Shown: positions 1 to 64,000 of the stretch, in pieces
How positions within the stretch are numbered: position 1 is the stretch's first letter
How the letters are laid out: the number at the start of each line of letters is the position of its first letter
NCBI RefSeq assembly: GCF_010093065.1
Contig: NZ_CP048113.1
Location: forward strand, 930,001-994,000
Reading direction: 5' to 3'
Origin: Chitinophaga agri
GTDB taxonomy: Bacteria; Bacteroidota; Bacteroidia; Chitinophagales; Chitinophagaceae
Length of the DNA stretch: 64,000 nt
Notes under the pieces: model-generated
The model's input: the letters and a program-made list of their open reading frames with translations, nothing else
Told to the model about the DNA's origin: nothing
Database searches by the model: none
Position numbers and translations under genes: made by a program

Positions 1-7
1 GAAAAGA

Positions 8-36
8 AAAAGGGACCCTGAAAGAGCCCCTTATTT
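8..36 (-). terminator. Weak rho-independent terminator of the PAP2 gene
   Basis: Read on the minus strand, AAGGG and CCCTT form a 5-bp stem with a 13-nt loop, followed by a T-rich run reading TTTCTTTTC. It lies about 20 nt past the stop codon of the PAP2 gene. The stem is short, so this is a modest call. Confidence 0.4.
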
Positions 37-56
37 CTGAACGTACATAAGTTTAA

Positions 57-935
57 TTACTTCATCATCAGCACAGCGGATAATCCAGCGGATTTCCATT
101 GCGCATTGTAGTTCGGCATGATCATCGTGCGCACAGCGGGCTCACGGTTCTCATTCTTTGGTGCAAAGAGGCGCTGTAGCTTTGGATAAGCCCAGTAAGC
201 CGCTTTGGTACTCAGGATACCCAGACCTGCACCTGCAACAACATCACTTACCCAGTGACGGTTATTGTAGATACGCAGTACACCTGTTGCGGAAGCGACA
301 GCATAACCTGCCACACCATACCAGGGACTTACATCTTTATATTCCTCCCACATGAACTGCGCCGTCATGAAAGCAACAGATGTGTGACCGGAAGGGAAAG
401 AGTTGTAAGTACTGCCATCAGGACGAAGGCGTGCCGTAGCATTTTTGATGAAAAAAGTACTGGAAGTCACCAGAACGGACGACATTCCCAACAGTATAGT
501 ACGATCAGCGAAATTGTGTTTGCCTTTGATACCGGCCATATTCAATGCGTATACGGCGGCCGCAGGAACATATTTCAGATAATCATCGATACTGGTGCGG
601 AAGGTTGGATGATCTTCCATGATCTCGTTCTTGGTGCTGCGGTCCAGGGAACGTAAAGTACCACTGGTCAGTGACACGGCGCCATAAGTCATCATGGCGG
701 TAGGGACAATAATGCCTGCAAGTCGCGTCGTGTAATTGGGAATGCTGCGTTTCTGAGCGTAGTTCAGGTTCGTGTTAAAAACAGGGACCCGCTCGTCCAT
801 CAGTTCGGATGTTGTTGGCACATCGTTTGCGTGATGGATAGTCGTATCCGCATTCACATTCACAATTGCTGTGTCAGCATTTGCATAGACACAGTACGTC
901 GACAGTTGCAGGCTAAGCAGTAAGAACAATCTCAT
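57..935 (-). CDS. PAP2-family membrane-associated phosphatase
   Basis: Predicted phosphatidic-acid-phosphatase type 2 enzyme of 292 aa. The three catalytic motifs of the superfamily are visible: KNATARLRP (KxxxxxxRP), PSGHT, and RIYNNRHWVSD, which supplies the R, H and D of motif three. An N-terminal signal peptide of about 20 residues precedes a roughly 50-residue polar stretch. The catalytic residues therefore probably act at the periplasmic face on lipid phosphates or undecaprenyl pyrophosphate; the substrate cannot be read from the sequence. It is transcribed away from the fluoride antiporter gene and shares its 300-bp upstream region. Family assignment is firm, substrate is unknown. Confidence 0.88.
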   Translation of the reverse strand: MRLFLLLSLQLSTYCVYANADTAIVNVNADTTIHHANDVPTTSELMDERVPVFNTNLNYAQKRSIPNYTTRLAGIIVPTAMMTYGAVSLTSGTLRSLDRSTKNEIMEDHPTFRTSIDDYLKYVPAAAVYALNMAGIKGKHNFADRTILLGMSSVLVTSSTFFIKNATARLRPDGSTYNSFPSGHTSVAFMTAQFMWEEYKDVSPWYGVAGYAVASATGVLRIYNNRHWVSDVVAGAGLGILSTKAAYWAYPKLQRLFAPKNENREPAVRTMIMPNYNAQWKSAGLSAVLMMK

Positions 936-1069
936 GTTTGGTGCTGGTGAATTCTTTATGTTACTGTTAATACTTATTAAGTTACTACAAAATTGCTGAA
1001 AGATTCTGTCGACAATCTGAATATCCCACGTCTTTAACTATATTTTCACTTTTTTTTAGCAATAACTGG

Positions 1070-1077
1070 TATATTTG
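1070..1077 (+). promoter_or_regulatory. Bacteroidota -7 box for the fluoride riboswitch transcript
   Basis: TATATTTG is a perfect match to the Bacteroidota -7 consensus TAnnTTTG. It lies about 24 nt before the first helix of the riboswitch, so the RNA would start just upstream of the aptamer. No convincing -33 TTG element is visible at the usual distance. Confidence 0.6.
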
Positions 1078-1100
1078 TGTTATATCAGTATCACATTTTA

Positions 1101-1173
1101 CAGGAAATGGTGTCTTCCTGCACAAGAACCGTCTTCGCCTGATCTTTACATAGGCAAGTCTGATGGCGCCTGC
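1101..1173 (+). ncRNA. Fluoride riboswitch (crcB motif)
   Basis: The architecture of the fluoride aptamer is present. P1 is CAGGAA (1101-1106) with UUCCUG (1115-1120), enclosing the loop AUGGUGUC. P3 is formed by CUUCGCCU (1133-1140) and AGGCAAG (1152-1158) with one bulged C. The conserved CUGAUGGCGCC-UGC 3' part follows. The pseudoknot is GGUGUC (1109-1114) with GGCGCC (1165-1170), six pairs including two G-U. The gene behind it has CLC-F hallmarks, which independently supports the call. It should switch on the antiporter when cytoplasmic fluoride rises. Confidence 0.88.
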
Positions 1174-1185
1174 AAATAATAAATT

Positions 1186-1210
1186 TGTCTTCCTGAGTAT
1201 ATTGGGAAGA
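1186..1210 (+). promoter_or_regulatory. Putative expression platform of the fluoride riboswitch
   Basis: TGTCTTCCTG at 1186-1195 is an exact copy of 1111-1120 inside the aptamer. CAGGAA (1101-1106) could therefore pair with either copy. The second copy can also form a 7-bp hairpin with GGGAAGA (1204-1210). This looks like mutually exclusive pairing between the aptamer and a downstream stem. No long U-run directly follows, so whether control is at termination or translation is unclear. Confidence 0.45.
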
Positions 1211-1238
1211 AGCTGAAATTGTATTTATTTGTAGGCTA

Positions 1239-2525
1239 ATGAAATATATTAAACACACTGTCGAACAACTGACGATCGCTTATCAGCTGCTACGCTGGAC
1301 ACTGATCATCGTTCCCGTCTCTCTTATTGTCGGTTCCCTTGTTGCTTTGTTTTTATGGTTACTCGAAAAGGTAACAATAATCCGGATAGACAACGGATGG
1401 TTGCTATGGTTATTGCCGTTGGCAGGTGTATTGATCCACTTTCTGTATAAAAAGATGGGTAGTAATACCGAAGCGGGTAACAACCTGATTATGGATGAGA
1501 TCCACGAACCGGGAGGTGGTGTACCCGCCAGGATGGCGCCGCTGGTACTTGCGACCACTATCATCACACATTTATTTGGAGGGTCTGCAGGACGGGAGGG
1601 GACCGCCGTACAGATCGGTGGCAGTATGGCGAATATGCTGGCCCGCTGGATGCGGTTGTCACCGGCTGATGTAAGGATCATCCTGATGACAGGTATAGCT
1701 GCCGGTTTCGGGGCGGTATTCGGGACGCCGCTTACAGGGGCTGTATTTGCCCTGGAGGTGCTGGCGATAGGACTGATCCGCTACGATGCACTGATCCCCT
1801 GTCTCATCGCCGCCGTATTTGCCGATATCGTTTGTTCCGCCTGGGGCATCCATCATACCCATTACCAGATCCTCTTTGAACAACATCATGTGTTCTTCCA
1901 TTTCGTTCATTTCGATTTCCTTCTACTCATAAAAGTAATTGGTTGCGGTGTCGCTTTCGGGCTGGCGAGCTACCTCTTCGCCACCTGCATGCGCAATATC
2001 AAAAGCTATGCAAAGAAATGGATCCAGCCAGCCTGGCTGATCCCTGTAGCAGGTGGTTTTATCGTGATTGGTGCCTGTTACTTACTAGGTACCCGCGATT
2101 ATATTGGTCTGGGTGTAACATCTCCTGATCCCTATGGCGTCAGTATTGTCAATGCATTTACGACCAATCCGATCTCTGACTGGGGGTGGCTCTGGAAGTT
2201 ACTACTTACTGCCATCACCCTGGGAATGGGCTTCAAGGGGGGGGAAGTAACGCCGTTGTTCTTTATTGGTGCTACACTTGGACATACACTTGCGGTGTTA
2301 CTCGGCGCACCCGTGGATTTGTTTGCCGGTCTCGGATTTATTGCCGTATTTGCAGGTGCCACCAATACGCCGATAGCCTGTACGCTGATGGGCGTCGAAC
2401 TTTTTGGCACAACTCATGTGCTATATTTTGCTGTTGCATGTTTCACTGCCTATTATTTCAGCGGACATGCCGGTATCTACAGTGCGCAACGTATAGCCGT
2501 ACCGAAGAACCATCAAATTGATTAA
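1239..2525 (+). CDS. CLC-F type fluoride/proton antiporter
   Basis: Polytopic CLC-family protein of 428 aa, usually labelled a voltage-gated chloride channel. Three positions argue for the fluoride-exporting CLC-F clade. The anion-coordinating Ser of Cl- transporters is replaced by Asn81 in [11 protein letters not shown]. The gating glutamate is kept as Glu120 in GREGT. The internal proton glutamate is replaced by Val174 in FALEVLAIG. Further CLC motifs are FGTPLTG and [11 protein letters not shown]. It would sit in the inner membrane and expel fluoride in exchange for protons. The fluoride riboswitch immediately upstream agrees with this. ATG at 1239 is the first start after the aptamer. An oxidoreductase follows after 23 nt. 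Confidence 0.9.
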
Positions 2526-2548
2526 CCACACAACTGAATTTTAAACTT

Positions 2549-3511
2549 ATGAGGGCTGTAGCCGTTCAGCAATTTAAAGGGATTCCCGAAGTAATGGAAT
2601 TACCCCGTCCGGAAGTCAAACCCGGTACTGTTCTCGTCCGTGTAGCCGCTGCTGGTATGAATCCATTTGACTGGAAACTGGTCGATGGTATCCTGGATGG
2701 AACGATGCCGCATAAATTCCCCCTGGTCCTGGGCGTGGATGGCGCCGGTACAGTGGAAGCTGTCGGCGAAGGGGTTACACGCTTTAAAACCGGTGATAAG
2801 ATCTATGGGCAGTTTATTCATTCCCCGGTTGGTGAAGGATCTTATGCCGAATATGTAGCTGTACCTGAGAAGGCCGCGATCTCACATGCGCCGGAAAGTA
2901 TTTCTCTTGTCGATGCTGCCGCCATACCTACCGCAGGGATGACTGCGCAACAGTTGCTGGAACGACTCGGGTTGAAACATGAACAGACACTGTTACTTGT
3001 AGGCGCTACTGGTGGTGTTGGTTCGTTCTTGCTGCAGCTTGCAGCAATGCAGGGGATCTATGTGATCGCCACTGTAAGCAGTGAAGAGGGCGAAGAACGT
3101 GTGAAAAAGCTAGGTGCGAAGGAAACGGTAAATTATAAAAAATTATCTGTAGAAAAAGAGATCAGGAGCAGGTATCCATCTGGAGTGGACGGGTTAATCG
3201 ATCTGGTGAGTCCTGCACCAGTGTTTAAGACAATGACGGAACTGGTGGCGAATGGCGGCGCGGCGCTGACCACTGCGTTTGTATCTACGCCCGAGGTGCT
3301 GAGCGCGAGAGGGCTGACGGGGGGGAACTTTGAGACACACGGGTCACCAGCGTCGCTGGATGTACTGACCGATGCGGTGGATAGTGGTATGTTGAAAGTG
3401 CCGGTTGGCGAGGTGATTACTATGGAGCAGGTAGCAGGTGCGATCGCAGAGAGCCGGAAGGTTAACGGGAAGGGAAAAACAGTGGTGAGGATCGCTGACG
3501 ATGTAACGTGA
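2549..3511 (+). CDS. Zinc-independent quinone oxidoreductase-like MDR protein
   Basis: Medium-chain dehydrogenase/reductase of 320 aa. The N-terminal GroES-like domain (about 1-125) contains GVDGAGTVEAVG. The Rossmann domain (about 130-270) carries the nucleotide-binding motif GATGGVGSF, typical of NADPH binding. The cysteine and histidine ligands for catalytic zinc are missing, which fits quinone-oxidoreductase (QOR/Qor2-like) enzymes that reduce quinones or enones. It begins 23 nt after the fluoride antiporter, so it may be co-transcribed and fall under the fluoride riboswitch. That link is inference; the substrate is unknown. Confidence 0.85.
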   Translation: MRAVAVQQFKGIPEVMELPRPEVKPGTVLVRVAAAGMNPFDWKLVDGILDGTMPHKFPLVLGVDGAGTVEAVGEGVTRFKTGDKIYGQFIHSPVGEGSYAEYVAVPEKAAISHAPESISLVDAAAIPTAGMTAQQLLERLGLKHEQTLLLVGATGGVGSFLLQLAAMQGIYVIATVSSEEGEERVKKLGAKETVNYKKLSVEKEIRSRYPSGVDGLIDLVSPAPVFKTMTELVANGGAALTTAFVSTPEVLSARGLTGGNFETHGSPASLDVLTDAVDSGMLKVPVGEVITMEQVAGAIAESRKVNGKGKTVVRIADDVT

Positions 3512-3563
3512 CCAGGCGTATTTAAGTGATGTATGTTTATTGTTTAATTATTGTAGTTGGCGT

Positions 3564-3588
3564 AGCCAGTGTTTGCTGGCTTTTGTAT
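3564..3588 (+). terminator. Terminator after the quinone oxidoreductase gene
   Basis: AGCCAG and CTGGCT form a 6-bp stem with the loop TGTTTG, followed by TTTGTATTT. It sits about 53 nt downstream of the stop codon. Confidence 0.55.
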
Positions 3589-3677
3589 TTCAGACGTCCG
3601 TTTGGTAACAAGGGTTATTTATTGAAGATCGTATATGATGTTACTTACGCCGTATAACTGATATGCGGTATTTGAGA

Positions 3678-3721
3678 AACGTTGAGAAGTTGGTGTTCAA
3701 CCGTCTTCTCAACGTTTTTTT
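3678..3721 (+). terminator. Strong rho-independent terminator
   Basis: AACGTTGAGAAG and CTTCTCAACGTT form a perfect 12-bp stem with a 15-nt loop, followed by a run of T. It is a second, stronger stop for the CLC-F/oxidoreductase transcript. It faces the convergent aldo/keto reductase gene, whose stop is about 75 nt further on. The 3722-3796 stretch is low-complexity TG-rich sequence with no further feature that I can see. Confidence 0.8.
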
Positions 3722-3796
3722 ACTGATTATTTGTGAATTACTGTTGATTGTTTGTTTATCATTACTGCTTGTTGGCTGATTGTTATCTATCGATTG

Positions 3797-4747
3797 TCAT
3801 TCATTGTTGTAGTCACTGGCAATGTTCAGCTTTTCGATAGCACCTGCATCCAGTCCCAGCTGCGTTGCTTTTAACAGATCCTGTAGTTGCTGGGTGCTGG
3901 TAGCGCTGACGATGGGGGCAGTGATGCCAGGGTGCTGAATGAGCCATGCAATGGCTACGCTGGTCAGCGATGATTTGTAGTCGGCTGCTACTTCGTCGAG
4001 TGTTTCAAGAATGCTCTGTCCACGTTCATCCAGGTAACCGACAGCTTTTTCTCCACGGGCACTTTTAGCGGCATCTTCTTTTGTTCTGTATTTGCCACTG
4101 AGGAAACCACTGGCTAGTGAGTAGTAGCTAATAACACCCAGTCCGTATTGTTGTGTGATGGGCAGATATTCACGTTCGAATTTCTGCCGGTCGTATAGAT
4201 TGTATTCCGGCTGGAGAGATTCGTATCTGGGAAAGCCATTGGTGTCGCTGGACTCTAAGGATTGCAGCAGTCTTTCCGGACTGAAGTTAGAAGCGCCAAT
4301 GACGCGCACCTTACCAGCTTTAACAAGTTTATCATAAGTGGCTAGCGTAGCATCTACGGACGTTTTAGGGTCGTCGTAATGAGACTGATAAAGGTCTATG
4401 TAGTCGGTTTGCAATCTGCGCAATGATTCTTCCACTGTCTTTTCAATATATGCAGGAGAAAGATCGCGCACTTTGCCACCGCCAACTTTTGTGGCAATGA
4501 TCACCTGATCACGTTTGCCGGTTTTCTTCAGCCATTTACCAATAAGTGTTTCTGATTCACCACCATTGTTGCCCGGCGCCCAGTGAGAATAAGAATCCGC
4601 CGTGTCTATCAGGTTAAATCCTGCATCGACGAATGTATCAAGTAGAGAGAACGAGGTTGCTTCATCCGCTGTCCAGCCGAAAACATTTCCGCCAAAAGCC
4701 AAAGGTGCCACCTGTAAAGCCGATTTTCCCAATTGTCTTTTTTCCAT
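3797..4747 (-). CDS. Aldo/keto reductase
   Basis: NADPH-dependent aldo/keto reductase with a TIM-barrel fold, 316 aa. The start MEKRQLGKSALQVAPLAFGGNVFGW is typical of the YajO/Tas/perakine-reductase group. Catalytic residues are visible: Asp in LIDTADSYSHW, with Tyr in the same segment, Lys in IIATKVGGG, and His in LYQSHYDDP. IGASNFSPERL and QPEYNLYDR follow, and SATSTQQLQDLL near the end binds the cofactor phosphate. It reduces carbonyl groups of sugars or aldehydes; the physiological substrate cannot be told. It is a single gene, divergent from otsAB across a 475-bp gap. Confidence 0.9.
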   Translation of the reverse strand: MEKRQLGKSALQVAPLAFGGNVFGWTADEATSFSLLDTFVDAGFNLIDTADSYSHWAPGNNGGESETLIGKWLKKTGKRDQVIIATKVGGGKVRDLSPAYIEKTVEESLRRLQTDYIDLYQSHYDDPKTSVDATLATYDKLVKAGKVRVIGASNFSPERLLQSLESSDTNGFPRYESLQPEYNLYDRQKFEREYLPITQQYGLGVISYYSLASGFLSGKYRTKEDAAKSARGEKAVGYLDERGQSILETLDEVAADYKSSLTSVAIAWLIQHPGITAPIVSATSTQQLQDLLKATQLGLDAGAIEKLNIASDYNNE

Positions 4748-5222
4748 TATTCTTATTTGATTTTATGATGAGTAAAGAGGTGTTTTGCTATGTTATCGTG
4801 ATGATAAAATACGCTAACACTATTCATGCTGATTAGTTATGATCCTTGTCGGGTAATCAACACAGCGATTTAAAGTTTTATTAAGTAGTACGGAATTTAT
4901 AGCAGTTGTCTGTGATTTATTTTTTTTCTGTAATTGATGCGATGCAGGCAACAGTATTGAAACCTTTGTTACGCGGTTGTTTACGCCGGTAATGGTAATA
5001 TGTGCGCATGCATTCAGCATTGAATGTACGAGTTTGTTTCAAATTGAATACCATAATTTTCCGTATATTGGCGGCCATTGTCGTCGAATATCTGCAGTCA
5101 TTGTTACCTACTGAGCAGGTGTTTTTTCCGTATCTATTTTCAGGTGCGTTTTTTGTAAAGTGCTTTCCGTCTATCGGGACAGGCATTGATTTAAGCTAGA
5201 TTTTTTGATTTAAAACTGTATT
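4748..5222. other. Divergent intergenic region, no gene supported
   Basis: 475 bp between the aldo/keto reductase and the trehalose gene. Short overlapping frames exist on both strands, but none has recognisable domains or plausible start contexts. The region is AT-rich and must hold promoters for both flanking genes. I found no perfect TAnnTTTG box, riboswitch or strong hairpin. Confidence 0.5.
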
Positions 5223-7397
5223 ATGAGTAAAACCATTATTGTATCTAACAGACTACCAGTAAAAATCACTGAAAAGGATGGGGAATATGTGCTGAATCCC
5301 AGTGAAGGTGGTCTGGCTACAGGCTTGGGTTCCATTTACAGGCAAGGCTATAATATCTGGATCGGATGGCCGGGCATTGACGTAGGTGAGGCTGCACAAC
5401 CGCAGATCAGGGAACAGTTAGGTGAAATGAACCTGATGCCTGTATACCTGACACAGGAGGAAATCAACAACTATTATGAGGGGTTTTCTAATGAAGTATT
5501 GTGGCCTGTTTTCCACTATATGTCCGTTTATGCCCGCTATGAACAGGCCTATTGGGATTTTTATTATCAGGTGAACAGCAAATTCAGAGACGCTGTTCTT
5601 CAGGTTGCTGAACCAGGTGATGTTATCTGGATCCACGACTATCAGTTGTTGTTGTTGCCAGGCATGATCCGCGCGGAGGTACCCGATGTAGCGATTGGTT
5701 ATTTCCAGCATATTCCATTCCCTTCGTTTGAACTTTTCCGACTGATCCCATGGCGTGCTGAATTGCTGGAAGGTATGCTGGGTGCTGACTTATTAGGTTT
5801 CCACACCTTTGATGACAGCCATCATTTTCTGAACGCGGTTACCCGCCTGCTACCCGTAAATGCTTCTGCCAACGTCGTGATGGTCAATGACCGTGCGGTG
5901 ATCGCTGAAACCTTTCCAATGGGTATCGACAATCAGAAGTTTGAACAACTTTCAGCCGATCCGGAAGTACTTCGTCAGCTGGAGAATCTCAAAGAAACAT
6001 TCCATGATACACACATGGTCTTGTCTATTGACAGACTTGATTACAGCAAAGGTATCATACAACGGTTGCAGGCATTTGAACTCTTCCTGCAACTTTATCC
6101 GGAGTATATAGAGAAGGTGGTATTGTATATGATCGTTGTGCCGTCTCGAGATACGGTGCCGCAATACAGGGAACTGAAAGAGGCCATTGATATGCTGGCT
6201 GGCGGTATTAACGCACGCTTCCGCACGATGAACTGGCATCCTGTAAATTACTTCTACCGGTCGTTCCCAGTTGAGGTATTGTCTGCATTGTACAACTTTG
6301 CAGATGTAGGACTGGTTACCCCGATGCGTGATGGTATGAATCTCGTGAGTAAAGAGTATGTTGCCAGTCGTAAAGATGACGACGGGGTACTGATCCTGAG
6401 TGAGATGGCCGGTGCATCTAAAGAATTGATCGATGCGCTGATTGTAAATCCTAATAATATTGGTGCTATTGCAAGAGCTTTACACGAAGCGATCAACATG
6501 CCCATACAGGAACAGCAACGTCGCATGAAGCAAATGCGGCAGGTAGTTGGGAAGTTTAATATTTCTCACTGGGTGAAACTGTTCATGACACGCCTGCAGG
6601 AAGTAAAGCAATTGCAGCAGTCCATGCTGGCCCGCAGAATGAGCATGGATATGCAGTCGCAGGTCAGGAATAAGTACAAGAAAGCCGCTAAACGTGTTAT
6701 CTTCCTCGATTATGATGGTACGCTGGTTGGCTTTCAGTCTAATATTGATCTCGCTTCGCCCGATCAGGAACTCTATCAGTTGTTAAAAACACTGACACAT
6801 GATAAAGCCAATCACGTAGTCATGATCAGTGGCCGTAAACATGAAACGCTGGAAGAGTGGCTGGGACAGCTGCCGTTGGATCTGATCGCGGAACATGGCG
6901 CATGGCATAGGAAATATGGGGAAGACTGGCAGAAAATACCCGGACTGACCGCTCAGTGGAAACAGGATATCATGCCTATTCTAGATACCTATATGGACCG
7001 TACTCCCGGCTCTTTTATAGAAGAAAAGAGTTACTCGCTTGTATGGCATTACCGCAAGGTAGAAGCCGGCCTCGGCGAACTGCGTGCCAATGAGCTCATG
7101 AACACACTCCGCTACTTCACCAGTGATATCGGATTGCAGATCCTGCCAGGTGATAAAGTAATTGAGATAAAAAATGTGGAGATCAATAAAGGTAAAGCAA
7201 CGCTTGCATGGTTGCAGGACAGGCAGTTTGATTTTACACTGGCTATCGGTGATGATCATACTGATGAAGATATCTTCAAGGCATTGCCTAATGATGCGGT
7301 GACGATCAAGGTAGGTAGCCAGGTTTCGGCAGCGAGATACTATCTGCGCAATCATCACGAAGTACGCGCATTCCTGCGGACGTTAGTAGCCGGATAG
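5223..7397 (+). CDS. otsAB: Fused trehalose-6-phosphate synthase/phosphatase
   Basis: Bifunctional cytoplasmic enzyme of 724 aa that makes trehalose from UDP-glucose and glucose 6-phosphate. Residues 1 to about 465 are a GT20 synthase, with SNRLPVKI, the glycine-rich SEGGLATGLGS, HDYQLLLLPGM, and a C-terminal donor site around VTPMRDGMNLVSKEY. From about 490 a HAD-type phosphatase begins. Its nucleophile motif is FLDYDGT (Asp496, Asp498), with MISGRKHE and GDDHTDEDIF as the later HAD motifs. Both halves look complete, so one protein should perform both steps. The gene stands alone on its strand and converges on a GH15 hydrolase. Confidence 0.95.
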   Translation: MSKTIIVSNRLPVKITEKDGEYVLNPSEGGLATGLGSIYRQGYNIWIGWPGIDVGEAAQPQIREQLGEMNLMPVYLTQEEINNYYEGFSNEVLWPVFHYMSVYARYEQAYWDFYYQVNSKFRDAVLQVAEPGDVIWIHDYQLLLLPGMIRAEVPDVAIGYFQHIPFPSFELFRLIPWRAELLEGMLGADLLGFHTFDDSHHFLNAVTRLLPVNASANVVMVNDRAVIAETFPMGIDNQKFEQLSADPEVLRQLENLKETFHDTHMVLSIDRLDYSKGIIQRLQAFELFLQLYPEYIEKVVLYMIVVPSRDTVPQYRELKEAIDMLAGGINARFRTMNWHPVNYFYRSFPVEVLSALYNFADVGLVTPMRDGMNLVSKEYVASRKDDDGVLILSEMAGASKELIDALIVNPNNIGAIARALHEAINMPIQEQQRRMKQMRQVVGKFNISHWVKLFMTRLQEVKQLQQSMLARRMSMDMQSQVRNKYKKAAKRVIFLDYDGTLVGFQSNIDLASPDQELYQLLKTLTHDKANHVVMISGRKHETLEEWLGQLPLDLIAEHGAWHRKYGEDWQKIPGLTAQWKQDIMPILDTYMDRTPGSFIEEKSYSLVWHYRKVEAGLGELRANELMNTLRYFTSDIGLQILPGDKVIEIKNVEINKGKATLAWLQDRQFDFTLAIGDDHTDEDIFKALPNDAVTIKVGSQVSAARYYLRNHHEVRAFLRTLVAG

Positions 7398-7445
7398 CCG
7401 TTACGAATTACTTTGAGTAGCGGAATAACGCTAAGGACTATATAA

Positions 7446-7481
7446 AAAGATGCCGCTTCAATATGATGCGGCATCTTTCTT
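7446..7481 (+). terminator. Bidirectional terminator between otsAB and GH15 gene
   Basis: AAAGATGCCGC and GCGGCATCTTT form a perfect 11-bp stem with an 11-nt loop. T residues flank on the right, and an A-run on the left becomes a T-run for the minus strand. It can end both convergent transcripts. Confidence 0.85.
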
Positions 7482-7504
7482 TACATGTATATTGAGAAAA
7501 ATGA

Positions 7505-9286
7505 TCAAAGGAAGATAGGTACATCCAGTCGCATGGATATTCTGTAAGCTGCATTCATCAATCCCACGTGGCTATAGGCCTGCGGGAAGTTACCCCACTG
7601 GCTGCCATTTTCTTCATCCACATCTTCACTGAATAACATCAGGTGATTTGAATATTGTAACAGGTTCTCGAACTCTCTTACTGCATCATCTATACGACCC
7701 ACACATGCTAATGCTTCTACATACCAGAATGCACAAACGAGGAAGGTCGTTTTCGGTTTTCCAAAATCGTCGGAATGCAGGTAACGGTAGAAGAGCCCCT
7801 GCGGTGTTTTCAGTTCCTTTTCGAGTGCCGCCAGATGGTCCCTCGCCTTTTCTGAAGCAGGGTCAAGGTAGTTCATCATGATCAGCTGTAAGGTACTGGC
7901 GTCCAGGTGCTGACTGCCTGCCGCATTGGTATATACTTTTCTCACAGGATCATAACAGCTTTCTATATGCGCGGCAGCCCTGTCTTTCAAAGCGATGGCT
8001 TTTTTTGCCAGTTGTTCATTGCCGATGGTACGGGCCATTTTTTCTGCGGCGGCACAACCAGCCCACTGGAACAGGTTACTGTAGCAGTGGATGTTGGCGA
8101 AATTGCGGAATTCCCAGATACCGGCATCCTTTTCATCAATGGTGTGTTCTATCTTATTCAACAGATATTCTATCCACCATGCGGAATCCTTGCGTTCAGA
8201 GAACACAAAACGATGGTCTGTATATAATGGCAGCATCGAGATCAGTACCTGGCCATAGATGTCGTTCTGTATATGCTCATAAGCCTGGTTACCGACGCGT
8301 ACGGGCTGGTTGCCCTGATAGCCTTCCAGATGAGGAAGGATCTGCTCCACAAGATTTTTCTTACCAGTAATGCCATATAATGGCTGATACCGGTAGTCAC
8401 CAGAGAAGGAGATGTCCGCGACGTAACTGAAGTACTTCTCCATTTCCTCGAAATGGCCGATATGGTTCAGTGCGGTGATCACATAAAAGGTGTCTCTCAA
8501 CCAGCAATATCTGTAATCCCAGGTGCGACCGCTACCCGGCGATTCCGGCAGACTGGTCGTACTGGCGGCGATAATGGCGCCGGTATCTTCGTACTGGTGG
8601 ATTTTCAGGGTCAGCGCAGACCGTATGACTGCAGGCTGGTAGAAATTGGCGATGTTAGAATGTTTGATCCATGTGCGCCAGTACACGGTTGTTTCACGCA
8701 GGAACCTTTCCGCAGTACTGTTCAAAGGTGCCTCCAGTGGATGCCCGTAGGTCAGGAGCAGGTATTTTTCGTCATTTAAGACAAAGAATTCTTCTTCGAC
8801 GAGATAACTGATGGGAATGTTGGTCGTCAGTCTGAGCGTTTCCTCGCATCCCAGGAATTCGATGTGATTACTACCTCTTTGCGCTTTCAGGAAGCCACTT
8901 CCGTAATCGCATACCGGTGTACATTTTACTTTTACCCGTGGATTGCCCTCCAGTGGCTCGATCTTGCGGATCAGCATCAGCGGTTTGAAATAACGTTCAT
9001 ACTGATAGAAACGGGGAGCAAAGTCCGTGATACGGTATTTTCCGCTCTCACTGGTGACTTCCGTACACAGTACATTGGTGTTTTCCAGGTAATACTGCTT
9101 GGACGTGTACTCTCCTGAAGGACGGATGTAGAATTCACCACCCTTCTTCTTATCGAGCATGCCGCCAAAGATAAAGGAGCTGTCCATGCGAGGCCAGCAA
9201 AGCCAGTCTATGTTTGTGTTTAGATTGACATGAGCAAGATATGCACAATTGCCAATAATGCCAGTCTGATAAGTATGTCTTTCCAT
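7505..9286 (-). CDS. Glycoside hydrolase family 15 (glucoamylase/trehalase-like)
   Basis: GH15 protein of 593 aa, using the Met of MERHTYQTG (9286) as start. A Met 11 codons earlier (9319) is also open. The N-terminal domain contains NCAYLAHVNLNTNIDWLCWPRMDSSF (here 253..278-type GH15 N-domain wording aside, only the family pattern matters), and the (alpha/alpha)6 catalytic domain contains GSGRTWDYRYCWLRD and the late SEDVDEENGSQWGNFPQ. No signal peptide is seen, so it is probably cytoplasmic. GH15 members hydrolyse alpha-glucosidic bonds, and the mycobacterial relatives are trehalases. Its position opposite otsAB makes trehalose a likely substrate, but that is inferred from context only. Confidence 0.88.
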   Translation of the reverse strand: MERHTYQTGIIGNCAYLAHVNLNTNIDWLCWPRMDSSFIFGGMLDKKKGGEFYIRPSGEYTSKQYYLENTNVLCTEVTSESGKYRITDFAPRFYQYERYFKPLMLIRKIEPLEGNPRVKVKCTPVCDYGSGFLKAQRGSNHIEFLGCEETLRLTTNIPISYLVEEEFFVLNDEKYLLLTYGHPLEAPLNSTAERFLRETTVYWRTWIKHSNIANFYQPAVIRSALTLKIHQYEDTGAIIAASTTSLPESPGSGRTWDYRYCWLRDTFYVITALNHIGHFEEMEKYFSYVADISFSGDYRYQPLYGITGKKNLVEQILPHLEGYQGNQPVRVGNQAYEHIQNDIYGQVLISMLPLYTDHRFVFSERKDSAWWIEYLLNKIEHTIDEKDAGIWEFRNFANIHCYSNLFQWAGCAAAEKMARTIGNEQLAKKAIALKDRAAAHIESCYDPVRKVYTNAAGSQHLDASTLQLIMMNYLDPASEKARDHLAALEKELKTPQGLFYRYLHSDDFGKPKTTFLVCAFWYVEALACVGRIDDAVREFENLLQYSNHLMLFSEDVDEENGSQWGNFPQAYSHVGLMNAAYRISMRLDVPIFL

Positions 9287-9385
9287 AAGTGATTCATTAG
9301 AACACAAAAGCCATTCCAATACGGCACATTTTGTGTTAATTAAGAACTAAAAACCTCTTTTTTTGATTTCCCGTAAATTCCCTGC

Positions 9386-11836
9386 ATGAAGAAATGGCTA
9401 CGTATAACCCTGATTGTTTCCGGAAGCCTGTTAGGGCTGCTGGTCCTGCTATGGCTCGGATTAGCATGGCATATCCGGCATAACAAGGCCATGATCCTTC
9501 AACAGATCAGCGATCGGCTGAAGGAGAGACTACATGGAGGAGAACTGTTGATAAAAGACATGGAACCTTCACTGGTGCGCAGTTTTCCGAATATTTCGGT
9601 CGCGCTGGAAGGGGTAAGTGTTAAGGATAGTCTGTGTAATGTACATCGCCATCCCTTGCTTGATGTAGCACGTATCTTCATAAAAATAAACACTTTCTCG
9701 TTACTGAAAAAACAATTAGATATTAAACAGATCTCTCTGGAGGGAGGTACGGTGTATTTATTTACTGATAGCACCGGATATAGCAATGCCAGTATGCTGA
9801 AGCCGGACACGAAGGTGAAGGCGGAAGGGAAGGGTATGGCAGCGGATATTACACGTTTTCAGTTGCACGATATGAAACTGGTGATGGAAAACCTGCAAAA
9901 GCACAAATTATTCAGCTTTGCGATTGGACATCTGCAGGGAAATTTACGCAACCACGATTCCGGTTGGGTGTGTAACCTGAATATGGCGGTAAGGGTGGGG
10001 AGTCTGGCATTTAACACCGACAAGGGCAGTTTCCTGAAGGACAAGCCCTTACAGACCGACCTGGAGGTCACCTACAACAGCAACCGGAAGCTGCTGGAGA
10101 TCCCGCAGCAGGCATTGTATATCTCGGATCAGAAAATTACAGCTGGCGCCTCCTTCTCATTTGGCGATCATCCCAGACCATTTACGGTGCATATTATCGC
10201 TGAACAGATACCTTTCCGCCTGGCGGCGTCTATGCTGACGCCCAGGATCAATGCAAAGCTGGATAGTATCAGCCTGGAAAATCCACTGGATGCAGAATGT
10301 GTGCTGAAAGGGTTAATGTCCCGTGGAGAACCAGCAGTAAATGTTACCTGGAAAACAGTGAAGAACCATGTGATGCCAAAGGGGATGGAATTGCAGGAAT
10401 GCAGTTTTACCGGCCGTTTCTCTAATGAATGGATCGGTGGACAGCCGAGGGGCGATGAAAACTCAGTTATCAGTCTGTATGGATTAACGGCCCGCTGTTA
10501 TGGTATACCGGTGGCAGCCGATACTATTGATATTACGAATCTGAGACATCCGACGCTGATGGGGATTTTTAAGTCTAATTTTTCGCTAACTGACCTGAAT
10601 AGTGCGCAGGGAGAAGAAGAGATATTCCGTTTTACCGGGGGAACGGCCAATGCTACCTTGTTTTATAAGGGCGGCATCACTGTGGGAGATACGATCATTC
10701 CTTATCTGAAGGGAACGATCCAGCTGAAGGACGGCGCGATGGTGTATGTTCCCAGGGACCTGCAGTTGACGGCCTGTAATGCCTTACTGGACTTCAACGG
10801 ACAGGACCTGTTCCTGCAGAATATTTCTGTTCGCACGCAGAAGAGCAGTTTGCAGATGGAAGGGAGTGTCAGGAATATCACCCGGCTGTATTTTTCCAAT
10901 CCGGATAAGTTACAGCTGGACTGGAATGTCAGGAGTGACGGGATTGACCTTAATGAGTTCCGTGCTTTCCTCGGGAAGCGCCGGCAGAGTAAACGAACGA
11001 CTATGGCAGCGAACAGGCGGAAGATCAGCCGTATTGCCAGTCAGCTGGATGTGATGCTTAGCACCTGCATTATCAATCTCAATGTGCAGCTGGCAAAACT
11101 TAGTTATGGCAATTTTACTGCCCAGCAGGTAAAGGCCGATCTGTCGATGAAGGAGAGTAATGTCACCCTGAAACGAGTATCGCTGGCGCATGCAGGGGGA
11201 AGTATTGATATGAATGGCGTGATGAACCAGGAAGGTGCCAACAACCGGTTTAAGATCAATGCAGGTATCCGTAATGTGCATGTGGATCAGTTGTTTCAGG
11301 CGTTCAATAACTTCGGGATGCAGTCGCTGAGCCATAGGAACCTGCGTGGCATCTTTTCCGCAAAAGCAGCCGTCAGCGGTAACATCCTGGATAATGGAAG
11401 TATGTCTCCCCAGTCGATGTACGGTACACTGTCCTTTGATCTCCGGCAGGGAGCACTGGTACATTTTGCACCTCTGGAAGACATAGGGAACTTTCTGCTG
11501 CGAAAGCGGAACCTGGATAATATCACCTTTGACAATCTTAAAAACACGCTGACATTGCAGGGTAACAAGATCATTGTTCCGCCCATGCAGATCAATTCCA
11601 GTGCGCTGTACCTGGACGTATCAGGGGTATATGCAATAGCGAAGGGGACTGACATGTATATTACGGTACCACTTCGTAATCCAAAGAAGGATGAAGATAT
11701 CGTTGACAAGGAGGAAAAAAAGGCGCGAAGGAAAAAAGGAATTATACTGCATTTCCGTGCAATGGACGGGGATGACGGCAAAGTAAAGATCAAAATGGGC
11801 GGCAAAAAAGACAAGCCGGAGGAGGCGGAAATGTAA
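9386..11836 (+). CDS. AsmA-like inner-membrane/periplasmic protein
   Basis: Large protein of 816 aa with one N-terminal membrane helix (about residues 7-28) and a long periplasmic part. The segment VKDSLCNVHRHPLLDVARIFIKINTFSLL-like pattern near residues 80-110, and the later NLRGIFSAKAAVSG and LTLQGNKIIVPPMQINSSALYLDVSG region, are typical of AsmA and AsmA C-terminal domains. These proteins resemble bridge-like lipid transfer proteins and influence outer-membrane lipid homeostasis; the precise role here is unknown. The C-terminus ends in a Lys/Glu-rich tail. It is divergent from the GH15 gene and followed by a small lipoprotein gene after 55 nt. Confidence 0.82.
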   Translation: MKKWLRITLIVSGSLLGLLVLLWLGLAWHIRHNKAMILQQISDRLKERLHGGELLIKDMEPSLVRSFPNISVALEGVSVKDSLCNVHRHPLLDVARIFIKINTFSLLKKQLDIKQISLEGGTVYLFTDSTGYSNASMLKPDTKVKAEGKGMAADITRFQLHDMKLVMENLQKHKLFSFAIGHLQGNLRNHDSGWVCNLNMAVRVGSLAFNTDKGSFLKDKPLQTDLEVTYNSNRKLLEIPQQALYISDQKITAGASFSFGDHPRPFTVHIIAEQIPFRLAASMLTPRINAKLDSISLENPLDAECVLKGLMSRGEPAVNVTWKTVKNHVMPKGMELQECSFTGRFSNEWIGGQPRGDENSVISLYGLTARCYGIPVAADTIDITNLRHPTLMGIFKSNFSLTDLNSAQGEEEIFRFTGGTANATLFYKGGITVGDTIIPYLKGTIQLKDGAMVYVPRDLQLTACNALLDFNGQDLFLQNISVRTQKSSLQMEGSVRNITRLYFSNPDKLQLDWNVRSDGIDLNEFRAFLGKRRQSKRTTMAANRRKISRIASQLDVMLSTCIINLNVQLAKLSYGNFTAQQVKADLSMKESNVTLKRVSLAHAGGSIDMNGVMNQEGANNRFKINAGIRNVHVDQLFQAFNNFGMQSLSHRNLRGIFSAKAAVSGNILDNGSMSPQSMYGTLSFDLRQGALVHFAPLEDIGNFLLRKRNLDNITFDNLKNTLTLQGNKIIVPPMQINSSALYLDVSGVYAIAKGTDMYITVPLRNPKKDEDIVDKEEKKARRKKGIILHFRAMDGDDGKVKIKMGGKKDKPEEAEM

Positions 11837-11891
11837 CTTTTTGAATAGAACAGTCGTTTTATAGTAATTTAGCGCCTGACAATCAACTTCT

Positions 11892-12317
11892 ATGAGAAAA
11901 CTGCTGGTTCCGGCATTACTACTCTTTGCCGCTTGTAAGAAGGACGACACAACAGTTAGCCAACGTCCGTATGATGGAAAATGGTACATCCATCACGTTA
12001 TTAATAAAAAGTATACGATAGAGAACGGAGACACTACGTTTAGCAGGTACAATGTGATCACGGGTACCGGTAGGGAGTATGTCGAGTTTCCGGTGAGCAG
12101 CAGTACACCTACAGAAGTGTTCATACAGTGGAGTAGTGGTTCTTCACAGATGACCTATGAACCTGTTACGCCCAGTTTTTTTAAGTTAGACGACTATATG
12201 TGTGAGATCACACAGCTCACAGATAGTTCACTGCATTTTAACGGTATCTATTTCGACGGAGAGAGCACTCCGGGCAAGGTGGAGGTCTTACAAAATTTTT
12301 ATACGCTGGGTCGTTGA
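11892..12317 (+). CDS. Small lipoprotein of unknown function
   Basis: 141-aa protein starting MRKLLVPALLLFAACKKDD. The LFAAC lipobox with Cys15 predicts lipidation, and the KKDD after the Cys is common in Bacteroidota lipoproteins. The remainder (about 125 residues) is rich in Tyr, Thr and Ser, with alternating hydrophobic pattern suggesting a beta-rich, lipocalin-like fold. I do not recognise a specific family. It follows the AsmA-like gene by 55 nt and precedes the BrkB-like gene by 69 nt, all on the same strand. Confidence 0.7.
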   Translation: MRKLLVPALLLFAACKKDDTTVSQRPYDGKWYIHHVINKKYTIENGDTTFSRYNVITGTGREYVEFPVSSSTPTEVFIQWSSGSSQMTYEPVTPSFFKLDDYMCEITQLTDSSLHFNGIYFDGESTPGKVEVLQNFYTLGR

Positions 12318-12386
12318 CCAGAGCGTTTTTCACTTTAAAAAGGCATGGTTTTTATAGTTTAATGAGCGGACCATGTTTCCAATCTA

Positions 12387-13295
12387 ATGTCCAGAGAGTA
12401 TTTTAAGAGCATTGCGCGCACATTGCGCGTTTCATTTCAGGTTTTACAAAATAATGATCCGCTACGCCTGGCGGGAGCTACCGCTTTTTTCGCCAGTTTT
12501 GCGTTACCGCCAATTCTGTTGATCTTATTACAGGTATTCGGGCTCCTTTTTGACCGTAAATCCATTGGTAAACAGCTCGTGGGCCGTCTGGCAGAACTGG
12601 TGGGCAGGGATAGTGCACAACAGGTAGTCATCACCCTGAGAGGATTCAGGGGACTTGCGCAGACATGGCCGGTGGCTATTATATTATTTGTTTTCCTGCT
12701 GTTTGTCGCGACCACCTTGCTGAAGGTGATCAGAAGTTCTCTCAACCAGGTCTGGATGATCCGTATTCCTGTTAAAGAGAGTTTTGGCGAGGCAATGCTT
12801 GGACGTCTCCGTTCACTTATTGTGATCGGAGCCGCGGGTATCCTGTTCCTGGCGAGTCTGATGGCTGAAAGTGCACATGCTTTCCTGGGTAACTATGTCA
12901 ATGAATTGTTTCCTAGTGCTGCTTTTGTATTTAGCGGTGTTTTTACACAACTGGTCTCTCTGCTGATCGTGACTGCGTGGTTTGGCGTACTTTTCCGTTA
13001 TCTGCCGGACGCCCGTCCGACGTGGAAAGTTGCGCTCTCCGGTGCTTTGCTTACGGGTGTACTTTTCAGTATCGGAAAATTGATCTTACATCGTCTGCTG
13101 TATGGGGGCAATATTGGTATCCTGTATGGGGCTTCAGCCTCCGCAGTGCTATTGATGCTGTTTATCTTCTATAGTGCAATTATCTTCTATTACGGAGCTG
13201 CATTTACTAAAGTCTGGAGCGAATTTAAGCATCGTCCGATGCAGCCCCTCCGTCATGCGACCTTTTACGAACTGGCAGATGTGGAAGTACGCTGA
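12387..13295 (+). CDS. YihY/BrkB-family inner-membrane protein
   Basis: 302-aa polytopic protein with about six hydrophobic segments, beginning near residue 30 (LAGATAFFASFALPPILLILL). The AGATAFFASFALPP stretch and the late LYGASASAVLLMLFIFYSAIIFYYGAAFTKVW segment are the family hallmarks. The family was once thought to be RNase BN, which is no longer accepted. Its real function, perhaps envelope-related transport, is unresolved. The stop codon abuts the end of the convergent 80-aa gene. Confidence 0.88.
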   Translation: MSREYFKSIARTLRVSFQVLQNNDPLRLAGATAFFASFALPPILLILLQVFGLLFDRKSIGKQLVGRLAELVGRDSAQQVVITLRGFRGLAQTWPVAIILFVFLLFVATTLLKVIRSSLNQVWMIRIPVKESFGEAMLGRLRSLIVIGAAGILFLASLMAESAHAFLGNYVNELFPSAAFVFSGVFTQLVSLLIVTAWFGVLFRYLPDARPTWKVALSGALLTGVLFSIGKLILHRLLYGGNIGILYGASASAVLLMLFIFYSAIIFYYGAAFTKVWSEFKHRPMQPLRHATFYELADVEVR

Positions 13296-13538
13296 TCACT
13301 CACCGCGTAACACCATTTCTATCTGATCTTTTACAGGATTACTAAAGCCTTCCAGCTCAATTTTCGGATGTTGGTCAAGATTGATGCGGATCTTACCGTT
13401 TTCATTGACGAGAGAGTCAGACAGGGGCTCCAGGAGGGCGTGCATTTGCCTTACGCCTAATTGTACCAGCTGATTCATAAAAGAGTCTTCCAGTTGGAGA
13501 AATTCACGGTTCTTATAGGTATATGTTACCTGAATCAT
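13296..13538 (-). CDS. Small conserved-looking hypothetical protein
   Basis: 80-aa acidic cytoplasmic protein with no signal peptide or membrane helix. It starts MIQVTYTYKNREFLQLEDS and ends in VKDQIEMVLRGE. I recognise no family. It is kept as a gene because its composition is protein-like, it fills the space between BrkB and the AT-rich region exactly, and its stop codon abuts that of the convergent neighbour. Upstream is the region with DnaA-box-like sites. Confidence 0.55.
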   Translation of the reverse strand: MIQVTYTYKNREFLQLEDSFMNQLVQLGVRQMHALLEPLSDSLVNENGKIRINLDQHPKIELEGFSNPVKDQIEMVLRGE

Positions 13539-13559
13539 AATAGATGCTTTTCAGAGGAT

Positions 13560-13728
13560 ATAAATGAAAAATAATATTGGTTAAATTAGAATATACGTAG
13601 TTACTGAACAATCAGATGAGTTATTACCGCAATTTTCATGCGCAATTTAACGGTATAAATATATAAATTTAACTAATAACTAGTTGTATCTCACTTGTAT
13701 AAAACTTTTCCACAATAAGTTTTCCACA
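13560..13728. other. AT-rich stretch with two DnaA-box-like sites
   Basis: Two direct copies of TTTTCCACA (13706-13714 and 13720-13728), 14 nt apart, each fit the relaxed DnaA-box pattern TTWTNCACA. About 145 bp of very AT-rich DNA lies directly to the left, containing TATAAATATATAAATTTAAC. Two CGCAATTT copies occur near 13630-13650. This resembles an unwinding element with paired boxes, so an origin or a DnaA-controlled promoter are both possible. Only two boxes are visible, so an origin is not proven. Confidence 0.35.
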
Positions 13729-13784
13729 AACGGTAGGGCTCATTTTCCCTGCAATGATTTATCTTGCCGTTTCAAATTTACCAG

Positions 13785-15980
13785 ATGCGTTTACGTTATT
13801 TCAGATACTCCGCTATCGGGGTATTCACTTTGTTAGCCTGTGTAATGGCAGGCAGCGCCTCCGCACAGCCCTGGAAACAGGTTAAATGGGCGAAAGACGG
13901 CCAGACTTTTTACCAGCAGGAGAACAATGGTATTACAGCCTATAACGCCAAGGATGGCGGACAGACTGCTAAGATCACTCCCGCCCAGCTGACGCCTAAA
14001 GGAGGTACGCCTATTCAGATAGAAGATTTTTCTTATACGCCTGATGAAAAGAAATGGCTGATCTATACTAAAGCGCAGAAAGTATGGCGGTACAAGACGC
14101 GTGGCGACTACTGGATGCTGGACATTGCCAGTGGTAAACTGATGCAACTGGGTAAAGGATTACCCGCTTCCTCACTTATGTTTGCGAAATTTTCTCCCGA
14201 TGGTCAGAAAGTTGCTTATGTCAGCGGACATAACCTGTATGTGGAAGATCTGCTGACGGGTAAAGTAAAGGCCCTGACGACAGATGGTACCCGCCGGCTG
14301 ATCAATGGTACCTTTGACTGGGCCTATGAAGAAGAATTCGACTGCCGTGATGGCTTCCGCTGGAGCCCCGACAGCCGTTCTATTGCTTACTGGCAGATCG
14401 ATGCCCGCAAGATAAGGGACTTCCTGATGATTGATAATACAGACTCCCTCTATGCGTATACCATACCGGTAGAATATCCGAAAGCCGGTGAGAGTCCTTC
14501 TTCCTGCCGTGTAGGTGTGGTGAACGTCACGACCGCCAGGACAACCTGGTTACAGGTGCCCGGCGACGCGCAACAACACTACATTACCCGCGTGGAATGG
14601 AACCCTGCGACTAAAGGCCTGATCCTGCAGCAACTGAACAGAAAACAGAATCAGAGTATCCTTTACACTGCCGACGCACTGACTGGCAAAACAAAGGAAC
14701 TCTATAAAGAGTCAGATTCAGCGTGGATCGATATCCGTTCCCGCTGGAACAGTGAACTGACCGGGTGGGACTGGACCAACAGTGGCAAGTCTTTCATCTG
14801 GGTAAGTGAAAAAGATGGCTGGAGACATCTTTACAGTGTTGATATGACTGGTAAAGAAACCCTGCTGACGCCTGGTCAGTATGATATTATTAACCTGCTG
14901 CGTATCGATGAAGCGCATAACCAGGCCTATGTACTGGCTTCGCCTGATAATGCAACACAGCAATATCTCTACAAAGTCTCACTGGACGGAAAAGGGACGC
15001 TGGAAAGAGTTTCCCCGGTTGTAGAACAGGGTACACATGAATATGAAATTTCTCCGACAGCAGAATATGCGCTACACAGTTTCTCCAACCACTACTACCA
15101 GCCACACAGTGAGATGGTGTATCTGCCGGCGCATAAAGATGCGGAAAAGAGCCGTATTGCTCATGATCTGATGACATCCCGTTTTGCTGTGCGTCAGGAG
15201 TTCTTCCAGGTGACAACCGCTGATGGGGTGACCATGGATGGCTGGATGGCCCGTCCGACTAATTTCGATTCTACCAAGAAATATCCTGTGGTATTTTATG
15301 TATATGGTGAGCCGGCAGCTGCTACCGCAAAAGATGAATATGGTGCAGGCCGCAGTTTCATTTACAACGGCGATATGGCTGCAGATGGTTACATCTATAT
15401 TTCTATGGATAACCGTGGTACACCTTTACCTAAAGGTCGTGCATGGCGTAAGGCTATCTACCGTAAGGTTGGACAGGTGAATATGCAGGACCAGGCCAAT
15501 GCTGCCGTGGAACTTTTTAAACGTCACGCTTACCTCGACACATCCCGTGTAGCTGTATGGGGCTGGAGCGGTGGCGGTGGTATGACACTGAACCTGCTGT
15601 TCCGTTATCCGAAGATCTATAAGACAGGTATCGCGATCGCAGCTGTTGGTAGTCTGTTCACTTATGACAATATTTACCAGGAGCGCTATATGGGATTGCC
15701 ACAGGAAAATCGTCAGGACTATATTGATGGCTCTCCGGTGACCTACACCAAAGGTCTGGTGGGTAACCTGCTGTACATCCATGGCACGGGTGATGACAAT
15801 GTGCACTATCAGAACGCGGAGCTGTTACAGAATGAACTGATCCGTAACGGCAAGCAGTTCCAGTTTATGTCTTATCCGAACCGTACACATAGCATCAGCG
15901 AGGGCGCGGGTACATTTCAGCACCTGTCAGCTTTATATACCAATTACCTGAAACAGCATTGTCCTCCGGGAGCGAGATAA
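13785..15980 (+). CDS. S9 family peptidase (dipeptidyl peptidase IV type)
   Basis: 731-aa exported serine peptidase that removes dipeptides from the N-terminus of peptides, usually after Pro or Ala. ATG at 13785 is chosen because it opens a clear signal peptide (MRLRYFRYSAIGVFTLLAC... ending SASAQ). A TTG 7 codons upstream is also open. Residues about 95-440 form the DPP-IV N-terminal beta-propeller, with the substrate-binding segment WAYEEEFDCRDGFRWSPD. The alpha/beta-hydrolase domain carries the nucleophile Ser595 in GWSGGGG, the acid Asp in GTGDDNVHYQN and His in PNRTHSI. It acts in the periplasm in peptide use. Confidence 0.93.
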   Translation: MRLRYFRYSAIGVFTLLACVMAGSASAQPWKQVKWAKDGQTFYQQENNGITAYNAKDGGQTAKITPAQLTPKGGTPIQIEDFSYTPDEKKWLIYTKAQKVWRYKTRGDYWMLDIASGKLMQLGKGLPASSLMFAKFSPDGQKVAYVSGHNLYVEDLLTGKVKALTTDGTRRLINGTFDWAYEEEFDCRDGFRWSPDSRSIAYWQIDARKIRDFLMIDNTDSLYAYTIPVEYPKAGESPSSCRVGVVNVTTARTTWLQVPGDAQQHYITRVEWNPATKGLILQQLNRKQNQSILYTADALTGKTKELYKESDSAWIDIRSRWNSELTGWDWTNSGKSFIWVSEKDGWRHLYSVDMTGKETLLTPGQYDIINLLRIDEAHNQAYVLASPDNATQQYLYKVSLDGKGTLERVSPVVEQGTHEYEISPTAEYALHSFSNHYYQPHSEMVYLPAHKDAEKSRIAHDLMTSRFAVRQEFFQVTTADGVTMDGWMARPTNFDSTKKYPVVFYVYGEPAAATAKDEYGAGRSFIYNGDMAADGYIYISMDNRGTPLPKGRAWRKAIYRKVGQVNMQDQANAAVELFKRHAYLDTSRVAVWGWSGGGGMTLNLLFRYPKIYKTGIAIAAVGSLFTYDNIYQERYMGLPQENRQDYIDGSPVTYTKGLVGNLLYIHGTGDDNVHYQNAELLQNELIRNGKQFQFMSYPNRTHSISEGAGTFQHLSALYTNYLKQHCPPGAR

Positions 15981-15990
15981 TAAGTGAATT

Positions 15991-16374
15991 ATGAACAGAC
16001 CAAGTATAATCGGATTAGTTTCGGTAGCAGTAGTGATCGTCAGTGCGTTTTTGCCATGGCTCACAATAGAAAGTAAACACCTGGTATTCACAGGTATGGA
16101 CACCACTGGTTCCAGCTTTGGTGAGCCGGGAAAGCTCAATATCATTGTAGCGGTTATTGCAGGGATCTTCTTTGCTTTACGTGGCAAATGGCCGGCAAGG
16201 ATCAACCTTTTTATCACCGCTTTCATGGCAGCATGGACCTTCAGGAATTTCATCTTGTTTTCAAGATGTGAAATGGGAGAGTGTCCGCATCGTGAGATCG
16301 GGTTATATCTTTCTCTGGTCGCATCGCTGATCACATTTGCATGTGTGATCCTGAGCAATGGAAAGCAGAAATAG
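15991..16374 (+). CDS. Small four-helix membrane protein of unknown function
   Basis: 127-aa protein with four hydrophobic segments, at about residues 5-25, 47-64, 69-90 and 105-122. A Cys-containing loop (SRCEMGECPH) lies between the last two. I recognise no family. It starts 10 nt after the S9 peptidase stop, so the two are probably one transcript, ending at the strong hairpin just downstream. Confidence 0.65.
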   Translation: MNRPSIIGLVSVAVVIVSAFLPWLTIESKHLVFTGMDTTGSSFGEPGKLNIIVAVIAGIFFALRGKWPARINLFITAFMAAWTFRNFILFSRCEMGECPHREIGLYLSLVASLITFACVILSNGKQK

Positions 16375-16400
16375 AGCGTAATATATAGATCACAAAATAG

Positions 16401-16433
16401 AAAGGGGCTTCCGTCAATGGCGGAAGCCCCTTT
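16401..16433. terminator. Strong bidirectional terminator
   Basis: AAAGGGGCTTCCG and CGGAAGCCCCTTT form a perfect 13-bp stem with a 7-nt loop. A/T flanks allow termination on both strands. It separates the peptidase/membrane-protein transcript from the convergent VIT-family gene. Confidence 0.9.
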
Positions 16434-16493
16434 ATCATGGCAGATAGGATGTTCCTGATACAAACATTCACCCCACCGCATTACAAGTATTAA

Positions 16494-17138
16494 TTATCTG
16501 AATATTGTCAGCATCACATACGCTCCTAACCCCACCGCGCCTGTATAGGCGAGGTTACGCAGGATAACAGGGATGGCTGACTGGCTGGTCATTTTTGCTT
16601 TAATGAAACTAAAAACAGTCATTGCAAGGAAGCATATCAGCAAACTACGGGATGCAGCGGCAGGAAAGTTCTCATCCTGCAAATAAGGCAGTAGTGGCAA
16701 AAGTCCGCCAATTAAAAAGAACATGCCTGTCACTATAGCACTACGGATCGCTACGCCAAAACTGAAATGCCTTTCTTCAACATGTGCTGTTCTTAATGTT
16801 TCCTCCCATTGTACGGCATCCTTTTCCATTTCGGCAGCGATATTCTCAATAACAGGATCACTGATATTAAGTCTTTCCAGCTTTTGGCGTTCTTCGGGAG
16901 AAAGGGAGCTTTCATCGTGTTGCGTGTCGCCACGATTCGCCTGAAAGGCGGTAAACATGACCAGCAGGCTGGCGGCTACCCATATACAGCTATTGATAGT
17001 ATAAAATTGCTGGACTGTGACAGGAAGGCCCTGTGACAGGAAGGTTGTAAAAAACAATAATAGCAAACCTTCAGGAAATCCGATCAGGAAATCTGTTTTC
17101 CATCCACTGCTACGAATGGCTTTCTGGTCTTTGGGCAT
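16494..17138 (-). CDS. VIT/CCC1-family transporter
   Basis: 214-aa protein with two N-terminal helices, a charged cytoplasmic insert (about residues 66-125) and three C-terminal helices. This is the layout of the VIT1/CCC1 family. Family members move Fe(II) or Mn(II) out of the cytoplasm. The insert EERQKLERL...IAAEMEKDAVQWEE is rich in Glu and corresponds to the metal-binding helical domain. It begins 6 nt after the ornithine aminotransferase stop, so it is translated from the same mRNA. The metal is not predictable. Confidence 0.75.
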   Translation of the reverse strand: MPKDQKAIRSSGWKTDFLIGFPEGLLLLFFTTFLSQGLPVTVQQFYTINSCIWVAASLLVMFTAFQANRGDTQHDESSLSPEERQKLERLNISDPVIENIAAEMEKDAVQWEETLRTAHVEERHFSFGVAIRSAIVTGMFFLIGGLLPLLPYLQDENFPAAASRSLLICFLAMTVFSFIKAKMTSQSAIPVILRNLAYTGAVGLGAYVMLTIFR

Positions 17139-17144
17139 GTTAAG

Positions 17145-18377
17145 CTATAATATTTCAAGACTTTTAGCGATGATGCCTACAGCCTCTTTTACCTGAGCTG
17201 CGGTAATCGTTAATGGAGGCGCAAAGCGGATCTTGTCGCCATGGGTAGGCTTGGCAAGCAGTCCGTTTTCTTTCAGCGAAAGGCAAAGATCCCAGGCGGC
17301 TTCCGGATGATCATGATTAATAACGATCGCGTTTAACAGACCTTTGCCACGAAGGGTGCCAATGTGCGGAGATTGGAGGGCTGCCAGTTCATTTCTGAGC
17401 AGTTCACCCATTGCGGCAGCATTTTCTACCATCTTCTCTTCCTTCAACACAGTGAGTGCTGTGATAGCCACCTTACAGGCCAGCGGGTTACCGCCATAGG
17501 TGCTGCCATGTTCACCCGGTTTGATGGTAAGCATGATCTCATCGTCTGCTAATACAGCTGCTACCGGCAATGTACCTCCGGAGAGCGCTTTACCAAGTAT
17601 CAGGATGTCAGGATGTACGTTCTCGTGATCACAACAAAGCATTTTACCAGTACGTGCCAGGCCGGTCTGGATTTCATCAGCAATGAACAGCACATTCGCA
17701 TCCTCACAATATTGGCGGGCTTTAGAGAGATATCCCTCATCAGGTACCATCACTCCGGCTTCTCCCTGTATGGGCTCTACAAGAAAACCGGCAACATTTT
17801 TATCCTGCAAGGCGCGTTCAAGCGCAGGCAGGTCATTATAAGGAATGACTTCATATCCCGGCATAAACGGACCGAAGTTCGTGCGGGAGGAAGCGTCTGT
17901 ACTAAAGGAAACGACATTTAAGGTACGGCCGTGGAAGTTATTCGCACAGACGATGATCTTTGCCTGGTTCTCAGGTATGCCCTTTACAACATATCCCCAG
18001 CGACGGGCCAGCTTCAGGGCAGTTTCCACTGCTTCTACACCGGTATTCATCGGGAGGACTTTATTGTATCCGAAATAACTCGTAATAAAGGCAGCATATT
18101 CGCCTAAAAGATCGTTATGAAAAGCGCGTGAAGTCAGCGTCAGTTTCTGTGCCTGTCCGATAAGCGAACGGATGATGGCCGGATGGCAATGGCCCTGGTT
18201 CACTGCGGAATATCCTGACAGGAAGTCGTAGTAACGTTTGCCGTCAACATCCCAGAGAAAAACACCTTCTCCACGATCCAGCACCACGGGCAATGGATGA
18301 TAGTTATGCGCGCCGTATTGTTCTTCGAGGTCCAGATAATGCTGGGTCTTTTCACTGATATTAAATGTGTGCAACAT
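17145..18377 (-). CDS. rocD: Ornithine aminotransferase
   Basis: 410-aa class-III PLP aminotransferase that converts ornithine and 2-oxoglutarate to glutamate semialdehyde and glutamate. The N-terminal [21 protein letters not shown] pattern and [15 protein letters not shown] are characteristic of ornithine transaminase. The cofactor site has [12 protein letters not shown] and [16 protein letters not shown]. The PLP-binding Lys lies in [10 protein letters not shown]. Start Met at 18377 ([10 protein letters not shown]) fits the family; a Met three codons earlier is also possible. It links arginine breakdown to glutamate and proline. The VIT gene follows immediately in the same operon. Confidence 0.93.
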
Positions 18378-18412
18378 ATAGCCCAAAGGTAATTAGGAAT
18401 TACGAATTAGGC

Positions 18413-18637
18413 ATTAGGAATTGAGTAAGTCTTTAGCGCGAAACAGCACCCCCTGCTAAAACAATGCTTTAATCGTGAGTGAAGCTGAGATGGTGCGGGA
18501 GCAGAGAATCGATAATATTGGACATGACAAGCTGATTACTAAAGAAGTCTGACCATAAATAGTCAGACTTCCTTAAAGACGGGAGGAAAGGTGAAGGAAT
18601 CGAAAAGGAAATTTGTCATCAATGCTCAATTCCTAAT
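18413..18637. repeat. 13-bp inverted repeat around a gene-free 225-bp segment
   Basis: ATTAGGAATTGAG at 18413-18425 has an exact reverse complement, CTCAATTCCTAAT, at 18625-18637. The left copy is preceded by further degenerate AATTAGGAATTACGAATTAG units. The enclosed DNA has no gene and contains the terminator hairpin at 18544-18571. The right copy overlaps the last codons of the acyl-CoA-binding protein gene. This may be a small decayed repeat element, or low-complexity sequence. Confidence 0.4.
18544..18571 (-). terminator. Terminator of the acyl-CoA-binding protein gene
   Basis: GAAGTCTGAC and GTCAGACTTC form a perfect 10-bp stem with an 8-nt loop. On the minus strand it is followed by TTTAGTAAT. 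It lies about 60 nt past the stop codon. Confidence 0.6.
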
Positions 18638-18893
18638 TATTCTTCAGTTTATTTACCAACGCCACATACTCTTCCTGTGCCGTTTCTTTTGTTTTTCCCT
18701 TTAATTTCTGCCAGGCTTCAAATTTAGCTTTGGCTACAAAATCAAATGGGTTAGCAGGAGGCTCGCCGGTAATATCGCCCTCAGTACCTTGTTTAAAGAG
18801 GGAGTAAAGTTGCAGAAGTGTCTCATTATCAGGTTTTTGAGAAAGGGTTTTGCTGGCAGTGGCAGCCGCTTCAAACTGTTGTTGCAGGTCCAT
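18633..18893 (-). CDS. Acyl-CoA-binding protein
   Basis: 86-aa protein with the complete acyl-CoA-binding fold. The signature region LQLYSLFKQGTEGDITGEPP and the following FEAWQKLKGKTKETAQEEYVALV are clearly visible, including the conserved Tyr, Lys and Trp that contact CoA. It buffers and carries long-chain acyl-CoA in the cytoplasm. Length matches the family (about 86-90). It is divergent from lepA. Confidence 0.92.
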   Translation of the reverse strand: MDLQQQFEAAATASKTLSQKPDNETLLQLYSLFKQGTEGDITGEPPANPFDFVAKAKFEAWQKLKGKTKETAQEEYVALVNKLKNN

Positions 18894-18973
18894 GATATAT
18901 TTTTTATATTAAATGTAGAGAAAATAGTACCAAATCTCACGGAGTAACCTATCCGGGAATAGCAAATTTTAAA

Positions 18974-18981
18974 TACCTTTG
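18974..18981 (+). promoter_or_regulatory. Bacteroidota -7 box for lepA
   Basis: TACCTTTG matches TAnnTTTG exactly and lies 44 nt before the ATG at 19025. It implies a leader of about 35-40 nt. Because an upstream TTG (18986) would lie at the transcription start, the promoter supports the ATG start. Confidence 0.65.
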
Positions 18982-19024
18982 CGGCTTGACGCGGGGCGTT
19001 AAACGCCTGGTTTTAAAAGCATAT

Positions 19025-20812
19025 ATGAAGAATATCAGGAATTTTTGCATCATTGCACACATTGACCACGGTAAAAGTACATTGGCTGACAGGCTGTTAG
19101 AGCATACCAAGACGATCTCTGAAAGGGAAATGCAGGCGCAGGTACTGGACGATATGGATCTGGAAAGAGAGAAAGGTATCACAATTAAAAGCCATGCGAT
19201 CCAGATGAACTACGTTCAGGATGGCCAGTCTTATGTATTTAACCTGATCGATACTCCCGGTCACGTGGATTTCTCTTACGAAGTATCCCGTGCGCTGGCT
19301 GCCTGTGAAGGTGCATTGCTGTTGGTGGATGCTGCTCAGGGTATCCAGGCTCAGACAATTTCCAACCTCTACCTGGCGTTGGAAAATGACCTGGAAATCA
19401 TCCCCGTGATCAATAAGATCGACATGGAAGGCGCCATGATTCCGGAGGTAAAAGACCAGATCATCGAACTGATCGGCTGTAAAGAGGAAGAGATCCTGCT
19501 GGCTTCCGGTAAAAGCGGTATTGGTATTGAAGAGATCCTGGATGCTGTTGTAAAACGTATCCCTGCTCCTAAGGGAGACCCGGAAGCTCCTTTACAGGCG
19601 CTGATCTTTGACAGCGTATTTAACTCTTTCCGTGGTATCATTGCTTACTACAGAGTTTATAACGGTACTATTAAAAAAGGCGATAAAGTTAAATTCTTCA
19701 ATACTGATGAAGAATACTTTGCTGATGAAGTAGGGATTCTGAAACTCGGACTGCAACCTACTAAAGAGGTGAAGACCGGTGACGTAGGATATATTATTAC
19801 AGGTATTAAGAATGCGAAGGAAGTAAAGGTAGGTGATACCATTACCACCAGCGCAAACCCGAGCCTCGAGGCCATTAATGGTTTTGAAGAGGTGAAACCA
19901 ATGGTATTCGCAGGTATCTTCCCGGTAAATACGGAAGACTTTGAGGAGTTACGCGACTGTATGGAGAAACTCCAGCTGAACGATGCCTCCCTGACCTTCG
20001 AACTGGAAACATCCCAGGCACTCGGCTTCGGTTTCCGATGCGGATTCCTTGGTATGCTGCACATGGAGATCATCCAGGAGCGTCTGGAAAGAGAGTTCAA
20101 TCAGACAGTGATCACCACTGTTCCGAACGTAAGCTTCATTGCGCATAGCACCAGGCAGGAGGTTATTATCGTAAATAACCCGGCCGAAATGCCTGATCCA
20201 AGTAAACTGGAGCGTATTGAAGAGCCATTTATCAAAGCACAGATCATTACCAAGCCCGATTATATCGGTAACATCATGACGCTGTGCCTTGGTAAGAGAG
20301 GTATCCTGATCAATCAAAGCTATCTGACTCCTTCGAGAGTTGAACTGATATTTGAAATGCCGCTCACAGAGATCGTATTCGACTTCTACGATAAACTGAA
20401 GAGCCAGACACGTGGTTATGCATCATTTGACTATACACCGATCGGTTACCGTGACAGTGATATTGCAAAGATGGATATCCTGCTGAACGGTGATAAAGTG
20501 GATGCATTGAGCGCCCTGATTCACCGCAGCCGTGCCCAGGACTTCGGTCGTAAGCTCTGTGAAAAGCTGAAAGAGCTGTTGCCTCGCCAGCAATTTATGA
20601 TTGCGATACAGGCAGCTATCGGTGCGAAAATCCTTGCCCGAGAAACTATCAGCGCTATGCGTAAGGATGTTACCGCTAAATGTTATGGTGGTGATATCTC
20701 CCGTAAGCGTAAACTGTTGGAAAAACAGAAAGAAGGTAAGAAGCGTATGAGACAGATTGGTAACGTGGAAGTACCGCAAGAGGCGTTTCTTGCAGTACTC
20801 AAATTAGATTAA
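19025..20812 (+). CDS. lepA: Elongation factor 4 (LepA)
   Basis: 595-aa ribosomal GTPase that back-translocates or rescues stalled ribosomes. G-domain motifs are present: AHIDHGKST (G1), GITIKSHAI (G2), DTPGHVDF (G3) and NKIDM (G4). EF4-specific C-terminal features follow, including [30 protein letters not shown], and the unique C-terminal domain with [27 protein letters not shown] at 19025 is chosen over an in-frame TTG 13 codons upstream because [18 protein letters not shown] is the canonical N-terminus. Length is normal. Confidence 0.98.
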
Positions 20813-20836
20813 TACGCGCATCAAATTTTGGGAAAT

Positions 20837-20868
20837 AAAAGCGACCGGAGTGATCTGGTCGCTTTTTT
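20837..20868 (+). terminator. Terminator of lepA
   Basis: AAAAGCGACC and GGTCGCTTTT form a perfect 10-bp stem with a 10-nt loop and trailing T residues, 25 nt after the lepA stop. Confidence 0.85.
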
Positions 20869-20913
20869 ATTATCAGGTACCTCCCGAACGTTTCAGTGCT
20901 AATATCAATACAT

Positions 20914-20949
20914 AAAAAAAGCCGGCAGGAATTACTCCTGCCGGCTTTT
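20914..20949 (-). terminator. Terminator of the 20966-21562 gene
   Basis: AAAAGCCGGCAGGA and TCCTGCCGGCTTTT form a perfect 14-bp stem with the loop ATTAC. The A-run at 20914-20920 supplies the T-run for the minus strand. Confidence 0.9.
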
Positions 20950-20965
20950 AAAATATGCTTTCTCT

Positions 20966-21562
20966 TTAAGCCAGCTGGCCTTTAGGAGCAATTACCACTG
21001 ATTTGATAGCTGACCATGCGCCAAACAGCACCACTGTAAAGAACACATTCCCCATCAGACCATTCAGGGCAAAGCTACTGAACAGATCACCTTCCTTATA
21101 GAAAGGAATGCCTGCTGCATAACAGGCGATCAGACCTGCACCTGTTTTAGGATACATATCTGTAGTCAGGAACGTTCCCAGATTTGTGATCAGGAAAAAC
21201 AGTAGACCTGTACCGATAGACGACAACAACAGGGTTAATGTATTCACCTTTCTGATGCGGGTACCTATGAAGGTAATCAGCATGAATGCACCATATACGA
21301 AGAACAACTGACCCAGGTAATCACGATTAAGCGCCTGAATGCTGGTGAACAGCTGTAGGAACACGTCAGAGAGGAATAAAGACAATAATGGAATAATGTA
21401 CGCCAGACGTTTGTCTTTCAGTACGATGCCGCCGAATAAAGCTGCTGCGCCAATAGCATTGAAATTCCACAGACCGGCCTGATTAGTCAGAATACGGCAG
21501 AGAGCAGACAGGAATATCAGCAGGCTGATGATCAGTATTTCCCTGATAGAATCCTTTTTCAT
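20966..21562 (-). CDS. DUF6580-like integral membrane protein
   Basis: 198-aa protein with about five to six hydrophobic segments. The pattern WNFNAIGAAALFGGIVLKDKRLAYIIPLLSLFLSDVFLQ resembles the DUF6580 family, which has the look of an S-component of ECF vitamin or metal importers. No ATPase or T-component is nearby, so a transport role is speculation. It lies 35 nt downstream of manA on the same strand and is probably co-transcribed with it. Confidence 0.7.
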   Translation of the reverse strand: MKKDSIREILIISLLIFLSALCRILTNQAGLWNFNAIGAAALFGGIVLKDKRLAYIIPLLSLFLSDVFLQLFTSIQALNRDYLGQLFFVYGAFMLITFIGTRIRKVNTLTLLLSSIGTGLLFFLITNLGTFLTTDMYPKTGAGLIACYAAGIPFYKEGDLFSSFALNGLMGNVFFTVVLFGAWSAIKSVVIAPKGQLA

Positions 21563-21597
21563 AATGGGTTGATTATTTGCGTCAAAGATAACTGATT

Positions 21598-22824
21598 TTA
21601 AATAGATTGAACAGGTACGCTTGCCTTAAATATCACGGTACCTGCGTTGCTCTGAATATCGTAGGTAGTATCAAAATAGGTTACTACTGATTCGCCTTTT
21701 TTCAGGTTGATAGGCTCGCCTCCTTTTTCAGTGATGATAGCGGCGCCTTCCATTACCAACATGATTTCTGTCGCCTCACTGGTATGTTCATAGCGTTGTC
21801 CGTTCTGTATTGTAATACGGCTCACCACGAAGTCTGGCGCCGGAGAGTGGTAAATGCTTTCCAGTCCGCCTTTTACAACCTCGCCAGCCAGGATCTTCGG
21901 ATGTACCGGCTCGAAACGGGTATGCTTCAGCAACTCTGGTACGTCGATGTGCTTAGGCGTCAGACCACCCCGTAAAACGTTGTCGGAGTTGGCCATCAGC
22001 TCTACATTCTGACCTTCGAGATAGGCGTGTGGAATACCCGCGTCCTGGAATACTGCCTCACCCGGATGTACTTCCATGATATTAAAGAAGTAGATAGAAA
22101 AGATGCCTCTATCCAGATTTTCCAGGCCCTGAGGGTCATTGGCAATCGCTCTGCCGGCCCAGAAAGCGGGGTCGGATTTAGCCAGTCGGTTGTTCTGGTA
22201 ATCTTCCAGTACAGACGCGGCGAGCGGGCGTAACATGCTGTTCACCTCTGCCTGTGACATTTCCATTACGACCTTGTATAGACCATAGTAGCCTTCTTTC
22301 TCGAATATAGGCGCCAGCGTAGCAAATTCTTTTACGCTCTGCAGCACATTCTTCAGCTTATCCTCCGGCAGGAAACCATGTAACAGCCAGAATTCGCTGA
22401 GCGCAACCATAATCTCAGGTTTATGGTTGGCGTCTTTATAGTTACGATGAGGAGCGTTCAGGGGAATACCGGCTTCATTCTCACGGGCAAATCCTTTTTC
22501 AGCTTCTGCTTTGGTAGGATGTACCTGAATAGAAAGCATATCTTTTACATCCAGGATCTTCAGCAGATAAGGCAGTTCTCCAAACCGGTCCCAAACTTTA
22601 GGGCCAAGCACTCCTGTAGGATCAGCTTTTACCAGCTGGTCAAGTGGTGTGGACTGACCGTCAGTAGCGATAACTGATGGCGCGCTCTGGTGTGCGCCCA
22701 TCCAGTATTCTGCACTTGGTTTACCATTTTCCGGAATACCTAATAAAGCAGGAATGTAGTGATATCCACCCCATGCGTAGTTCTGTACCTTGCCATCCAG
22801 CCTGAATAATTTCTTCTCGCTCAT
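21598..22824 (-). CDS. manA: Mannose-6-phosphate isomerase, class I
   Basis: 408-aa zinc enzyme that interconverts mannose 6-phosphate and fructose 6-phosphate. Family signatures are VQNYAWGG at the start, the zinc-binding IQVHPTKAEAEKGF, and VHPGEAVFQDAGIPHAYLEGQNVELMANSDNVLRGG in the second cupin. The last 90 residues form a cupin domain. It feeds GDP-mannose synthesis or mannose breakdown. The start MSEKKLFRLDGK is well placed. Confidence 0.95.
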   Translation of the reverse strand: MSEKKLFRLDGKVQNYAWGGYHYIPALLGIPENGKPSAEYWMGAHQSAPSVIATDGQSTPLDQLVKADPTGVLGPKVWDRFGELPYLLKILDVKDMLSIQVHPTKAEAEKGFARENEAGIPLNAPHRNYKDANHKPEIMVALSEFWLLHGFLPEDKLKNVLQSVKEFATLAPIFEKEGYYGLYKVVMEMSQAEVNSMLRPLAASVLEDYQNNRLAKSDPAFWAGRAIANDPQGLENLDRGIFSIYFFNIMEVHPGEAVFQDAGIPHAYLEGQNVELMANSDNVLRGGLTPKHIDVPELLKHTRFEPVHPKILAGEVVKGGLESIYHSPAPDFVVSRITIQNGQRYEHTSEATEIMLVMEGAAIITEKGGEPINLKKGESVVTYFDTTYDIQSNAGTVIFKASVPVQSI

Positions 22825-22865
22825 GCGTAATATTGTTTATTTTCCTGTGATTGTTAACCTGTTGT

Positions 22866-22889
22866 TTTCCCAAAGGGAAAGCAAAAATA
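22866..22889 (-). promoter_or_regulatory. manA promoter with palindrome at the start site
   Basis: On the minus strand TATTTTTG (22889 to 22882) matches TAnnTTTG. Next to it lies the perfect palindrome TTTCCC-AAA-GGGAAA (22866-22880), which would fall at or just after the transcription start of manA. It could be an operator or a leader hairpin. yraN starts 10 nt away on the other strand. Confidence 0.45.
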
Positions 22890-22898
22890 GTCAAAACA

Positions 22899-23255
22899 AT
22901 GGCATCCCATATAGCTTTGGGCAAAAAAGGAGAGTCAATCGCAGCTGACTATCTCCGTTTACATCATTATAATATTATAGCAATTAACTGGCGGTACCGC
23001 CGGAAAGAGATTGATCTCATTGCCTGGGAAGAGAACTGTCTGGTGTTCTTCGAGGTAAAGACACTGGCCAGTGACCTGTTCGGCTGGCCCGAGCAACATG
23101 TGGATGCGTCCAAGCGCCGGCATGTACAGGCCGTTGCTTCGGCATATATGGATCACATGCCGCAGTTACCGAAGATGATCAGGTTTGATGTCATTGCTAT
23201 TACATTCCAGCCAAACGGTGGGCACGAATTGCTGCATATGAAAGATGCGTTTTAG
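22899..23255 (+). CDS. yraN: YraN family endonuclease-like protein
   Basis: 118-aa UPF0102/YraN protein. The Holliday-junction-resolvase-like fold motifs are present: GKKGESIAADYL at the start, NWRYRRKEIDLIAW (the E-x-D-L of the nuclease core) and VFFEVKT. Length is standard. Biochemical function is not settled. ATG at 22899 is preferred over an upstream TTG because MASHIALGKKGE is the canonical N-terminus. Divergent from manA. Confidence 0.92.
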   Translation: MASHIALGKKGESIAADYLRLHHYNIIAINWRYRRKEIDLIAWEENCLVFFEVKTLASDLFGWPEQHVDASKRRHVQAVASAYMDHMPQLPKMIRFDVIAITFQPNGGHELLHMKDAF

Positions 23256-23328
23256 GAACCAGGTAGGAATAGTAAACGCTGCGAATGGATGTGTTGTTTG
23301 GAGAAGATAGGCTTCACCCCAAATAAGA

Positions 23329-23368
23329 AGACGAGCTCCTTCACGTCTGAACGTGCTGGAGCTCGTCT
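23329..23368. terminator. Long hairpin between convergent yraN and purB
   Basis: AGACGAGCTCC and GGAGCTCGTCT form a perfect 11-bp outer stem. CACGT and ACGTG form an inner stem separated from it by small internal loops. It lies between two gene ends and probably stops both transcripts, though no strong U-run follows on either side. Confidence 0.6.
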
Positions 23369-23429
23369 ATAATATATTGTCACTTAGCACCTGTCAGTTA
23401 CTGATTTGTAACGGCTGGTTAGATTGATG

Positions 23430-24770
23430 CTAGCCCCAGATACCAGTGTAGTTATGTGGAGTGATCGCTTTCAGTTCTTTCTTCAATGTCGCGCTGATCT
23501 TCAGCCCGTCGATGAACTTGTGCATTGTCTTCTGTGTGATGTGCTCTCCGCCACGTGTAAGGTCTTTCAGCGCCTCGTATGGTTTAGGGAAGTTCTCGCG
23601 ACGCAGCACGGTCTGAATAGCCTCGGCAACAACCGCCCAGTTATTTTCCAGATCGTTTTCCAGCTTTGCTTCATTCAGGATCAGTTTTCCCAAACCTTTC
23701 TGCACAGATTTCAATGCCAGGATAGTGTGGCCGAAAGGTACACCAATGTTACGGAGCACGGTAGAATCGGTCAGGTCACGCTGTAAACGGGAGATAGGCA
23801 GCTTGCTGCTCAGGTGTTCGAAGATAGCGTTAGCCATACCGAGGTTACCTTCTGCATTTTCAAAATCGATCGGGTTTACTTTATGCGGCATTGCAGAAGA
23901 TCCTACTTCGCCGGCTTTGATCTTCTGTTTGAAATAGTCCATGGAGATGTATGTCCATATGTCACGGCAGAAGTCAATGAGGATCGTGTTGATACGTTTG
24001 AGTGTGTCAAACTGAGCGGAGATATTGTCGTAATGCTCGATCTGGGTGGTATACTTCATACGTTGCAACCCCAGGGTGTTGTTCACAAACTTATCGCCGA
24101 ATTTTTCCCAGTTGATCTTAGGGAATGCTACGTGATGAGCGTTGAAATTACCGGTAGCGCCGCCGAATTTTGCTGCGAATGGAATATCCCCCAGCAGTTT
24201 TACCTGACCTTCCAGTCTTTCAACGAATACCTGTATCTCCTTGCCGAGAATGGTCGGAGAAGCCGGCTGACCATGTGTACGGGCCAGCATCGGGATCTTC
24301 ATCCACGATTTTGCCATTTTCTTCAGGTCCAGTATCAGGTTAGCTATTGCCGGCATATATACATGTTCAACAGCCTCTTTCCAATACAGTGGAGTAGCGG
24401 TGTTGTTCACATCCTGAGAAGTCAGACCGAAGTGTACCCACTCCAGTTTTTCTTCCAGGCCGAGCGCCTTCAGCTCATTTTTAACAAAATACTCAACAGC
24501 TTTTACATCGTGGTTGGTCACCTTTTCAGTTTCCTTGATCAGCTGAGCATTCTCAATGGTAAAATCCTGGTAGATCTTACGCAGGGCAGGTACCTGAGAT
24601 TTGGAGAGTGTAAATACCTTCTGCTCTGAGAGGGCGATAAAGTATTCTATCTCTACCAATACGCGGTAACGGATCAGTGCAAACTCAGAAAAATAAGGAG
24701 CCAGTTCTTCCAGTTGTCTCCGGTAGCGACCATCCAGAGGAGAAATGGCGGTTAAAGCTTGTAATTGCAT
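23430..24770 (-). CDS. purB: Adenylosuccinate lyase
   Basis: 446-aa enzyme of purine synthesis that releases fumarate from adenylosuccinate and SAICAR. ALTAISPLDGRYRRQLEEL is the typical start of the E. coli-type PurB. HFGLTSQDVNNTA, the catalytic His segment ARTHGQPASPT and the superfamily signature GSSAMPHKVNPIDFENAEGN are all present. Length is normal. It is divergent from mqnA across 64 bp. Confidence 0.97.
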   Translation of the reverse strand: MQLQALTAISPLDGRYRRQLEELAPYFSEFALIRYRVLVEIEYFIALSEQKVFTLSKSQVPALRKIYQDFTIENAQLIKETEKVTNHDVKAVEYFVKNELKALGLEEKLEWVHFGLTSQDVNNTATPLYWKEAVEHVYMPAIANLILDLKKMAKSWMKIPMLARTHGQPASPTILGKEIQVFVERLEGQVKLLGDIPFAAKFGGATGNFNAHHVAFPKINWEKFGDKFVNNTLGLQRMKYTTQIEHYDNISAQFDTLKRINTILIDFCRDIWTYISMDYFKQKIKAGEVGSSAMPHKVNPIDFENAEGNLGMANAIFEHLSSKLPISRLQRDLTDSTVLRNIGVPFGHTILALKSVQKGLGKLILNEAKLENDLENNWAVVAEAIQTVLRRENFPKPYEALKDLTRGGEHITQKTMHKFIDGLKISATLKKELKAITPHNYTGIWG

Positions 24771-24807
24771 AATGTTATTTGATTAGTGAGCGTTTATCAC
24801 TTTTTGC

Positions 24808-24816
24808 CTAATTTAG
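24808..24816. promoter_or_regulatory. Near-palindromic -7 element shared by purB and mqnA
   Basis: CTAATTTAG reads TAATTTAG on the plus strand and TAAATTAG on the minus strand, both near TAnnTTTG. It would give purB a leader of about 30 nt and mqnA one of only about 10 nt. No other candidate box is visible in the 64-bp gap. Confidence 0.35.
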
Positions 24817-24834
24817 CCGGCAAAATTACAGAAA

Positions 24835-25575
24835 TTGGAACGGAAAGTAAAAGTAGCGGCAGTAAGTTATTTGAATACCAGGCCATTATTGTACGGATTC
24901 AGGGAGCACCCGGTGATGAATATGCTGGATTTAAGTGTAGATTACCCAGCTAAGATAGCACAACAACTCATTGATGGAGACGTAGATGTGGCGCTTGTCC
25001 CTGTGGCAACCATCCCAAAACTGAAAGAATATCATATCATTTCTGATTTTTGTATTGGTGCGGAAGGTCCGGTTGCGTCGGTTTGTCTTTTTAGCGAAGT
25101 TCCCCTGCACGAAATAAAACGTATCTACCTGGATTATCAGAGCCGTACTTCTGTAGCATTACTGAAAGTACTGGTACGTGAACACTGGAAATTATCAGCA
25201 GAACTGATCGAAACAACCGGCGACTATCAGGATAAGATCAAAGGTACAGATGCCGGACTAGTGATTGGCGACCGTGCATTGGAACAGCGCCATGTGTCCC
25301 CTTATATATATGACCTCGCTGAACATTGGATGCGATTTACCAGTCTGCCTTTCGTTTTTGCAGCCTGGATCAGTAATAAACCGTTGTCTCCGGAATTTAT
25401 CCAGCAGTTCAATCATGCAAACAGCATCGGCTTCCATAACATCCCGGCGATCGTTGCTGAGAATCCTTATCCTTTGTACGATCTCACAACCTATTACACG
25501 CAGAATATCAGTTATCCGCTGACACCCTCCAAGCGTCAGGGTATGCAGCGGTTCCTCAGCTATCTGATGCAGTAA
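24835..25575 (+). CDS. mqnA: Chorismate dehydratase of the futalosine menaquinone pathway
   Basis: 246-aa MqnA-type enzyme that dehydrates chorismate to 3-enolpyruvyl-benzoate, the first step of futalosine-dependent menaquinone synthesis. The fold is a periplasmic-binding-protein-like domain. VAAVSYLNTRPL at the start, DVDVALVPVATIPKL, and SVCLFSEVPLHEIKRIYLDYQSRTSVAL are typical. TTG at 24835 is used as start because the first strand of the fold begins right after it and no upstream ATG is in frame. No other mqn gene is in the window. Confidence 0.93.
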   Translation: MERKVKVAAVSYLNTRPLLYGFREHPVMNMLDLSVDYPAKIAQQLIDGDVDVALVPVATIPKLKEYHIISDFCIGAEGPVASVCLFSEVPLHEIKRIYLDYQSRTSVALLKVLVREHWKLSAELIETTGDYQDKIKGTDAGLVIGDRALEQRHVSPYIYDLAEHWMRFTSLPFVFAAWISNKPLSPEFIQQFNHANSIGFHNIPAIVAENPYPLYDLTTYYTQNISYPLTPSKRQGMQRFLSYLMQ

Positions 25576-25665
25576 TCAACGAGCAGGCAAGGCTTACAAA
25601 GGTGCGGATTTCCAGTATGGATCAATCTGTCATCGGCTCATGAGTAGCCTATCAAATTATACGCG

Positions 25666-25711
25666 CCCTGCATGCTGCCTGTCCGTCATAACGGACAGGC
25701 AGCATGCAGGG
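25666..25711. repeat. Perfect 21-bp inverted repeat with 4-nt loop
   Basis: The arms 25666-25686 and 25691-25711 are exact reverse complements, separated by CATA. The arm starts CCCTGCATGCTGCC. No T-run follows (AAGTGTCTG), so it is not a classic terminator. It lies 90 nt after mqnA. The remaining 25576-25818 gap shows only the presumed promoter region of the next gene. Confidence 0.85.
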
Positions 25712-25818
25712 AAGTGTCTGTTCCCTATTTCCTGATTATTAATAGTTAATCCTCAGCTCCTTCCACTTTTTTTACTATATTAGTTACCCATCTGTCTGTT
25801 CACACAAATTCCAGCATC

Positions 25819-26478
25819 ATGAAAATTGGTATCCTTGGTAGCGGCCCTGTCGGACTTACGTTAACAGAAGGACTGATAATGGCCGGTCATGAGGTGATAC
25901 TTGGTACCCGTAATCCTTCCAAGGAGTCGCTTCAGCAATGGATCAAAAAGAAGGGAGGGGACCGCGTAACTGCTGCGCCTTTCAGGGAGGCGGCCTCCCA
26001 GGGAGAACTACTGGTAATTTGTACCAACTGGGCGGGCACCCAGAAAGCCATTGAAGCAGCTGGATTATGGAATTTTAAGAATAAGGTGGTAGTTGACGTT
26101 ACCAATCCTCTTGATGGCAAAGGGCCTGACCAGCAGGGTAGACTTAGCTTCTCTATCGGACATACAAATTCAGCTGGTGAGCAACTACAGGCCTGGCTAC
26201 CTCCAGATGCTCATGTCGTAAAAGCGCTTAGTTGCATCGGACACGAATCAATGTTCCGTTCTCACCAAGAGCAGGAAACGCCCACTATGTTCATCTGCGG
26301 AAACAAAAGAGCGGCTAAAATGGCCGTAACAGGTCTGCTGAATGAAATGGGCTGGAAAGATGTGGTGGATATGGGAACGATAGAAATGAGCCGGAATATT
26401 GAGCCGCTGAGCATCTTATGGTATGCTTATGGGTTCAGGACGGGTACCTGGAGTCATGCTTTCAAACTGTTCAAATAA
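25819..26478 (+). CDS. NADPH-dependent F420 reductase-like protein
   Basis: 219-aa protein with a Rossmann NADP-binding fold: MKIGILGSGPVGLTLTEGLIMAGHEVILGTRNP gives GxGxxG plus a basic patch for the NADP phosphate. VVVDVTNPLDG and HVVKALSCIG are typical of the F420H2:NADP oxidoreductase/dinucleotide-binding group. Bacteroidota generally lack F420, so it more likely reduces another substrate; this is from family knowledge. It stands as a single gene between mqnA and a convergent M1 peptidase. Confidence 0.85.
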   Translation: MKIGILGSGPVGLTLTEGLIMAGHEVILGTRNPSKESLQQWIKKKGGDRVTAAPFREAASQGELLVICTNWAGTQKAIEAAGLWNFKNKVVVDVTNPLDGKGPDQQGRLSFSIGHTNSAGEQLQAWLPPDAHVVKALSCIGHESMFRSHQEQETPTMFICGNKRAAKMAVTGLLNEMGWKDVVDMGTIEMSRNIEPLSILWYAYGFRTGTWSHAFKLFK

Positions 26479-26483
26479 AAAGA

Positions 26484-26516
26484 CCGGGCATATAGGGGAT
26501 CGCTCCATATGCCCGG
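26484..26516. terminator. Hairpin between convergent genes
   Basis: CCGGGCATAT and ATATGCCCGG form a perfect 10-bp stem with a 13-nt loop, 6 nt past the stop of the F420 reductase-like gene. Preceding AAAAA gives a T-run for the minus-strand M1 peptidase gene. Confidence 0.65.
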
Positions 26517-26539
26517 CCGCCTGATATCTTTCCTGAGAA

Positions 26540-28180
26540 CTAGATCTCTTTTACATTAATGTAGAAGTTAGGATCTACTTTAAACTTCTTGATATCTGAC
26601 AGGGTAAAACCTGTTGACTGCCAGTTCCTTCCCGGATAAATGAATGAATAGCCATTATCGGTCAGCGTTACCTTTACTGGCATATTGAAGTTCTCCACGT
26701 CGGTTACCCAACGGAATTTCAGCTGACTACCCTCGAAGTGATATTCCAGTGTAGGAATAGACGTACGCGTAAGATACTGTTCAAACACCTTATTGAAGTT
26801 CATGTTAGTCTTCTGATTGAAGAATTCCTCTACCTGACGGGTAGTGACGGTCTGGTGCCAGAAGGTCTTATTCAACCCGCGCAGGATGTCGCGGAACACA
26901 TAGTCGTTGTTCACAATCTGGCGAATGGTATGGATCATGTTGGCACCTTTATAATACATATCACCACTACCTTCATTATTTACCCCATAATTGCCGATGA
27001 TAGGAATATCATTCCTGATATTCTTTCTGATTCCCGTGATATAGGCAAATGCCGCTTCAGGACCATACTGACATTCAGTGAATAGTGTCTCTGAGTAGTT
27101 AGTGAAGCTTTCATGTACCCACATGTCAGCGATGTCTTTCGTAGTGATATTATTGCCGAACCACTCATGGCCGCTTTCATGTACAATGATAAAGTCCCAT
27201 TTCAGGCCCCAGCCGCTACCGGAAAGATCAGTGCCTTTGTAACCCATCTGGAATTTGTTTCCATAGGCAACAGCACTCTGGTGTTCCATGCCGAGGTGCG
27301 GAGACTCAACGAGTTTATAGCTGTCCTTATAGAAAGGATATTTGCCAAACCAGGACTCAAAACATTTCATCATCTCTTTCACGACGGTGAAATGTGTACG
27401 GGCAGTATCTACGTTATAATCGAGTACCCAGTAGCTAAGGTCAAGTTTTCCGCCTTCACCTGAATAGGTATCTTTGAACTCTGAATAGTGACCAATGTTC
27501 ATGGCCACATCATAATTATTGATCGGATTGGCCACATACCAGGTCCATACGATATTACCATCTTTGTCAACGGCTTTTTTCTTCAAACGACCATTTGATA
27601 CGTCTACGAGGTCGGGAGGTGTAGTGATGGAGATGGTCATATTATCCGGTTCGTCACTCTGATGATCTTTATTCGGCCACCATACGCTGGCCCCAAGTCC
27701 CTGACAGGCAGTAGCGATCCAGGGCCTGTTCTGATCATCTCTTTTCCAGATCAGACCACCATCCCAGGGAGCGTTCTTTGCAATGCGGGGTTTACCATGA
27801 TAGGCGATAGTGATCTTTTTTAGTTTCCCTTTGACCTGTTTTTTAGCAACCAGGTCGATGAAGATCACATTGCCCTCCCTTTTATACGGGACACTTTGTT
27901 TATCCTGTGTAACACTATCAACCGCCAGCGGTTCCTGCAGGTCTATCTGCATAACACTGTCCACTTTCAGCACCTTGTAGGTGATCGTATTCGACCCTGC
28001 CAGTGTACTGTCACTGAGATTAGGTTTTACGCGCAGATCGTAGGATTTAACATCCCACCAGGCTCTTTCACGGGTGATCGTACCCCTGAGTGTGTCTTGC
28101 CGGGTAAATGTAGTTTGATGTTGGGCGCCGGCTGTTAATGCCGTAAACAAAACCAATAAAAGCATAGGAATGCCTCGCAT
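26540..28180 (-). CDS. M1 family metallopeptidase
   Basis: 546-aa zinc aminopeptidase with a signal peptide (MRGIPMLLLVLFTALTAGAQ), so exported. The zinc site is HESGH (around His334), with the third ligand Glu in HESFTNYSE, 18 residues on. The exopeptidase motif is present as GMEHQSAVAYGN. The protein ends soon after the catalytic domain and lacks the long C-terminal helical domain of aminopeptidase N. This is common for short Bacteroidota M1 enzymes. It probably trims peptides in the periplasm. Confidence 0.93.
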   Translation of the reverse strand: MRGIPMLLLVLFTALTAGAQHQTTFTRQDTLRGTITRERAWWDVKSYDLRVKPNLSDSTLAGSNTITYKVLKVDSVMQIDLQEPLAVDSVTQDKQSVPYKREGNVIFIDLVAKKQVKGKLKKITIAYHGKPRIAKNAPWDGGLIWKRDDQNRPWIATACQGLGASVWWPNKDHQSDEPDNMTISITTPPDLVDVSNGRLKKKAVDKDGNIVWTWYVANPINNYDVAMNIGHYSEFKDTYSGEGGKLDLSYWVLDYNVDTARTHFTVVKEMMKCFESWFGKYPFYKDSYKLVESPHLGMEHQSAVAYGNKFQMGYKGTDLSGSGWGLKWDFIIVHESGHEWFGNNITTKDIADMWVHESFTNYSETLFTECQYGPEAAFAYITGIRKNIRNDIPIIGNYGVNNEGSGDMYYKGANMIHTIRQIVNNDYVFRDILRGLNKTFWHQTVTTRQVEEFFNQKTNMNFNKVFEQYLTRTSIPTLEYHFEGSQLKFRWVTDVENFNMPVKVTLTDNGYSFIYPGRNWQSTGFTLSDIKKFKVDPNFYINVKEI

Positions 28181-28316
28181 AGAAATTCTTATTTTATGCG
28201 GAAAGGTATTAATTTTCGTGTAATAATGCCTAACGCTGAAGGTTTAATGCTTAATGGTTTATGAAGATATCCATAAGCGGCATACAACAGATGCTCAATG
28301 GCGTAAGACCCTTCGC

Positions 28317-29954
28317 ATGTATATGAGATATTTATGTATAGTAGTTGTTGTGTTACTGGCGGCCTGTGGCACCCCGTCCTCTTCAGACAAACAGGTGTTC
28401 CGGTATAATGTCCAGGAGGGAATTGCCTCCCTAGATCCTGCCTTTGCCAAAAATCAGGCAGTTATCTGGGCGGTGAGGCAGTTATATAATACCCTGGTTG
28501 AGCCGGATGCTCAGTTAAACATACGTCCGTCCCTGGCTACCCGCTGGGATATATCTCCTGACCATAAAACATTGACCTTTCATTTAAGAACGAATGTCTA
28601 TTTTCATGATAATGAGGTGTTTCCCGGAGGGAAAGGTCGCCGGTTAGTCGCCAGTGATGTGGTATATAGCCTGCGTCGTATTATGGATCCGGCAACAGCT
28701 TCGCCGGGTGCCTGGATCTTTAACGGGAAGGTAGATAAGGAGAAAGGCTTTCTGGCATTAAATGATTCCACCTTCCAGCTGTCATTGTTACAACCGTTCC
28801 ACCCGATATTGGGCATCCTGAGTATGCAGTATTGCTCGATCATACCTCACGAGATAGTAGATAGATACGGAAAAGATTTCCGTAAACATCCCTGTGGCTC
28901 GGGTCCTTTCCAGTTTTCTTTCTGGGAAGAAGGGCAGGCGTTGGTCCTGCACCGTAACCCCCACTACTTTGAGAATGACAGTGCCGGACGCCCATTACCA
29001 TATTTAGATGCGGTAAAGATCAGTTTCCTGGATAGTAAGGCAACCGAATTTCTGCTGTTCCGGCAGGGACAGCTGGACTTCATGAATGATATTGATGCCT
29101 CTTTTAAAGATGAAGTACTGACGAAAAAAGGTAACCTGAAAAAGGATTGGGAGGGTAAATTGGTACTGGACAAGAGTCCCTATCTGAATATCGAATACTT
29201 TGGCTTTCTGATGGATAGTACTAATTCCGCCGTAAAACATTCATCTTCAGCTATTCAGAAAGTCAGGCTGGCTATTAACTATAGCATAGACCGGACCCGG
29301 ATGATCACCTATCTGCGGAATGGGATCGGCTTTCCGGCCACTGCAGGGTTTGTGCCAATGGGATTGCCTTCATTTGATACAAGCCGGGTGAAAGGGTACC
29401 GGTATGATCCCGTGAAGGCAAGGCAGCTATTGCAGGAAGCCGGATTCCCGGAAGGGAAAGGACTGCCAACAATTAAGTTGCTGTCCATACCCGTTTATGA
29501 AGATTATGCCAATTACGTGGCCAACCAGCTGCAGCAGGTAGGTATTCCTGTGCAGGTAGAGGTGATGCAGAAGGCACTTTTATTGGAGCAAACGGCTAAA
29601 TCGCAGGCATTGTTTTTCAGAGGGAGCTGGATGGCCGATTATGCAGATGCGGAGAATTACCTGGCTGTCTTTTATAGTAAAAACCCTGCGCCCCCAAATT
29701 ATACCCGCTATCATAATCCGGCGTTCGACCTATTATATGAACAATCACTGAGTGAGAATAACGATTCTCTCCGCTACCTGTTATATCAGCAAATGGATAA
29801 AATGGTACTGGCAGATGCCCCTGTTGTACCCCTGTTTTACGACCAGGTGATCCACCTGGTGCAACCCAACGTGGAAGGATTTACCAGCAACGCGCTGAAC
29901 CTGCTGGAGCTTAGGAATGTGAGGATCCGGCCCAGGATCATTAATGAAAATTAA
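28317..29954 (+). CDS. Oligopeptide-binding lipoprotein (SBP family 5)
   Basis: 545-aa extracytoplasmic solute-binding protein of the OppA/DppA type. ATG at 28317 is chosen because it opens directly on a lipoprotein signal with lipobox LLAACG; a longer frame begins at 28254. Family features are SLDPAFAKNQAVIWAVRQLYNTLVEP near the start and AINYSIDRTRMITYLRNGIGFPATAGFVP in the middle. No permease or ATPase gene lies beside it, which is unusual for an importer component. The ligand is probably peptide but is not predictable. Confidence 0.9.
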   Translation: MYMRYLCIVVVVLLAACGTPSSSDKQVFRYNVQEGIASLDPAFAKNQAVIWAVRQLYNTLVEPDAQLNIRPSLATRWDISPDHKTLTFHLRTNVYFHDNEVFPGGKGRRLVASDVVYSLRRIMDPATASPGAWIFNGKVDKEKGFLALNDSTFQLSLLQPFHPILGILSMQYCSIIPHEIVDRYGKDFRKHPCGSGPFQFSFWEEGQALVLHRNPHYFENDSAGRPLPYLDAVKISFLDSKATEFLLFRQGQLDFMNDIDASFKDEVLTKKGNLKKDWEGKLVLDKSPYLNIEYFGFLMDSTNSAVKHSSSAIQKVRLAINYSIDRTRMITYLRNGIGFPATAGFVPMGLPSFDTSRVKGYRYDPVKARQLLQEAGFPEGKGLPTIKLLSIPVYEDYANYVANQLQQVGIPVQVEVMQKALLLEQTAKSQALFFRGSWMADYADAENYLAVFYSKNPAPPNYTRYHNPAFDLLYEQSLSENNDSLRYLLYQQMDKMVLADAPVVPLFYDQVIHLVQPNVEGFTSNALNLLELRNVRIRPRIINEN

Positions 29955-30002
29955 CGGCTCGGAAGTCCGGACAAAGTTTGAAATTTGCAAAAAGCAATTG
30001 TC

Positions 30003-30890
30003 ATGAATGGTGTCATGCATCCGTGGGAATCTCCACATTTTACGATGGGCAGTCAATATGGTTCTCCCCAGTTTAATGCCTTCACCCTGGAGGAACGGTT
30101 AGCTGCGGGGATTGTTTATCCAACCTTCATACGCCGGGATTTTTACAAGATCATGCTCTTTCAGGGAAGGGCTGTTTTCCATTTTGGTGATGAAAGTATC
30201 GCCGTAGATGGAGACACATTATTGTTTTTTAATCCGAGGGTGCCCTACACGTATGGTGACATTCCGGCTGACCTCAAAGGTTATTGTTGCGTCTTTACAG
30301 AAGCGTTCTTCCATGAGCATTTTAAGGCGAAGCTGACCGACATTCCGCTGTTCCGGCAAGGGGTTAAACCAATATTTAAGATAGATGCTAAAGTCGTTAA
30401 AGAAGTAAGTAGCTCATTTGATAAGATAATCAGTGAGTTAAATAGTGATTACGCCTACCGGTTTGAACTCATAAGCAGCTATGTAAATGAGCTGATTTAT
30501 TATGCAATGAAGCTAAATCCGTTCCAGCATCCGGTGTCCGAAGGGAATGCAACTGCCCGGATCACCAGTGTGTTCTTCGAACTGCTGGAGCGGCAATTTC
30601 CGGTAGACCTTTTTTCCTCTCGTATACTCCTGCGAACTCCTAAAGACTTCGCCGAACGACTCGCCATTCACGTCAATTATTTAAACCGTGCCGTAAAAAA
30701 AGAGACAGGTAAGACGACCTCGGAACTGATCTTCGACCGACTTGTTAATGAGGCAAAAGGGATGCTGAGACATAGTAATATGAACATTGCCGAGATCAGC
30801 GACGTGCTGGGATTTGAGGACCAGGCGCACTTTAATAACTTCTTCAAAAAGCGGACGGGGCAAACTCCATCTATGTTTCGGCAGGTTTGA
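30003..30890 (+). CDS. AraC-family transcriptional regulator
   Basis: 295-aa regulator with a cupin-like N-terminal sensor domain (about 10-150) and a C-terminal AraC double helix-turn-helix (about 200-295). The second HTH shows MNIAEISDVLGFEDQAHFNNFFKKRTGQTPSMFR, the classical signature. ATG at 30003 is used; an in-frame TTG lies six codons upstream. It probably controls the adjacent short-chain dehydrogenase, whose promoter has a small palindrome. The inducer is unknown. Confidence 0.92.
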   Translation: MNGVMHPWESPHFTMGSQYGSPQFNAFTLEERLAAGIVYPTFIRRDFYKIMLFQGRAVFHFGDESIAVDGDTLLFFNPRVPYTYGDIPADLKGYCCVFTEAFFHEHFKAKLTDIPLFRQGVKPIFKIDAKVVKEVSSSFDKIISELNSDYAYRFELISSYVNELIYYAMKLNPFQHPVSEGNATARITSVFFELLERQFPVDLFSSRILLRTPKDFAERLAIHVNYLNRAVKKETGKTTSELIFDRLVNEAKGMLRHSNMNIAEISDVLGFEDQAHFNNFFKKRTGQTPSMFRQV

Positions 30891-30930
30891 TTTTTACAAA
30901 TAACGGTTTGATAGCTACAAAATAATCATA

Positions 30931-30949
30931 GTAGGTAGTCCTACCTTTG
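30931..30949 (+). promoter_or_regulatory. Promoter with small palindrome before the dehydrogenase
   Basis: TACCTTTG (30942-30949) is a perfect -7 box. GTAGG-TAGT-CCTAC (30931-30944) is a palindrome that overlaps it. A regulator bound there would compete with RNA polymerase. The AraC gene just upstream is the obvious candidate, but this is inference. Confidence 0.55.
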
Positions 30950-30968
30950 TGATGTAAAAAAGAACATC

Positions 30969-31994
30969 ATGGATAAGACAACATATAGGACACCACAAGT
31001 GCCTCTTCATTCCGGTTTTGAAGGTGCATCAACCGCGGCTGATGTGATAAAAGAAATTGACCTTTCTGGTAAAACGGCTATCGTCACCGGAGGGTATGCT
31101 GGGATCGGTGCGGAGACCACCCGGGTACTGGCGGCTGCGGGAGCCAAAGTTATTGTGCCTGCCCGTGATACCCATAAGGCGGCAGCAACGCTATCAGGTA
31201 TCCAGGGAGTGACAATAGCCAAAATGGACCTGATGGACCCTGCATCAGTTGATGCGTTCGCGGCACAATTCCTGGCTGGTGGACAACCATTACACCTGCT
31301 GATTAATAGTGCAGGTATCATGGCGCCGCCCCTGACAAGAGACAGCCGTGGAATTGAGTCTCAGTTCGCTACGAATCATCTCGGACATTTTCAGCTGGCC
31401 GTCCGCCTCTGGCCGGCCCTTGTACAGGCAGCAGGAGCCAGGATCGTGGCGCTCTCTTCCTGGGGACATCGCTATTCTCCGGTGATATTCGATGACATCA
31501 GTTTCGAAAACCGGGAATATGATCCATGGAAAGCTTATGGTCAGTCAAAAACGGCCAACGTCCTGTTTGCCGTAGAGGCAGACCGGAGGGGAAAAGATGC
31601 AGGTATCCGCGCCTTCGCAGTACATCCAGGTAGTATAGTAAGTACAGATCTTACCCGCTATATGTCTGAAGATCAACTTAAAAAGATGGGTGCATTGGAC
31701 CAGGACGGGAAGCCGGTAATAGACCCGGCCAGGCAGCTGAAGACAATCGAACAGGGCGCAGCCACCAGTATATGGTGCGCCGTAAGCCCTCAACTGGAGG
31801 GAAAGGGCGGTGTGTATTGTGAGAATGCAGATATCTCTCCTGTGATAGAGAGTGATGGAACACAGGGAAGTAATGACCTGAGTCTTCGGAAGGCATCCAG
31901 CGCATTCGGTGTGTTTCCGTATGCCATAGATGCGGAGAACGCGGTACGCCTCTGGGAAGTGAGTGAACAGCTGACAGGTGTAAAGTTGCAGTAA
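30969..31994 (+). CDS. Short-chain dehydrogenase/reductase (retinol dehydrogenase-like)
   Basis: 341-aa NAD(P)-dependent oxidoreductase. TGGYAGIG is the cofactor motif, NSAGIM is the NNAG equivalent, and the catalytic Ser/Tyr/Lys are in ALSSWGH and YGQSKTAN. The N-terminal extension of about 38 residues and the long loop after the active site resemble light-dependent protochlorophyllide reductase/retinol dehydrogenase-like SDRs. Natural substrate unknown. It lies 78 nt behind the AraC regulator. Confidence 0.9.
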   Translation: MDKTTYRTPQVPLHSGFEGASTAADVIKEIDLSGKTAIVTGGYAGIGAETTRVLAAAGAKVIVPARDTHKAAATLSGIQGVTIAKMDLMDPASVDAFAAQFLAGGQPLHLLINSAGIMAPPLTRDSRGIESQFATNHLGHFQLAVRLWPALVQAAGARIVALSSWGHRYSPVIFDDISFENREYDPWKAYGQSKTANVLFAVEADRRGKDAGIRAFAVHPGSIVSTDLTRYMSEDQLKKMGALDQDGKPVIDPARQLKTIEQGAATSIWCAVSPQLEGKGGVYCENADISPVIESDGTQGSNDLSLRKASSAFGVFPYAIDAENAVRLWEVSEQLTGVKLQ

Positions 31995-32476
31995 TATTTA
32001 CCAATACTTAAAATGAGTGAGGATTAACTGGCTAGTGACTCTACAGCCAGGAATGTGATGAATATTAGCTGGTGCTGATGGTAGTAAAGCCAGCTGATAT
32101 GCATCACTATTGTTAATTATCAGTTGTTTATCATGTTAGCCCTACAAACAGTCGTCTACCTATTCTGCACTTCCTACCTGCAGTATACTCGCTGATAAGC
32201 TGTAAGATAATCCGCTGCTGGATGGAAGAGGACTGTTCAGACTGGCCGTACCAGGAGAGAAAGACGCTAAAAACAGCTTTCAGTGGTCAAAATGGTGATA
32301 AGATTGGCCCCAAATTAAGGAGTTACACAATTTTAACATTTCCTAAACACCGCTTCTGTGGCTATCTCACCGCCGGTATAGTCCGTCTCAGTGCTTGATA
32401 AGTAATTATTTATAAGGGTTCCCGCTCATTTTAATATAACTTTGACCACTTATTCATTTACGTTTAAAGCGAGATA
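31995..32476. other. 482-bp intergenic region
   Basis: No gene is supported here. The right end holds the desaturase promoter. Around 32074-32096 AGCTGG and CCAGCT could pair weakly. Otherwise I see nothing conserved-looking. Confidence 0.5.
32437..32444 (+). promoter_or_regulatory. Bacteroidota -7 box for the desaturase gene
   Basis: TAACTTTG matches TAnnTTTG exactly, 33 nt before the start codon. Confidence 0.6.
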
Positions 32477-33247
32477 ATGACTGCGATTCTGATATTCTTT
32501 TTTTCCCACTGGTTTTTGTCATTGTTCTTTCACACCTTTTTCCTGCATAGATATGCATCCCATCAGATGTATACTACGAGTAAAGGCTGGGAGAGAGTAT
32601 TTTACTTCTGTACCTGGTTCTTCCAGGGCACATCTTATTTAGTACCAAGAGCTTATGGTTCTATGCACCGCATGCACCATGAGTTTAGCGATACAGAACA
32701 TGATCCGCACTCTCCTCACTTTTTCAAGGACGTCTGGTCAATGATGTGGCAGACACGTAAACTATATAATGACATCTATGAAGGTAAAACCGTTGTGGAT
32801 GAGAAATTTACAAAGAATCCTCCGCTGCCGGTTTGGGATGCTATGGACCGTTTCGGCGACCATATTATCACCCGTCTGGCATGGGCCGCGGTTTATATTG
32901 GTTTCTATGTAGCATTCGCACCAGCCTGGTACTGGTATCTGCTGTTACCCGTGCATTTCCTGATCGGGCCTGTACAGGGAGCTGTGGTAAACTGGTGTGG
33001 TCATAAGTATGGTTACCGGAATTTCGAGAATGGTGACAAATCCCGCAATACCAGCCCATGGGGCATCTTGCTGCTGGGAGAGCTGTTCCAGAACAACCAC
33101 CACAAACACGGTGATAGCCCGAATTTTGCAAAGAAATGGTTTGAACTTGATCCTACCTATCCGGTAATGAAGTTTTTTAACTTCATCGGTATCATCAAAC
33201 TGAAAAAGCCGGAAGCTAAGGTGGTGAACCTGAAGGCGGCTGCATAA
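32477..33247 (+). CDS. Membrane fatty-acid desaturase
   Basis: 256-aa integral-membrane di-iron desaturase. The three histidine boxes are HRYASH, HRMHH and NNHHKH, all intact. Hydrophobic segments lie at about 1-22 and 130-175. It inserts a double bond into acyl chains and so adjusts membrane fluidity. The N-terminal helix is short, as in acyl-CoA/phospholipid delta-9 type bacterial desaturases. Regiospecificity cannot be read from sequence. Confidence 0.92.
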   Translation: MTAILIFFFSHWFLSLFFHTFFLHRYASHQMYTTSKGWERVFYFCTWFFQGTSYLVPRAYGSMHRMHHEFSDTEHDPHSPHFFKDVWSMMWQTRKLYNDIYEGKTVVDEKFTKNPPLPVWDAMDRFGDHIITRLAWAAVYIGFYVAFAPAWYWYLLLPVHFLIGPVQGAVVNWCGHKYGYRNFENGDKSRNTSPWGILLLGELFQNNHHKHGDSPNFAKKWFELDPTYPVMKFFNFIGIIKLKKPEAKVVNLKAAA

Positions 33248-33280
33248 ATAAGATAGTAAGTAGAATAGATAGATACACAT

Positions 33281-33331
33281 CAGGCCATCAGTTACAGTCG
33301 GAAGACCGTGATTGATGGCCTGGGTGTTTTT
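33281..33331 (+). terminator. Terminator of the desaturase gene
   Basis: CAGGCCATCA and TGATGGCCTG form a perfect 10-bp stem with a 22-nt loop that can hold a small CGG/CCG stem. GGTGTTTTT follows. Confidence 0.7.
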
Positions 33332-33346
33332 AGGAAGTATAGCATC

Positions 33347-33937
33347 CTAGAATTTCCTGAAGTAGCCGAAAGTCGCCATCTGCAGCATGGGTTTGTCACC
33401 GCTGGTGTCGCCATAGGCATAAATGTCTCCAAAAGCGGGCAGATCATATTTTTCACGGATGCGGCGTACCTTCTCTTCTCCGTTGCAATTGATGCCGTTG
33501 ATCCTGCCAGTCACTCTTGCATCCCTGATCTCCAGTTGTGTACCGATACATTCAATACCGATACAGTCCGCCCAGGGTTTTACCCATTCCTGAGCGGAAG
33601 CAGTTACTACCACGACGCGGTGCCCTTTGGATATATGCTGTTTGATTTCCTGTTCAGCAGTTTCCCGGATCAGGCCAGGCAGTTTGTCCCGACAGAACGC
33701 GGCGCATTTATCCCGGAACTCATCCACAGGCATATTGCGGAAAAAATATTGTAACACGATCTCCTTCGCCTTTTGTTTTGAGATCAGCTTACATTTCATC
33801 ATTACCAGTGCAGGCGCCAGCAACGCCAAACCAGCATATAGTGCTGCGTCTCCCTTCTGAAAGCGGATGATCTCAAACAGGGTATCCCGCCGGGTGATCG
33901 TCCCGTCAAAGTCAAAGAAGGCAATAGCAGGCTTCAT
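33347..33937 (-). CDS. HAD-IB family phosphatase, last gene of the arabinose-donor operon
   Basis: 196-aa HAD hydrolase of subfamily IB (SerB-like). Motif I is FFDFDGTITRRD, motif II is VVVTAS, and motif IV is YGDTSGDKPML. Its start codon overlaps the stop of the DprE2-like gene by 4 nt, so translation is coupled. The pathway context suggests it removes the 5-phosphate from polyprenyl-phospho-5-phosphoribose before epimerisation. In mycobacteria that step was assigned to an unrelated PAP2-type enzyme (Rv3807c). This role is inferred from the operon alone. Confidence 0.85.
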   Translation of the reverse strand: MKPAIAFFDFDGTITRRDTLFEIIRFQKGDAALYAGLALLAPALVMMKCKLISKQKAKEIVLQYFFRNMPVDEFRDKCAAFCRDKLPGLIRETAEQEIKQHISKGHRVVVVTASAQEWVKPWADCIGIECIGTQLEIRDARVTGRINGINCNGEEKVRRIREKYDLPAFGDIYAYGDTSGDKPMLQMATFGYFRKF

Positions 33938-34665
33938 AATTTCAGCTTTTTGAACATGAACTCAGGTATCGATTTGATAATGAGCATAATGTACCGCCAG
34001 AACCACCTCGTATAGATCTGATTCTTTTTTGCTTTGACGGCCCGGTAAATGTCCCTTGCGACATCCTGCGGCTGCGCAGTTAGCAGTGGGGGAAGTTTGA
34101 GGTTTTCCGTCATCCGGGTATACACGAATCCTGGTTGTACACTGAGCACATGTACACCTTTGTGGAACAGGCGGTTGCGGAGACCGCTGAGGTAAGCAGT
34201 AAAGCCAGCCTTCGCACTACCATACAGATAGTTGCTCTGCCGGCCGCGCTCTCCGGCTACCGAGCTGATACCTACAATGGTACCAGTACCACGGGTGGCA
34301 TAGTCTTCTGCGACAATATTTAAAATGGAAACGGCGCCTGTGTAGTTCGTATGTAGAATACGGCTGGCTTCATTCCAGTCAGCCTGCCCTTTTTCCTGTG
34401 ATCCGAGGTAGCCGAATACGGCTATTGTAATATCGGGTTTTACAGTCAGGGCGTTATAAAAAGCGGGGTGGCTGTTAAAATCAGTAGCATCGAAGGCATA
34501 GGTACTGGACTCCACGCCGTAGCGGATACGGAGGTCCTGCTCCAGTGGGGACAGGGATGCCTTGTTACGGGCTGCCAGTTGAATATCATATTTGTTACCG
34601 GCGAACTCACGGGCGATGGCAACAGCCATGTCTGACCCGGCTCCCAGAATAAGAACAGTAGGCAT
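33934..34665 (-). CDS. DprE2-like NADH-dependent reductase
   Basis: 243-aa short-chain dehydrogenase. LILGAGSDMAVAIAREFA binds the cofactor, SSVAGERGRQSNYLYGSAKAG gives the catalytic Ser, Tyr and Lys, and VQPGFVYTRM follows. The SSVAGER...YGSAKAG pattern is shared with mycobacterial DprE2, which reduces the 2-keto intermediate to decaprenylphosphoryl-D-arabinose. It lies 32 nt after the DprE1-like gene and overlaps the HAD gene. With DprE1 it would complete the 2'-epimerisation of the ribose lipid. Confidence 0.87.
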   Translation of the reverse strand: MPTVLILGAGSDMAVAIAREFAGNKYDIQLAARNKASLSPLEQDLRIRYGVESSTYAFDATDFNSHPAFYNALTVKPDITIAVFGYLGSQEKGQADWNEASRILHTNYTGAVSILNIVAEDYATRGTGTIVGISSVAGERGRQSNYLYGSAKAGFTAYLSGLRNRLFHKGVHVLSVQPGFVYTRMTENLKLPPLLTAQPQDVARDIYRAVKAKKNQIYTRWFWRYIMLIIKSIPEFMFKKLKL

Positions 34666-34697
34666 ATATTTGAAATCGGTATTTTAAGGTAGTTGCG

Positions 34698-36029
34698 TTA
34701 TTGCGTCAGCAGTAATCTGTCAGACTGTACTGAACGGAATAGCTTTTTACCGTTGTATTTTTTAATGATCTCGGCAAACTTTTGTGCATTGGGGTAGCTT
34801 TGCCAGAATACTTCCTGCTTCATGCGGGCATCTTTTGAGAGATAGAGGCGTCCGCCATATTGCAGCACAATTTCGTCCAGCTGGTCAAGGAATTCGAACA
34901 GTCCTTTACGTACCGGAAAGTCAAGGGCTAACGTATAGCCTTCCATCGGGAAGGAGATCAGGCTATCCTGTTTACCAAATACTTTCAGTACGGCCAGGAA
35001 AGAGCCCAGCCCTGCATCACTGATCTTTTTGAGGATAGCGACAAGACCTTCCTTCTTTTCAAGCGGGAGCACGAATTGATACTGAACAAAACCTGCTTTG
35101 CCATAACCACGGTTCCAGTGCAGAATGGCGTCCAGCGGATAGAAGAATGGCTCGTAAGGAATCACGTTGTTAATCTCCCTTTTGGTATTCTTCAGGTAGT
35201 ACAGCCAGTTAAACGCCTTAACAGTCAGTGTATTAAGTGTGAAAGAGGGAAGATTGAACGGCATGGACAGTTTACGTTTGGCCGTCAGGTGTAAGGGCGC
35301 TTTACGTTGCTGTTCATTCAGCTCCCCGGGGGTAGCATGTTCACCTACTATGAGGATGCCACGGCCGAAGGAATCGCCTTTCTGCAGGCAGTCGATCCAC
35401 GCCATGGAATATGTGTAATCTTTGTATTCTTCAAACAGGCGGATCAGATCTTCCAGGTTCTTCGCCTTGATCTGTTTCTGACGGATGTACGCAGTATCGA
35501 TCTTTTTCAGACCAAACTTCACCCGGGTAATAATACCGGTCAGCCCCATGCCACCGCAGGTTGCCCAAAACAGATCCGGCTCTTTTTCGGCGGAGCAGGT
35601 GACTGTATCCTGATTGCCTGTGATAACGTCCATCTCTATAATATGTCCTGAGAATGAGCCGTCCACGTGATGGTTTTTACCGTGTACGTCAGACGCTACT
35701 GCACCACCTACGGTAATGAATTTCGTACCGGGTGTAACCGGCAGGAACCATCCTTTGGGAACTATAATATCGAGGATCTGATCGAGTGTGATACCCGACT
35801 GACATTCGAAGACGCCATTCGTAGTATCAAAAGCCAGCACCTTATCGTATTTAAGGGTGGATACACTGTATTGTGCCAGTGAAGCATCGCCGTAACACCG
35901 ACCGTTTCCACGGGCGATAACAGCTGAATGGGAGGATATAAAATCCTGTACTTGTTCGTCCTGCGAAAACGTTGACTCATCGCAGGCGATAGCGGGGTAG
36001 TTCCCCCAGTTAGCTAACCGTTTTTCCAT
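34698..36029 (-). CDS. DprE1-like FAD-dependent oxidase
   Basis: 443-aa protein of the VAO/ALO-type FAD family. The FAD-binding part shows ARGNGRCYGDASL, PGTKFITVGGAVASDVHGKNHH and FWATCGGMGLTGII, closely matching mycobacterial DprE1. The C-terminal part has SFPMEGYTLALDFP and GGRLYLSKDAR. Lys399 corresponds to catalytic Lys418 of M. tuberculosis DprE1. Ala368 stands where Cys387, the residue trapped by benzothiazinones, is found. The enzyme should oxidise the 2-hydroxyl of polyprenyl-phospho-ribose. Its start overlaps the UbiA stop by 1 nt. Confidence 0.9.
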   Translation of the reverse strand: MEKRLANWGNYPAIACDESTFSQDEQVQDFISSHSAVIARGNGRCYGDASLAQYSVSTLKYDKVLAFDTTNGVFECQSGITLDQILDIIVPKGWFLPVTPGTKFITVGGAVASDVHGKNHHVDGSFSGHIIEMDVITGNQDTVTCSAEKEPDLFWATCGGMGLTGIITRVKFGLKKIDTAYIRQKQIKAKNLEDLIRLFEEYKDYTYSMAWIDCLQKGDSFGRGILIVGEHATPGELNEQQRKAPLHLTAKRKLSMPFNLPSFTLNTLTVKAFNWLYYLKNTKREINNVIPYEPFFYPLDAILHWNRGYGKAGFVQYQFVLPLEKKEGLVAILKKISDAGLGSFLAVLKVFGKQDSLISFPMEGYTLALDFPVRKGLFEFLDQLDEIVLQYGGRLYLSKDARMKQEVFWQSYPNAQKFAEIIKKYNGKKLFRSVQSDRLLLTQ

Positions 36030-36943
36030 TACTCAAAAAAACTTTTGTTAGTGGGTAAATAAATAATCACATAAAAACTCAGCACCCACAGGAGTATGGT
36101 TAATTGAATGAAACGGTCTTTGTATAGGATTTTGGTTGGAGAACCTGTATTATTCTCCACATATGTTATTTGCAAATATCGTAATAATCCACCAATTACA
36201 AAAAGACATGTATAATATAAGCGGTAGGTATGGAAGTTAGACATGGTCTCAGGCGCCATTGTATACATCAGATAGGACACAATGATCACCGCCGATACCA
36301 ATGCCAGCATTACATTTAAAAAATCCATATTGTATCCTTTGGACGCTTTGCGCATGTCTTTTCCGGATTGTGTTTTGATCAGCACATCATCCCTGCGTTT
36401 AGCAATGGCCATAAATAATGCCAGGAGGAATACCATGATCATCAGCCATTCGGATACGGCGAGATCCGCAGCTACACCTCCTGCTTTTACCCTCAGTACA
36501 AAGCCAGTGGACAGGATCAGTATATCCAGGATGGAAATATTTTTCAATCCCATCGAGTATAAAAGATTAATCACAAAATAAATACCCAGTACAAACGCAA
36601 ACTTGGGCTTAACGTAATATGCGAGGAGTGCACCAATGGCGAGGCACAACACAAAAAATACCAGTGCTGCCGGTTTAGACACTGCACCTGAGGCAATAGG
36701 CCGTTTACATTTTACCGGGTGTATCCGGTCTGCCTCTACGTCTTTATAATCATTAATAATGTAAATACTGCTGGCAATGAGGCTAAATGCAAAGAACCCG
36801 ATCAGTAACTCAATGACCTTGGAGAAAATGAATATTTCGCCCGCAAAGAAAAGTGGGATATACAAGAACAGATTTTTCGCCCAATGAGAGGGTCTTAATA
36901 ATTTTAAATATTGCACGGGGATATAACTTATAGTTGACGCCAA
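36029..36943 (-). CDS. UbiA-family polyprenyl-phosphate phosphoribosyltransferase
   Basis: 304-aa polytopic prenyltransferase-fold protein. The first Asp-rich motif is NDYKDVEADRIHP (Asn64-Asp72) and KRPIASG follows; the second is YSMGLKNISILDILIL. This matches decaprenyl-phosphate phosphoribosyltransferase (Rv3806c), which joins PRPP to polyprenyl phosphate, the first committed step to the arabinose donor. It leads the four-gene operon. The TTG at 36943 overlaps a -7-like TATCTTG, so a GTG at 36916, giving a start at VQYLKLLRPSHWAKN, may be the real one. Confidence 0.9.
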   Translation of the reverse strand: MASTISYIPVQYLKLLRPSHWAKNLFLYIPLFFAGEIFIFSKVIELLIGFFAFSLIASSIYIINDYKDVEADRIHPVKCKRPIASGAVSKPAALVFFVLCLAIGALLAYYVKPKFAFVLGIYFVINLLYSMGLKNISILDILILSTGFVLRVKAGGVAADLAVSEWLMIMVFLLALFMAIAKRRDDVLIKTQSGKDMRKASKGYNMDFLNVMLALVSAVIIVSYLMYTMAPETMSNFHTYRLYYTCLFVIGGLLRYLQITYVENNTGSPTKILYKDRFIQLTILLWVLSFYVIIYLPTNKSFFE

Positions 36944-37002
36944 GATACGGACTGATTATGGAACAACAATGCTAAAAAATGCTTATTTCGGGTAAATTCT
37001 AC

Positions 37003-37010
37003 TATTTTTG
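37003..37010 (+). promoter_or_regulatory. Bacteroidota -7 box for the GT-C-like gene
   Basis: TATTTTTG matches TAnnTTTG. It lies inside the long frame that begins at 36979 and 53 nt before ATG 37063, which argues that translation starts at 37063. Confidence 0.55.
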
Positions 37011-37062
37011 GGCCCGTTCATGTTCATTTATACTCGTTTTCACCATTTTATTATCCCCGTTT

Positions 37063-38760
37063 ATGCCGTCGACTTACGCTCCGTTCAGCCGGAAAGGTGC
37101 TTTTATTACGGAATTATTGATTATTGTTGGTCTGGCCCTGGTGCCTTTGTTTGTAACGTTTCCCTACAGGGTGAATATCTTTCTTTCCTGGGAAGGCGCT
37201 TACAGGATTTCTCAGGGGCAGCTACCTTACAAGGATTTTGGCCTGCCGCTGGGGTATGGTTTCTGGCTGATGCCTGCATTGTTCTTTAAATTATTTGGCG
37301 CCCAGCTCATTTCACTGGTGAAGGCACAGGTGTTTATGAACATCCTGGCAGGATTATCATTCCGTTCCATTCTGAAAAGTTTGAATGTAAAACCTGCGAT
37401 CAGGGTATTGTCTGTATTACTGTTCGTGCTTTCGTATTCGTTCTTCAATTTCTGGCCCTGGTATAATCAGACGGTTATTGTCTACGAGTTGGTCGGACTC
37501 GCATTCCTCTTCCGCTTCCTGACGGGACCAGCAGGTAAAGTACGTTATGTGTTCCTTTTTCTGTCTGCCGCCTTTACATTCCTGTCTTTCTTTACCAAAC
37601 AGGATGGTGGTGGACTCGCATTGTTGCTGTCCCTTGCCTTGCTGGGATATCATGCGCTGGAAGGGAAACGCTGGCTGGATGTGCCGGTTTTTCTCGCCTT
37701 TTATGGACTGGTCGCTGCAGCTGTCATTGTGCCGTTGCTGCCTTACGGTTTTGGCTATTGGTTCAATCATGGTCAGGCACCGCACAACTCACGTTTATCA
37801 TTATATGACATCCTTTCTGAGGTGATGGGTGCTTCCCAATGGATCAAATTCTACTTTGTGATGGTGGTAATCTGCCTCATACCGGCATTCCGCAACTGGA
37901 AAGCTTTCTGGAAGAAACGAGAGGCAATGCTGTTCACCCTGCTGACGTTGGGAATACTAGTGGAAGCCGCTATTTTCCAGGTCACGAGTTATACTCCGCC
38001 GGACAATAATATATTCTTCCATGCTTTTGCCTTTGCATTTATTGCCAGCCGCTTACAGGACCAGCTGGAACTAAAGATCGAGCGTTGGCCTTCTTTCGGT
38101 CTGGCAGCCGCGTTGGTTTTATTGTGGTGGTCCGGGTCTTTCTGGAAATACCTGGACAGAATTGTAGCACGTGTCGTTCCACATGAGCAGGTGATCGCAG
38201 GTAAAGGAAATGTCGCAGTTGCTGATAGCAGTAATTATGCGATCTACAATCCACAGGTAAGTAAGACGGGAGAGAATGTCGTGTCCCGGAATAACTTCAT
38301 GCTGAATACCGATACTACCGATGTGCCTGTAGAGAAATGGATCTTCTCCGATCTCTGGGCTTTTCACAAAATCTATATGCCACCTTCAACAGTCGAGGGC
38401 ATGAAACGGTTGATGGCGATGCCTGTTGTGAAGGAGAAGAAAGGGACGCTTAAGCTGCTGAATATGACGGAATTAACACCGCTAGCGCAGGCGATGCCCT
38501 ATAAGCTGGAGACAGGTAGTGACTACCCTTTATGGTATCACCTGGGTGTAGGCATGTTCAACAAACAGCTGGAGATGTTCAGCAATAAGGTGAAAAACCA
38601 TTACTTTGACGTCGTGTTATACGAATATGCGCCGGGTAATAACAACTTCTTCCCGTTCGCGTTAAGGTATGAGCTGCAACAGCATTACCGTAAAGTAGAT
38701 GAATTCCTGGCGCCCCGTCGCCCGACGAATGCCATCATTGAGGTGTTCGTAGCTGAATAG
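37063..38760 (+). CDS. GT-C-like polytopic membrane protein, candidate arabinosyltransferase
   Basis: 565-aa protein with about ten hydrophobic segments and a soluble C-terminal domain of about 190 residues. After the first helix lies FLSWEGAYRISQGQLPYKDFGLPLGYGF, an acidic-residue loop plus PYKDF pattern as in GT-C glycosyltransferases that use polyprenyl-phosphate sugars. It is divergent from the polyprenyl-phospho-arabinose operon with about 120 bp between, so it may use that donor. ATG 37063 is preferred over 36979 because a promoter box lies between. The transferase role is inference; no family name can be given with certainty. Confidence 0.7.
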   Translation: MPSTYAPFSRKGAFITELLIIVGLALVPLFVTFPYRVNIFLSWEGAYRISQGQLPYKDFGLPLGYGFWLMPALFFKLFGAQLISLVKAQVFMNILAGLSFRSILKSLNVKPAIRVLSVLLFVLSYSFFNFWPWYNQTVIVYELVGLAFLFRFLTGPAGKVRYVFLFLSAAFTFLSFFTKQDGGGLALLLSLALLGYHALEGKRWLDVPVFLAFYGLVAAAVIVPLLPYGFGYWFNHGQAPHNSRLSLYDILSEVMGASQWIKFYFVMVVICLIPAFRNWKAFWKKREAMLFTLLTLGILVEAAIFQVTSYTPPDNNIFFHAFAFAFIASRLQDQLELKIERWPSFGLAAALVLLWWSGSFWKYLDRIVARVVPHEQVIAGKGNVAVADSSNYAIYNPQVSKTGENVVSRNNFMLNTDTTDVPVEKWIFSDLWAFHKIYMPPSTVEGMKRLMAMPVVKEKKGTLKLLNMTELTPLAQAMPYKLETGSDYPLWYHLGVGMFNKQLEMFSNKVKNHYFDVVLYEYAPGNNNFFPFALRYELQQHYRKVDEFLAPRRPTNAIIEVFVAE

Positions 38761-38783
38761 GGACGTCGTTAACGACTGATACT

Positions 38784-39698
38784 ATGCCCAATAAACCGGA
38801 TACTACAAAGCTCTGGACATTCTTATTTGCAGTCTATATTATTTGGGGATCTACCTATCTGGGGATGAAAATCGCCACGGAGGTAGTTCCCCCTTTTTTA
38901 TTATCAGCCTTTCGTTTCCTCGTAGCAGGGACCATCATGGTTTGTATAGGCTGGCGAAGCGAAAAGCAACTGCCTACCCGGAAACAGTTTTTGTCAGCCG
39001 CCTTCGTGGGACTGATGCTGATCGGAATCGGTAATTCAACTACTGCATTGGCGGTGCATTACATGCCATCCGGACTAGTGGCTTTAATCGTAGCCGCCAT
39101 ACCGGTATGGTTTATAGGTCTGGACTGGGCCTTTTTCAGTAAGCAGCGGCCCACACTGATGACGGTGACGGGTATTCTGATCGGTCTGGCGGGCCTGTTC
39201 CTGTTATTCAATCCTTTTTCGGCTGACCATAGCAGGGACTATCCATTATGGCCGCTGGTAGTGCTGGCTGCTGGAATGGCTTGCTGGACGCTGGGCTCAT
39301 TATCAGTTCCCAGACTGTCTATGCCGGCACCTATGACATCGGCAGGTTTGCAGATGCTAACAGGGGCAGTATTTTGTTTTTTAGTCAGCAGTGTAACGGA
39401 GGATGACGCCTGGAGCACATTGCATCACCTAAGTACCAGAACGATCAGTGCTTACCTCTACCTGGTCTTTATGGGCTCGCTGGTGGGCTTTACTTCTTAT
39501 AGCTGGCTGACGCGTAACGCGCCACCACGGCTATTATCGACCTACGCATATGTAAACCCGGTAGTAGCACTGTTCCTGGGATGGGCGATCGGGCACGAAA
39601 GTTTGTCTGCAAGAACACTGACCGCCTGTGCGATCGTTATTGGTGGGGTGATATTGATGACGCTAGGCAAAAGGAAAGTGCAGGATAATAAAAAATGA
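38784..39698 (+). CDS. EamA/DMT-family exporter
   Basis: 304-aa protein with ten hydrophobic segments in two EamA repeats (about 10-140 and 155-295). FAVYIIWGSTYLGMKIATEVVPPFLLSAFRFLVAG-type N-terminus and LLSTYAYVNPVVALFLGWAIGHE are typical of the RhaT/YedA group. Members export amino acids or metabolites by proton antiport. Substrate unknown. It follows the GT-C-like gene by 23 nt and is probably co-transcribed. Confidence 0.9.
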   Translation: MPNKPDTTKLWTFLFAVYIIWGSTYLGMKIATEVVPPFLLSAFRFLVAGTIMVCIGWRSEKQLPTRKQFLSAAFVGLMLIGIGNSTTALAVHYMPSGLVALIVAAIPVWFIGLDWAFFSKQRPTLMTVTGILIGLAGLFLLFNPFSADHSRDYPLWPLVVLAAGMACWTLGSLSVPRLSMPAPMTSAGLQMLTGAVFCFLVSSVTEDDAWSTLHHLSTRTISAYLYLVFMGSLVGFTSYSWLTRNAPPRLLSTYAYVNPVVALFLGWAIGHESLSARTLTACAIVIGGVILMTLGKRKVQDNKK

Positions 39699-39905
39699 CT
39701 TCCTGTTATGAACGGTTCGGATTTACGGACTTACATGTGTCCAACTCAGTGCATGATGGCGAAGTCTGGCATGATGTGACGCTGAAGTCGTGACATCGCT
39801 GCCCCAATAAAGATATGACTGTCAGCCTCTTCCTATGATGACTGTGGACTAATTTATTTAGTGAATGCTAAAATATTTAGTAATTTAGTTCCACAGTTGA
39901 TTGTT

Positions 39906-41162
39906 ATGGAAAGGATACAGGAGAAACTTGCAATTCTGGCAGATGCGGCAAAATACGATGCCTCCTGCGCTTCTAGTGGTAGCAACCGGAAAAATGAGTC
40001 CAAAGGGCTGGGGAATGCTCATCCGGGAATGGGCATCTGTCACTCTTATACGGCAGATGGTCGCTGCGTATCATTACTAAAGATATTACTGACAAATGTT
40101 TGCATATATGACTGTGCTTATTGCGTGTCCCGCAGAAGTAATGATATTAAGCGGGCGGCATTTACAGTGCAGGAAGTGGTTGACCTTACAATTAATTTCT
40201 ACCGCAGGAATTATATAGAAGGGTTGTTTCTGAGTTCCGGTATTTTCAAGGATCCGGATTACACAATGGAGCGGTTGGTGAGAGTTGCCAGGAAGCTCCG
40301 GACTGAGCATAATTTCAATGGGTATATACATTTAAAGGCTATTCCGGGTGCGAGCGATGAGCTGATGCAGGAAGCGGGGCTGTATGCAGACCGGCTGAGT
40401 GTCAATCTTGAGCTACCGACAGAAGCCGGGTTGAAGTTACTGGCGCCGGAAAAGAACCGGCCTGCTATGGTCAAACCCATTCGTTTCCTACAGAGTGAAA
40501 TTATCCGCCTGGAAGATGAACGTAAGGTATTAAAGACGGTGCCTACCTTTATGCCTGCCGGACAAAGTACGCAGGTGATAGTAGGAGCGGCCGGAGAATC
40601 TGATATGGAGATCATGCACCTGGCTTCCCGGTTTTATAAACAGTTTCAACTGAAGCGGGTGTACTATTCCGGCTATGTACCTATCAGCAATGATACGAGA
40701 TTACCGGCTTTGCATAGTCAGGTGCCGCTGATGCGGGAAAACCGGCTGTATCAGGCAGACTGGCTACTGCGCTTCTATGGGTTTGAGCCGCATGAGTTAT
40801 TGAACGAAGGACATCCGAACCTCGATACGGACGTTGACCCTAAATTGTCCTGGGCGTTGCGCAATCTTAACAGCTTCCCAGTGGATATTAATAAGGCCGA
40901 TAAAATGCTGATTGCCAGGGTGCCCGGCATTGGTATGGAAAGTGTACGTAAAATCTGTTCCGCCCGTATGCACGGTCAGTTAGGCTGGGATCAGCTGAAG
41001 CAAATGGGTGTACAATTAAATAAAGCCAGATACTTTATTACCTGTAAAGCCGGTGCACTCGAAAGACGGGACCTGACATCAGAACAGATACGTCAGCAAC
41101 TGCTGGCACAATCTCACAGTAAATGGATAAAGGCGCATAGTCCGCAGTTACAGCTATTTTAA
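39906..41162 (+). CDS. Putative DNA modification/repair radical SAM protein
   Basis: 418-aa radical SAM enzyme. The cluster motif is CIYDCAYC (CxxxCxxC). The C-terminal 90 residues hold a helix-hairpin-helix segment around LIARVPGIGMESVRKIC, suggesting DNA binding. This matches the family of radical SAM proteins encoded next to a DUF4130-type partner and often linked to uracil-DNA glycosylase. The partner is indeed the next gene. ATG at 39906 (MERIQEKLAILADAAKYDASC) is the usual start; an earlier GTG frame opens at 39861. The reaction is unknown. Confidence 0.9.
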   Translation: MERIQEKLAILADAAKYDASCASSGSNRKNESKGLGNAHPGMGICHSYTADGRCVSLLKILLTNVCIYDCAYCVSRRSNDIKRAAFTVQEVVDLTINFYRRNYIEGLFLSSGIFKDPDYTMERLVRVARKLRTEHNFNGYIHLKAIPGASDELMQEAGLYADRLSVNLELPTEAGLKLLAPEKNRPAMVKPIRFLQSEIIRLEDERKVLKTVPTFMPAGQSTQVIVGAAGESDMEIMHLASRFYKQFQLKRVYYSGYVPISNDTRLPALHSQVPLMRENRLYQADWLLRFYGFEPHELLNEGHPNLDTDVDPKLSWALRNLNSFPVDINKADKMLIARVPGIGMESVRKICSARMHGQLGWDQLKQMGVQLNKARYFITCKAGALERRDLTSEQIRQQLLAQSHSKWIKAHSPQLQLF

Positions 41163-41228
41163 AGAGACAGCGGAGAACAATGAATGATACACAGTTATAT
41201 GCATCTATGCTATGAATTTCCTCAATGA

Positions 41229-41282
41229 CTATCGTCTGAAAGGGAATCCTGACAATCAGGAATGATCACCTGCTGACGATAG
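41229..41282 (+). other. Two-part hairpin between the radical SAM and DUF4130 genes
   Basis: CTATCGTC and GACGATAG form an 8-bp outer stem, and TCCTGA-CAA-TCAGGA an inner 6-bp hairpin. It ends 17 nt before the DUF4130 start and so may modulate translation or mRNA decay within the operon. GACTATCGTC recurs at 45905 and 46477. Confidence 0.5.
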
Positions 41283-41298
41283 ATTAAATGTTACTAAA

Positions 41299-42069
41299 AT
41301 GACTACGTGGTTGTATGATGGAAGTTTTGATGGCTTCCTTTCTGCTGTATTTGATTTATACTGGCAGAAGAAAACGGATGTGACTATCCGCAAGGAACAG
41401 GATCATGTCAAAGGGTTGTTTGAAAATGTCATCTTTATGCCGACAATAATGGCGAATGCCGACAGGGTGTGGGCCGGGCTCAGTAAGAAGCTAACGGAAG
41501 AGAGTCTGCAGCAGCTCTTTTGTTGTTACCTGTCAGAACTACCCGGGGAGGAAGATCATATGGTGGGATTTATCAGGCATGTATTTGCCGGTGGAGAGGG
41601 GGTTACCGGTGATTTCGGGAATAAATATGTGCTGCATGTTGCCCAGCTTGCGCGAAAGGTACACCGGGAAAAGCACCGGATGGAAGCTTTTGTACGTTTT
41701 CAACTCACAAAGGATCAGATCTATTATTCACTGGTATCACCGGATTACAACGTACTGCCATTGATCGCCAGGCACTTTAAGGAACGTTATGCTGACCAGT
41801 ACTGGATCATTTATGATGAACGCAGAAGGTATGGGATCTATTATAATCTGGACAAAGTAGAAACGATAAGATTGCAGTTCAACGCTGAATATGATCCACA
41901 TTATCATACCACAGGAAATGTGTGGGCGCCGGAGGAGGAACTATATCAGCGGTTATGGAATACCTATTTCAAAGAGGCAAATATTGCGGGCAGAAGAAAT
42001 CCCAGGTTACAGTTACAGCATATGCCTAGGCGGTATTGGAAATACCTGACAGAGATGCGGTTAGGTTGA
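41299..42069 (+). CDS. TIGR03915/DUF4130 DNA-metabolism protein
   Basis: 256-aa cytoplasmic protein. The opening WLYDGSFDGFLSAVFDLY and the later DFGNKYVLHVAQLARKVHREKHRMEAFVRFQ and VSPDYNVLPLIARHFKERYADQYWIIYDERRRYGIYY are characteristic of the DUF4130 family, the constant partner of the preceding radical SAM protein. Family context (linked to uracil-DNA glycosylase in many genomes) suggests a DNA repair or modification system. No glycosylase fusion is present here. Biochemical role unknown. Confidence 0.9.
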   Translation: MTTWLYDGSFDGFLSAVFDLYWQKKTDVTIRKEQDHVKGLFENVIFMPTIMANADRVWAGLSKKLTEESLQQLFCCYLSELPGEEDHMVGFIRHVFAGGEGVTGDFGNKYVLHVAQLARKVHREKHRMEAFVRFQLTKDQIYYSLVSPDYNVLPLIARHFKERYADQYWIIYDERRRYGIYYNLDKVETIRLQFNAEYDPHYHTTGNVWAPEEELYQRLWNTYFKEANIAGRRNPRLQLQHMPRRYWKYLTEMRLG

Positions 42070-42145
42070 GTTGAACGAGATCGGGCTGTTTAAAAAGTCT
42101 ATTGCTCACATGGTACAACGCTTACAAATAATAATAACCGGCTTA

Positions 42146-42841
42146 TTAAGATAAGTCCTTATACCCTTCGTTAATCTCTCCCAACCGGAACTGATTGACC
42201 AGATGATGTGCAAGCCTCGTAGGTTCAGGAATACGGTAGCGCCCTATACACTGGGTAACTATATCTAATGCGCTTTCTACGTCCATCTGATGCCCAGGAG
42301 AGACGAACACGGATTTTACGGCATTCTTTGTTCGCAGGACGGCGCCGACGGCCTCATTTTTAAATATCAGAGGAGAATGACTACCCTGAGCAGGCGCGGG
42401 CTCCTCATATTGACCACAAAGTACCTTTTTTGCACAACCGATAGTAGGCGCATTCGCTAACACACCGAAGTGGCTCGCAACGCCCATTCGTCTCGGATGC
42501 GCGATGCCATGTCCGTCTACTACCAGCAGGTCAGGCTTTAGGGGCAATTGTTCCCAGGCATCCATTAACGCAGGAACTTCACGGAAAGCCAGGTAACCAG
42601 GTACATAGGGGAAGTGTACCTCTTTCTTTACGAGCGAATAGCCGATAGGTGTTAACTCCGGAAAACGTAACAGGATAATGCCTGCATAGACGGTTGTACT
42701 GAATTTGTTAAAAGATATATCGGTGCCAGCAATGACATTTACTGGGCAGGTACGTGGCTGTATCAGGATCTTCTCCCGGAGATTGTTTTGAATCTCAGTA
42801 GCAGCTGTAACTTTCAGATTGTCATAATTTACGTATTCCAT
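42146..42841 (-). CDS. nfi: Endonuclease V
   Basis: 231-aa nuclease that nicks DNA or RNA beside deoxyinosine or inosine. Motifs are AGTDIS (catalytic Asp), FPYVPGYLAFRE and DGHGIAHPRRMGVASHFG, all intact. The Met at 42841 (MEYVNYDNLKV) is chosen. A longer frame to 43012 encodes an unrelated basic tail, and a -7-like TACCTTCG at 42891-42884 sits between the two. It belongs to the DNA-maintenance neighbourhood with the radical SAM pair and DUF763. Confidence 0.93.
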   Translation of the reverse strand: MEYVNYDNLKVTAATEIQNNLREKILIQPRTCPVNVIAGTDISFNKFSTTVYAGIILLRFPELTPIGYSLVKKEVHFPYVPGYLAFREVPALMDAWEQLPLKPDLLVVDGHGIAHPRRMGVASHFGVLANAPTIGCAKKVLCGQYEEPAPAQGSHSPLIFKNEAVGAVLRTKNAVKSVFVSPGHQMDVESALDIVTQCIGRYRIPEPTRLAHHLVNQFRLGEINEGYKDLS

Positions 42842-43116
42842 GATTTGACTGTCGGACTCTCCGGGACGATTCAAATTTCGTTCCGAAGGTAAGGAAGTAG
42901 TGCAGTCATAAGGCAGAAGATCCGGCGTCATCAGCAGGCATAAGATGATGGTTATACATGACGAAGACCGGGGGCTGTCTACTGCCGGACGTCTACAGCA
43001 TACAAGAAGCACAGGCAGTCTTCAGTACTATCCTGTGCGCCTGCTGATATTGCTCAGTCTAATACCACAGCGGATGTAGAGAGAAAAGTCCGCTTCATTT
43101 GGCACGGAATTGGTGC

Positions 43117-43124
43117 TATATTTA
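43117..43124 (+). promoter_or_regulatory. Promoter of the TPP riboswitch RNA
   Basis: TATATTTA differs from TAnnTTTG in one base. TTTG at 43098-43101 lies 15 nt upstream as a possible -33 part. Transcription would start within a few bases of the first riboswitch helix. Confidence 0.5.
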
Positions 43125-43131
43125 TCAGAAC

Positions 43132-43238
43132 AATTTCTCTTTTTTAGCCTAGGGGAGGCTACAAATCGTAACCTGAGATGAAACCCCTCTTACATTTTAA
43201 CTGGGTAATGCCAGCATAGAAAATAGGAAAGAGAAATT
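43132..43238 (+). ncRNA. TPP riboswitch (THI element)
   Basis: All sequence hallmarks are present. P1 is AATTTCTCTTT (43132-43142) with AAAGAGAAATT (43228-43238). P2 is AGGGG (43151-43155) with CCCCT (43184-43188), and the conserved CTGAGATGAAACCC lies at 43173-43186. The pyrophosphate-binding arm has AACTGGGTAATGCCAGCATAG (split: AACTGGG, then TAATGCCAGCATAG), with CTGG/CCAG as P5. A terminator hairpin follows 9 nt later. It should sense thiamine pyrophosphate and turn off the downstream gene, but no thiamine gene follows. Confidence 0.9.
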
Positions 43239-43246
43239 TTAAGGAG

Positions 43247-43273
43247 TCCCGGCTTTCATGCCGGGATTTTTTT
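43247..43273 (+). terminator. Terminator of the TPP riboswitch
   Basis: TCCCGGC and GCCGGGA form a perfect 7-bp stem with a 6-nt loop, followed by seven T. This is the expression platform of the riboswitch. No plus-strand protein gene precedes it. Confidence 0.88.
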
Positions 43274-43300
43274 ACCCCCGCCTGTAGAGGAGGCTTTTGC

Positions 43301-43630
43301 TTGTTGGCATTGCGTATGGCAAGGGTGTTCCTTCAAAAGATCAATTTGCAGCGCGCCTTTCAGTCAAAGAATGAGCGGAGGCGACATAAGATTACAGCAG
43401 ATGCTTTACTGGACTTCCCAACCAGCCTGATAATCAGTTGGTCAGGTATGAGAGGGATCGTCTCACTGGCGATAGCGATTGGGCTGCCGGTTACGCTTGA
43501 AAGCGGCGCGCCATTCCCACTACGTAATGAGATCATCTTTATATCAGTGGCTGTTGTGTTGTTTACATTGCTTGGACAGGGGCTCACCTTACCCTGGATC
43601 GTAAAGCAGCTGAAGCGGCATAAATCTTAG
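43301..43630 (+). pseudogene. C-terminal remnant of a CPA1 Na+/H+ antiporter
   Basis: 109-codon frame whose product matches only the end of CPA1 (NhaP-type) antiporters. SWSGMRGIVSLAIAIGLP is the conserved late transmembrane motif. EIIFISVAVVLFTLLGQGLTLPWIVKQL is the last helix of the family. The first roughly 350-400 residues, including the ion-binding helices, are absent. An intact protein would be about 500 aa, so this cannot transport. It directly follows the TPP riboswitch terminator and overlaps the convergent DUF763 stop by 4 nt. I read it as a deletion product. Confidence 0.85.
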
Positions 43631-44835
43631 AACAAACTTAACTGATCACCCTCTTTCTTCTTCGGGGGCTGTGCCTTTCCCATCACTGTCTGTCCGCCGT
43701 ATCGCCACGAGTTATCTCTTTCCTGTTGAATGAGATCTTCCAGCCGGGCATTCGGAATAAAATCCTTTTCCACCTGCTGTGACAACTGCGAGAGCTTACG
43801 GATGGCGTCCTGTTTATCGGACTGACCGATCTTAGCTTTGTTAACGGCATCTTTCAATACGCTGATCGTCTCATCATACACATTGACAGGAACAGGGAAG
43901 GGATGCCCATCTTTTCCGCCATGTGCAAAAGAGAATCGCGCCGGATCGGTAAACCGGGAGGGGGTACCATGTATCACTTCGCTGACCAGCGTAAGCGACT
44001 GTAAGGTACGGGGGCCTACACCCTCCAGCAGCAACAGCGATTCGAAGTCGTGCAGCTGACGCTCATGGGCTACAGCCAGCACACTTCCCAGTCTTTTGAG
44101 GTCTACATCTTTTGCCTTCACATCATGATGACCGGGCATGATCAGGTTCCTGATCTCTGGCAGCAGGTGGGCCGGTTTTTCCTTCACCAGTTCCAGCATG
44201 CCGGTTTTGGTCGCAGTTGCTTCCGGGTCGGTAAGGTTGAGAATAAGTCCCTGGTTCTTCCCGTATATAAATGTATGCGGCGCTTCTGTATAGGCTTTAA
44301 ATGCGGCAGAATGCCAGTGATAACGACGGGCCATGCTACTGGCATCGTTCATTCCCTGTTGGACGATGGCCCATTCGCCTTCGTCGGATACGATGAAAGT
44401 GTGCAGATATAGCTGAAATCCATCCTGGATAGCCGTATTATCTACCTTGGCAGCCAGTTTACTGCTACGTACAAGTTCCTGCCCGGGAAGGCCGGTACGC
44501 TCCGCAATGGCCAACAGTTCCGCCGGCGTCTGACGCGAATGCTTACCCTTTCCTCCACAGATATAGATACCCAGTTCCTGTGCCCTGGGATTCAAAGCTT
44601 TCTTTAACGCGCCCAGTACGCTTGTAGTGATACCCGAGGAATGCCAGTCCATCCCCAGCACGCATCCCAATGCCTGGAACCAGCAGGGATCACTGAGTTT
44701 CCGGATCACTTCCGCCTTTCCATAATCGGCAGCGATGGTTTCAATGATAGCACCTCCCAGCAGGCTCATTCTCTGCGCCAGCCATGGTGGTACGTGACCA
44801 TAATGTAAAGGTAGATCTGCATGTCCTCCCCGCAT
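43627..44835 (-). CDS. DUF763 protein
   Basis: 402-aa cytoplasmic protein matching DUF763 over its length. Segments are MRGGHADLPLHYGHVPPWL, CVLGMDWHSSGITTSVLGALK, ICGGKGKHSRQTP and RRYHWHSAAFKAY. A helix-hairpin-helix-like motif LLLLEGVGPRTLQSLTLV lies at about 270-290, pointing to nucleic-acid binding. Function unknown; His-rich conserved segments suggest metal-dependent catalysis. It lies 21 nt downstream of the MgtC-like gene and may share its transcript. Confidence 0.9.
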   Translation of the reverse strand: MRGGHADLPLHYGHVPPWLAQRMSLLGGAIIETIAADYGKAEVIRKLSDPCWFQALGCVLGMDWHSSGITTSVLGALKKALNPRAQELGIYICGGKGKHSRQTPAELLAIAERTGLPGQELVRSSKLAAKVDNTAIQDGFQLYLHTFIVSDEGEWAIVQQGMNDASSMARRYHWHSAAFKAYTEAPHTFIYGKNQGLILNLTDPEATATKTGMLELVKEKPAHLLPEIRNLIMPGHHDVKAKDVDLKRLGSVLAVAHERQLHDFESLLLLEGVGPRTLQSLTLVSEVIHGTPSRFTDPARFSFAHGGKDGHPFPVPVNVYDETISVLKDAVNKAKIGQSDKQDAIRKLSQLSQQVEKDFIPNARLEDLIQQERDNSWRYGGQTVMGKAQPPKKKEGDQLSLF

Positions 44836-44856
44836 ATACTGTTCCTATTTCTCTTT

Positions 44857-45525
44857 CTAAAGTGGGTTTGCCTGAACGGTGAAATGATGAATGTTCTTAT
44901 CCGCCATCAGTAAGTCAGTAAGGGCAGTGATCGCCTCTGGTTTACCGTTTACCTCATATTTCTCCTCTATAAGTGCATCCTCTCTTTTCTGTATCAGCAA
45001 TTTATAGTTCAATTCAAGCTGTTTGAATCTACCTGTGATCTCCTCAGGTTTGTATTTGTCTACCGGGTAGCTGATGGTGTAGGTACGTTTCTCTCTCCAT
45101 CGTCCGATATTCGTTTCAAGCGCTTTTAGTCCCAGTAGTAACCCCAATACGATCACCAGGGAGAACGCTGCCAGCACGAAATCACTCATACCGATGGCGA
45201 TGCCTAACGCGGAAGCGATCCATATTGTGGCAGCTGTGGTGATCCCGTCTATTGTAAAGTCACCTTTGAAAATAACGCCAGCGCCTATAAATCCGACGCC
45301 TGTGAGTATGTTTGACGCCACACGGTCGGGGCTACCCGGATATCCCAGTTCAACTGACAGGATCGTGAACAGGGTACTGCCCAGACAGATCAGGGTCAAT
45401 GTACGCATACCCGCTGCCTTATGCCGGTATTCCCGTTCAAGACCAAGCAATCCGCCTATAACGACCGCGACTATTACTTTAAGTAGCTGATGCTGTTCAA
45501 TATTTTGAAATAGAGACGCTTCCAT
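44857..45525 (-). CDS. MgtC/SapB-family membrane protein
   Basis: 222-aa protein with four hydrophobic segments (about residues 15-120) and a C-terminal soluble ACT-like domain of about 80 residues. VIGGLLGLEREYRHKAAGMRTLTLICLGSTLFT and SNILTGVGFIGAGVIFK are the family signatures, with the conserved Glu-Arg and GVGFIGAG. Relatives affect Mg2+ homeostasis and F1Fo ATPase or cation uptake. Start 45525 is fixed by the TACATTTG promoter just upstream; the frame is open for another 106 codons. Confidence 0.9.
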   Translation of the reverse strand: MEASLFQNIEQHQLLKVIVAVVIGGLLGLEREYRHKAAGMRTLTLICLGSTLFTILSVELGYPGSPDRVASNILTGVGFIGAGVIFKGDFTIDGITTAATIWIASALGIAIGMSDFVLAAFSLVIVLGLLLGLKALETNIGRWREKRTYTISYPVDKYKPEEITGRFKQLELNYKLLIQKREDALIEEKYEVNGKPEAITALTDLLMADKNIHHFTVQANPL

Positions 45526-45540
45526 AAACCTATTCAAATA

Positions 45541-45548
45541 CAAATGTA
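45541..45548 (-). promoter_or_regulatory. Bacteroidota -7 box for the MgtC-like gene
   Basis: The minus strand reads TACATTTG, a perfect TAnnTTTG, 15 nt before the start codon at 45525. It rules out the longer upstream start. Confidence 0.6.
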
Positions 45549-45634
45549 AGCCTTGGCATAATTCTTTAGGCATAATGCAGAAATCATACTTCTGATACTT
45601 TTCATTGTTAAACCTGGATAAATTTAAGTTAATC

Positions 45635-45886
45635 ATGAGAACGCAAACGAACGACCTCGGTAATAAAGCAATAACCCTTCGTCTGGCACTCTGTAAAATT
45701 GGTATCACTACTTGTCTCGCTATTATTCTGAGCATCTTCCTGTTTGCTTGCGGCAGTTCGAGAGAAAGTGGCAACACAACGGACAGTTCAACAATTATCC
45801 AGTCAGATACTTCCAGTACAGTAGACACTATGAACAGATCCATGGATACTTCTTCCGTAAGACCTGATTCTACGTCGATTAAGTAA
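45635..45886 (+). CDS. Small Ser/Thr-rich lipoprotein
   Basis: 83-aa protein with a positively charged N-region, a hydrophobic helix and lipobox LFACGSS. The mature part is about 45 residues, almost entirely Ser, Thr, Asp and Met, with no fold expected. It probably anchors to the envelope as a short lipid-tethered peptide. ATG 45635 is used; the frame opens at a TTG ten codons earlier. It is divergent from the MgtC-like gene and followed by a second similar lipoprotein gene. Confidence 0.6.
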   Translation: MRTQTNDLGNKAITLRLALCKIGITTCLAIILSIFLFACGSSRESGNTTDSSTIIQSDTSSTVDTMNRSMDTSSVRPDSTSIK

Positions 45887-45984
45887 CGTTGTGTGGTCGA
45901 TTGTCGACTATCGTCTACTATTTGTAGAAAAAAATACAGAGATGTATATGTGATAACTTATATCTGTTAACTCAAAAAGGGCTT

Positions 45985-46236
45985 ATGAAAAATACGTTAA
46001 AAAATAATCAGCTGTTGTTCGCATTTATGATCGCCGGAGGTACTTTCCTGGCAGCTTGTGGAAATGGTACAGGCACCCATTCTGATACGACTACTGTAGG
46101 AGGAGTGGAAAATGGCACTGTAACGCCCGACACAGCTCCATCGGCAGAAATACCACCAGGAGCGATCAACCCCGGGGAAGATTCTTCCCGCTATGGGACA
46201 GGAACTGCAGATTCCAGTAAGAACAGACAGCAATAA
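45985..46236 (+). CDS. Small lipoprotein, second of a pair
   Basis: 83-aa lipoprotein with lipobox LAACGNG. The mature region of about 55 residues is rich in Gly, Thr, Asp and Pro and looks disordered. It resembles the preceding lipoprotein in design rather than in sequence. ATG 45985 follows a short A/G-rich stretch. No known domain. Confidence 0.6.
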   Translation: MKNTLKNNQLLFAFMIAGGTFLAACGNGTGTHSDTTTVGGVENGTVTPDTAPSAEIPPGAINPGEDSSRYGTGTADSSKNRQQ

Positions 46237-46492
46237 GGTCAGTTACGGGAACAGTCAGCGAATACAAATGTAGTTACCATCAGGTAACGACTGCATAAGT
46301 GGTTTTTGGGAGATGGTCATTGTCTTCAGGCCCCTTAAAATTAATTAAACGACGCAGATTGGCTATTTAAGTCGTTGTAAACCAGATTGTATAACAAAAC
46401 AGTCCTTGTATTCGTATCTGTACTGCGGCTTTTCAGTACGCAGTGTGACATCCGCAGGGATGTACATTCGTAATTGACTATCGTCTTGGAAC
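46237..46492 (+). other. Gene-free region with several hairpins
   Basis: GTTACC-ATCA-GGTAAC (46273-46288), AACGAC/GTCGTT (46348-46376) and GTACTG/CAGTAC (46420-46439) are stable stems. CTGCGG (46424) and CCGCAG (46452) offer an alternative pairing to the last. The region ends in a terminator at 46493. It could be a long 3' UTR of the lipoprotein gene or a small RNA. No promoter box is evident. Confidence 0.4.
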
Positions 46493-46520
46493 AAAGGAGG
46501 TCTTTATGGCCTCCTTTATT
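46493..46520 (+). terminator. Terminator
   Basis: AAAGGAGG and CCTCCTTT form a perfect 8-bp stem with a 9-nt loop, followed by ATTTATTTTC. It precedes the ABC exporter gene and is 257 nt after the lipoprotein stop. Confidence 0.7.
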
Positions 46521-46544
46521 TATTTTCGTCAGCTTAAAATATTT

Positions 46545-46552
46545 TACCTTTC
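46545..46552 (+). promoter_or_regulatory. Possible -7 box for the ABC exporter
   Basis: TACCTTTC differs from TAnnTTTG in the last base. It lies 59 nt before the ATG and after the preceding terminator. Confidence 0.4.
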
Positions 46553-46610
46553 CACCCCGTCATAACCTATACAACTTGTTTATTCCTCCACTGGAAATGT
46601 TCACAAACTG

Positions 46611-48401
46611 ATGCAAGAAGATAGCACACCACAGAAAAAGCCTTTACGTGCAGCGGCTCTAAAACGCACACTCAGATTATATAAATATGTTAAACCGTAT
46701 TGGCCGGCATTCAGTCTGGGGATCCTGTTCCTCTTTGTGTCAAGTGCCGCCAATCTCGCCTTTCCAAAGCTGCTTGGGGAACTGGTTGATGCCGCTGGTG
46801 GACATCGTGTGACGACTGATCCACACCGTATCAATCAGATCGGGTTACTACTGGCGGCAATCCTCATTGCCCAGGGAATTTTCGGCTATTTGCGGATAAT
46901 GTTATTTGTTAATGTAACGGAGCGTTCACTGGCTTCCTTACGTCAGCATATTTATAACCATCTCATCAAACTGCCGATGCGCTTCTTTCTGAGCAGGCGT
47001 GTCGGGGAACTGGGTAGCCGGATCTCTTCGGATATTTCCCTGTTACAGGAAACATTTACTACAACGGTCGCTGAATTCATCAGGCAGATCATCATTATCG
47101 TTGGTGGTATTGTGCTGCTGTTACATACTTCTGTACAACTCACTTTGCTGATGCTGGCTACCTTGCCGGTGATCATGGTGATTGCCTATTTCTTCGGACG
47201 CTTCGTAAGACGGTATTCCAAGCTGGCGCAAAGTCAGGTGGCAGAAGCCAATACAATCGTTGAAGAAACCCTGCAGGGCGTGTTGAACGTCAAGGCCTTT
47301 GCTAACGAATTTTTCGAAATGAAAAGATACCGTCAGAAGATCCAGGAGGTCGCTGCAACAGGTATGAAGACCGGAAAGTTCCGCGGCGCTTTTGCTGCCA
47401 GTATGATTGTCGGGATCTTCGGCGCCATGATAGGCGTGATCTGGAGGGGCGCCTTACTGATCGCTGAAGGAAAAATGGACCCGGGCATGCTGCTGTCATT
47501 TGTGCTGTACTCCAGTTTCATTGGCGGCTCTGTGGCCGGTCTGGCAGAAGTGTATACCAGTATTCAGAAGAGTATTGGTGCGACGGAGCATCTGCTGGAG
47601 ATACTTGATGAACCGGCAGAGCCGATAGCAGAAACGGCTGTTGTCGCACCACAGGATCACCTCACCGGGCAGCTTTCCTTCAGCAATGTGTCTTTCCATT
47701 ATCCTACCAGGGAAGATCAGCAGGTGTTACAACATGTCTCATTTGATATAGCGCCTGACCAGCAGGTAGCACTGGTCGGACCCAGTGGCGCCGGAAAAAG
47801 CACGGTCGTGTCCTTACTGTTGCGCTTATATGATCCGCAGTCGGGAACAGTACGCTTTAACGGAAAAGATGCTACGTCGTTTCCGCTTTCCGCGTTGCGG
47901 AGTCAGATGGCGATCGTTCCACAGGACGTTTTCCTCTTTGGGGGCACCATCCGCGATAACATCGCTTACGGTAAACCGGAGGCAACCACCGAAGAGATCC
48001 GGGAAGCCGCACAAAAGGCAAACGCCTGGGAGTTCATAGCGCGCTTCCCCGATGGACTGGATACCGTCGTTGGGGAAAGGGGTATTCAGTTATCCGGCGG
48101 ACAACGGCAGCGTATTGCTATTGCCAGAGCTGTCCTGAAAAATCCCCGCATACTTATCCTCGATGAGGCTACCTCCGCACTTGACTCTGAATCAGAACGA
48201 CTGGTGCAGGATGCGTTGGAAAAGCTCATGGAGGGCCGGACCTCTATAGTGATCGCACACCGTTTAAGCACGGTGCGCCAGGCAGATAAGATCATTGTGC
48301 TGGACAAAGGGCAGCTGGTGGAAGAAGGTACGCACCAGGAACTGATCCTCATGGAGGGTGGTTTGTATAAAAGTCTGAGTGACATGCAGTTCTCGCATTA
48401 G
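46611..48401 (+). CDS. ABC exporter, MsbA/ABCB-like half-transporter
   Basis: 596-aa fused membrane-ATPase protein that works as a dimer. Six transmembrane helices lie within about residues 30-325. The nucleotide-binding domain (about 350-590) has Walker A GPSGAGKST, Q-loop IVPQDVFLFGG, signature LSGGQRQRIAIARA, Walker B ILILDEATSALD and H-loop IAHRLST. Everything needed for ATP hydrolysis is intact. Members flip lipids or export drugs and peptides; substrate unknown. It is a single gene. Confidence 0.95.
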   Translation: MQEDSTPQKKPLRAAALKRTLRLYKYVKPYWPAFSLGILFLFVSSAANLAFPKLLGELVDAAGGHRVTTDPHRINQIGLLLAAILIAQGIFGYLRIMLFVNVTERSLASLRQHIYNHLIKLPMRFFLSRRVGELGSRISSDISLLQETFTTTVAEFIRQIIIIVGGIVLLLHTSVQLTLLMLATLPVIMVIAYFFGRFVRRYSKLAQSQVAEANTIVEETLQGVLNVKAFANEFFEMKRYRQKIQEVAATGMKTGKFRGAFAASMIVGIFGAMIGVIWRGALLIAEGKMDPGMLLSFVLYSSFIGGSVAGLAEVYTSIQKSIGATEHLLEILDEPAEPIAETAVVAPQDHLTGQLSFSNVSFHYPTREDQQVLQHVSFDIAPDQQVALVGPSGAGKSTVVSLLLRLYDPQSGTVRFNGKDATSFPLSALRSQMAIVPQDVFLFGGTIRDNIAYGKPEATTEEIREAAQKANAWEFIARFPDGLDTVVGERGIQLSGGQRQRIAIARAVLKNPRILILDEATSALDSESERLVQDALEKLMEGRTSIVIAHRLSTVRQADKIIVLDKGQLVEEGTHQELILMEGGLYKSLSDMQFSH

Positions 48402-48440
48402 TGGTGCATTAAATATGCATTAACAGGGTGTATTCCCTGG

Positions 48441-48486
48441 AAGGCCATTCCAATATTCCCGGGCGGGAATCTGGAATGGCCTTTCT
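48441..48486 (+). terminator. Terminator of the ABC exporter gene
   Basis: AAGGCCATTCCA pairs with TGGAATGGCCTT (outer 12 bp), and ATTCCC pairs with GGGAAT inside. TCTTAATTG follows. The hairpin begins 40 nt after the stop. Confidence 0.8.
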
Positions 48487-48552
48487 TAATTGTACCATTC
48501 AGGGAATGGGCTAAAAAACAGGACCTGATAACCTTACTAACAGGGCACGGAC

Positions 48553-48633
48553 AGGTCACTTAAAGGGCACCTCAAGGGCACTTCAATATCCAAGGGATAT
48601 TGAAGTGCCCTTGAGGTGCCCTTTAAGTGACCT
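48553..48633. repeat. Perfect 38-bp inverted repeat (81-nt hairpin)
   Basis: Arms 48553-48590 and 48596-48633 are exact reverse complements with a 5-nt loop CAAGG. Each arm contains a tandem unit, AAGGGCACCTC followed by AAGGGCACTTC. Another GGGCAC lies just before at 48543. It is located after the ABC exporter terminator and outside any gene. Such a long perfect stem is far more than a terminator needs. Confidence 0.95.
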
Positions 48634-48718
48634 ATTGGTGATACCTTCGTGTAAAGATCAGACCGATAGCAGCAAGGTGTTTGTCTGCTATCAGGCAGCA
48701 GGAACAAGCGTAAACAGC

Positions 48719-48753
48719 AACGCCTTCAGTTCTTGCGAACCGAAGGCGTTTTA
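48719..48753. terminator. Hairpin terminator beside the thioesterase gene
   Basis: AACGCCTTC and GAAGGCGTT form a 9-bp outer stem; GTTC and GAAC continue it after one A-C mismatch. The T-rich side (TTTTATAT) is on the plus strand. It lies 27 nt past the stop of the convergent thioesterase gene. Confidence 0.65.
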
Positions 48754-48779
48754 TATGAAATTATAACGGCAGGTCAGGC

Positions 48780-49256
48780 CTACATGTAAGGTCTCATTTC
48801 CTCCTCAATGTTCTGTCTGAGCGCCATTAGCTTTTTAGCATAGTTCTCCATTTCGATGGCTGCCTGCGTTTCGGGCACCCATTTAGGCACCGGAACCGTT
48901 TTGCCATTATCATCCACCGCAGCGAACACCATTACGCAGTGGGTGGTTTTGATCCTGTCCTTACGACGCGGATTACCCGCCTGCACATTGATCGCAATAT
49001 GCATACTGGACGTACCCGTGTAGATAACAGTAGCCGTTATTTCCACCATATCTCCAATGGAGATAGGCTTGAAGAAACGGATACCACCCACATAGACTGT
49101 TACGCAGTATTCACCGCTCCAGTTGGCCGCACAGGCGTAACCTGCCTGGTCAATCCATTTCATTACGGCGCCCCCATGCACTTTACCTCCAAAGTTTACG
49201 TCAGACGGTTCTGCAAGAAAGCGGAGCGTGACGGTGTTGCTGATAGCATCGATCAT
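48780..49256 (-). CDS. Hot-dog fold acyl-CoA thioesterase
   Basis: 158-aa YciA/BACH-type thioesterase. SDVNFGGKVHGGAVMKWIDQAGYACAANWS gives the hot-dog helix with the catalytic Asp region, and VEITATVIYTGTSSMHIAINVQ is the central strand. It hydrolyses acyl-CoA to free acid and CoA in the cytoplasm. It lies 26 nt behind the receptor gene on the same strand, so it may be co-transcribed. Confidence 0.92.
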   Translation of the reverse strand: MIDAISNTVTLRFLAEPSDVNFGGKVHGGAVMKWIDQAGYACAANWSGEYCVTVYVGGIRFFKPISIGDMVEITATVIYTGTSSMHIAINVQAGNPRRKDRIKTTHCVMVFAAVDDNGKTVPVPKWVPETQAAIEMENYAKKLMALRQNIEEEMRPYM

Positions 49257-49282
49257 AAGTATTCGGTTTTGGACAGGTAAAA

Positions 49283-51760
49283 TTAAAATTCTTCTTTGTT
49301 TTCCTGTCCTTCTTCTTTTTTACCGCCTTTACGCTTAAACAACTGTGTATCCATTTTACCGAAACGATAAGACACGTTCAGTCGCAGTTCGCGGGTAGCA
49401 CGCTTGCGGTATCTTTCCTGCTCAGAGAAGGCCGTGTTGGTGTAAGACAGGTTACGGTCGGTATTGAAGATATCGTTCAACGCCAGAGACACCACCAGGT
49501 TCCTCTTCTTCAGGAACTCCTTACGCAGCGCTATATCAGCAGAGTATTGTGCCGCTCTTTCCCCCTGTGGAAGGATCTGTTTGGACTCGTAGTTACCAGT
49601 TACCTGCAGCGAGGTATTCCATCCCAGTTTGGTATTACTGTTCACTTTACCAAACCAGATAAAGCCCTGATTAGTAAGGTTGTTCTGCAGGTTGCTTGCA
49701 TTGATCTTTTGCTGCGCAAGGTTCAGGTTCGATGTGATGTCCCAGCCTTTTATGATCTGGTTGCGAACTGTAAATTCAGCACCGTACGCATTACGGGTAT
49801 TCGCATTCACCGGATAAGACAATACTACTTTCTGCGTCTGACCATTGATGGTCAGGGTTGTGTCTGTATAAAAATCAGTGATGGCTTTTTCCGTATTTCT
49901 GAAGTAAACAGACACCAGCACGTTATGTTTTCGATTGAAATCCTTCAGATAGCTTAATTCGAATGAGTTGGTGAACTCAGGACGTAAAGCCGGGTTACCA
50001 CGGCTGGCACTCTGGGCCGTGTAGTCCAGGTTAGGCAGCAGGTCGCGGAACCATGGGCGACGTATACGGCGGCTATAGTTCAGTTGGAGCTCATGGTCAC
50101 CTTTGAATTTCTGGGAGAGGAAGATGCTGGGGAACAGGCTGATAGGATAATCGATCTTGTAGCTGTTCTTGTTCTGGCTTCTCATTTCTCCATCGTAGAA
50201 GGACTGCTCCGCACGCAGACCACCCTGGTATCCGAAGTTGCCGGAGGTACCTGAATAGCTCACATATGCAGCGTTCACTGTTTCTGAGTAACGGTAATTA
50301 TTTGAAAGGGAAGAATCTAATACATATTGACCAGTAGTATAATCCTGCCCCTTGGTATTCAGTTCGTTATTGAACTTACGTGTGGTAGTACGCAGACCAG
50401 CTTCTATCTTAGAGTTCTCCGTTAGTGGGTTTACGTAATCGATCTGACCAGTGATATAGGTGGTATTACCACTACCACGACCATACCGTGACTGTGGGAT
50501 GTTAGGAGAGTCGATCGGCTGATGACCCAGATTATAATATTGCAGAGAATAATCTGAATTGTCTTTGGACCTCGCGTAGTTGTAGTTGAAGTCCGCAGTC
50601 AGTTCATGACCCTGTTTTGCAAAGGTATGCTTATAACCTACCTGGGTGCTGTAGTTACGGAAGTTATGGTTCTGGTTATCAACACCAGTACCATAGCGTA
50701 CTTCATCCCTGTTAATGTCCTTATCGTAGAGTTTCAGATCGCTGTTATCTTTGAAATCACCAGCAGTGATACCCTGCGCGATGGTAAAGGTGTTCCGGTT
50801 GTCCATGAACCAGTCAAACCCGATACGGCCATTCTGGAAACGGCGACCGTTCTCTCCATCGTTAAACTGGTCCAGGTAAGTAGTGGTATCAGCGCCGATG
50901 TTTTTACGGAACAGGTGAGAGCGTGAGCTACCCTGACGGCTTCTCAGATTATAGCTCAGGGAGAGGTTGAATTTCTCCTTACGGATATTGAGGTCCGTAC
51001 CGATGTTACCACCACCCAAGGTGGACAGACCACCATTGATCTGGCCGTTGATGCCTGCTCTGCGGTTCTTTTTAAGAACAATATTCAGGATACCGCTTAC
51101 ACCTTCCGCATCGTACTTGGCAGAGGGGTTCGTCACTACTTCCACCGTAGCGATGGCGTCAGCAGGGATCTGATCAAGTGTAAGAGTGGTAGGGCGACCG
51201 TCTACAAAGATGGTAGGAGAGCCGTTACGCACGCTCACGTTTCCATCGATGTCAACATTTACAGAGGGGACCTGTTTGAGTACATCCGTAGCGGTACCAC
51301 CTACGCTGGAAATATTTTTATCGACGTTGAAGACCCGTTTGTCGATCGCCATCTGGAAGGCAGGCTTTTCGCTTACCACCTCTACAGCGGCCAGTGATCT
51401 TACATTTGCGGCTAGTTTAATATTACCAATATCTATACTATTATTTTTTGCCGTCAGTGAAATTGTTTTATAAACGGTTTCATAGCCAATAAAATTCACC
51501 TTCATGATATATTTGCCAAGAGGGATTTCCGGAAAATTGAAATCACCATTTGGCTTAGACAGCATACCCGTAGCGACGCTTGAATCTGCTGCACGGAGCA
51601 GGGCCACTGAAGCGTATTCAATAGGAGCATTGGTTGTTGCATCAACGAGTTTTCCGTATAGGGAGCCGTTTTCCCCTGATTTCTGCGCTGGTTCCTGCGC
51701 ATGAACGGCGGTGAGGAATGAGACCAACATTCCCAAACATAAATAGACAATTTTCTGCAT
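49283..51760 (-). CDS. Outer-membrane beta-barrel receptor, TonB-dependent type
   Basis: 825-aa outer-membrane protein. Signal peptide ends at HAQE (about residue 22). Residues about 33-115 are a carboxypeptidase-regulatory-like domain (GKLVDATTNAPIEYASVALL...GYETVYKTISL). A plug domain follows at about 125-235 with GTATDVLKQVPSVNVD and GSPTIFVDGRPT. The rest is a large beta-barrel of the OMP_b-brl_3 type. The C-terminal tail is a charged Lys/Glu-rich stretch instead of a terminal Phe. No SusD-like partner is adjacent, so it is not a SusCD pair. Ligand unknown. Confidence 0.92.
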   Translation of the reverse strand: MQKIVYLCLGMLVSFLTAVHAQEPAQKSGENGSLYGKLVDATTNAPIEYASVALLRAADSSVATGMLSKPNGDFNFPEIPLGKYIMKVNFIGYETVYKTISLTAKNNSIDIGNIKLAANVRSLAAVEVVSEKPAFQMAIDKRVFNVDKNISSVGGTATDVLKQVPSVNVDIDGNVSVRNGSPTIFVDGRPTTLTLDQIPADAIATVEVVTNPSAKYDAEGVSGILNIVLKKNRRAGINGQINGGLSTLGGGNIGTDLNIRKEKFNLSLSYNLRSRQGSSRSHLFRKNIGADTTTYLDQFNDGENGRRFQNGRIGFDWFMDNRNTFTIAQGITAGDFKDNSDLKLYDKDINRDEVRYGTGVDNQNHNFRNYSTQVGYKHTFAKQGHELTADFNYNYARSKDNSDYSLQYYNLGHQPIDSPNIPQSRYGRGSGNTTYITGQIDYVNPLTENSKIEAGLRTTTRKFNNELNTKGQDYTTGQYVLDSSLSNNYRYSETVNAAYVSYSGTSGNFGYQGGLRAEQSFYDGEMRSQNKNSYKIDYPISLFPSIFLSQKFKGDHELQLNYSRRIRRPWFRDLLPNLDYTAQSASRGNPALRPEFTNSFELSYLKDFNRKHNVLVSVYFRNTEKAITDFYTDTTLTINGQTQKVVLSYPVNANTRNAYGAEFTVRNQIIKGWDITSNLNLAQQKINASNLQNNLTNQGFIWFGKVNSNTKLGWNTSLQVTGNYESKQILPQGERAAQYSADIALRKEFLKKRNLVVSLALNDIFNTDRNLSYTNTAFSEQERYRKRATRELRLNVSYRFGKMDTQLFKRKGGKKEEGQENKEEF

Positions 51761-51862
51761 GATCCTTATATCTTTTCTTATAATAGCCTGTAACTGACAT
51801 AAAAGTAGACCGATTTAAAAAAAGATTGTGCCCATAATGGATGAATGGCACGTTGGGTTATG

Positions 51863-51870
51863 TATCTTTA
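51863..51870 (+). promoter_or_regulatory. Possible -7 box for the DUF695-RraB gene
   Basis: TATCTTTA matches TAnnTTTG in all but the last base and lies 35 nt before ATG 51905. It argues against the longer frame starting at 51845. Confidence 0.45.
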
Positions 51871-51904
51871 CACCCGACAGTTACATTTTTCGAATCAATG
51901 CATT

Positions 51905-52666
51905 ATGCCTGACGCTTACCAACCTGACTGGGACATATACACTTGCCATATAGAAGATAAACCGGCCATAATTGGGCTGGACCTTGGTTTACGCCGTTTT
52001 GCTCCGCTGAGCAAGAAGCCGTATTCGTTATTTATATCTGTCTATCTCAGAGAGCCCAGACCAGACGGATTCCCTAATGGAGAAGAGTTTTCCATGCTGG
52101 GTGTGATAGAAGACTGGCTTGTACAGGAAATGGAAATTTCCTTACAGGCACATTTTGTTGGCAGAACGATGTCGGATGGCGTGAGAGATTTTTATTTTTA
52201 CACATCGGACATACAGGACTACGAACAGCACGTTACAAAGGCCATGTCACGCTTCCCGGATTACAGGTATGAGTGTGGGGTGAAGGAAGACAAGACCTGG
52301 GAGCTGTATTTTGACTATCTTTTTCCTGATACGCAGGAATTTCAACGTATTCAGAACCGCAAAGTGTTGCGCACGCTGAAACAACATGGGGATATTCCTG
52401 AGCGGGAACGCCTCATTGACCATAGGATTTATTTTTCTACTGAAGCTGAACGGGATGTTTTCGGACAGCAGGTACAATTATTGGGATTTACCATTGATGA
52501 TCGTCCCGTGGAAGTGAATAGTCTGCAACCCTACGGGTTAAAACTATCCCGTATAGACCGCACTGACGATGAAAGTATTGATACAGCAGTAATGATGCTC
52601 TGGGAGCTCGCCCAGGAAATGAGCGCACGTTATGACGGCTGGGAAACCGTGATCGTGGCAGAATAA
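51905..52666 (+). CDS. DUF695 and RraB-domain protein
   Basis: 253-aa cytoplasmic protein of two domains. Residues about 1-135 match DUF695 (DWDIYTCHIEDKPAIIGLDLGLRRFAP...YSLFISVYLREPRPDGFPNGEEF). Residues about 150-245 match the RraB ribonuclease E regulator domain, with IDHRIYFSTEAERDVFGQQVQLLGFTI. RraB in enterobacteria binds RNase E and tunes decay; whether this protein does so is unknown. ATG 51905 is used. It is divergent from the receptor gene. Confidence 0.82.
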   Translation: MPDAYQPDWDIYTCHIEDKPAIIGLDLGLRRFAPLSKKPYSLFISVYLREPRPDGFPNGEEFSMLGVIEDWLVQEMEISLQAHFVGRTMSDGVRDFYFYTSDIQDYEQHVTKAMSRFPDYRYECGVKEDKTWELYFDYLFPDTQEFQRIQNRKVLRTLKQHGDIPERERLIDHRIYFSTEAERDVFGQQVQLLGFTIDDRPVEVNSLQPYGLKLSRIDRTDDESIDTAVMMLWELAQEMSARYDGWETVIVAE

Positions 52667-52742
52667 TTAGTTATATTGTTACAACTGTTACATATTCTTT
52701 ACGTAAGTAAAGATGGACCTTGTTTATTACTTCTGAGATCGA

Positions 52743-54815
52743 GTGAGAAAATCGATAAAAATATTACTATATTTTTTGATTTGCTATTGCCTGGCCTTCG
52801 AAATTTTAGAGGCACATGGTCATCCCATACGGACAAGAACGATCTACCATCCCGTTTTGCGTGATACCATTATACCGGTAAAGCCCGCCGACCCGGCTAT
52901 TCCGGTCCCGGAGGATACACTTTTTCCCATCATCCCGATGATACCGTCGTTGCCTATTATGCCGACCGTGCCGGAGGATACCGCCGTTCCCGGAGATATC
53001 ATCCTGAAAGGCGATACCATACCCGTTTCAAAAAGATATTCCAATTCCTGGTTCGGGAGAATGCGGGTTTACCGCGATTCATTGCGGAGCCGGTCCTACC
53101 GCGATTCTATGGTCAGAAAGGTCACCCGACAGAACGTGCCGGAGCCTGGCATGGACAGCAGCATTATCAAGAGTGAACAATACTTTAAGCCTTATAGCGG
53201 GAAGGTGATCAGGGATGTCTACTTCCGCCGTGTAAACGTATTCGGTCCCAGCAATATCAGGGATACCACCTTTTCTACTTCTATGAAGCTGGTACATCTG
53301 GCTAACCGGCTGCATTTCAATTCAGAGGAATGGGTGATCCGTCAGCTGCTGTTTTTCAGGCAGAACGATACCCTCGATCCCTATGAGATGTCGGACAATG
53401 AGCGTTATCTCCGTAGCCGTCCCTTCATTCAGGATGCCCGCTTGTATATTATTAATACAGGCGCCTCGCCGGACTCAATTGACTTACTGGTGGTTACCAA
53501 AGACGTATTTGAATACGGCTTCGACCTGTCCCGACTCAGTACGAGCGGTGTCAGGGCCAGCGTATCTAACGATAACCTGTTCGGAGCTGGTCAGGGTGTG
53601 AAAATAGGAGGCTCCTGGAGTGGAAATGATAATCCGCCCTTCGGATCACAGGCCAGGTACACCAAGAATAATATACTGGGAACGTTCATAGACTTCTCAG
53701 GCGGCTATACGACGCTCAATAATATTAATACACTGGATTCGGGGACATATGAGGGCACTTATTATCTGGCCTTCGACAGACCTTTATATAAAAGCGGCGC
53801 AAAATGGACAGGGGGTATTGGTTTCAGCACCAACTACTCTATTAATATGTTCAACAAATCAGATACCCTGTACCGGAATTACCGGTATAACATCCTGGAT
53901 GTATGGGGTGGTTACAATATTCTGAAACAGGATAGCCGTAATCCGGACTCCCGTCGTCCCAATCTGGCCTTCCTCATTCGACACTTCAATCTCTTATTTA
54001 CAAAGAAGCCCTGGCAGGAAGAGTATAAACTGGACCCCGTATATAATAATCACCGGTTCTATCTCGCACAGGCGGTGGTGTTCAGACAGGAGTTCTTCAA
54101 AACGAATCACTTCTTCGGATTTGGCAGAACGGAGGATATTCCGTTGGGCTACACCGCTTCAGCCACTGCCGGATGGGATACCTGGAAAGGGCGTACCCGC
54201 GGGTATGTGGGTGTGGAGGCGGAGAAATTCTGGGTCACACGGGGAAAAGGTATCGTATATGGGCAGGCCGGGTTGAGCACATTCTATCAGAACTTTCAAT
54301 CTGAGGATGCTGTCATCCATGCCAGGATAGAATATTACAGCCGTGCCTTCCAGTTTGCCGGGGGGAAGCTGCGTCAGTTCCTGTACTTTGATTACCTGGG
54401 GAATCTGAATAATTACTTCTACCGCCCGTTGAACATCAACCGTGATCTGGGCGTATGGGGATATAAGGACGTTCCTTTAAGTGGTTACCAGCGTTTGAAC
54501 ATGCGGTCAGAGACGATCTATTATAGTCCGTTGAAAATGTTAGGGTTCAAGTTCAATTTCTTTACTTCTGTTCAGGCTTCCCAGCTGACTACCAAAAGCA
54601 ATAATCTGCTCAAGAATCCTCTTTACACCGGACTGGGACTGGGCCTCAGGGTAAGGAACGAGAACCTGTCGCTGAATACCCTGAGGCTGGCTGCCAATTA
54701 TTATCCTAATGCGCCTTACCCCATGAAGACTATTTTCTGGGAGGCTACCACCGTGGTAGACTTCCGCTTCAATGTATTCTCTCTGAGAGCGCCTGCTTTC
54801 TTACAGTTCAGATGA
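52743..54815 (+). CDS. Omp85-like outer-membrane protein with Pro-rich N-terminal segment
   Basis: 690-aa exported protein with a GTG start (52743). The signal peptide runs to about residue 25. Residues about 38-95 are Pro-rich, with repeated VPEDT and PxxP units. Residues about 150-240 look like one POTRA-type domain (EEWVIRQLLFF...MSDNERYLRSRPFIQDARLYI). From about 260 a long beta-barrel follows. This layout matches Omp85/TamA-like proteins, but the usual number of POTRA domains is reduced. Function unknown. Its stop overlaps the convergent molybdoenzyme gene by 15 nt. Confidence 0.7.
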   Translation: MRKSIKILLYFLICYCLAFEILEAHGHPIRTRTIYHPVLRDTIIPVKPADPAIPVPEDTLFPIIPMIPSLPIMPTVPEDTAVPGDIILKGDTIPVSKRYSNSWFGRMRVYRDSLRSRSYRDSMVRKVTRQNVPEPGMDSSIIKSEQYFKPYSGKVIRDVYFRRVNVFGPSNIRDTTFSTSMKLVHLANRLHFNSEEWVIRQLLFFRQNDTLDPYEMSDNERYLRSRPFIQDARLYIINTGASPDSIDLLVVTKDVFEYGFDLSRLSTSGVRASVSNDNLFGAGQGVKIGGSWSGNDNPPFGSQARYTKNNILGTFIDFSGGYTTLNNINTLDSGTYEGTYYLAFDRPLYKSGAKWTGGIGFSTNYSINMFNKSDTLYRNYRYNILDVWGGYNILKQDSRNPDSRRPNLAFLIRHFNLLFTKKPWQEEYKLDPVYNNHRFYLAQAVVFRQEFFKTNHFFGFGRTEDIPLGYTASATAGWDTWKGRTRGYVGVEAEKFWVTRGKGIVYGQAGLSTFYQNFQSEDAVIHARIEYYSRAFQFAGGKLRQFLYFDYLGNLNNYFYRPLNINRDLGVWGYKDVPLSGYQRLNMRSETIYYSPLKMLGFKFNFFTSVQASQLTTKSNNLLKNPLYTGLGLGLRVRNENLSLNTLRLAANYYPNAPYPMKTIFWEATTVVDFRFNVFSLRAPAFLQFR

Positions 54816-57110
54816 TTTCCTGATCCTGATGACCACCAGTTTAGAAGTGGGGGTGTTACTTTTATCCGCTACACTATCCAATGGTACCAACGGATTGGTT
54901 TCCGGGAAATAGGTGGCTGTACACTTTTCCGGGATGCTGTATTCCACTACCAGGAACCGTTTTACGATCCTTTCCTGCCCACCCGACTGGTTGATCAGGT
55001 CAACTACGTCATTGGGTTTAAGTCCGGCTTCGCTGATATCTTTCGCATTCATTAATATCACCCGTCTTTCCTGGTAGATACCTCGGTAGCGGTCATCCAG
55101 GCCGTAGATGGTAGTGTTGAACTGATCATGGCTGCGGATGGTCATCATCATGTATTCGTCGGGGGCCAGTTTATGTTCAGTCACAGTGGCGACATTGAAA
55201 TTCGCTTTGCCGGTATTGGTAAAGAAATTTCCGTCACGGGCACCATTGGGCAGATAAAATCCACCTGGGTGTCTCACCCGGTTATTATAGTTGGTAAAGC
55301 CTGGGATGACCTTCTCAATATCCTCACGGATGTAGTCGTAGTGCTGCATGTAATGCTGCCAGCCCACTTTTGATCTGCTCCCAAGAGTGGCCATGGCCAT
55401 TTTACACACGATGGCCGGTTCACTTAGCAGGTGATCTGAGATAGGTTGCAGGTTACCTTTTGACATCTGGACAACACCCATAGAATTTTCGCAGGTAACG
55501 AACTGTCTTTCTCCCCGCTGAACATCTTTATCACTGCGTCCTAAGGTAGGAAGAATGAGGGCTTCCCGTCCATGTACCAGGTGACTGCGGTTCAGTTTTG
55601 TAGATACGTGTACGGTCAGCGCGCAGTTCCGTAAGGCCGTTGCCGTTACTTCAGTATCAGGAGTGGCCGACAGGAAATTGCCTCCCATAGCAATAAATAC
55701 CGAGGCTTTTTTGTCACGCATGGCTGCAATAGCATGTACGACATCATAGCCATGTTTACGGGGAGGTTCAAATCCGTAGATATTGCGAATGGTATCAAGC
55801 AGTTTGACAGAAGGTCTTTCGAAGATACCCATGGTACGGTCGCCCTGGACATTGCTATGTCCCCGTACGGGGCAGGTGCCTGCGCCAGGCTTGCCCACGC
55901 TGCCTTTGAGCAGGAGCAGGTTTACTACCTCCCTGATCGTATCTACGGCATTCTTATGTTGCGTCAGCCCCATCGCCCAGCAGGCAACGATCTTCTTTTT
56001 ATGCAGCAGCATATCAGCAGCTTCCCTGATCTGTTCCAGGGAAACGCCCGCCGCTGTGGAAAGCTGCTCCAGCTGCAGCTGACGGAGGTGCTGTATATAG
56101 GCTTCGTAGCCGCTGGTATTGTTACGAATGAATTGATTATCAAAGACTGCCCCGGGACGTTTCTCTTCTTCCTGTAACAGCAGGAGGGCAATGGCCTGTA
56201 GTAATGCCATATCTCCATTGATCTTCACCTGGAGGAAAAGATCTGTCAGATGAGTGGGGACATGGAGCATGCCGCCCACAGTCTGCGGATTCATGAAGTT
56301 CAGCAAACCTGTTTCAGGCAGTGGATTGACCGAGATGATCTTTACTCCATTCTTTTTCGCCTTCTGCAATGCAGAAAGCATCCGTGGATGGTTCGTGCCA
56401 GGGTTTTGTCCTAGTATGATAATGACCTCGGCTTCGTACAGGTCTTCCAGTGTGACTGATCCCTTGCCAATACCCAGGCTGTCGGACAAAGCCACACCAC
56501 TGGATTCATGGCACATATTGGAACAATCGGGCAGATTGTTGGTGCCAAATTCACGTACGAAAAGCTGATAGAGGAAAGCTGCTTCATTACTGGTACGACC
56601 TGAAGTATAGAAGATCGCTTCGTCCGGAGAAGAAAGTGCGTTCAGGTGTGCGGCTATTTTGATGAAGGCATTTTCCCAGGAGATAGGCGTATAGTGTGTG
56701 GCGCCGGAAGCCAGATACATGGGTTGCGCTACACGGCCCTTCTTTCCGATCTCATAGTCTGTCAGCTGTCCCAGTGACGCAATACTGTTTTCAGCGAAAA
56801 ACGCGGGTCCGAGCTTTTTGCTGGTCGCTTCTTCAGCCACCGCTTTGGCGCCATTTTCACAGTACTCTGCAATAGCAGAACGCTCATCATCCGGATCAGG
56901 CCATGCGCAGCCGGGGCAGTCGAAGCCATTTTTCTGATTGAGCTTCAGCAGGGCTTTCATGCCCCGAACGGCGTCCATCTCCCGGAGAATGTGCCTGGCA
57001 CTGTAGATTACTGCCGGCAGTCCGGCGGCAGCAGTTTTGGGTTTACTAAGACGTACATGCCCGGTGAAATGTTCAGGATTCAGGGATGCGTCAGTATGTT
57101 CAGTACTCAT
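54801..57110 (-). CDS. FdhF/YdeP-family molybdopterin oxidoreductase
   Basis: 769-aa molybdenum bis-MGD enzyme like formate dehydrogenase alpha and YdeP. Cys200 in NMCHESSG is the probable Mo ligand, in the position of selenocysteine in FdhF. CPGCAWPDPDD (Cys65, Cys68) and Cys84 form an atypical N-terminal Cys group, different from the standard four-Cys iron-sulfur motif. GQNPGTNHPRML, MGLTQHKNAVD and GNFLSATPDTE contact the cofactor. It follows fdhD after 57 nt and probably uses it for cofactor sulfuration. Electron partner and true substrate are unknown. Confidence 0.9.
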   Translation of the reverse strand: MSTEHTDASLNPEHFTGHVRLSKPKTAAAGLPAVIYSARHILREMDAVRGMKALLKLNQKNGFDCPGCAWPDPDDERSAIAEYCENGAKAVAEEATSKKLGPAFFAENSIASLGQLTDYEIGKKGRVAQPMYLASGATHYTPISWENAFIKIAAHLNALSSPDEAIFYTSGRTSNEAAFLYQLFVREFGTNNLPDCSNMCHESSGVALSDSLGIGKGSVTLEDLYEAEVIIILGQNPGTNHPRMLSALQKAKKNGVKIISVNPLPETGLLNFMNPQTVGGMLHVPTHLTDLFLQVKINGDMALLQAIALLLLQEEEKRPGAVFDNQFIRNNTSGYEAYIQHLRQLQLEQLSTAAGVSLEQIREAADMLLHKKKIVACWAMGLTQHKNAVDTIREVVNLLLLKGSVGKPGAGTCPVRGHSNVQGDRTMGIFERPSVKLLDTIRNIYGFEPPRKHGYDVVHAIAAMRDKKASVFIAMGGNFLSATPDTEVTATALRNCALTVHVSTKLNRSHLVHGREALILPTLGRSDKDVQRGERQFVTCENSMGVVQMSKGNLQPISDHLLSEPAIVCKMAMATLGSRSKVGWQHYMQHYDYIREDIEKVIPGFTNYNNRVRHPGGFYLPNGARDGNFFTNTGKANFNVATVTEHKLAPDEYMMMTIRSHDQFNTTIYGLDDRYRGIYQERRVILMNAKDISEAGLKPNDVVDLINQSGGQERIVKRFLVVEYSIPEKCTATYFPETNPLVPLDSVADKSNTPTSKLVVIRIRKSSEL

Positions 57111-57167
57111 GGAGCATTTTTTCAGTAATGTGGTATATATCGGTGCTATAACAGCCTCGGTAAGCTA

Positions 57168-58028
57168 TCAGTGTGTACTGACAGTAGTGTTTGTTATCGC
57201 TATCCTTTTTTCGCCATTATAGATATTGAAACGTTGTTGTCTGAGAAATCCGATGAGGGTGATATCCCACTCGCGGGCCATCTTCACGGCCATGCCCGAA
57301 GGGGCACCCACAGCGGCGATCACTTTTATGCCCGCCATAGCAGCCTTCTGTATCAGTTCAAATCCTGCGCGGCCACTGAGCAATAACAGATAGTTGTCCA
57401 TAGGGAACAATTGTTGTTGCAGGGCGGCCCCTATAAGCTTATCTACAGCGTTATGTCTGCCAATGTCTTCCCGCATCAGCAAAGGCGTTGCCGACGGGTC
57501 GAATAAGGCAGCTGCGTGTATACCACCCGTATCTTCAAACAATTGTTGCTGTTTTCTAAGTATATCAGGCAGCTGTGTGATCATGGAGGCTGGCCATTTC
57601 CATCCCGTCGTGGCAGCCGGGCTGGTTTTTGACACAGGAGTATATATGGCAGTGATGTCAGTTTTTCCACACATGCCGCAGCCGGCATTGGAGACGAAAT
57701 TGCGCTGCGAGGAGGTAAGAGCAGGGCATACGTGTTCGTGCAGGCTTACCAGTATTGTATTTGTAATTTCACTCTCAGAACTGATGGCTTTGACATCTTT
57801 TTCAGAACGAATGATACCTTCTGTGAACAGAAAGCCTATCGCCAGTTCAGGATCCTGCCCGGGCGTACGCATCGTAACGGAGACGGACTGTTGTTGTCTG
57901 TTAGCAGCAGGGCCGTGAATGAGCTGTATTTCAAGCGGTTCTTCGGCGGCCAGTGCATCTTCTGTGGCAGTAACAATTGTATCTTGTACTCTTGTTATGC
58001 GTGTGTAGGAAATGGCAGGATTTGACAT
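57168..58028 (-). CDS. fdhD: Formate dehydrogenase accessory sulfurtransferase FdhD
   Basis: 286-aa FdhD, which transfers sulfur from IscS to the molybdenum cofactor of formate dehydrogenase. The catalytic NAGCGMCGK (CxxC) loop is intact. SVTMRTPGQDPELAIGFLFTEGI, HAAALFD and REDIGRHNAVDKLIGA are typical. It precedes the YdeP-type oxidoreductase on the same strand, forming a two-gene operon. Confidence 0.95.
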   Translation of the reverse strand: MSNPAISYTRITRVQDTIVTATEDALAAEEPLEIQLIHGPAANRQQQSVSVTMRTPGQDPELAIGFLFTEGIIRSEKDVKAISSESEITNTILVSLHEHVCPALTSSQRNFVSNAGCGMCGKTDITAIYTPVSKTSPAATTGWKWPASMITQLPDILRKQQQLFEDTGGIHAAALFDPSATPLLMREDIGRHNAVDKLIGAALQQQLFPMDNYLLLLSGRAGFELIQKAAMAGIKVIAAVGAPSGMAVKMAREWDITLIGFLRQQRFNIYNGEKRIAITNTTVSTH

Positions 58029-58351
58029 GGTGTAAAGTTACGGAATATAAGATAGGATGATTACTGTATAGGTCAGGGTTTATTTTGTCATTTTGTTAGT
58101 GAAGGTGAAAGCTGCGCCGGTTTGAAAGCTACAAATGATGTGTGTTAATCATTTGATTGTCAATTCAGTATTGAAGGCAATAAAGCCGGTTGTTTAATAA
58201 CTGTTTTCATATCCGCGTGATCAATGCCGTAAGATGTTCTGTTGAATGTGAGGGCTGTCTTCTGGGATGACATGTTCCGATGATCGTCTTTTGCGGCTGC
58301 AAAAGTCAGGCCTTCGTGATCATGCAGGAGAGTGGAAGGTGAGGGGCTATT
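58029..58351. other. Intergenic region, no gene supported
   Basis: About 320 bp between the fdhD start and the metallopeptidase terminator. A minus-strand frame of 117 codons (58160-58513) runs through it, but it crosses the terminator and begins inside the metallopeptidase 3' end. I see no promoter box with confidence. Confidence 0.5.
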
Positions 58352-58386
58352 AAAAAGAAGACAGGCAGACCGTAAGGCCTGCCTGC
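58352..58386 (-). terminator. Terminator of the zinc metallopeptidase gene
   Basis: CAGGCAG and CTGCCTG form a 7-bp stem with a 10-nt loop. The minus strand then reads TCTTCTTTTTAAT. It lies about 100 nt past the stop codon. Confidence 0.7.
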
Positions 58387-58484
58387 ATTGAATAAACTTT
58401 TGTCTGATATAAGTGACACCAGCTTCTGTATTAGTTGAAAGGTCTGCATTTATGAAGGCATCAGCATAGCACCTGTTTATTTCA

Positions 58485-59348
58485 CTAAAGATCATTGGCG
58501 CTGAATGTGTCACCCTGTTTTACATCACCGGTTTCGAAGCCTTTCTTAAACCAGCGCATACGCTGTGCAGAAGTTCCGTGTGTGAATGCATCAGGAACGA
58601 CATGTCCGGAGGCCGCCTTTTGCAGGGCATCGTCACCAACCGCACTGGCAGCATTCAGGGCTTCTTCAATGTCACCAGGTTCAAGGATATTCTGCATTTT
58701 CTGTGCATGATGTGCCCATACACCTGCAAAGAAGTCGGCCTGAAGTTCCAGTTTCACGGAGAGCTTGTTGTATTCTTTTTCACTGATCCGGGAACGCATC
58801 GCCTGTACTTTGCTGCTGGTCCCGAGGAGATTCTGGACATGATGACCGACTTCGTGTGCGATCACGTAAGCCATTGCGAAGTCGCCGGCCACTTTGAATC
58901 GCTGCTCCATTTCATTGAAGAAAGTAAGATCAAGGTAAACTTTTTCATCTGCGGGGCAATAGAATGGGCCCATGGCGGATTGCGCCGCACCACATCCGGA
59001 CTGGTCGTAGTCTGTATATAATACCATGCCGGGATCCTTATATTTTTTGTTCATCTGTGCAAACAGCTGCTCCCATACATCTTCAGTATCGGCCAGCACA
59101 GTAGAGGCAAATCTTGAGATCTCGTCACTGCTGTCGGTAACAGTGCCGGCTTCCGTCTGCTGGGCGCCGCCGGAGTTTTGTTGAATGGATTGTAAAGCCT
59201 GTTGAGGGTCCTGATTGAATAGCAGGGCCAGGACAAGAATGATCACCCCACCAATACCTCCACCAATACCAATTGTCTTCATACCACCACCACCGCCACC
59301 ACGGCGATCTTCTACGTTGTCGCTTAATCTTCTGTTTTGCCAGCGCAT
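58485..59348 (-). CDS. YpfJ/KPN_02809-family neutral zinc metallopeptidase
   Basis: 287-aa membrane-anchored peptidase. MRWQNRRLSDNVEDRRGGGGGG is the typical cytoplasmic start; the Gly run leads into one membrane helix (about residues 27-46). The zinc motif is HEVGHHVQ (HExxH), with downstream Glu in ELQADFFAGVWAHHA. CGAAQSAMGPFYCPADEKVYLD precedes it. The substrate is unknown. Length fits the family. Confidence 0.93.
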   Translation of the reverse strand: MRWQNRRLSDNVEDRRGGGGGGMKTIGIGGGIGGVIILVLALLFNQDPQQALQSIQQNSGGAQQTEAGTVTDSSDEISRFASTVLADTEDVWEQLFAQMNKKYKDPGMVLYTDYDQSGCGAAQSAMGPFYCPADEKVYLDLTFFNEMEQRFKVAGDFAMAYVIAHEVGHHVQNLLGTSSKVQAMRSRISEKEYNKLSVKLELQADFFAGVWAHHAQKMQNILEPGDIEEALNAASAVGDDALQKAASGHVVPDAFTHGTSAQRMRWFKKGFETGDVKQGDTFSANDL

Positions 59349-59467
59349 ATTTTAATTGTTTATATGTCGAAAGTACAGAAATTTTAATACCCTTCCATCA
59401 TAACAATTTCCCTGCCTGTTTCATCAATAGGTAAGGGTTGATTTTTTTTTAATCCCTGGTTTTTACA

Positions 59468-59475
59468 TAAATTAG
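59468..59475 (+). promoter_or_regulatory. Possible -7 box for the DUF4132 gene
   Basis: TAAATTAG approximates TAnnTTTG and lies 46 nt before ATG 59521, favouring that start over the GTG at 59476. Confidence 0.4.
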
Positions 59476-59520
59476 GTGACACTGGTACCCTCATTGTTAC
59501 ACCTCTACACTATTGGAGCT

Positions 59521-61377
59521 ATGCAATTCACAGACTTCTGGATAGGGAAAATACAGGCGGATAATTTACCTGAGGCTATTGATGCTGCTGGACTGATCAA
59601 ATACCTTTCTGTGTTTACGTCGGATGAGCAGTGCTTCCATATTATCTATCAATGGCATGAAACGACCCTCAAACGTACAGGCGATTGGTGGTTCCCCCGG
59701 CAGGAACTTTTTAAGCTGATACAATCTAAAGTGAATAAAAAGGGGCGGCTGACAGAGACGCTGATGCATTGTCTTGTTCTGCTGGATACGTCTGAGAAGA
59801 AGCGTGTTACGGTTGCGGAGGACCGGGTGAATATTCAGATTGATATAATGATGCACGGCGGACCGGAGCAGCTGGTCAGCAGGAGGGACGCCCTGGGGAT
59901 TCTGGTGATAGAGTTTCTGTCTAATATTAAAAGTACACGCCAGCGGGACTACTGGTCTTCATTTATTGATCACTGTCTGACTGCAGGAGACGTGAATGCT
60001 CCGCACCGTAAATGGTGGAAAAGAGCTAAAGAGCTGGTAGACCGGATTGAACCTGAGCAGTTTATTGCGCGGCTGAGGGATTGGATATCTTTCTGTCAGG
60101 GCCAGTTGATGTCGATACATTCCGGGAGGAAGCAAAGTTTTACCGATTATGATATTGATTACCTCAGTGCGATCAACCATAACCTGTTAAAAGCGCTGAT
60201 CTGGTGCAGTGCTATTCCTGATAACAAGACACTGCTTGATCTGTTGGATACCTATATTCCCTGGGCATATAAAAGGAAAGGATCGTCAGGACCATTATCA
60301 GTTAAGACGGGGACCGCCTGTATGTATGCTTATACCTTCCTGTCCTTCAGGGAAGCGCTCACGCGGATAGCCCGGTTCCGGGGATTAGTCAGACATAGCG
60401 CTACGCAGAAAAGTATTGACAAAATACTGCATGGACTGGCACAGCAACATGAGATTCCGCCACATCAGCTGGAGGAATATATTGTGCCTGACTTCGGATT
60501 GGATCAGCAGGGGATGTTAAGGGTATCAGTGGGAGAGATGACGGGCGTTTATTCCTTACAGGATTCCGGGAAGTTGGCCTTATACCTGGAAAAAGATGGT
60601 ACACAGCTTCCTGCGGTGCTGCCCGCTACTAATCCCGCACTGAAAGATTTTAAGAAACTGGCCAGAGAAATTGATGATACATTATCTGCCAGTTGTATGC
60701 GACTGGAGCGGTCATTTCTACGCCAACATCCCTGGTCCTATACACACTGGAAAGCCTTTTATCTTGACCATCCGCTGGTCAGGAATCTGACCACCCGTTT
60801 AATATGGAATTTTAGTACGAACGGGATACAGGTAGCCGGTTATTATTATGATGGGAATATTGTTGACTATAAAGGCAAACGGCTGGTAGTCAGTGAGGAG
60901 ACACAGGTTAGTTTATGGCATCCTATGAACGGGTCAATGAAGACTGTAAAGGCCTGGCGGAATTTTTTGTCGGAGCATCATGTGGCGCAACCCTTTGAGC
61001 AGGTGAACAGGGTGACGTATACACCTACCCCGGATGAGCTGACAGATGGTTATTATTCTTCGCGGTTTGCATGCCAGGTATTGAACAGGGACAAGTTCAG
61101 GCATATTATTAGTCAGCGGGGATGGACACTACGGCAAAAGGCAGCGCATAACTGGTCGTACGTGCCGCATATGGCCCTGATGGAATGGGATATCCGGGTT
61201 AATTTCTTTGCAGATAAAAAAGAGGAAGATACAGTAGTGACAGACCTGCTGAACTTCTATAGGGAAGGGGTGCCGTTAGCTTTGTGTGAAGTACCTCCGG
61301 TTGTGTTTTCTGAGATGATACGGGATGTGAGCTTGTTTGTTGCTATTGCGGGTACGACGGAGTTACATAATCGTTAG
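59521..61377 (+). CDS. DUF4132 domain protein
   Basis: 618-aa cytoplasmic protein. The last 230 residues carry DUF4132-type features: HPLVRNLTTRLIWNF, then a beta-rich stretch with VSLWHPMNGSMKTVKAWRNFLSEHHVAQPFEQVNRVTY, then RDKFRHIISQRGW. The N-terminal 380 residues are alpha-helical without a recognised domain. Such proteins resemble the MolR/WGR-associated group, with no established biochemical function. It converges on a histidine kinase gene. Confidence 0.8.
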   Translation: MQFTDFWIGKIQADNLPEAIDAAGLIKYLSVFTSDEQCFHIIYQWHETTLKRTGDWWFPRQELFKLIQSKVNKKGRLTETLMHCLVLLDTSEKKRVTVAEDRVNIQIDIMMHGGPEQLVSRRDALGILVIEFLSNIKSTRQRDYWSSFIDHCLTAGDVNAPHRKWWKRAKELVDRIEPEQFIARLRDWISFCQGQLMSIHSGRKQSFTDYDIDYLSAINHNLLKALIWCSAIPDNKTLLDLLDTYIPWAYKRKGSSGPLSVKTGTACMYAYTFLSFREALTRIARFRGLVRHSATQKSIDKILHGLAQQHEIPPHQLEEYIVPDFGLDQQGMLRVSVGEMTGVYSLQDSGKLALYLEKDGTQLPAVLPATNPALKDFKKLAREIDDTLSASCMRLERSFLRQHPWSYTHWKAFYLDHPLVRNLTTRLIWNFSTNGIQVAGYYYDGNIVDYKGKRLVVSEETQVSLWHPMNGSMKTVKAWRNFLSEHHVAQPFEQVNRVTYTPTPDELTDGYYSSRFACQVLNRDKFRHIISQRGWTLRQKAAHNWSYVPHMALMEWDIRVNFFADKKEEDTVVTDLLNFYREGVPLALCEVPPVVFSEMIRDVSLFVAIAGTTELHNR

Positions 61378-61424
61378 CAGGTACTTGTTTACATAATTGT
61401 TAAGATGACTGTGCCAGATGGCGT

Positions 61425-63428
61425 TTAGTTACTGCTGATCATACGCTCATTATATTCCTTCCCGTCTTTTACGATGATAGTATAGCCTCTGTTGACAGTT
61501 TCTTCTTCATTGGAAAGCGGGAGTGTGAAATGAAAGCTGGTACCCTTTCCAGCGGTGCTCTGGAACCATATACTGCCTCTGTTACGTTCAATGAAGTCTT
61601 TAGACAGGGGTAATCCAAGTCCACATCCTTTTTCATTCTGGGTTCCGCTGGTAGAGTAGTAAATATTGGAGAAAACTTTTTGCTGATCCACGACGGCAAT
61701 CCCTATTCCAGTATCCTGTACGATGATCTCTACTTTATCCGGTTGCAGGAGATAGTCAACACTGACTGTCCCATGAGCCGGTGTGAATTTTATAGCGTTG
61801 CTGATCAGATTCCTCAATACGAGGCGGATCATTTCCGCATCCGCATATACCATGACAGGCCGTTGCAGTTGATGCGTCAGTGTTATTTCCTTTTGGCGTG
61901 CGAGTGATTGCAGTAGTTCAAATTCATTCTTCAATATGGTACTGAGATCAAAATCATCAGGCATTACATGAATTCCTTTCATCTGACTACTAGCCCACTG
62001 GAGGAGATTATCCATCATGTAGGCGGTATTCTTTACATCACGCCAGAGTTCATGAGAGAAGATCCTGAATTGTTCTTCCGGCATTTTATCATCCCTGAGC
62101 AGAAATAACAGACCTTCCAGTATGGCTAAAGGAGAGCGTAGGTCATGCGAGATCACGGAGAATATTTTATCCTTGACCTGGTTCCCGTTTGCAAGAGCAA
62201 TATTCTGTTCCATGATTATCATGTTTTGCTGCTGCACCTGGGTATTCCTGTGGTTCAGTTGCTGGTAAAGGTCCTGCTGGCGCCTGTACATGAGATACAG
62301 CACTGCGGTGATGATAAATAATCCCAGTAGCAACATGCTGCAGAATATTACCAGGATACGTTGCTGGCGGATCGTAGCCAGGTGCAGTTGCTGTTCTTTC
62401 CTGAGTAATCTGTTCTCATGCTGCTTCTTCTCGGATTCATATTTTTCCTTGGTATTAGCAATGAACTTAGCTTTTTCCAGGCTGAACACTTCTTCATTCA
62501 TGCGACTGAACTGCTTGAAATGGGCAAGTGCGTCGATATAATTGCCCCTGGCAGAGTCCAGCATTGCCATGTTTCTATGATATACCAGGGTATTTTTGGC
62601 GTTTTTCTGAGAGGTATTGATGAAGGCTGCCTGGGCAAGATGCTCCGCTGCATCTTCGAAATGATGTAGCATTGTATGCGCAAGACCAATGTTAAGGTTT
62701 GCTTTTACGACACCATTAATATTGTCGGCTTCTTTATAGTATTGTTTTGAGATAGCGAAGTAGGGTAGGGCTTCAGCATATTTTTTTTGCTGCAGGTATA
62801 TCAGACCTATGTTTTCATAGGTAACAGCGAGCCCTGGATGATCGTTAAGAGACAGCTTTATTTTCTCCGATTCCAGCATGAAATACAAGGCTGAATCAAG
62901 GATGTTCAGGCGTATATAACTGCTGCCGATACTGTTAAGCGTTCTGGAGATTTCGCCCGGCTGTTTCAGCGATTGTTTAATAAGAAGTGCCTTCTTCTGA
63001 TAACGTAGGGCCTGTCTAGGCTGATCCTGTTCTACGAGGATATTGCCGATATCCGTATTAAGGATACCCAGCGCATGCATATCATTGAACTCCTCAGCGA
63101 GCTTGAGTGCACTGATCGTGAGGTCAAGTTGTTTGTCAAGATTTCCACGGATATTTTCCGCCAGGGCCAGGTTGCGGGTAGCCCACATAATACCCGGTTT
63201 AAAACGAAGGCTATCGCTTAACGCCAGCGCTGCGCGGGCGAATTGTTCTGTTCTGGACGCATCTTTAGGAAAATACTTCCTGGCTTCCTGATTGAGTAAC
63301 CGTACCAGTACTGTGTCACGGGCAGGATGTCGCGTCAGCTGGCTGGTTTGAGCAAAGACCTGATTGGTCAAAGTACAAAGCGTGGCCAGATATATAAATT
63401 TATATAACTTAATTCGGACAATCCGCAT
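61425..63428 (-). CDS. TPR-containing sensor histidine kinase
   Basis: 667-aa membrane sensor. A signal peptide (cleaved near VFAQ, residue 26) is followed by about six TPR repeats (roughly residues 80-310), a short coiled coil and one membrane helix at about 358-381. The kinase core has the phospho-acceptor His428 in FSVISHDLRSPLA, N-box LRNLISNAIKF, G1 DTGIGI and G2 GCGLGLPLSK. The periplasmic TPR array should bind a protein or peptide. No response regulator gene is adjacent, so its partner lies elsewhere. Confidence 0.93.
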   Translation of the reverse strand: MRIVRIKLYKFIYLATLCTLTNQVFAQTSQLTRHPARDTVLVRLLNQEARKYFPKDASRTEQFARAALALSDSLRFKPGIMWATRNLALAENIRGNLDKQLDLTISALKLAEEFNDMHALGILNTDIGNILVEQDQPRQALRYQKKALLIKQSLKQPGEISRTLNSIGSSYIRLNILDSALYFMLESEKIKLSLNDHPGLAVTYENIGLIYLQQKKYAEALPYFAISKQYYKEADNINGVVKANLNIGLAHTMLHHFEDAAEHLAQAAFINTSQKNAKNTLVYHRNMAMLDSARGNYIDALAHFKQFSRMNEEVFSLEKAKFIANTKEKYESEKKQHENRLLRKEQQLHLATIRQQRILVIFCSMLLLGLFIITAVLYLMYRRQQDLYQQLNHRNTQVQQQNMIIMEQNIALANGNQVKDKIFSVISHDLRSPLAILEGLLFLLRDDKMPEEQFRIFSHELWRDVKNTAYMMDNLLQWASSQMKGIHVMPDDFDLSTILKNEFELLQSLARQKEITLTHQLQRPVMVYADAEMIRLVLRNLISNAIKFTPAHGTVSVDYLLQPDKVEIIVQDTGIGIAVVDQQKVFSNIYYSTSGTQNEKGCGLGLPLSKDFIERNRGSIWFQSTAGKGTSFHFTLPLSNEEETVNRGYTIIVKDGKEYNERMISSN

Positions 63429-63670
63429 AGAGAGTCTAGTTGTCGGTACAAACGTTCTTTAAGGGTAACCTGAATGCTGCACTAAAAGTATATAAAAAAC
63501 GGATGCAAATTTTCAAAATTTGAAATATTGTGCTTCGTTGTATCTTTTGGCTGCATATGTATTACTAATGTAAGGATTTTATTCTCAGCATTCTTTCCTG
63601 GTAGCCAATATTTGGTGGAAAGAAGTACTACATTGCAGTTCTATTTCATATATCATTAACTTATTTAGAG
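63429..63670. other. Divergent intergenic region
   Basis: 242 bp between the kinase and the SelW-like gene. On the minus strand TACTTTTA (63491 to 63484) is a probable -7 box for the kinase. Nothing else is evident. Confidence 0.4.
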
Positions 63671-63949
63671 ATGAAACCTACAGTAACAATAGAGTATTGC
63701 CCTAAATGTGGATGGATGATGCGTGCGGCCTGGATGGCCCAGGAACTGCTGACCACATTTGCAGACGATATTTATAGTGTGACCCTGCAGCCGAGTGAAA
63801 CCAATGGCAGCTATATTATTTATGTCGATGGTATCGCAGTGATCAATCGTAAGGAACTGGGACATTTCCCTGACATCAAGGAAGTTAAGCAAACAGTCAG
63901 GGATAAAGTTGCTCCGGAAAAGAGCCTCGGGCATAGTGACCGTAAATAG
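63671..63949 (+). CDS. SelT/SelW/SelH-family thioredoxin-like protein
   Basis: 92-aa Rdx-family protein. The redox motif is CPKCGW (Cys10, Cys13), where animal SelW has a selenocysteine. WMAQELLTTFADDI and SYIIYVDGIAVINRKELGHFPDIKEVKQTVRDKV complete the small thioredoxin-like fold. It probably handles thiol redox with an unknown partner. Length is typical. Confidence 0.9.
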   Translation: MKPTVTIEYCPKCGWMMRAAWMAQELLTTFADDIYSVTLQPSETNGSYIIYVDGIAVINRKELGHFPDIKEVKQTVRDKVAPEKSLGHSDRK

Positions 63950-63961
63950 GATAAAAGTTGT

Positions 63962-63992
63962 TTCTTTGCATCCCGGATGACTATGCAAAGAA
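63962..63992 (+). terminator. Hairpin after the SelW-like gene
   Basis: TTCTTTGCAT and ATGCAAAGAA form a perfect 10-bp stem with an 11-nt loop, 13 nt after the stop. No clear T-run follows before the window ends. Confidence 0.5.
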
Positions 63993-64000
63993 CTATAATT

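Follow-up and report, generated by a model that had tools for sequence, protein, structure and literature searches.

A putative D-arabinofuranose donor operon with a divergent GT-C protein in Chitinophaga agri

D-Arabinofuranose (D-Araf) is best known as the sugar of mycobacterial arabinan, and its synthesis is a tuberculosis drug target. In the mycobacterial decaprenylphosphoryl-arabinose pathway (Rv3806c, Rv3807c, DprE1, DprE2 and Emb/Aft), phosphoribosyl transfer from PRPP is followed by 5′-dephosphorylation, C2 epimerisation by an oxidase/reductase pair and transfer by a GT-C enzyme, and we expect the same steps of the Chitinophaga locus described here. Kelly et al., 2024 (PMC11127046) extend the picture to other bacteria. 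In Citrobacter youngae (ORF12/13/14/15; GT136), a UbiA enzyme and a HAD phosphatase produce a lipid donor that is spent by a GT-C protein of its own family; DprE1/E2 homologues are reported in Araf systems; and for pilin arabinosylation in Pseudomonas the involvement of a UbiA homologue, with Araf as the end product, is proposed. That paper (PMC11127046) already describes the route in non-mycobacterial bacteria, where DprE1/E2 homologues serve Araf side chains, together with the HAD solution, which lowers the novelty implied by the original prediction for this DNA. The route and its HAD solution were known; the GT-C family looks new.

The window, the whole stretch of 64,000 nucleotides analysed from C. 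agri (NZ_CP048113.1), contains four tightly packed minus-strand genes (33347–36916) and a divergent polytopic gene, as the original prediction had it, and all of these open reading frames are intact (Table 1). From the coordinates, the UbiA and DprE1-like genes overlap by 1 base, 32 bases separate the DprE1-like from the DprE2-like gene, and the latter overlaps the HAD gene by 4 bases. The four gene assignments made earlier hold on family matches, with the reserve that oxidase and reductase score under the DprE1 and DprE2 equivalog cut-offs. Judging from sequence, the TTG start of UbiA at 36943 is probably too early, although this longer form is possible; GTG at 36916 is favored because it fits the 295-aa length of many relatives. 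For the GT-C gene, a mechanical rule gives 36979–38760, whereas relatives of 565 aa support the predicted start at 37063. A sigma-70 scan (18 promoter-like sites versus 11.2 expected, sd 3.7) was judged uninformative because Bacteroidota use promoters of other types.

Table 1. Features of the C. agri locus, in window coordinates.
Feature	Coordinates	Strand	Basis
UbiA-family polyprenyl-phosphate phosphoribosyltransferase (putative)	36029..36916	-	NF008977, PDB 8j8j, conserved residues
DprE1-like FAD oxidase	34698..36029	-	NF053785 below cut-off, PDB 4aut, Lys in LYLSKDAR
DprE2-like SDR reductase	33934..34665	-	NF005489, NF053786 below cut-off, Y148 and K152
HAD-IB phosphatase, proposed 5′-phosphatase of polyprenyl-phosphate ribose-5-phosphate	33347..33937	-	TIGR01490, HAD residues, profile match to long UbiA
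GT-C fold protein, proposed arabinofuranosyltransferase	37063..38760	+	
Divergent intergenic region between UbiA and GT-C genes	36917..37062	.	Sequence; 146 bp if UbiA starts at GTG

We propose, with a probability of roughly 0.74, that the operon makes a polyprenyl-phosphate-linked D-Araf donor and that the divergent GT-C protein spends it. UbiA would use PRPP to form polyprenyl-phosphate ribose-5-phosphate, from which the HAD-IB protein would remove the 5′-phosphate, a role suggested by loci in which a fused HAD or, in two cases, a PAP2 gene stands in for it. The DprE1-like oxidase and DprE2-like reductase, going by their families, would then invert C2 of the ribose to give arabinose. A flippase encoded outside the operon, conceivably the Wzx/MATE-type protein of a locus at 1.31 Mb, might turn the lipid outwards. 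Finally, the GT-C protein, whose fold and co-occurrence with DprE1 are seen, would move D-Araf to an acceptor outside the cytoplasm, for which a surface polysaccharide or glycolipid is the likeliest candidate.

The UbiA protein passes the NCBIfam model for decaprenyl-phosphate phosphoribosyltransferase (NF008977; 252.6 bits, cut-off 234) and matches PDB 8j8j (E=1.6e-38). In the numbering of the 304-aa ORF, N64, D65, D68, D72, K78, R81, K182 and R183 are kept in 137/137 aligned homologues; the ND..D...D motif is likewise present in 137/137, and both motif and basic residues have counterparts in the 8j8j alignment. The N, D, D and D positions are required in Citrobacter ORF15, according to Kelly et al., 2024 (PMC11127046). 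The genome's five other UbiA-family matches fit other prenyltransferase models or none. At one other locus (L157), UbiA is split over two ORFs.

We call the oxidase DprE1-like rather than DprE1 because its score against the NF053785 equivalog (420.1 bits) fails the curated cut-off of 500, which is passed by 0/296 genomes of our Bacteroidota phylum sample. Nonetheless, it aligns with PDB 4aut over residues 3–440 of 443 (E=1.8e-84), with the HGKNHH region kept, and the Lys of its LYLSKDAR segment, which we take to be the catalytic Lys, is conserved in 134/134. No second DprE1 was found in the C. agri genome, the other matches reaching 20.8 and 19.5 bits. The reductase passes NF005489 (PRK07102; 353.3 bits, cut-off 267) and fails the DprE2 equivalog NF053786 (208.8 bits, cut-off 250); its Y148 and K152 are present in 128/128 aligned sequences.

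The HAD protein passes TIGR01490 (134.5 bits, cut-off 98.3), and D9, D11, K156, D177 and D181 are kept in 75/75 aligned sequences, with Thr or Ser at 112 in all. Its profile also matches (hhalign 98.6%) the N-terminal region shared by 16 long UbiA proteins. We retrieved 107 loci that carry a free HAD, with some genomes counted twice: UbiA is short in 105 of them, was not found in two, and is long and HAD-fused in none. Conversely, 16 of the 40 phylum loci have a long UbiA and none of these has a free HAD. A PAP2-type gene takes the place of HAD in two of the ten short-UbiA phylum loci that lack HAD, and in the other eight no phosphatase was recognised. This modularity supports the earlier proposal that the HAD enzyme replaces a PAP2-type phosphatase, and Citrobacter ORF15, whose HAD domain carries out the 5′-dephosphorylation, provides a biochemical precedent (Kelly et al., PMC11127046).

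The GT-C protein has no significant sequence match in Pfam, NCBIfam or PDB; a PDB profile search, with Emb and Aft structures among the entries, gave unrelated names at a best E of 0.16. A Pfam scan of five relatives (E up to 10) yielded nothing above cut-off, the best match being Wzy_C (O-antigen ligase) in L185 only (E=0.0028; 17.9 bits, cut-off 31.7), with sub-cut-off matches to GldL_N in two relatives and MerC in one. Two plasmid-encoded hypothetical proteins, one of 533 aa next to UbiA in Lactococcus and one of 406 aa in a Flammeovirgaceae member, do not match the GT-C profile. The predicted model (pTM 0.85; low-confidence parts include residues 378–401 and 414–418) has the GT-C membrane fold. 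Its nearest neighbors in a VIA-align structural comparison are the protein mannosyltransferases Pmt4 and Pmt1-Pmt2 and also ArnT, not the arabinosyltransferases Emb/Aft, and the fold therefore gives neither sugar nor acceptor. The structural comparison called for earlier bears out the GT-C guess for the 37063–38760 product at the level of fold. Two acids, candidates for the catalytic acid expected behind the first membrane helix, are conserved in the alignment: Glu44 in 107/108 homologues (Asp in one) and Asp58 in 108/108. Judged by sequence against Pfam, NCBIfam and PDB, the protein looks like a new family.

Gene distribution connects this protein to the operon. GT-C occurs in 56/244 Chitinophagaceae genomes, all of them within the 61 that carry DprE1 (five of which lack GT-C), and in 0/183 without DprE1; these counts ignore relatedness of the genomes. 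In the phylum sample, the 7/296 genomes with GT-C each have a strong DprE1; a strong DprE1 is present in 63 genomes, and 56 of these are without GT-C. Within 6 kb of GT-C at 80 named loci, UbiA is found in 77, DprE2 in 74, HAD in 73, DprE1 in 64 and all four in 58. Five loci are collinear with UbiA on the GT-C strand, four in the order UbiA-DprE1-DprE2-HAD-GTC and one as UbiA-GTC-DprE1-DprE2. The original prediction was open to refutation by absence of co-conservation; the neighborhood survey found the genes co-conserved (56/61 genomes; UbiA at 77/80 loci). The guess that the GT-C protein is the transferase gains from both its fold and its co-occurrence with DprE1, and its activity is a prediction from these.

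An unlikely but conceivable reading keeps the proposed donor synthesis but has GT-C transfer a different lipid-linked sugar, such as mannose or an aminopentose, its linkage to the operon reflecting only that both act on one glycan. The closest folds of GT-C would suit such a role, and at two loci (L179 and L180) the 6 kb around GT-C contain none of the four genes. However, GT-C is absent from every DprE1-less family genome even though the pair is unlinked in some Chitinophagaceae genomes, collinear operons exist, and none of the five genes encodes a dedicated synthase for a different lipid-linked sugar.

Alternatives for the donor enzymes appear weaker. The HAD protein could be a passenger housekeeping serine or histidinol phosphatase, with the true 5′-phosphatase elsewhere; it weakly matches histidinol-phosphatase (57.4 bits, cut-off 280) and SerB (22.3, cut-off 144) models, and at Thermoflavifilum-type loci (L057, L058, L199) no HAD was found at the cluster and no phosphatase was recognised. 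We consider this quite improbable given the proximity of HAD to GT-C in 73/80 named loci, its absence wherever UbiA is long (16/16 phylum loci), the ORF15 precedent (PMC11127046), and a Lactococcus plasmid on which UbiA, a free HAD-IB and GtrA lie in a capsule-type locus. Least probable, in our judgment, is a ribofuranose or other pentose product made by DprE1/DprE2-like proteins with another substrate. The sub-cut-off equivalog scores would allow it, as would an oxidase separable from the operon (an unlinked DprE1 clade is found in nine fetched genomes whose cluster is without DprE1) and the 11/40 phylum loci in which DprE2 was not found next to DprE1. Against it stand the near full-length DprE1 structure match, the kept motifs and Tyr/Lys pair, and direct adjacency of DprE2 to DprE1 in 62/64 named GT-C loci having DprE1.

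Returning to the D-Araf pathway, no flippase is present in the operon. The EamA gene at 38784–39698 lies within 6 kb of GT-C in 42/80 named loci; by clustering, EamA is found in 44 loci, 43 of which are the window or L120–L168, and L197 (Chitinophaga niabensis) also has it. We rejected EamA as the conserved flippase of the system, since it is a neighbor in Chitinophaga only, reflecting genus synteny, but it could be a local one. A fatty-acid desaturase gene (32477–33247) was set aside as a conserved part, 36/36 loci falling in the same Chitinophaga group as EamA. Neither of the genome's two GtrA flippases, one presumably beside an inositol-phosphate-synthase-like gene and the other beside a carboxylase-like gene, is near the operon, and both were rejected. 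The polysaccharide locus that encodes the Wzx/MATE-type protein, 0.33 Mb from the operon, is the best lead to the acceptor, because relatives of its genes join the operon in Thermoflavifilum. Its GT4 is enriched but not an obligate partner, being found at E <= 1e-40 in 90/244 genomes, 50 of which belong to the 61 that carry DprE1, and a second GT-C-like PMT_2 protein (L185:2565-3764) is no regular partner, occurring in only 6/244 genomes at E <= 1e-15. Among the literature matches listed, no report of D-Araf in Chitinophaga was found by title or abstract start.

Taken further, we lean slightly toward a picture in which GT-C is a new D-arabinofuranosyltransferase family, about a quarter of Chitinophagaceae carry a D-Araf-decorated surface glycan, the HAD is separate, the flippase is borrowed from the polysaccharide locus, and the linked DprE1 has repeatedly been replaced by an unlinked second DprE1 clade. 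A compact route in a culturable Bacteroidota would offer a simple Gram-negative model of D-Araf synthesis in which a new family of GT-C transferases could be assayed and naturally occurring alternatives at the phosphatase and oxidase steps compared. The operon also predicts which Bacteroidota should carry envelope D-Araf, which is directly checkable.

Whereas mycobacteria use Rv3807c and Emb/Aft, Chitinophaga has a free HAD-IB and one GT-C protein with no sequence relative detected in PDB, and its operon, without a linked flippase, would serve a Gram-negative envelope. Given that envelope, the lipid carrier is probably undecaprenyl. Set against the systems of Kelly et al., 2024 (PMC11127046), the Chitinophaga locus differs from Citrobacter youngae in that it encodes HAD as a free-standing protein and not as a domain, its operon has no MATE flippase, and epimerisation would proceed via DprE1/E2 instead of ORF13; it differs from Pseudomonas, where the acceptor is pilin and the phosphatase belongs to another family in P. 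aeruginosa and is UbiA-fused in P. syringae.

The UbiA protein of the operon (304 residues) scores above the curated cut-off of the decaprenyl-phosphate phosphoribosyltransferase model, and its residues 12-289 align with the solved mycobacterial enzyme 8j8j. Because the five further UbiA-family matches in the genome, which is a single 7.97-Mb contig (the window spans 930001-994000), fit other kinds of prenyltransferase (UbiA/MqnP-like, haem o synthase, PRK12872 and EboC models) or no model, the operon UbiA is the sole phosphoribosyltransferase candidate found there. Residues N64, D65, D68, D72, K78, R81, K182 and R183 are conserved in all 137 aligned homologues; a study of a pentofuranose system reports that Citrobacter ORF15 requires the N, D, D and D positions (Kelly et al., PMC11127046). 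The two redox proteins are near full-length matches to the DprE1 and DprE2 models. Since both score under the equivalog cut-offs, and no match in the phylum sample of 296 genomes passes that for DprE1, they are termed DprE1-like and DprE2-like here. Where the mycobacterial sequence has the Cys of its CVDFP stretch, the window's DprE1-like protein has Ala (GYTLALDFP); among 134 aligned DprE1-like sequences this position is Ala in 128, Thr in 5, Ser in 1 and Cys in none.

Genes and reading frames discussed, in window coordinates
Feature	Position	Strand or orientation	Remark
UbiA-type phosphoribosyltransferase, DprE1-like oxidase, DprE2-like reductase, HAD-IB phosphatase	33347-36916	minus	closely packed
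DprE1-like oxidase	34698-36029	minus	
Polytopic protein (GT-C)	37063-38760	divergent to four-gene operon	565 aa
EamA transporter	38784-39698	same as GT-C gene	23 bases downstream of GT-C gene
Possible gene remnant	43301-43630		109-aa ORF

The GT-C protein is the proposed arabinofuranosyltransferase, and the start of its gene as originally placed is backed by relatives of 565 aa. Among 244 Chitinophagaceae genomes, DprE1 (E <= 1e-60) occurs in 61 and GT-C (E <= 1e-10) in 56, all of them within the 61 (Fisher p = 8e-50, relatedness ignored); by genus, the figures are 28 of 101 and 25 of 101. DprE1 stands without GT-C in five genomes (G342, G349, G442, G479 and G527), the match in G442 being only 32%. 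In the phylum sample GT-C was found in seven of 296 genomes, each with a strong DprE1 (E <= 5.5e-77). Its absence from 56 of the 63 strong-DprE1 genomes means that another transferase, if any, would be needed in those 56.

The best 80 of 200 confirmed GT-C stretches, some of them interrupted by contig ends, have UbiA (77), DprE2 (74), HAD (73), DprE1 (64) or all four (58) within 6 kb of GT-C, and DprE2 directly adjoins DprE1 in 62 of the 64 that contain the latter. Four Chitinophaga loci (L134, L135, L137 and L143) read UbiA-DprE1-DprE2-HAD-GTC in one direction, and a Thermoflavifilum locus (L199) reads UbiA-GTC-DprE1-DprE2, likewise in one direction. Counting against linkage are two loci in which GT-C has none of the four genes within 6 kb (L179, L180) and one in which UbiA is split over two ORFs (L157). 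Among the fetched loci, the EamA gene adjoins GT-C in Chitinophaga only. Farther along the window, the translation of the 109-aa ORF resembles the C-terminal end of a sodium/proton antiporter, so the ORF may be what is left of a gene.

A second, unlinked DprE1 occurs in part of the family. In twelve family genomes, all of which have GT-C, the sole DprE1 is one of 42-46% identity, and four further genomes carry both kinds. In nine of nine GT-C clusters fetched from the 12, UbiA, DprE2, HAD and GT-C are present and DprE1 is absent; the tenth genome, G409, has two GT-C genes, neither with UbiA beside it, and the comparison does not extend to the GT-C loci of the last two, G408 and G439. UbiA lacks a DprE1 within 6 kb at 14 of the best 80 of 200 loci, and four of these (L175, L188, L192 and L198) belong to the nine genomes. 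The 11 fetched unlinked proteins (L043, L051, L053, L055, L061, L062, L064, L066, L069, L071 and L073) form a single clade (FastTree support 0.997) in a tree of 108 of 134 sequences, 26 having been omitted to thin Chitinophaga and similar rows. HGKAHH replaces HGKNHH in 11 of 11 members versus 0 of 123 other DprE1 sequences. The unlinked oxidase seems to have taken over from the linked one, with the rest of the pathway retained.

The phosphatase step appears, from gene content, to exist in three forms: a separate HAD, a long UbiA fused to a HAD domain, and a PAP2 gene. All 75 aligned HAD homologues, taken by length (185-210 aa) from the 107 found, keep D9, D11, K156, D177 and D181. Forty phylum-level loci (L080-L119) were fetched from the 63 strong-DprE1 genomes; DprE2 was found beside DprE1 in just 29. 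A UbiA of at least 440 aa occurs in 16 of the 40, always without a separate HAD; a short UbiA is accompanied by HAD in seven and lacks it in ten. In the remaining seven, among them L085 with a HAD, the stretch contains no UbiA. Across all 107 fetched loci with a free HAD, some genomes being counted twice, UbiA is short in 105, not found in two and long in none. One long UbiA shows an N-terminal HAD domain by Pfam (27.4 bits, cut-off 27), and the N-terminal parts of all 16, aligned jointly, match the free HAD in a profile comparison with 98.6% probability at 24% identity. Where a short UbiA stands without HAD (ten loci), a divergent PAP2 gene separates UbiA from DprE1 in two, identified by Pfam in L090 and by similarity to the L090 gene in L094; in the other eight no phosphatase was found in the fetched stretch. 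The original prediction that a HAD enzyme stands in for the PAP2-type phosphatase has a precedent, as the HAD domain of Citrobacter ORF15 performs this step (PMC11127046).

Related UbiA genes also occur in other settings. A 54-kb Flammeovirgaceae plasmid (L208, CP139022.1) carries a UbiA that shares 63% identity with that of the window. After it come two genes with the annotations FAD-binding oxidoreductase and SDR oxidoreductase, and one for a hypothetical protein of 406 aa. Another UbiA, 45% identical to the window's, lies on an unannotated 6.6-kb record deposited as phage (MT837543.1, Bacteriophage sp., human faecal samples). In L095, L107, L108 and L113 a putatively GH57-like protein of 562-577 aa with an HTHLPYVL motif at its start immediately precedes UbiA. 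A capsule-type locus on a Lactococcus plasmid (L209, NZ_PP589792.1) encodes a hypothetical protein of 533 aa, a UbiA of the phosphoribosyltransferase type, GtrA, and a free HAD-IB phosphatase with 28% identity to the HAD of the window; DprE1/E2 are absent among its listed genes, and the locus appears to follow the same scheme with ribofuranose.

The operon itself contains no acceptor gene or flippase. In Thermoflavifilum L199 a GT4 glycosyltransferase, a PMT-like protein and a Wzx/MATE-type flippase are joined to it; two similar loci (L057 and L058, of G007 and G399) also have GT4 and the PMT-like protein, L057 with a methyltransferase in addition. The C. agri genome has a GT4 homologue at 1301547-1302734, ~0.33 Mb from the operon, followed within ~15 kb by a flippase, a methyltransferase and more glycosyltransferase-like genes, as read from translations. 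In a close relative that stood in for this locus (L205, typed by Pfam), the methyltransferase shares 53% identity with the L057 protein, and the flippase 25% with the one in L199. These relationships are suggestive of a surface polysaccharide as acceptor; GT4 is present in 40 family genomes without DprE1 and absent from 11 with it, which counts against a strict link. In another lineage, a GtrA-type gene between long UbiA and DprE1 (L083:7774-8175) encodes a candidate flippase.

Comparison with published systems separates what is known from what is new. Kelly et al., 2024 (PMC11127046) already describe the route through UbiA and HAD, transfer by a GT-C enzyme (GT136) and, for Araf systems, homologues of DprE1/E2, so the pathway is known. 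The main text of that paper has no word starting with 'bacteroid', and a search of open-licence literature, at the level of titles and listings, found no paper on a DprE1 pathway in Bacteroidetes/Bacteroidota. What is new relative to these systems is the occurrence in Bacteroidota with HAD as a free gene, together with a GT-C family that has no library entry.
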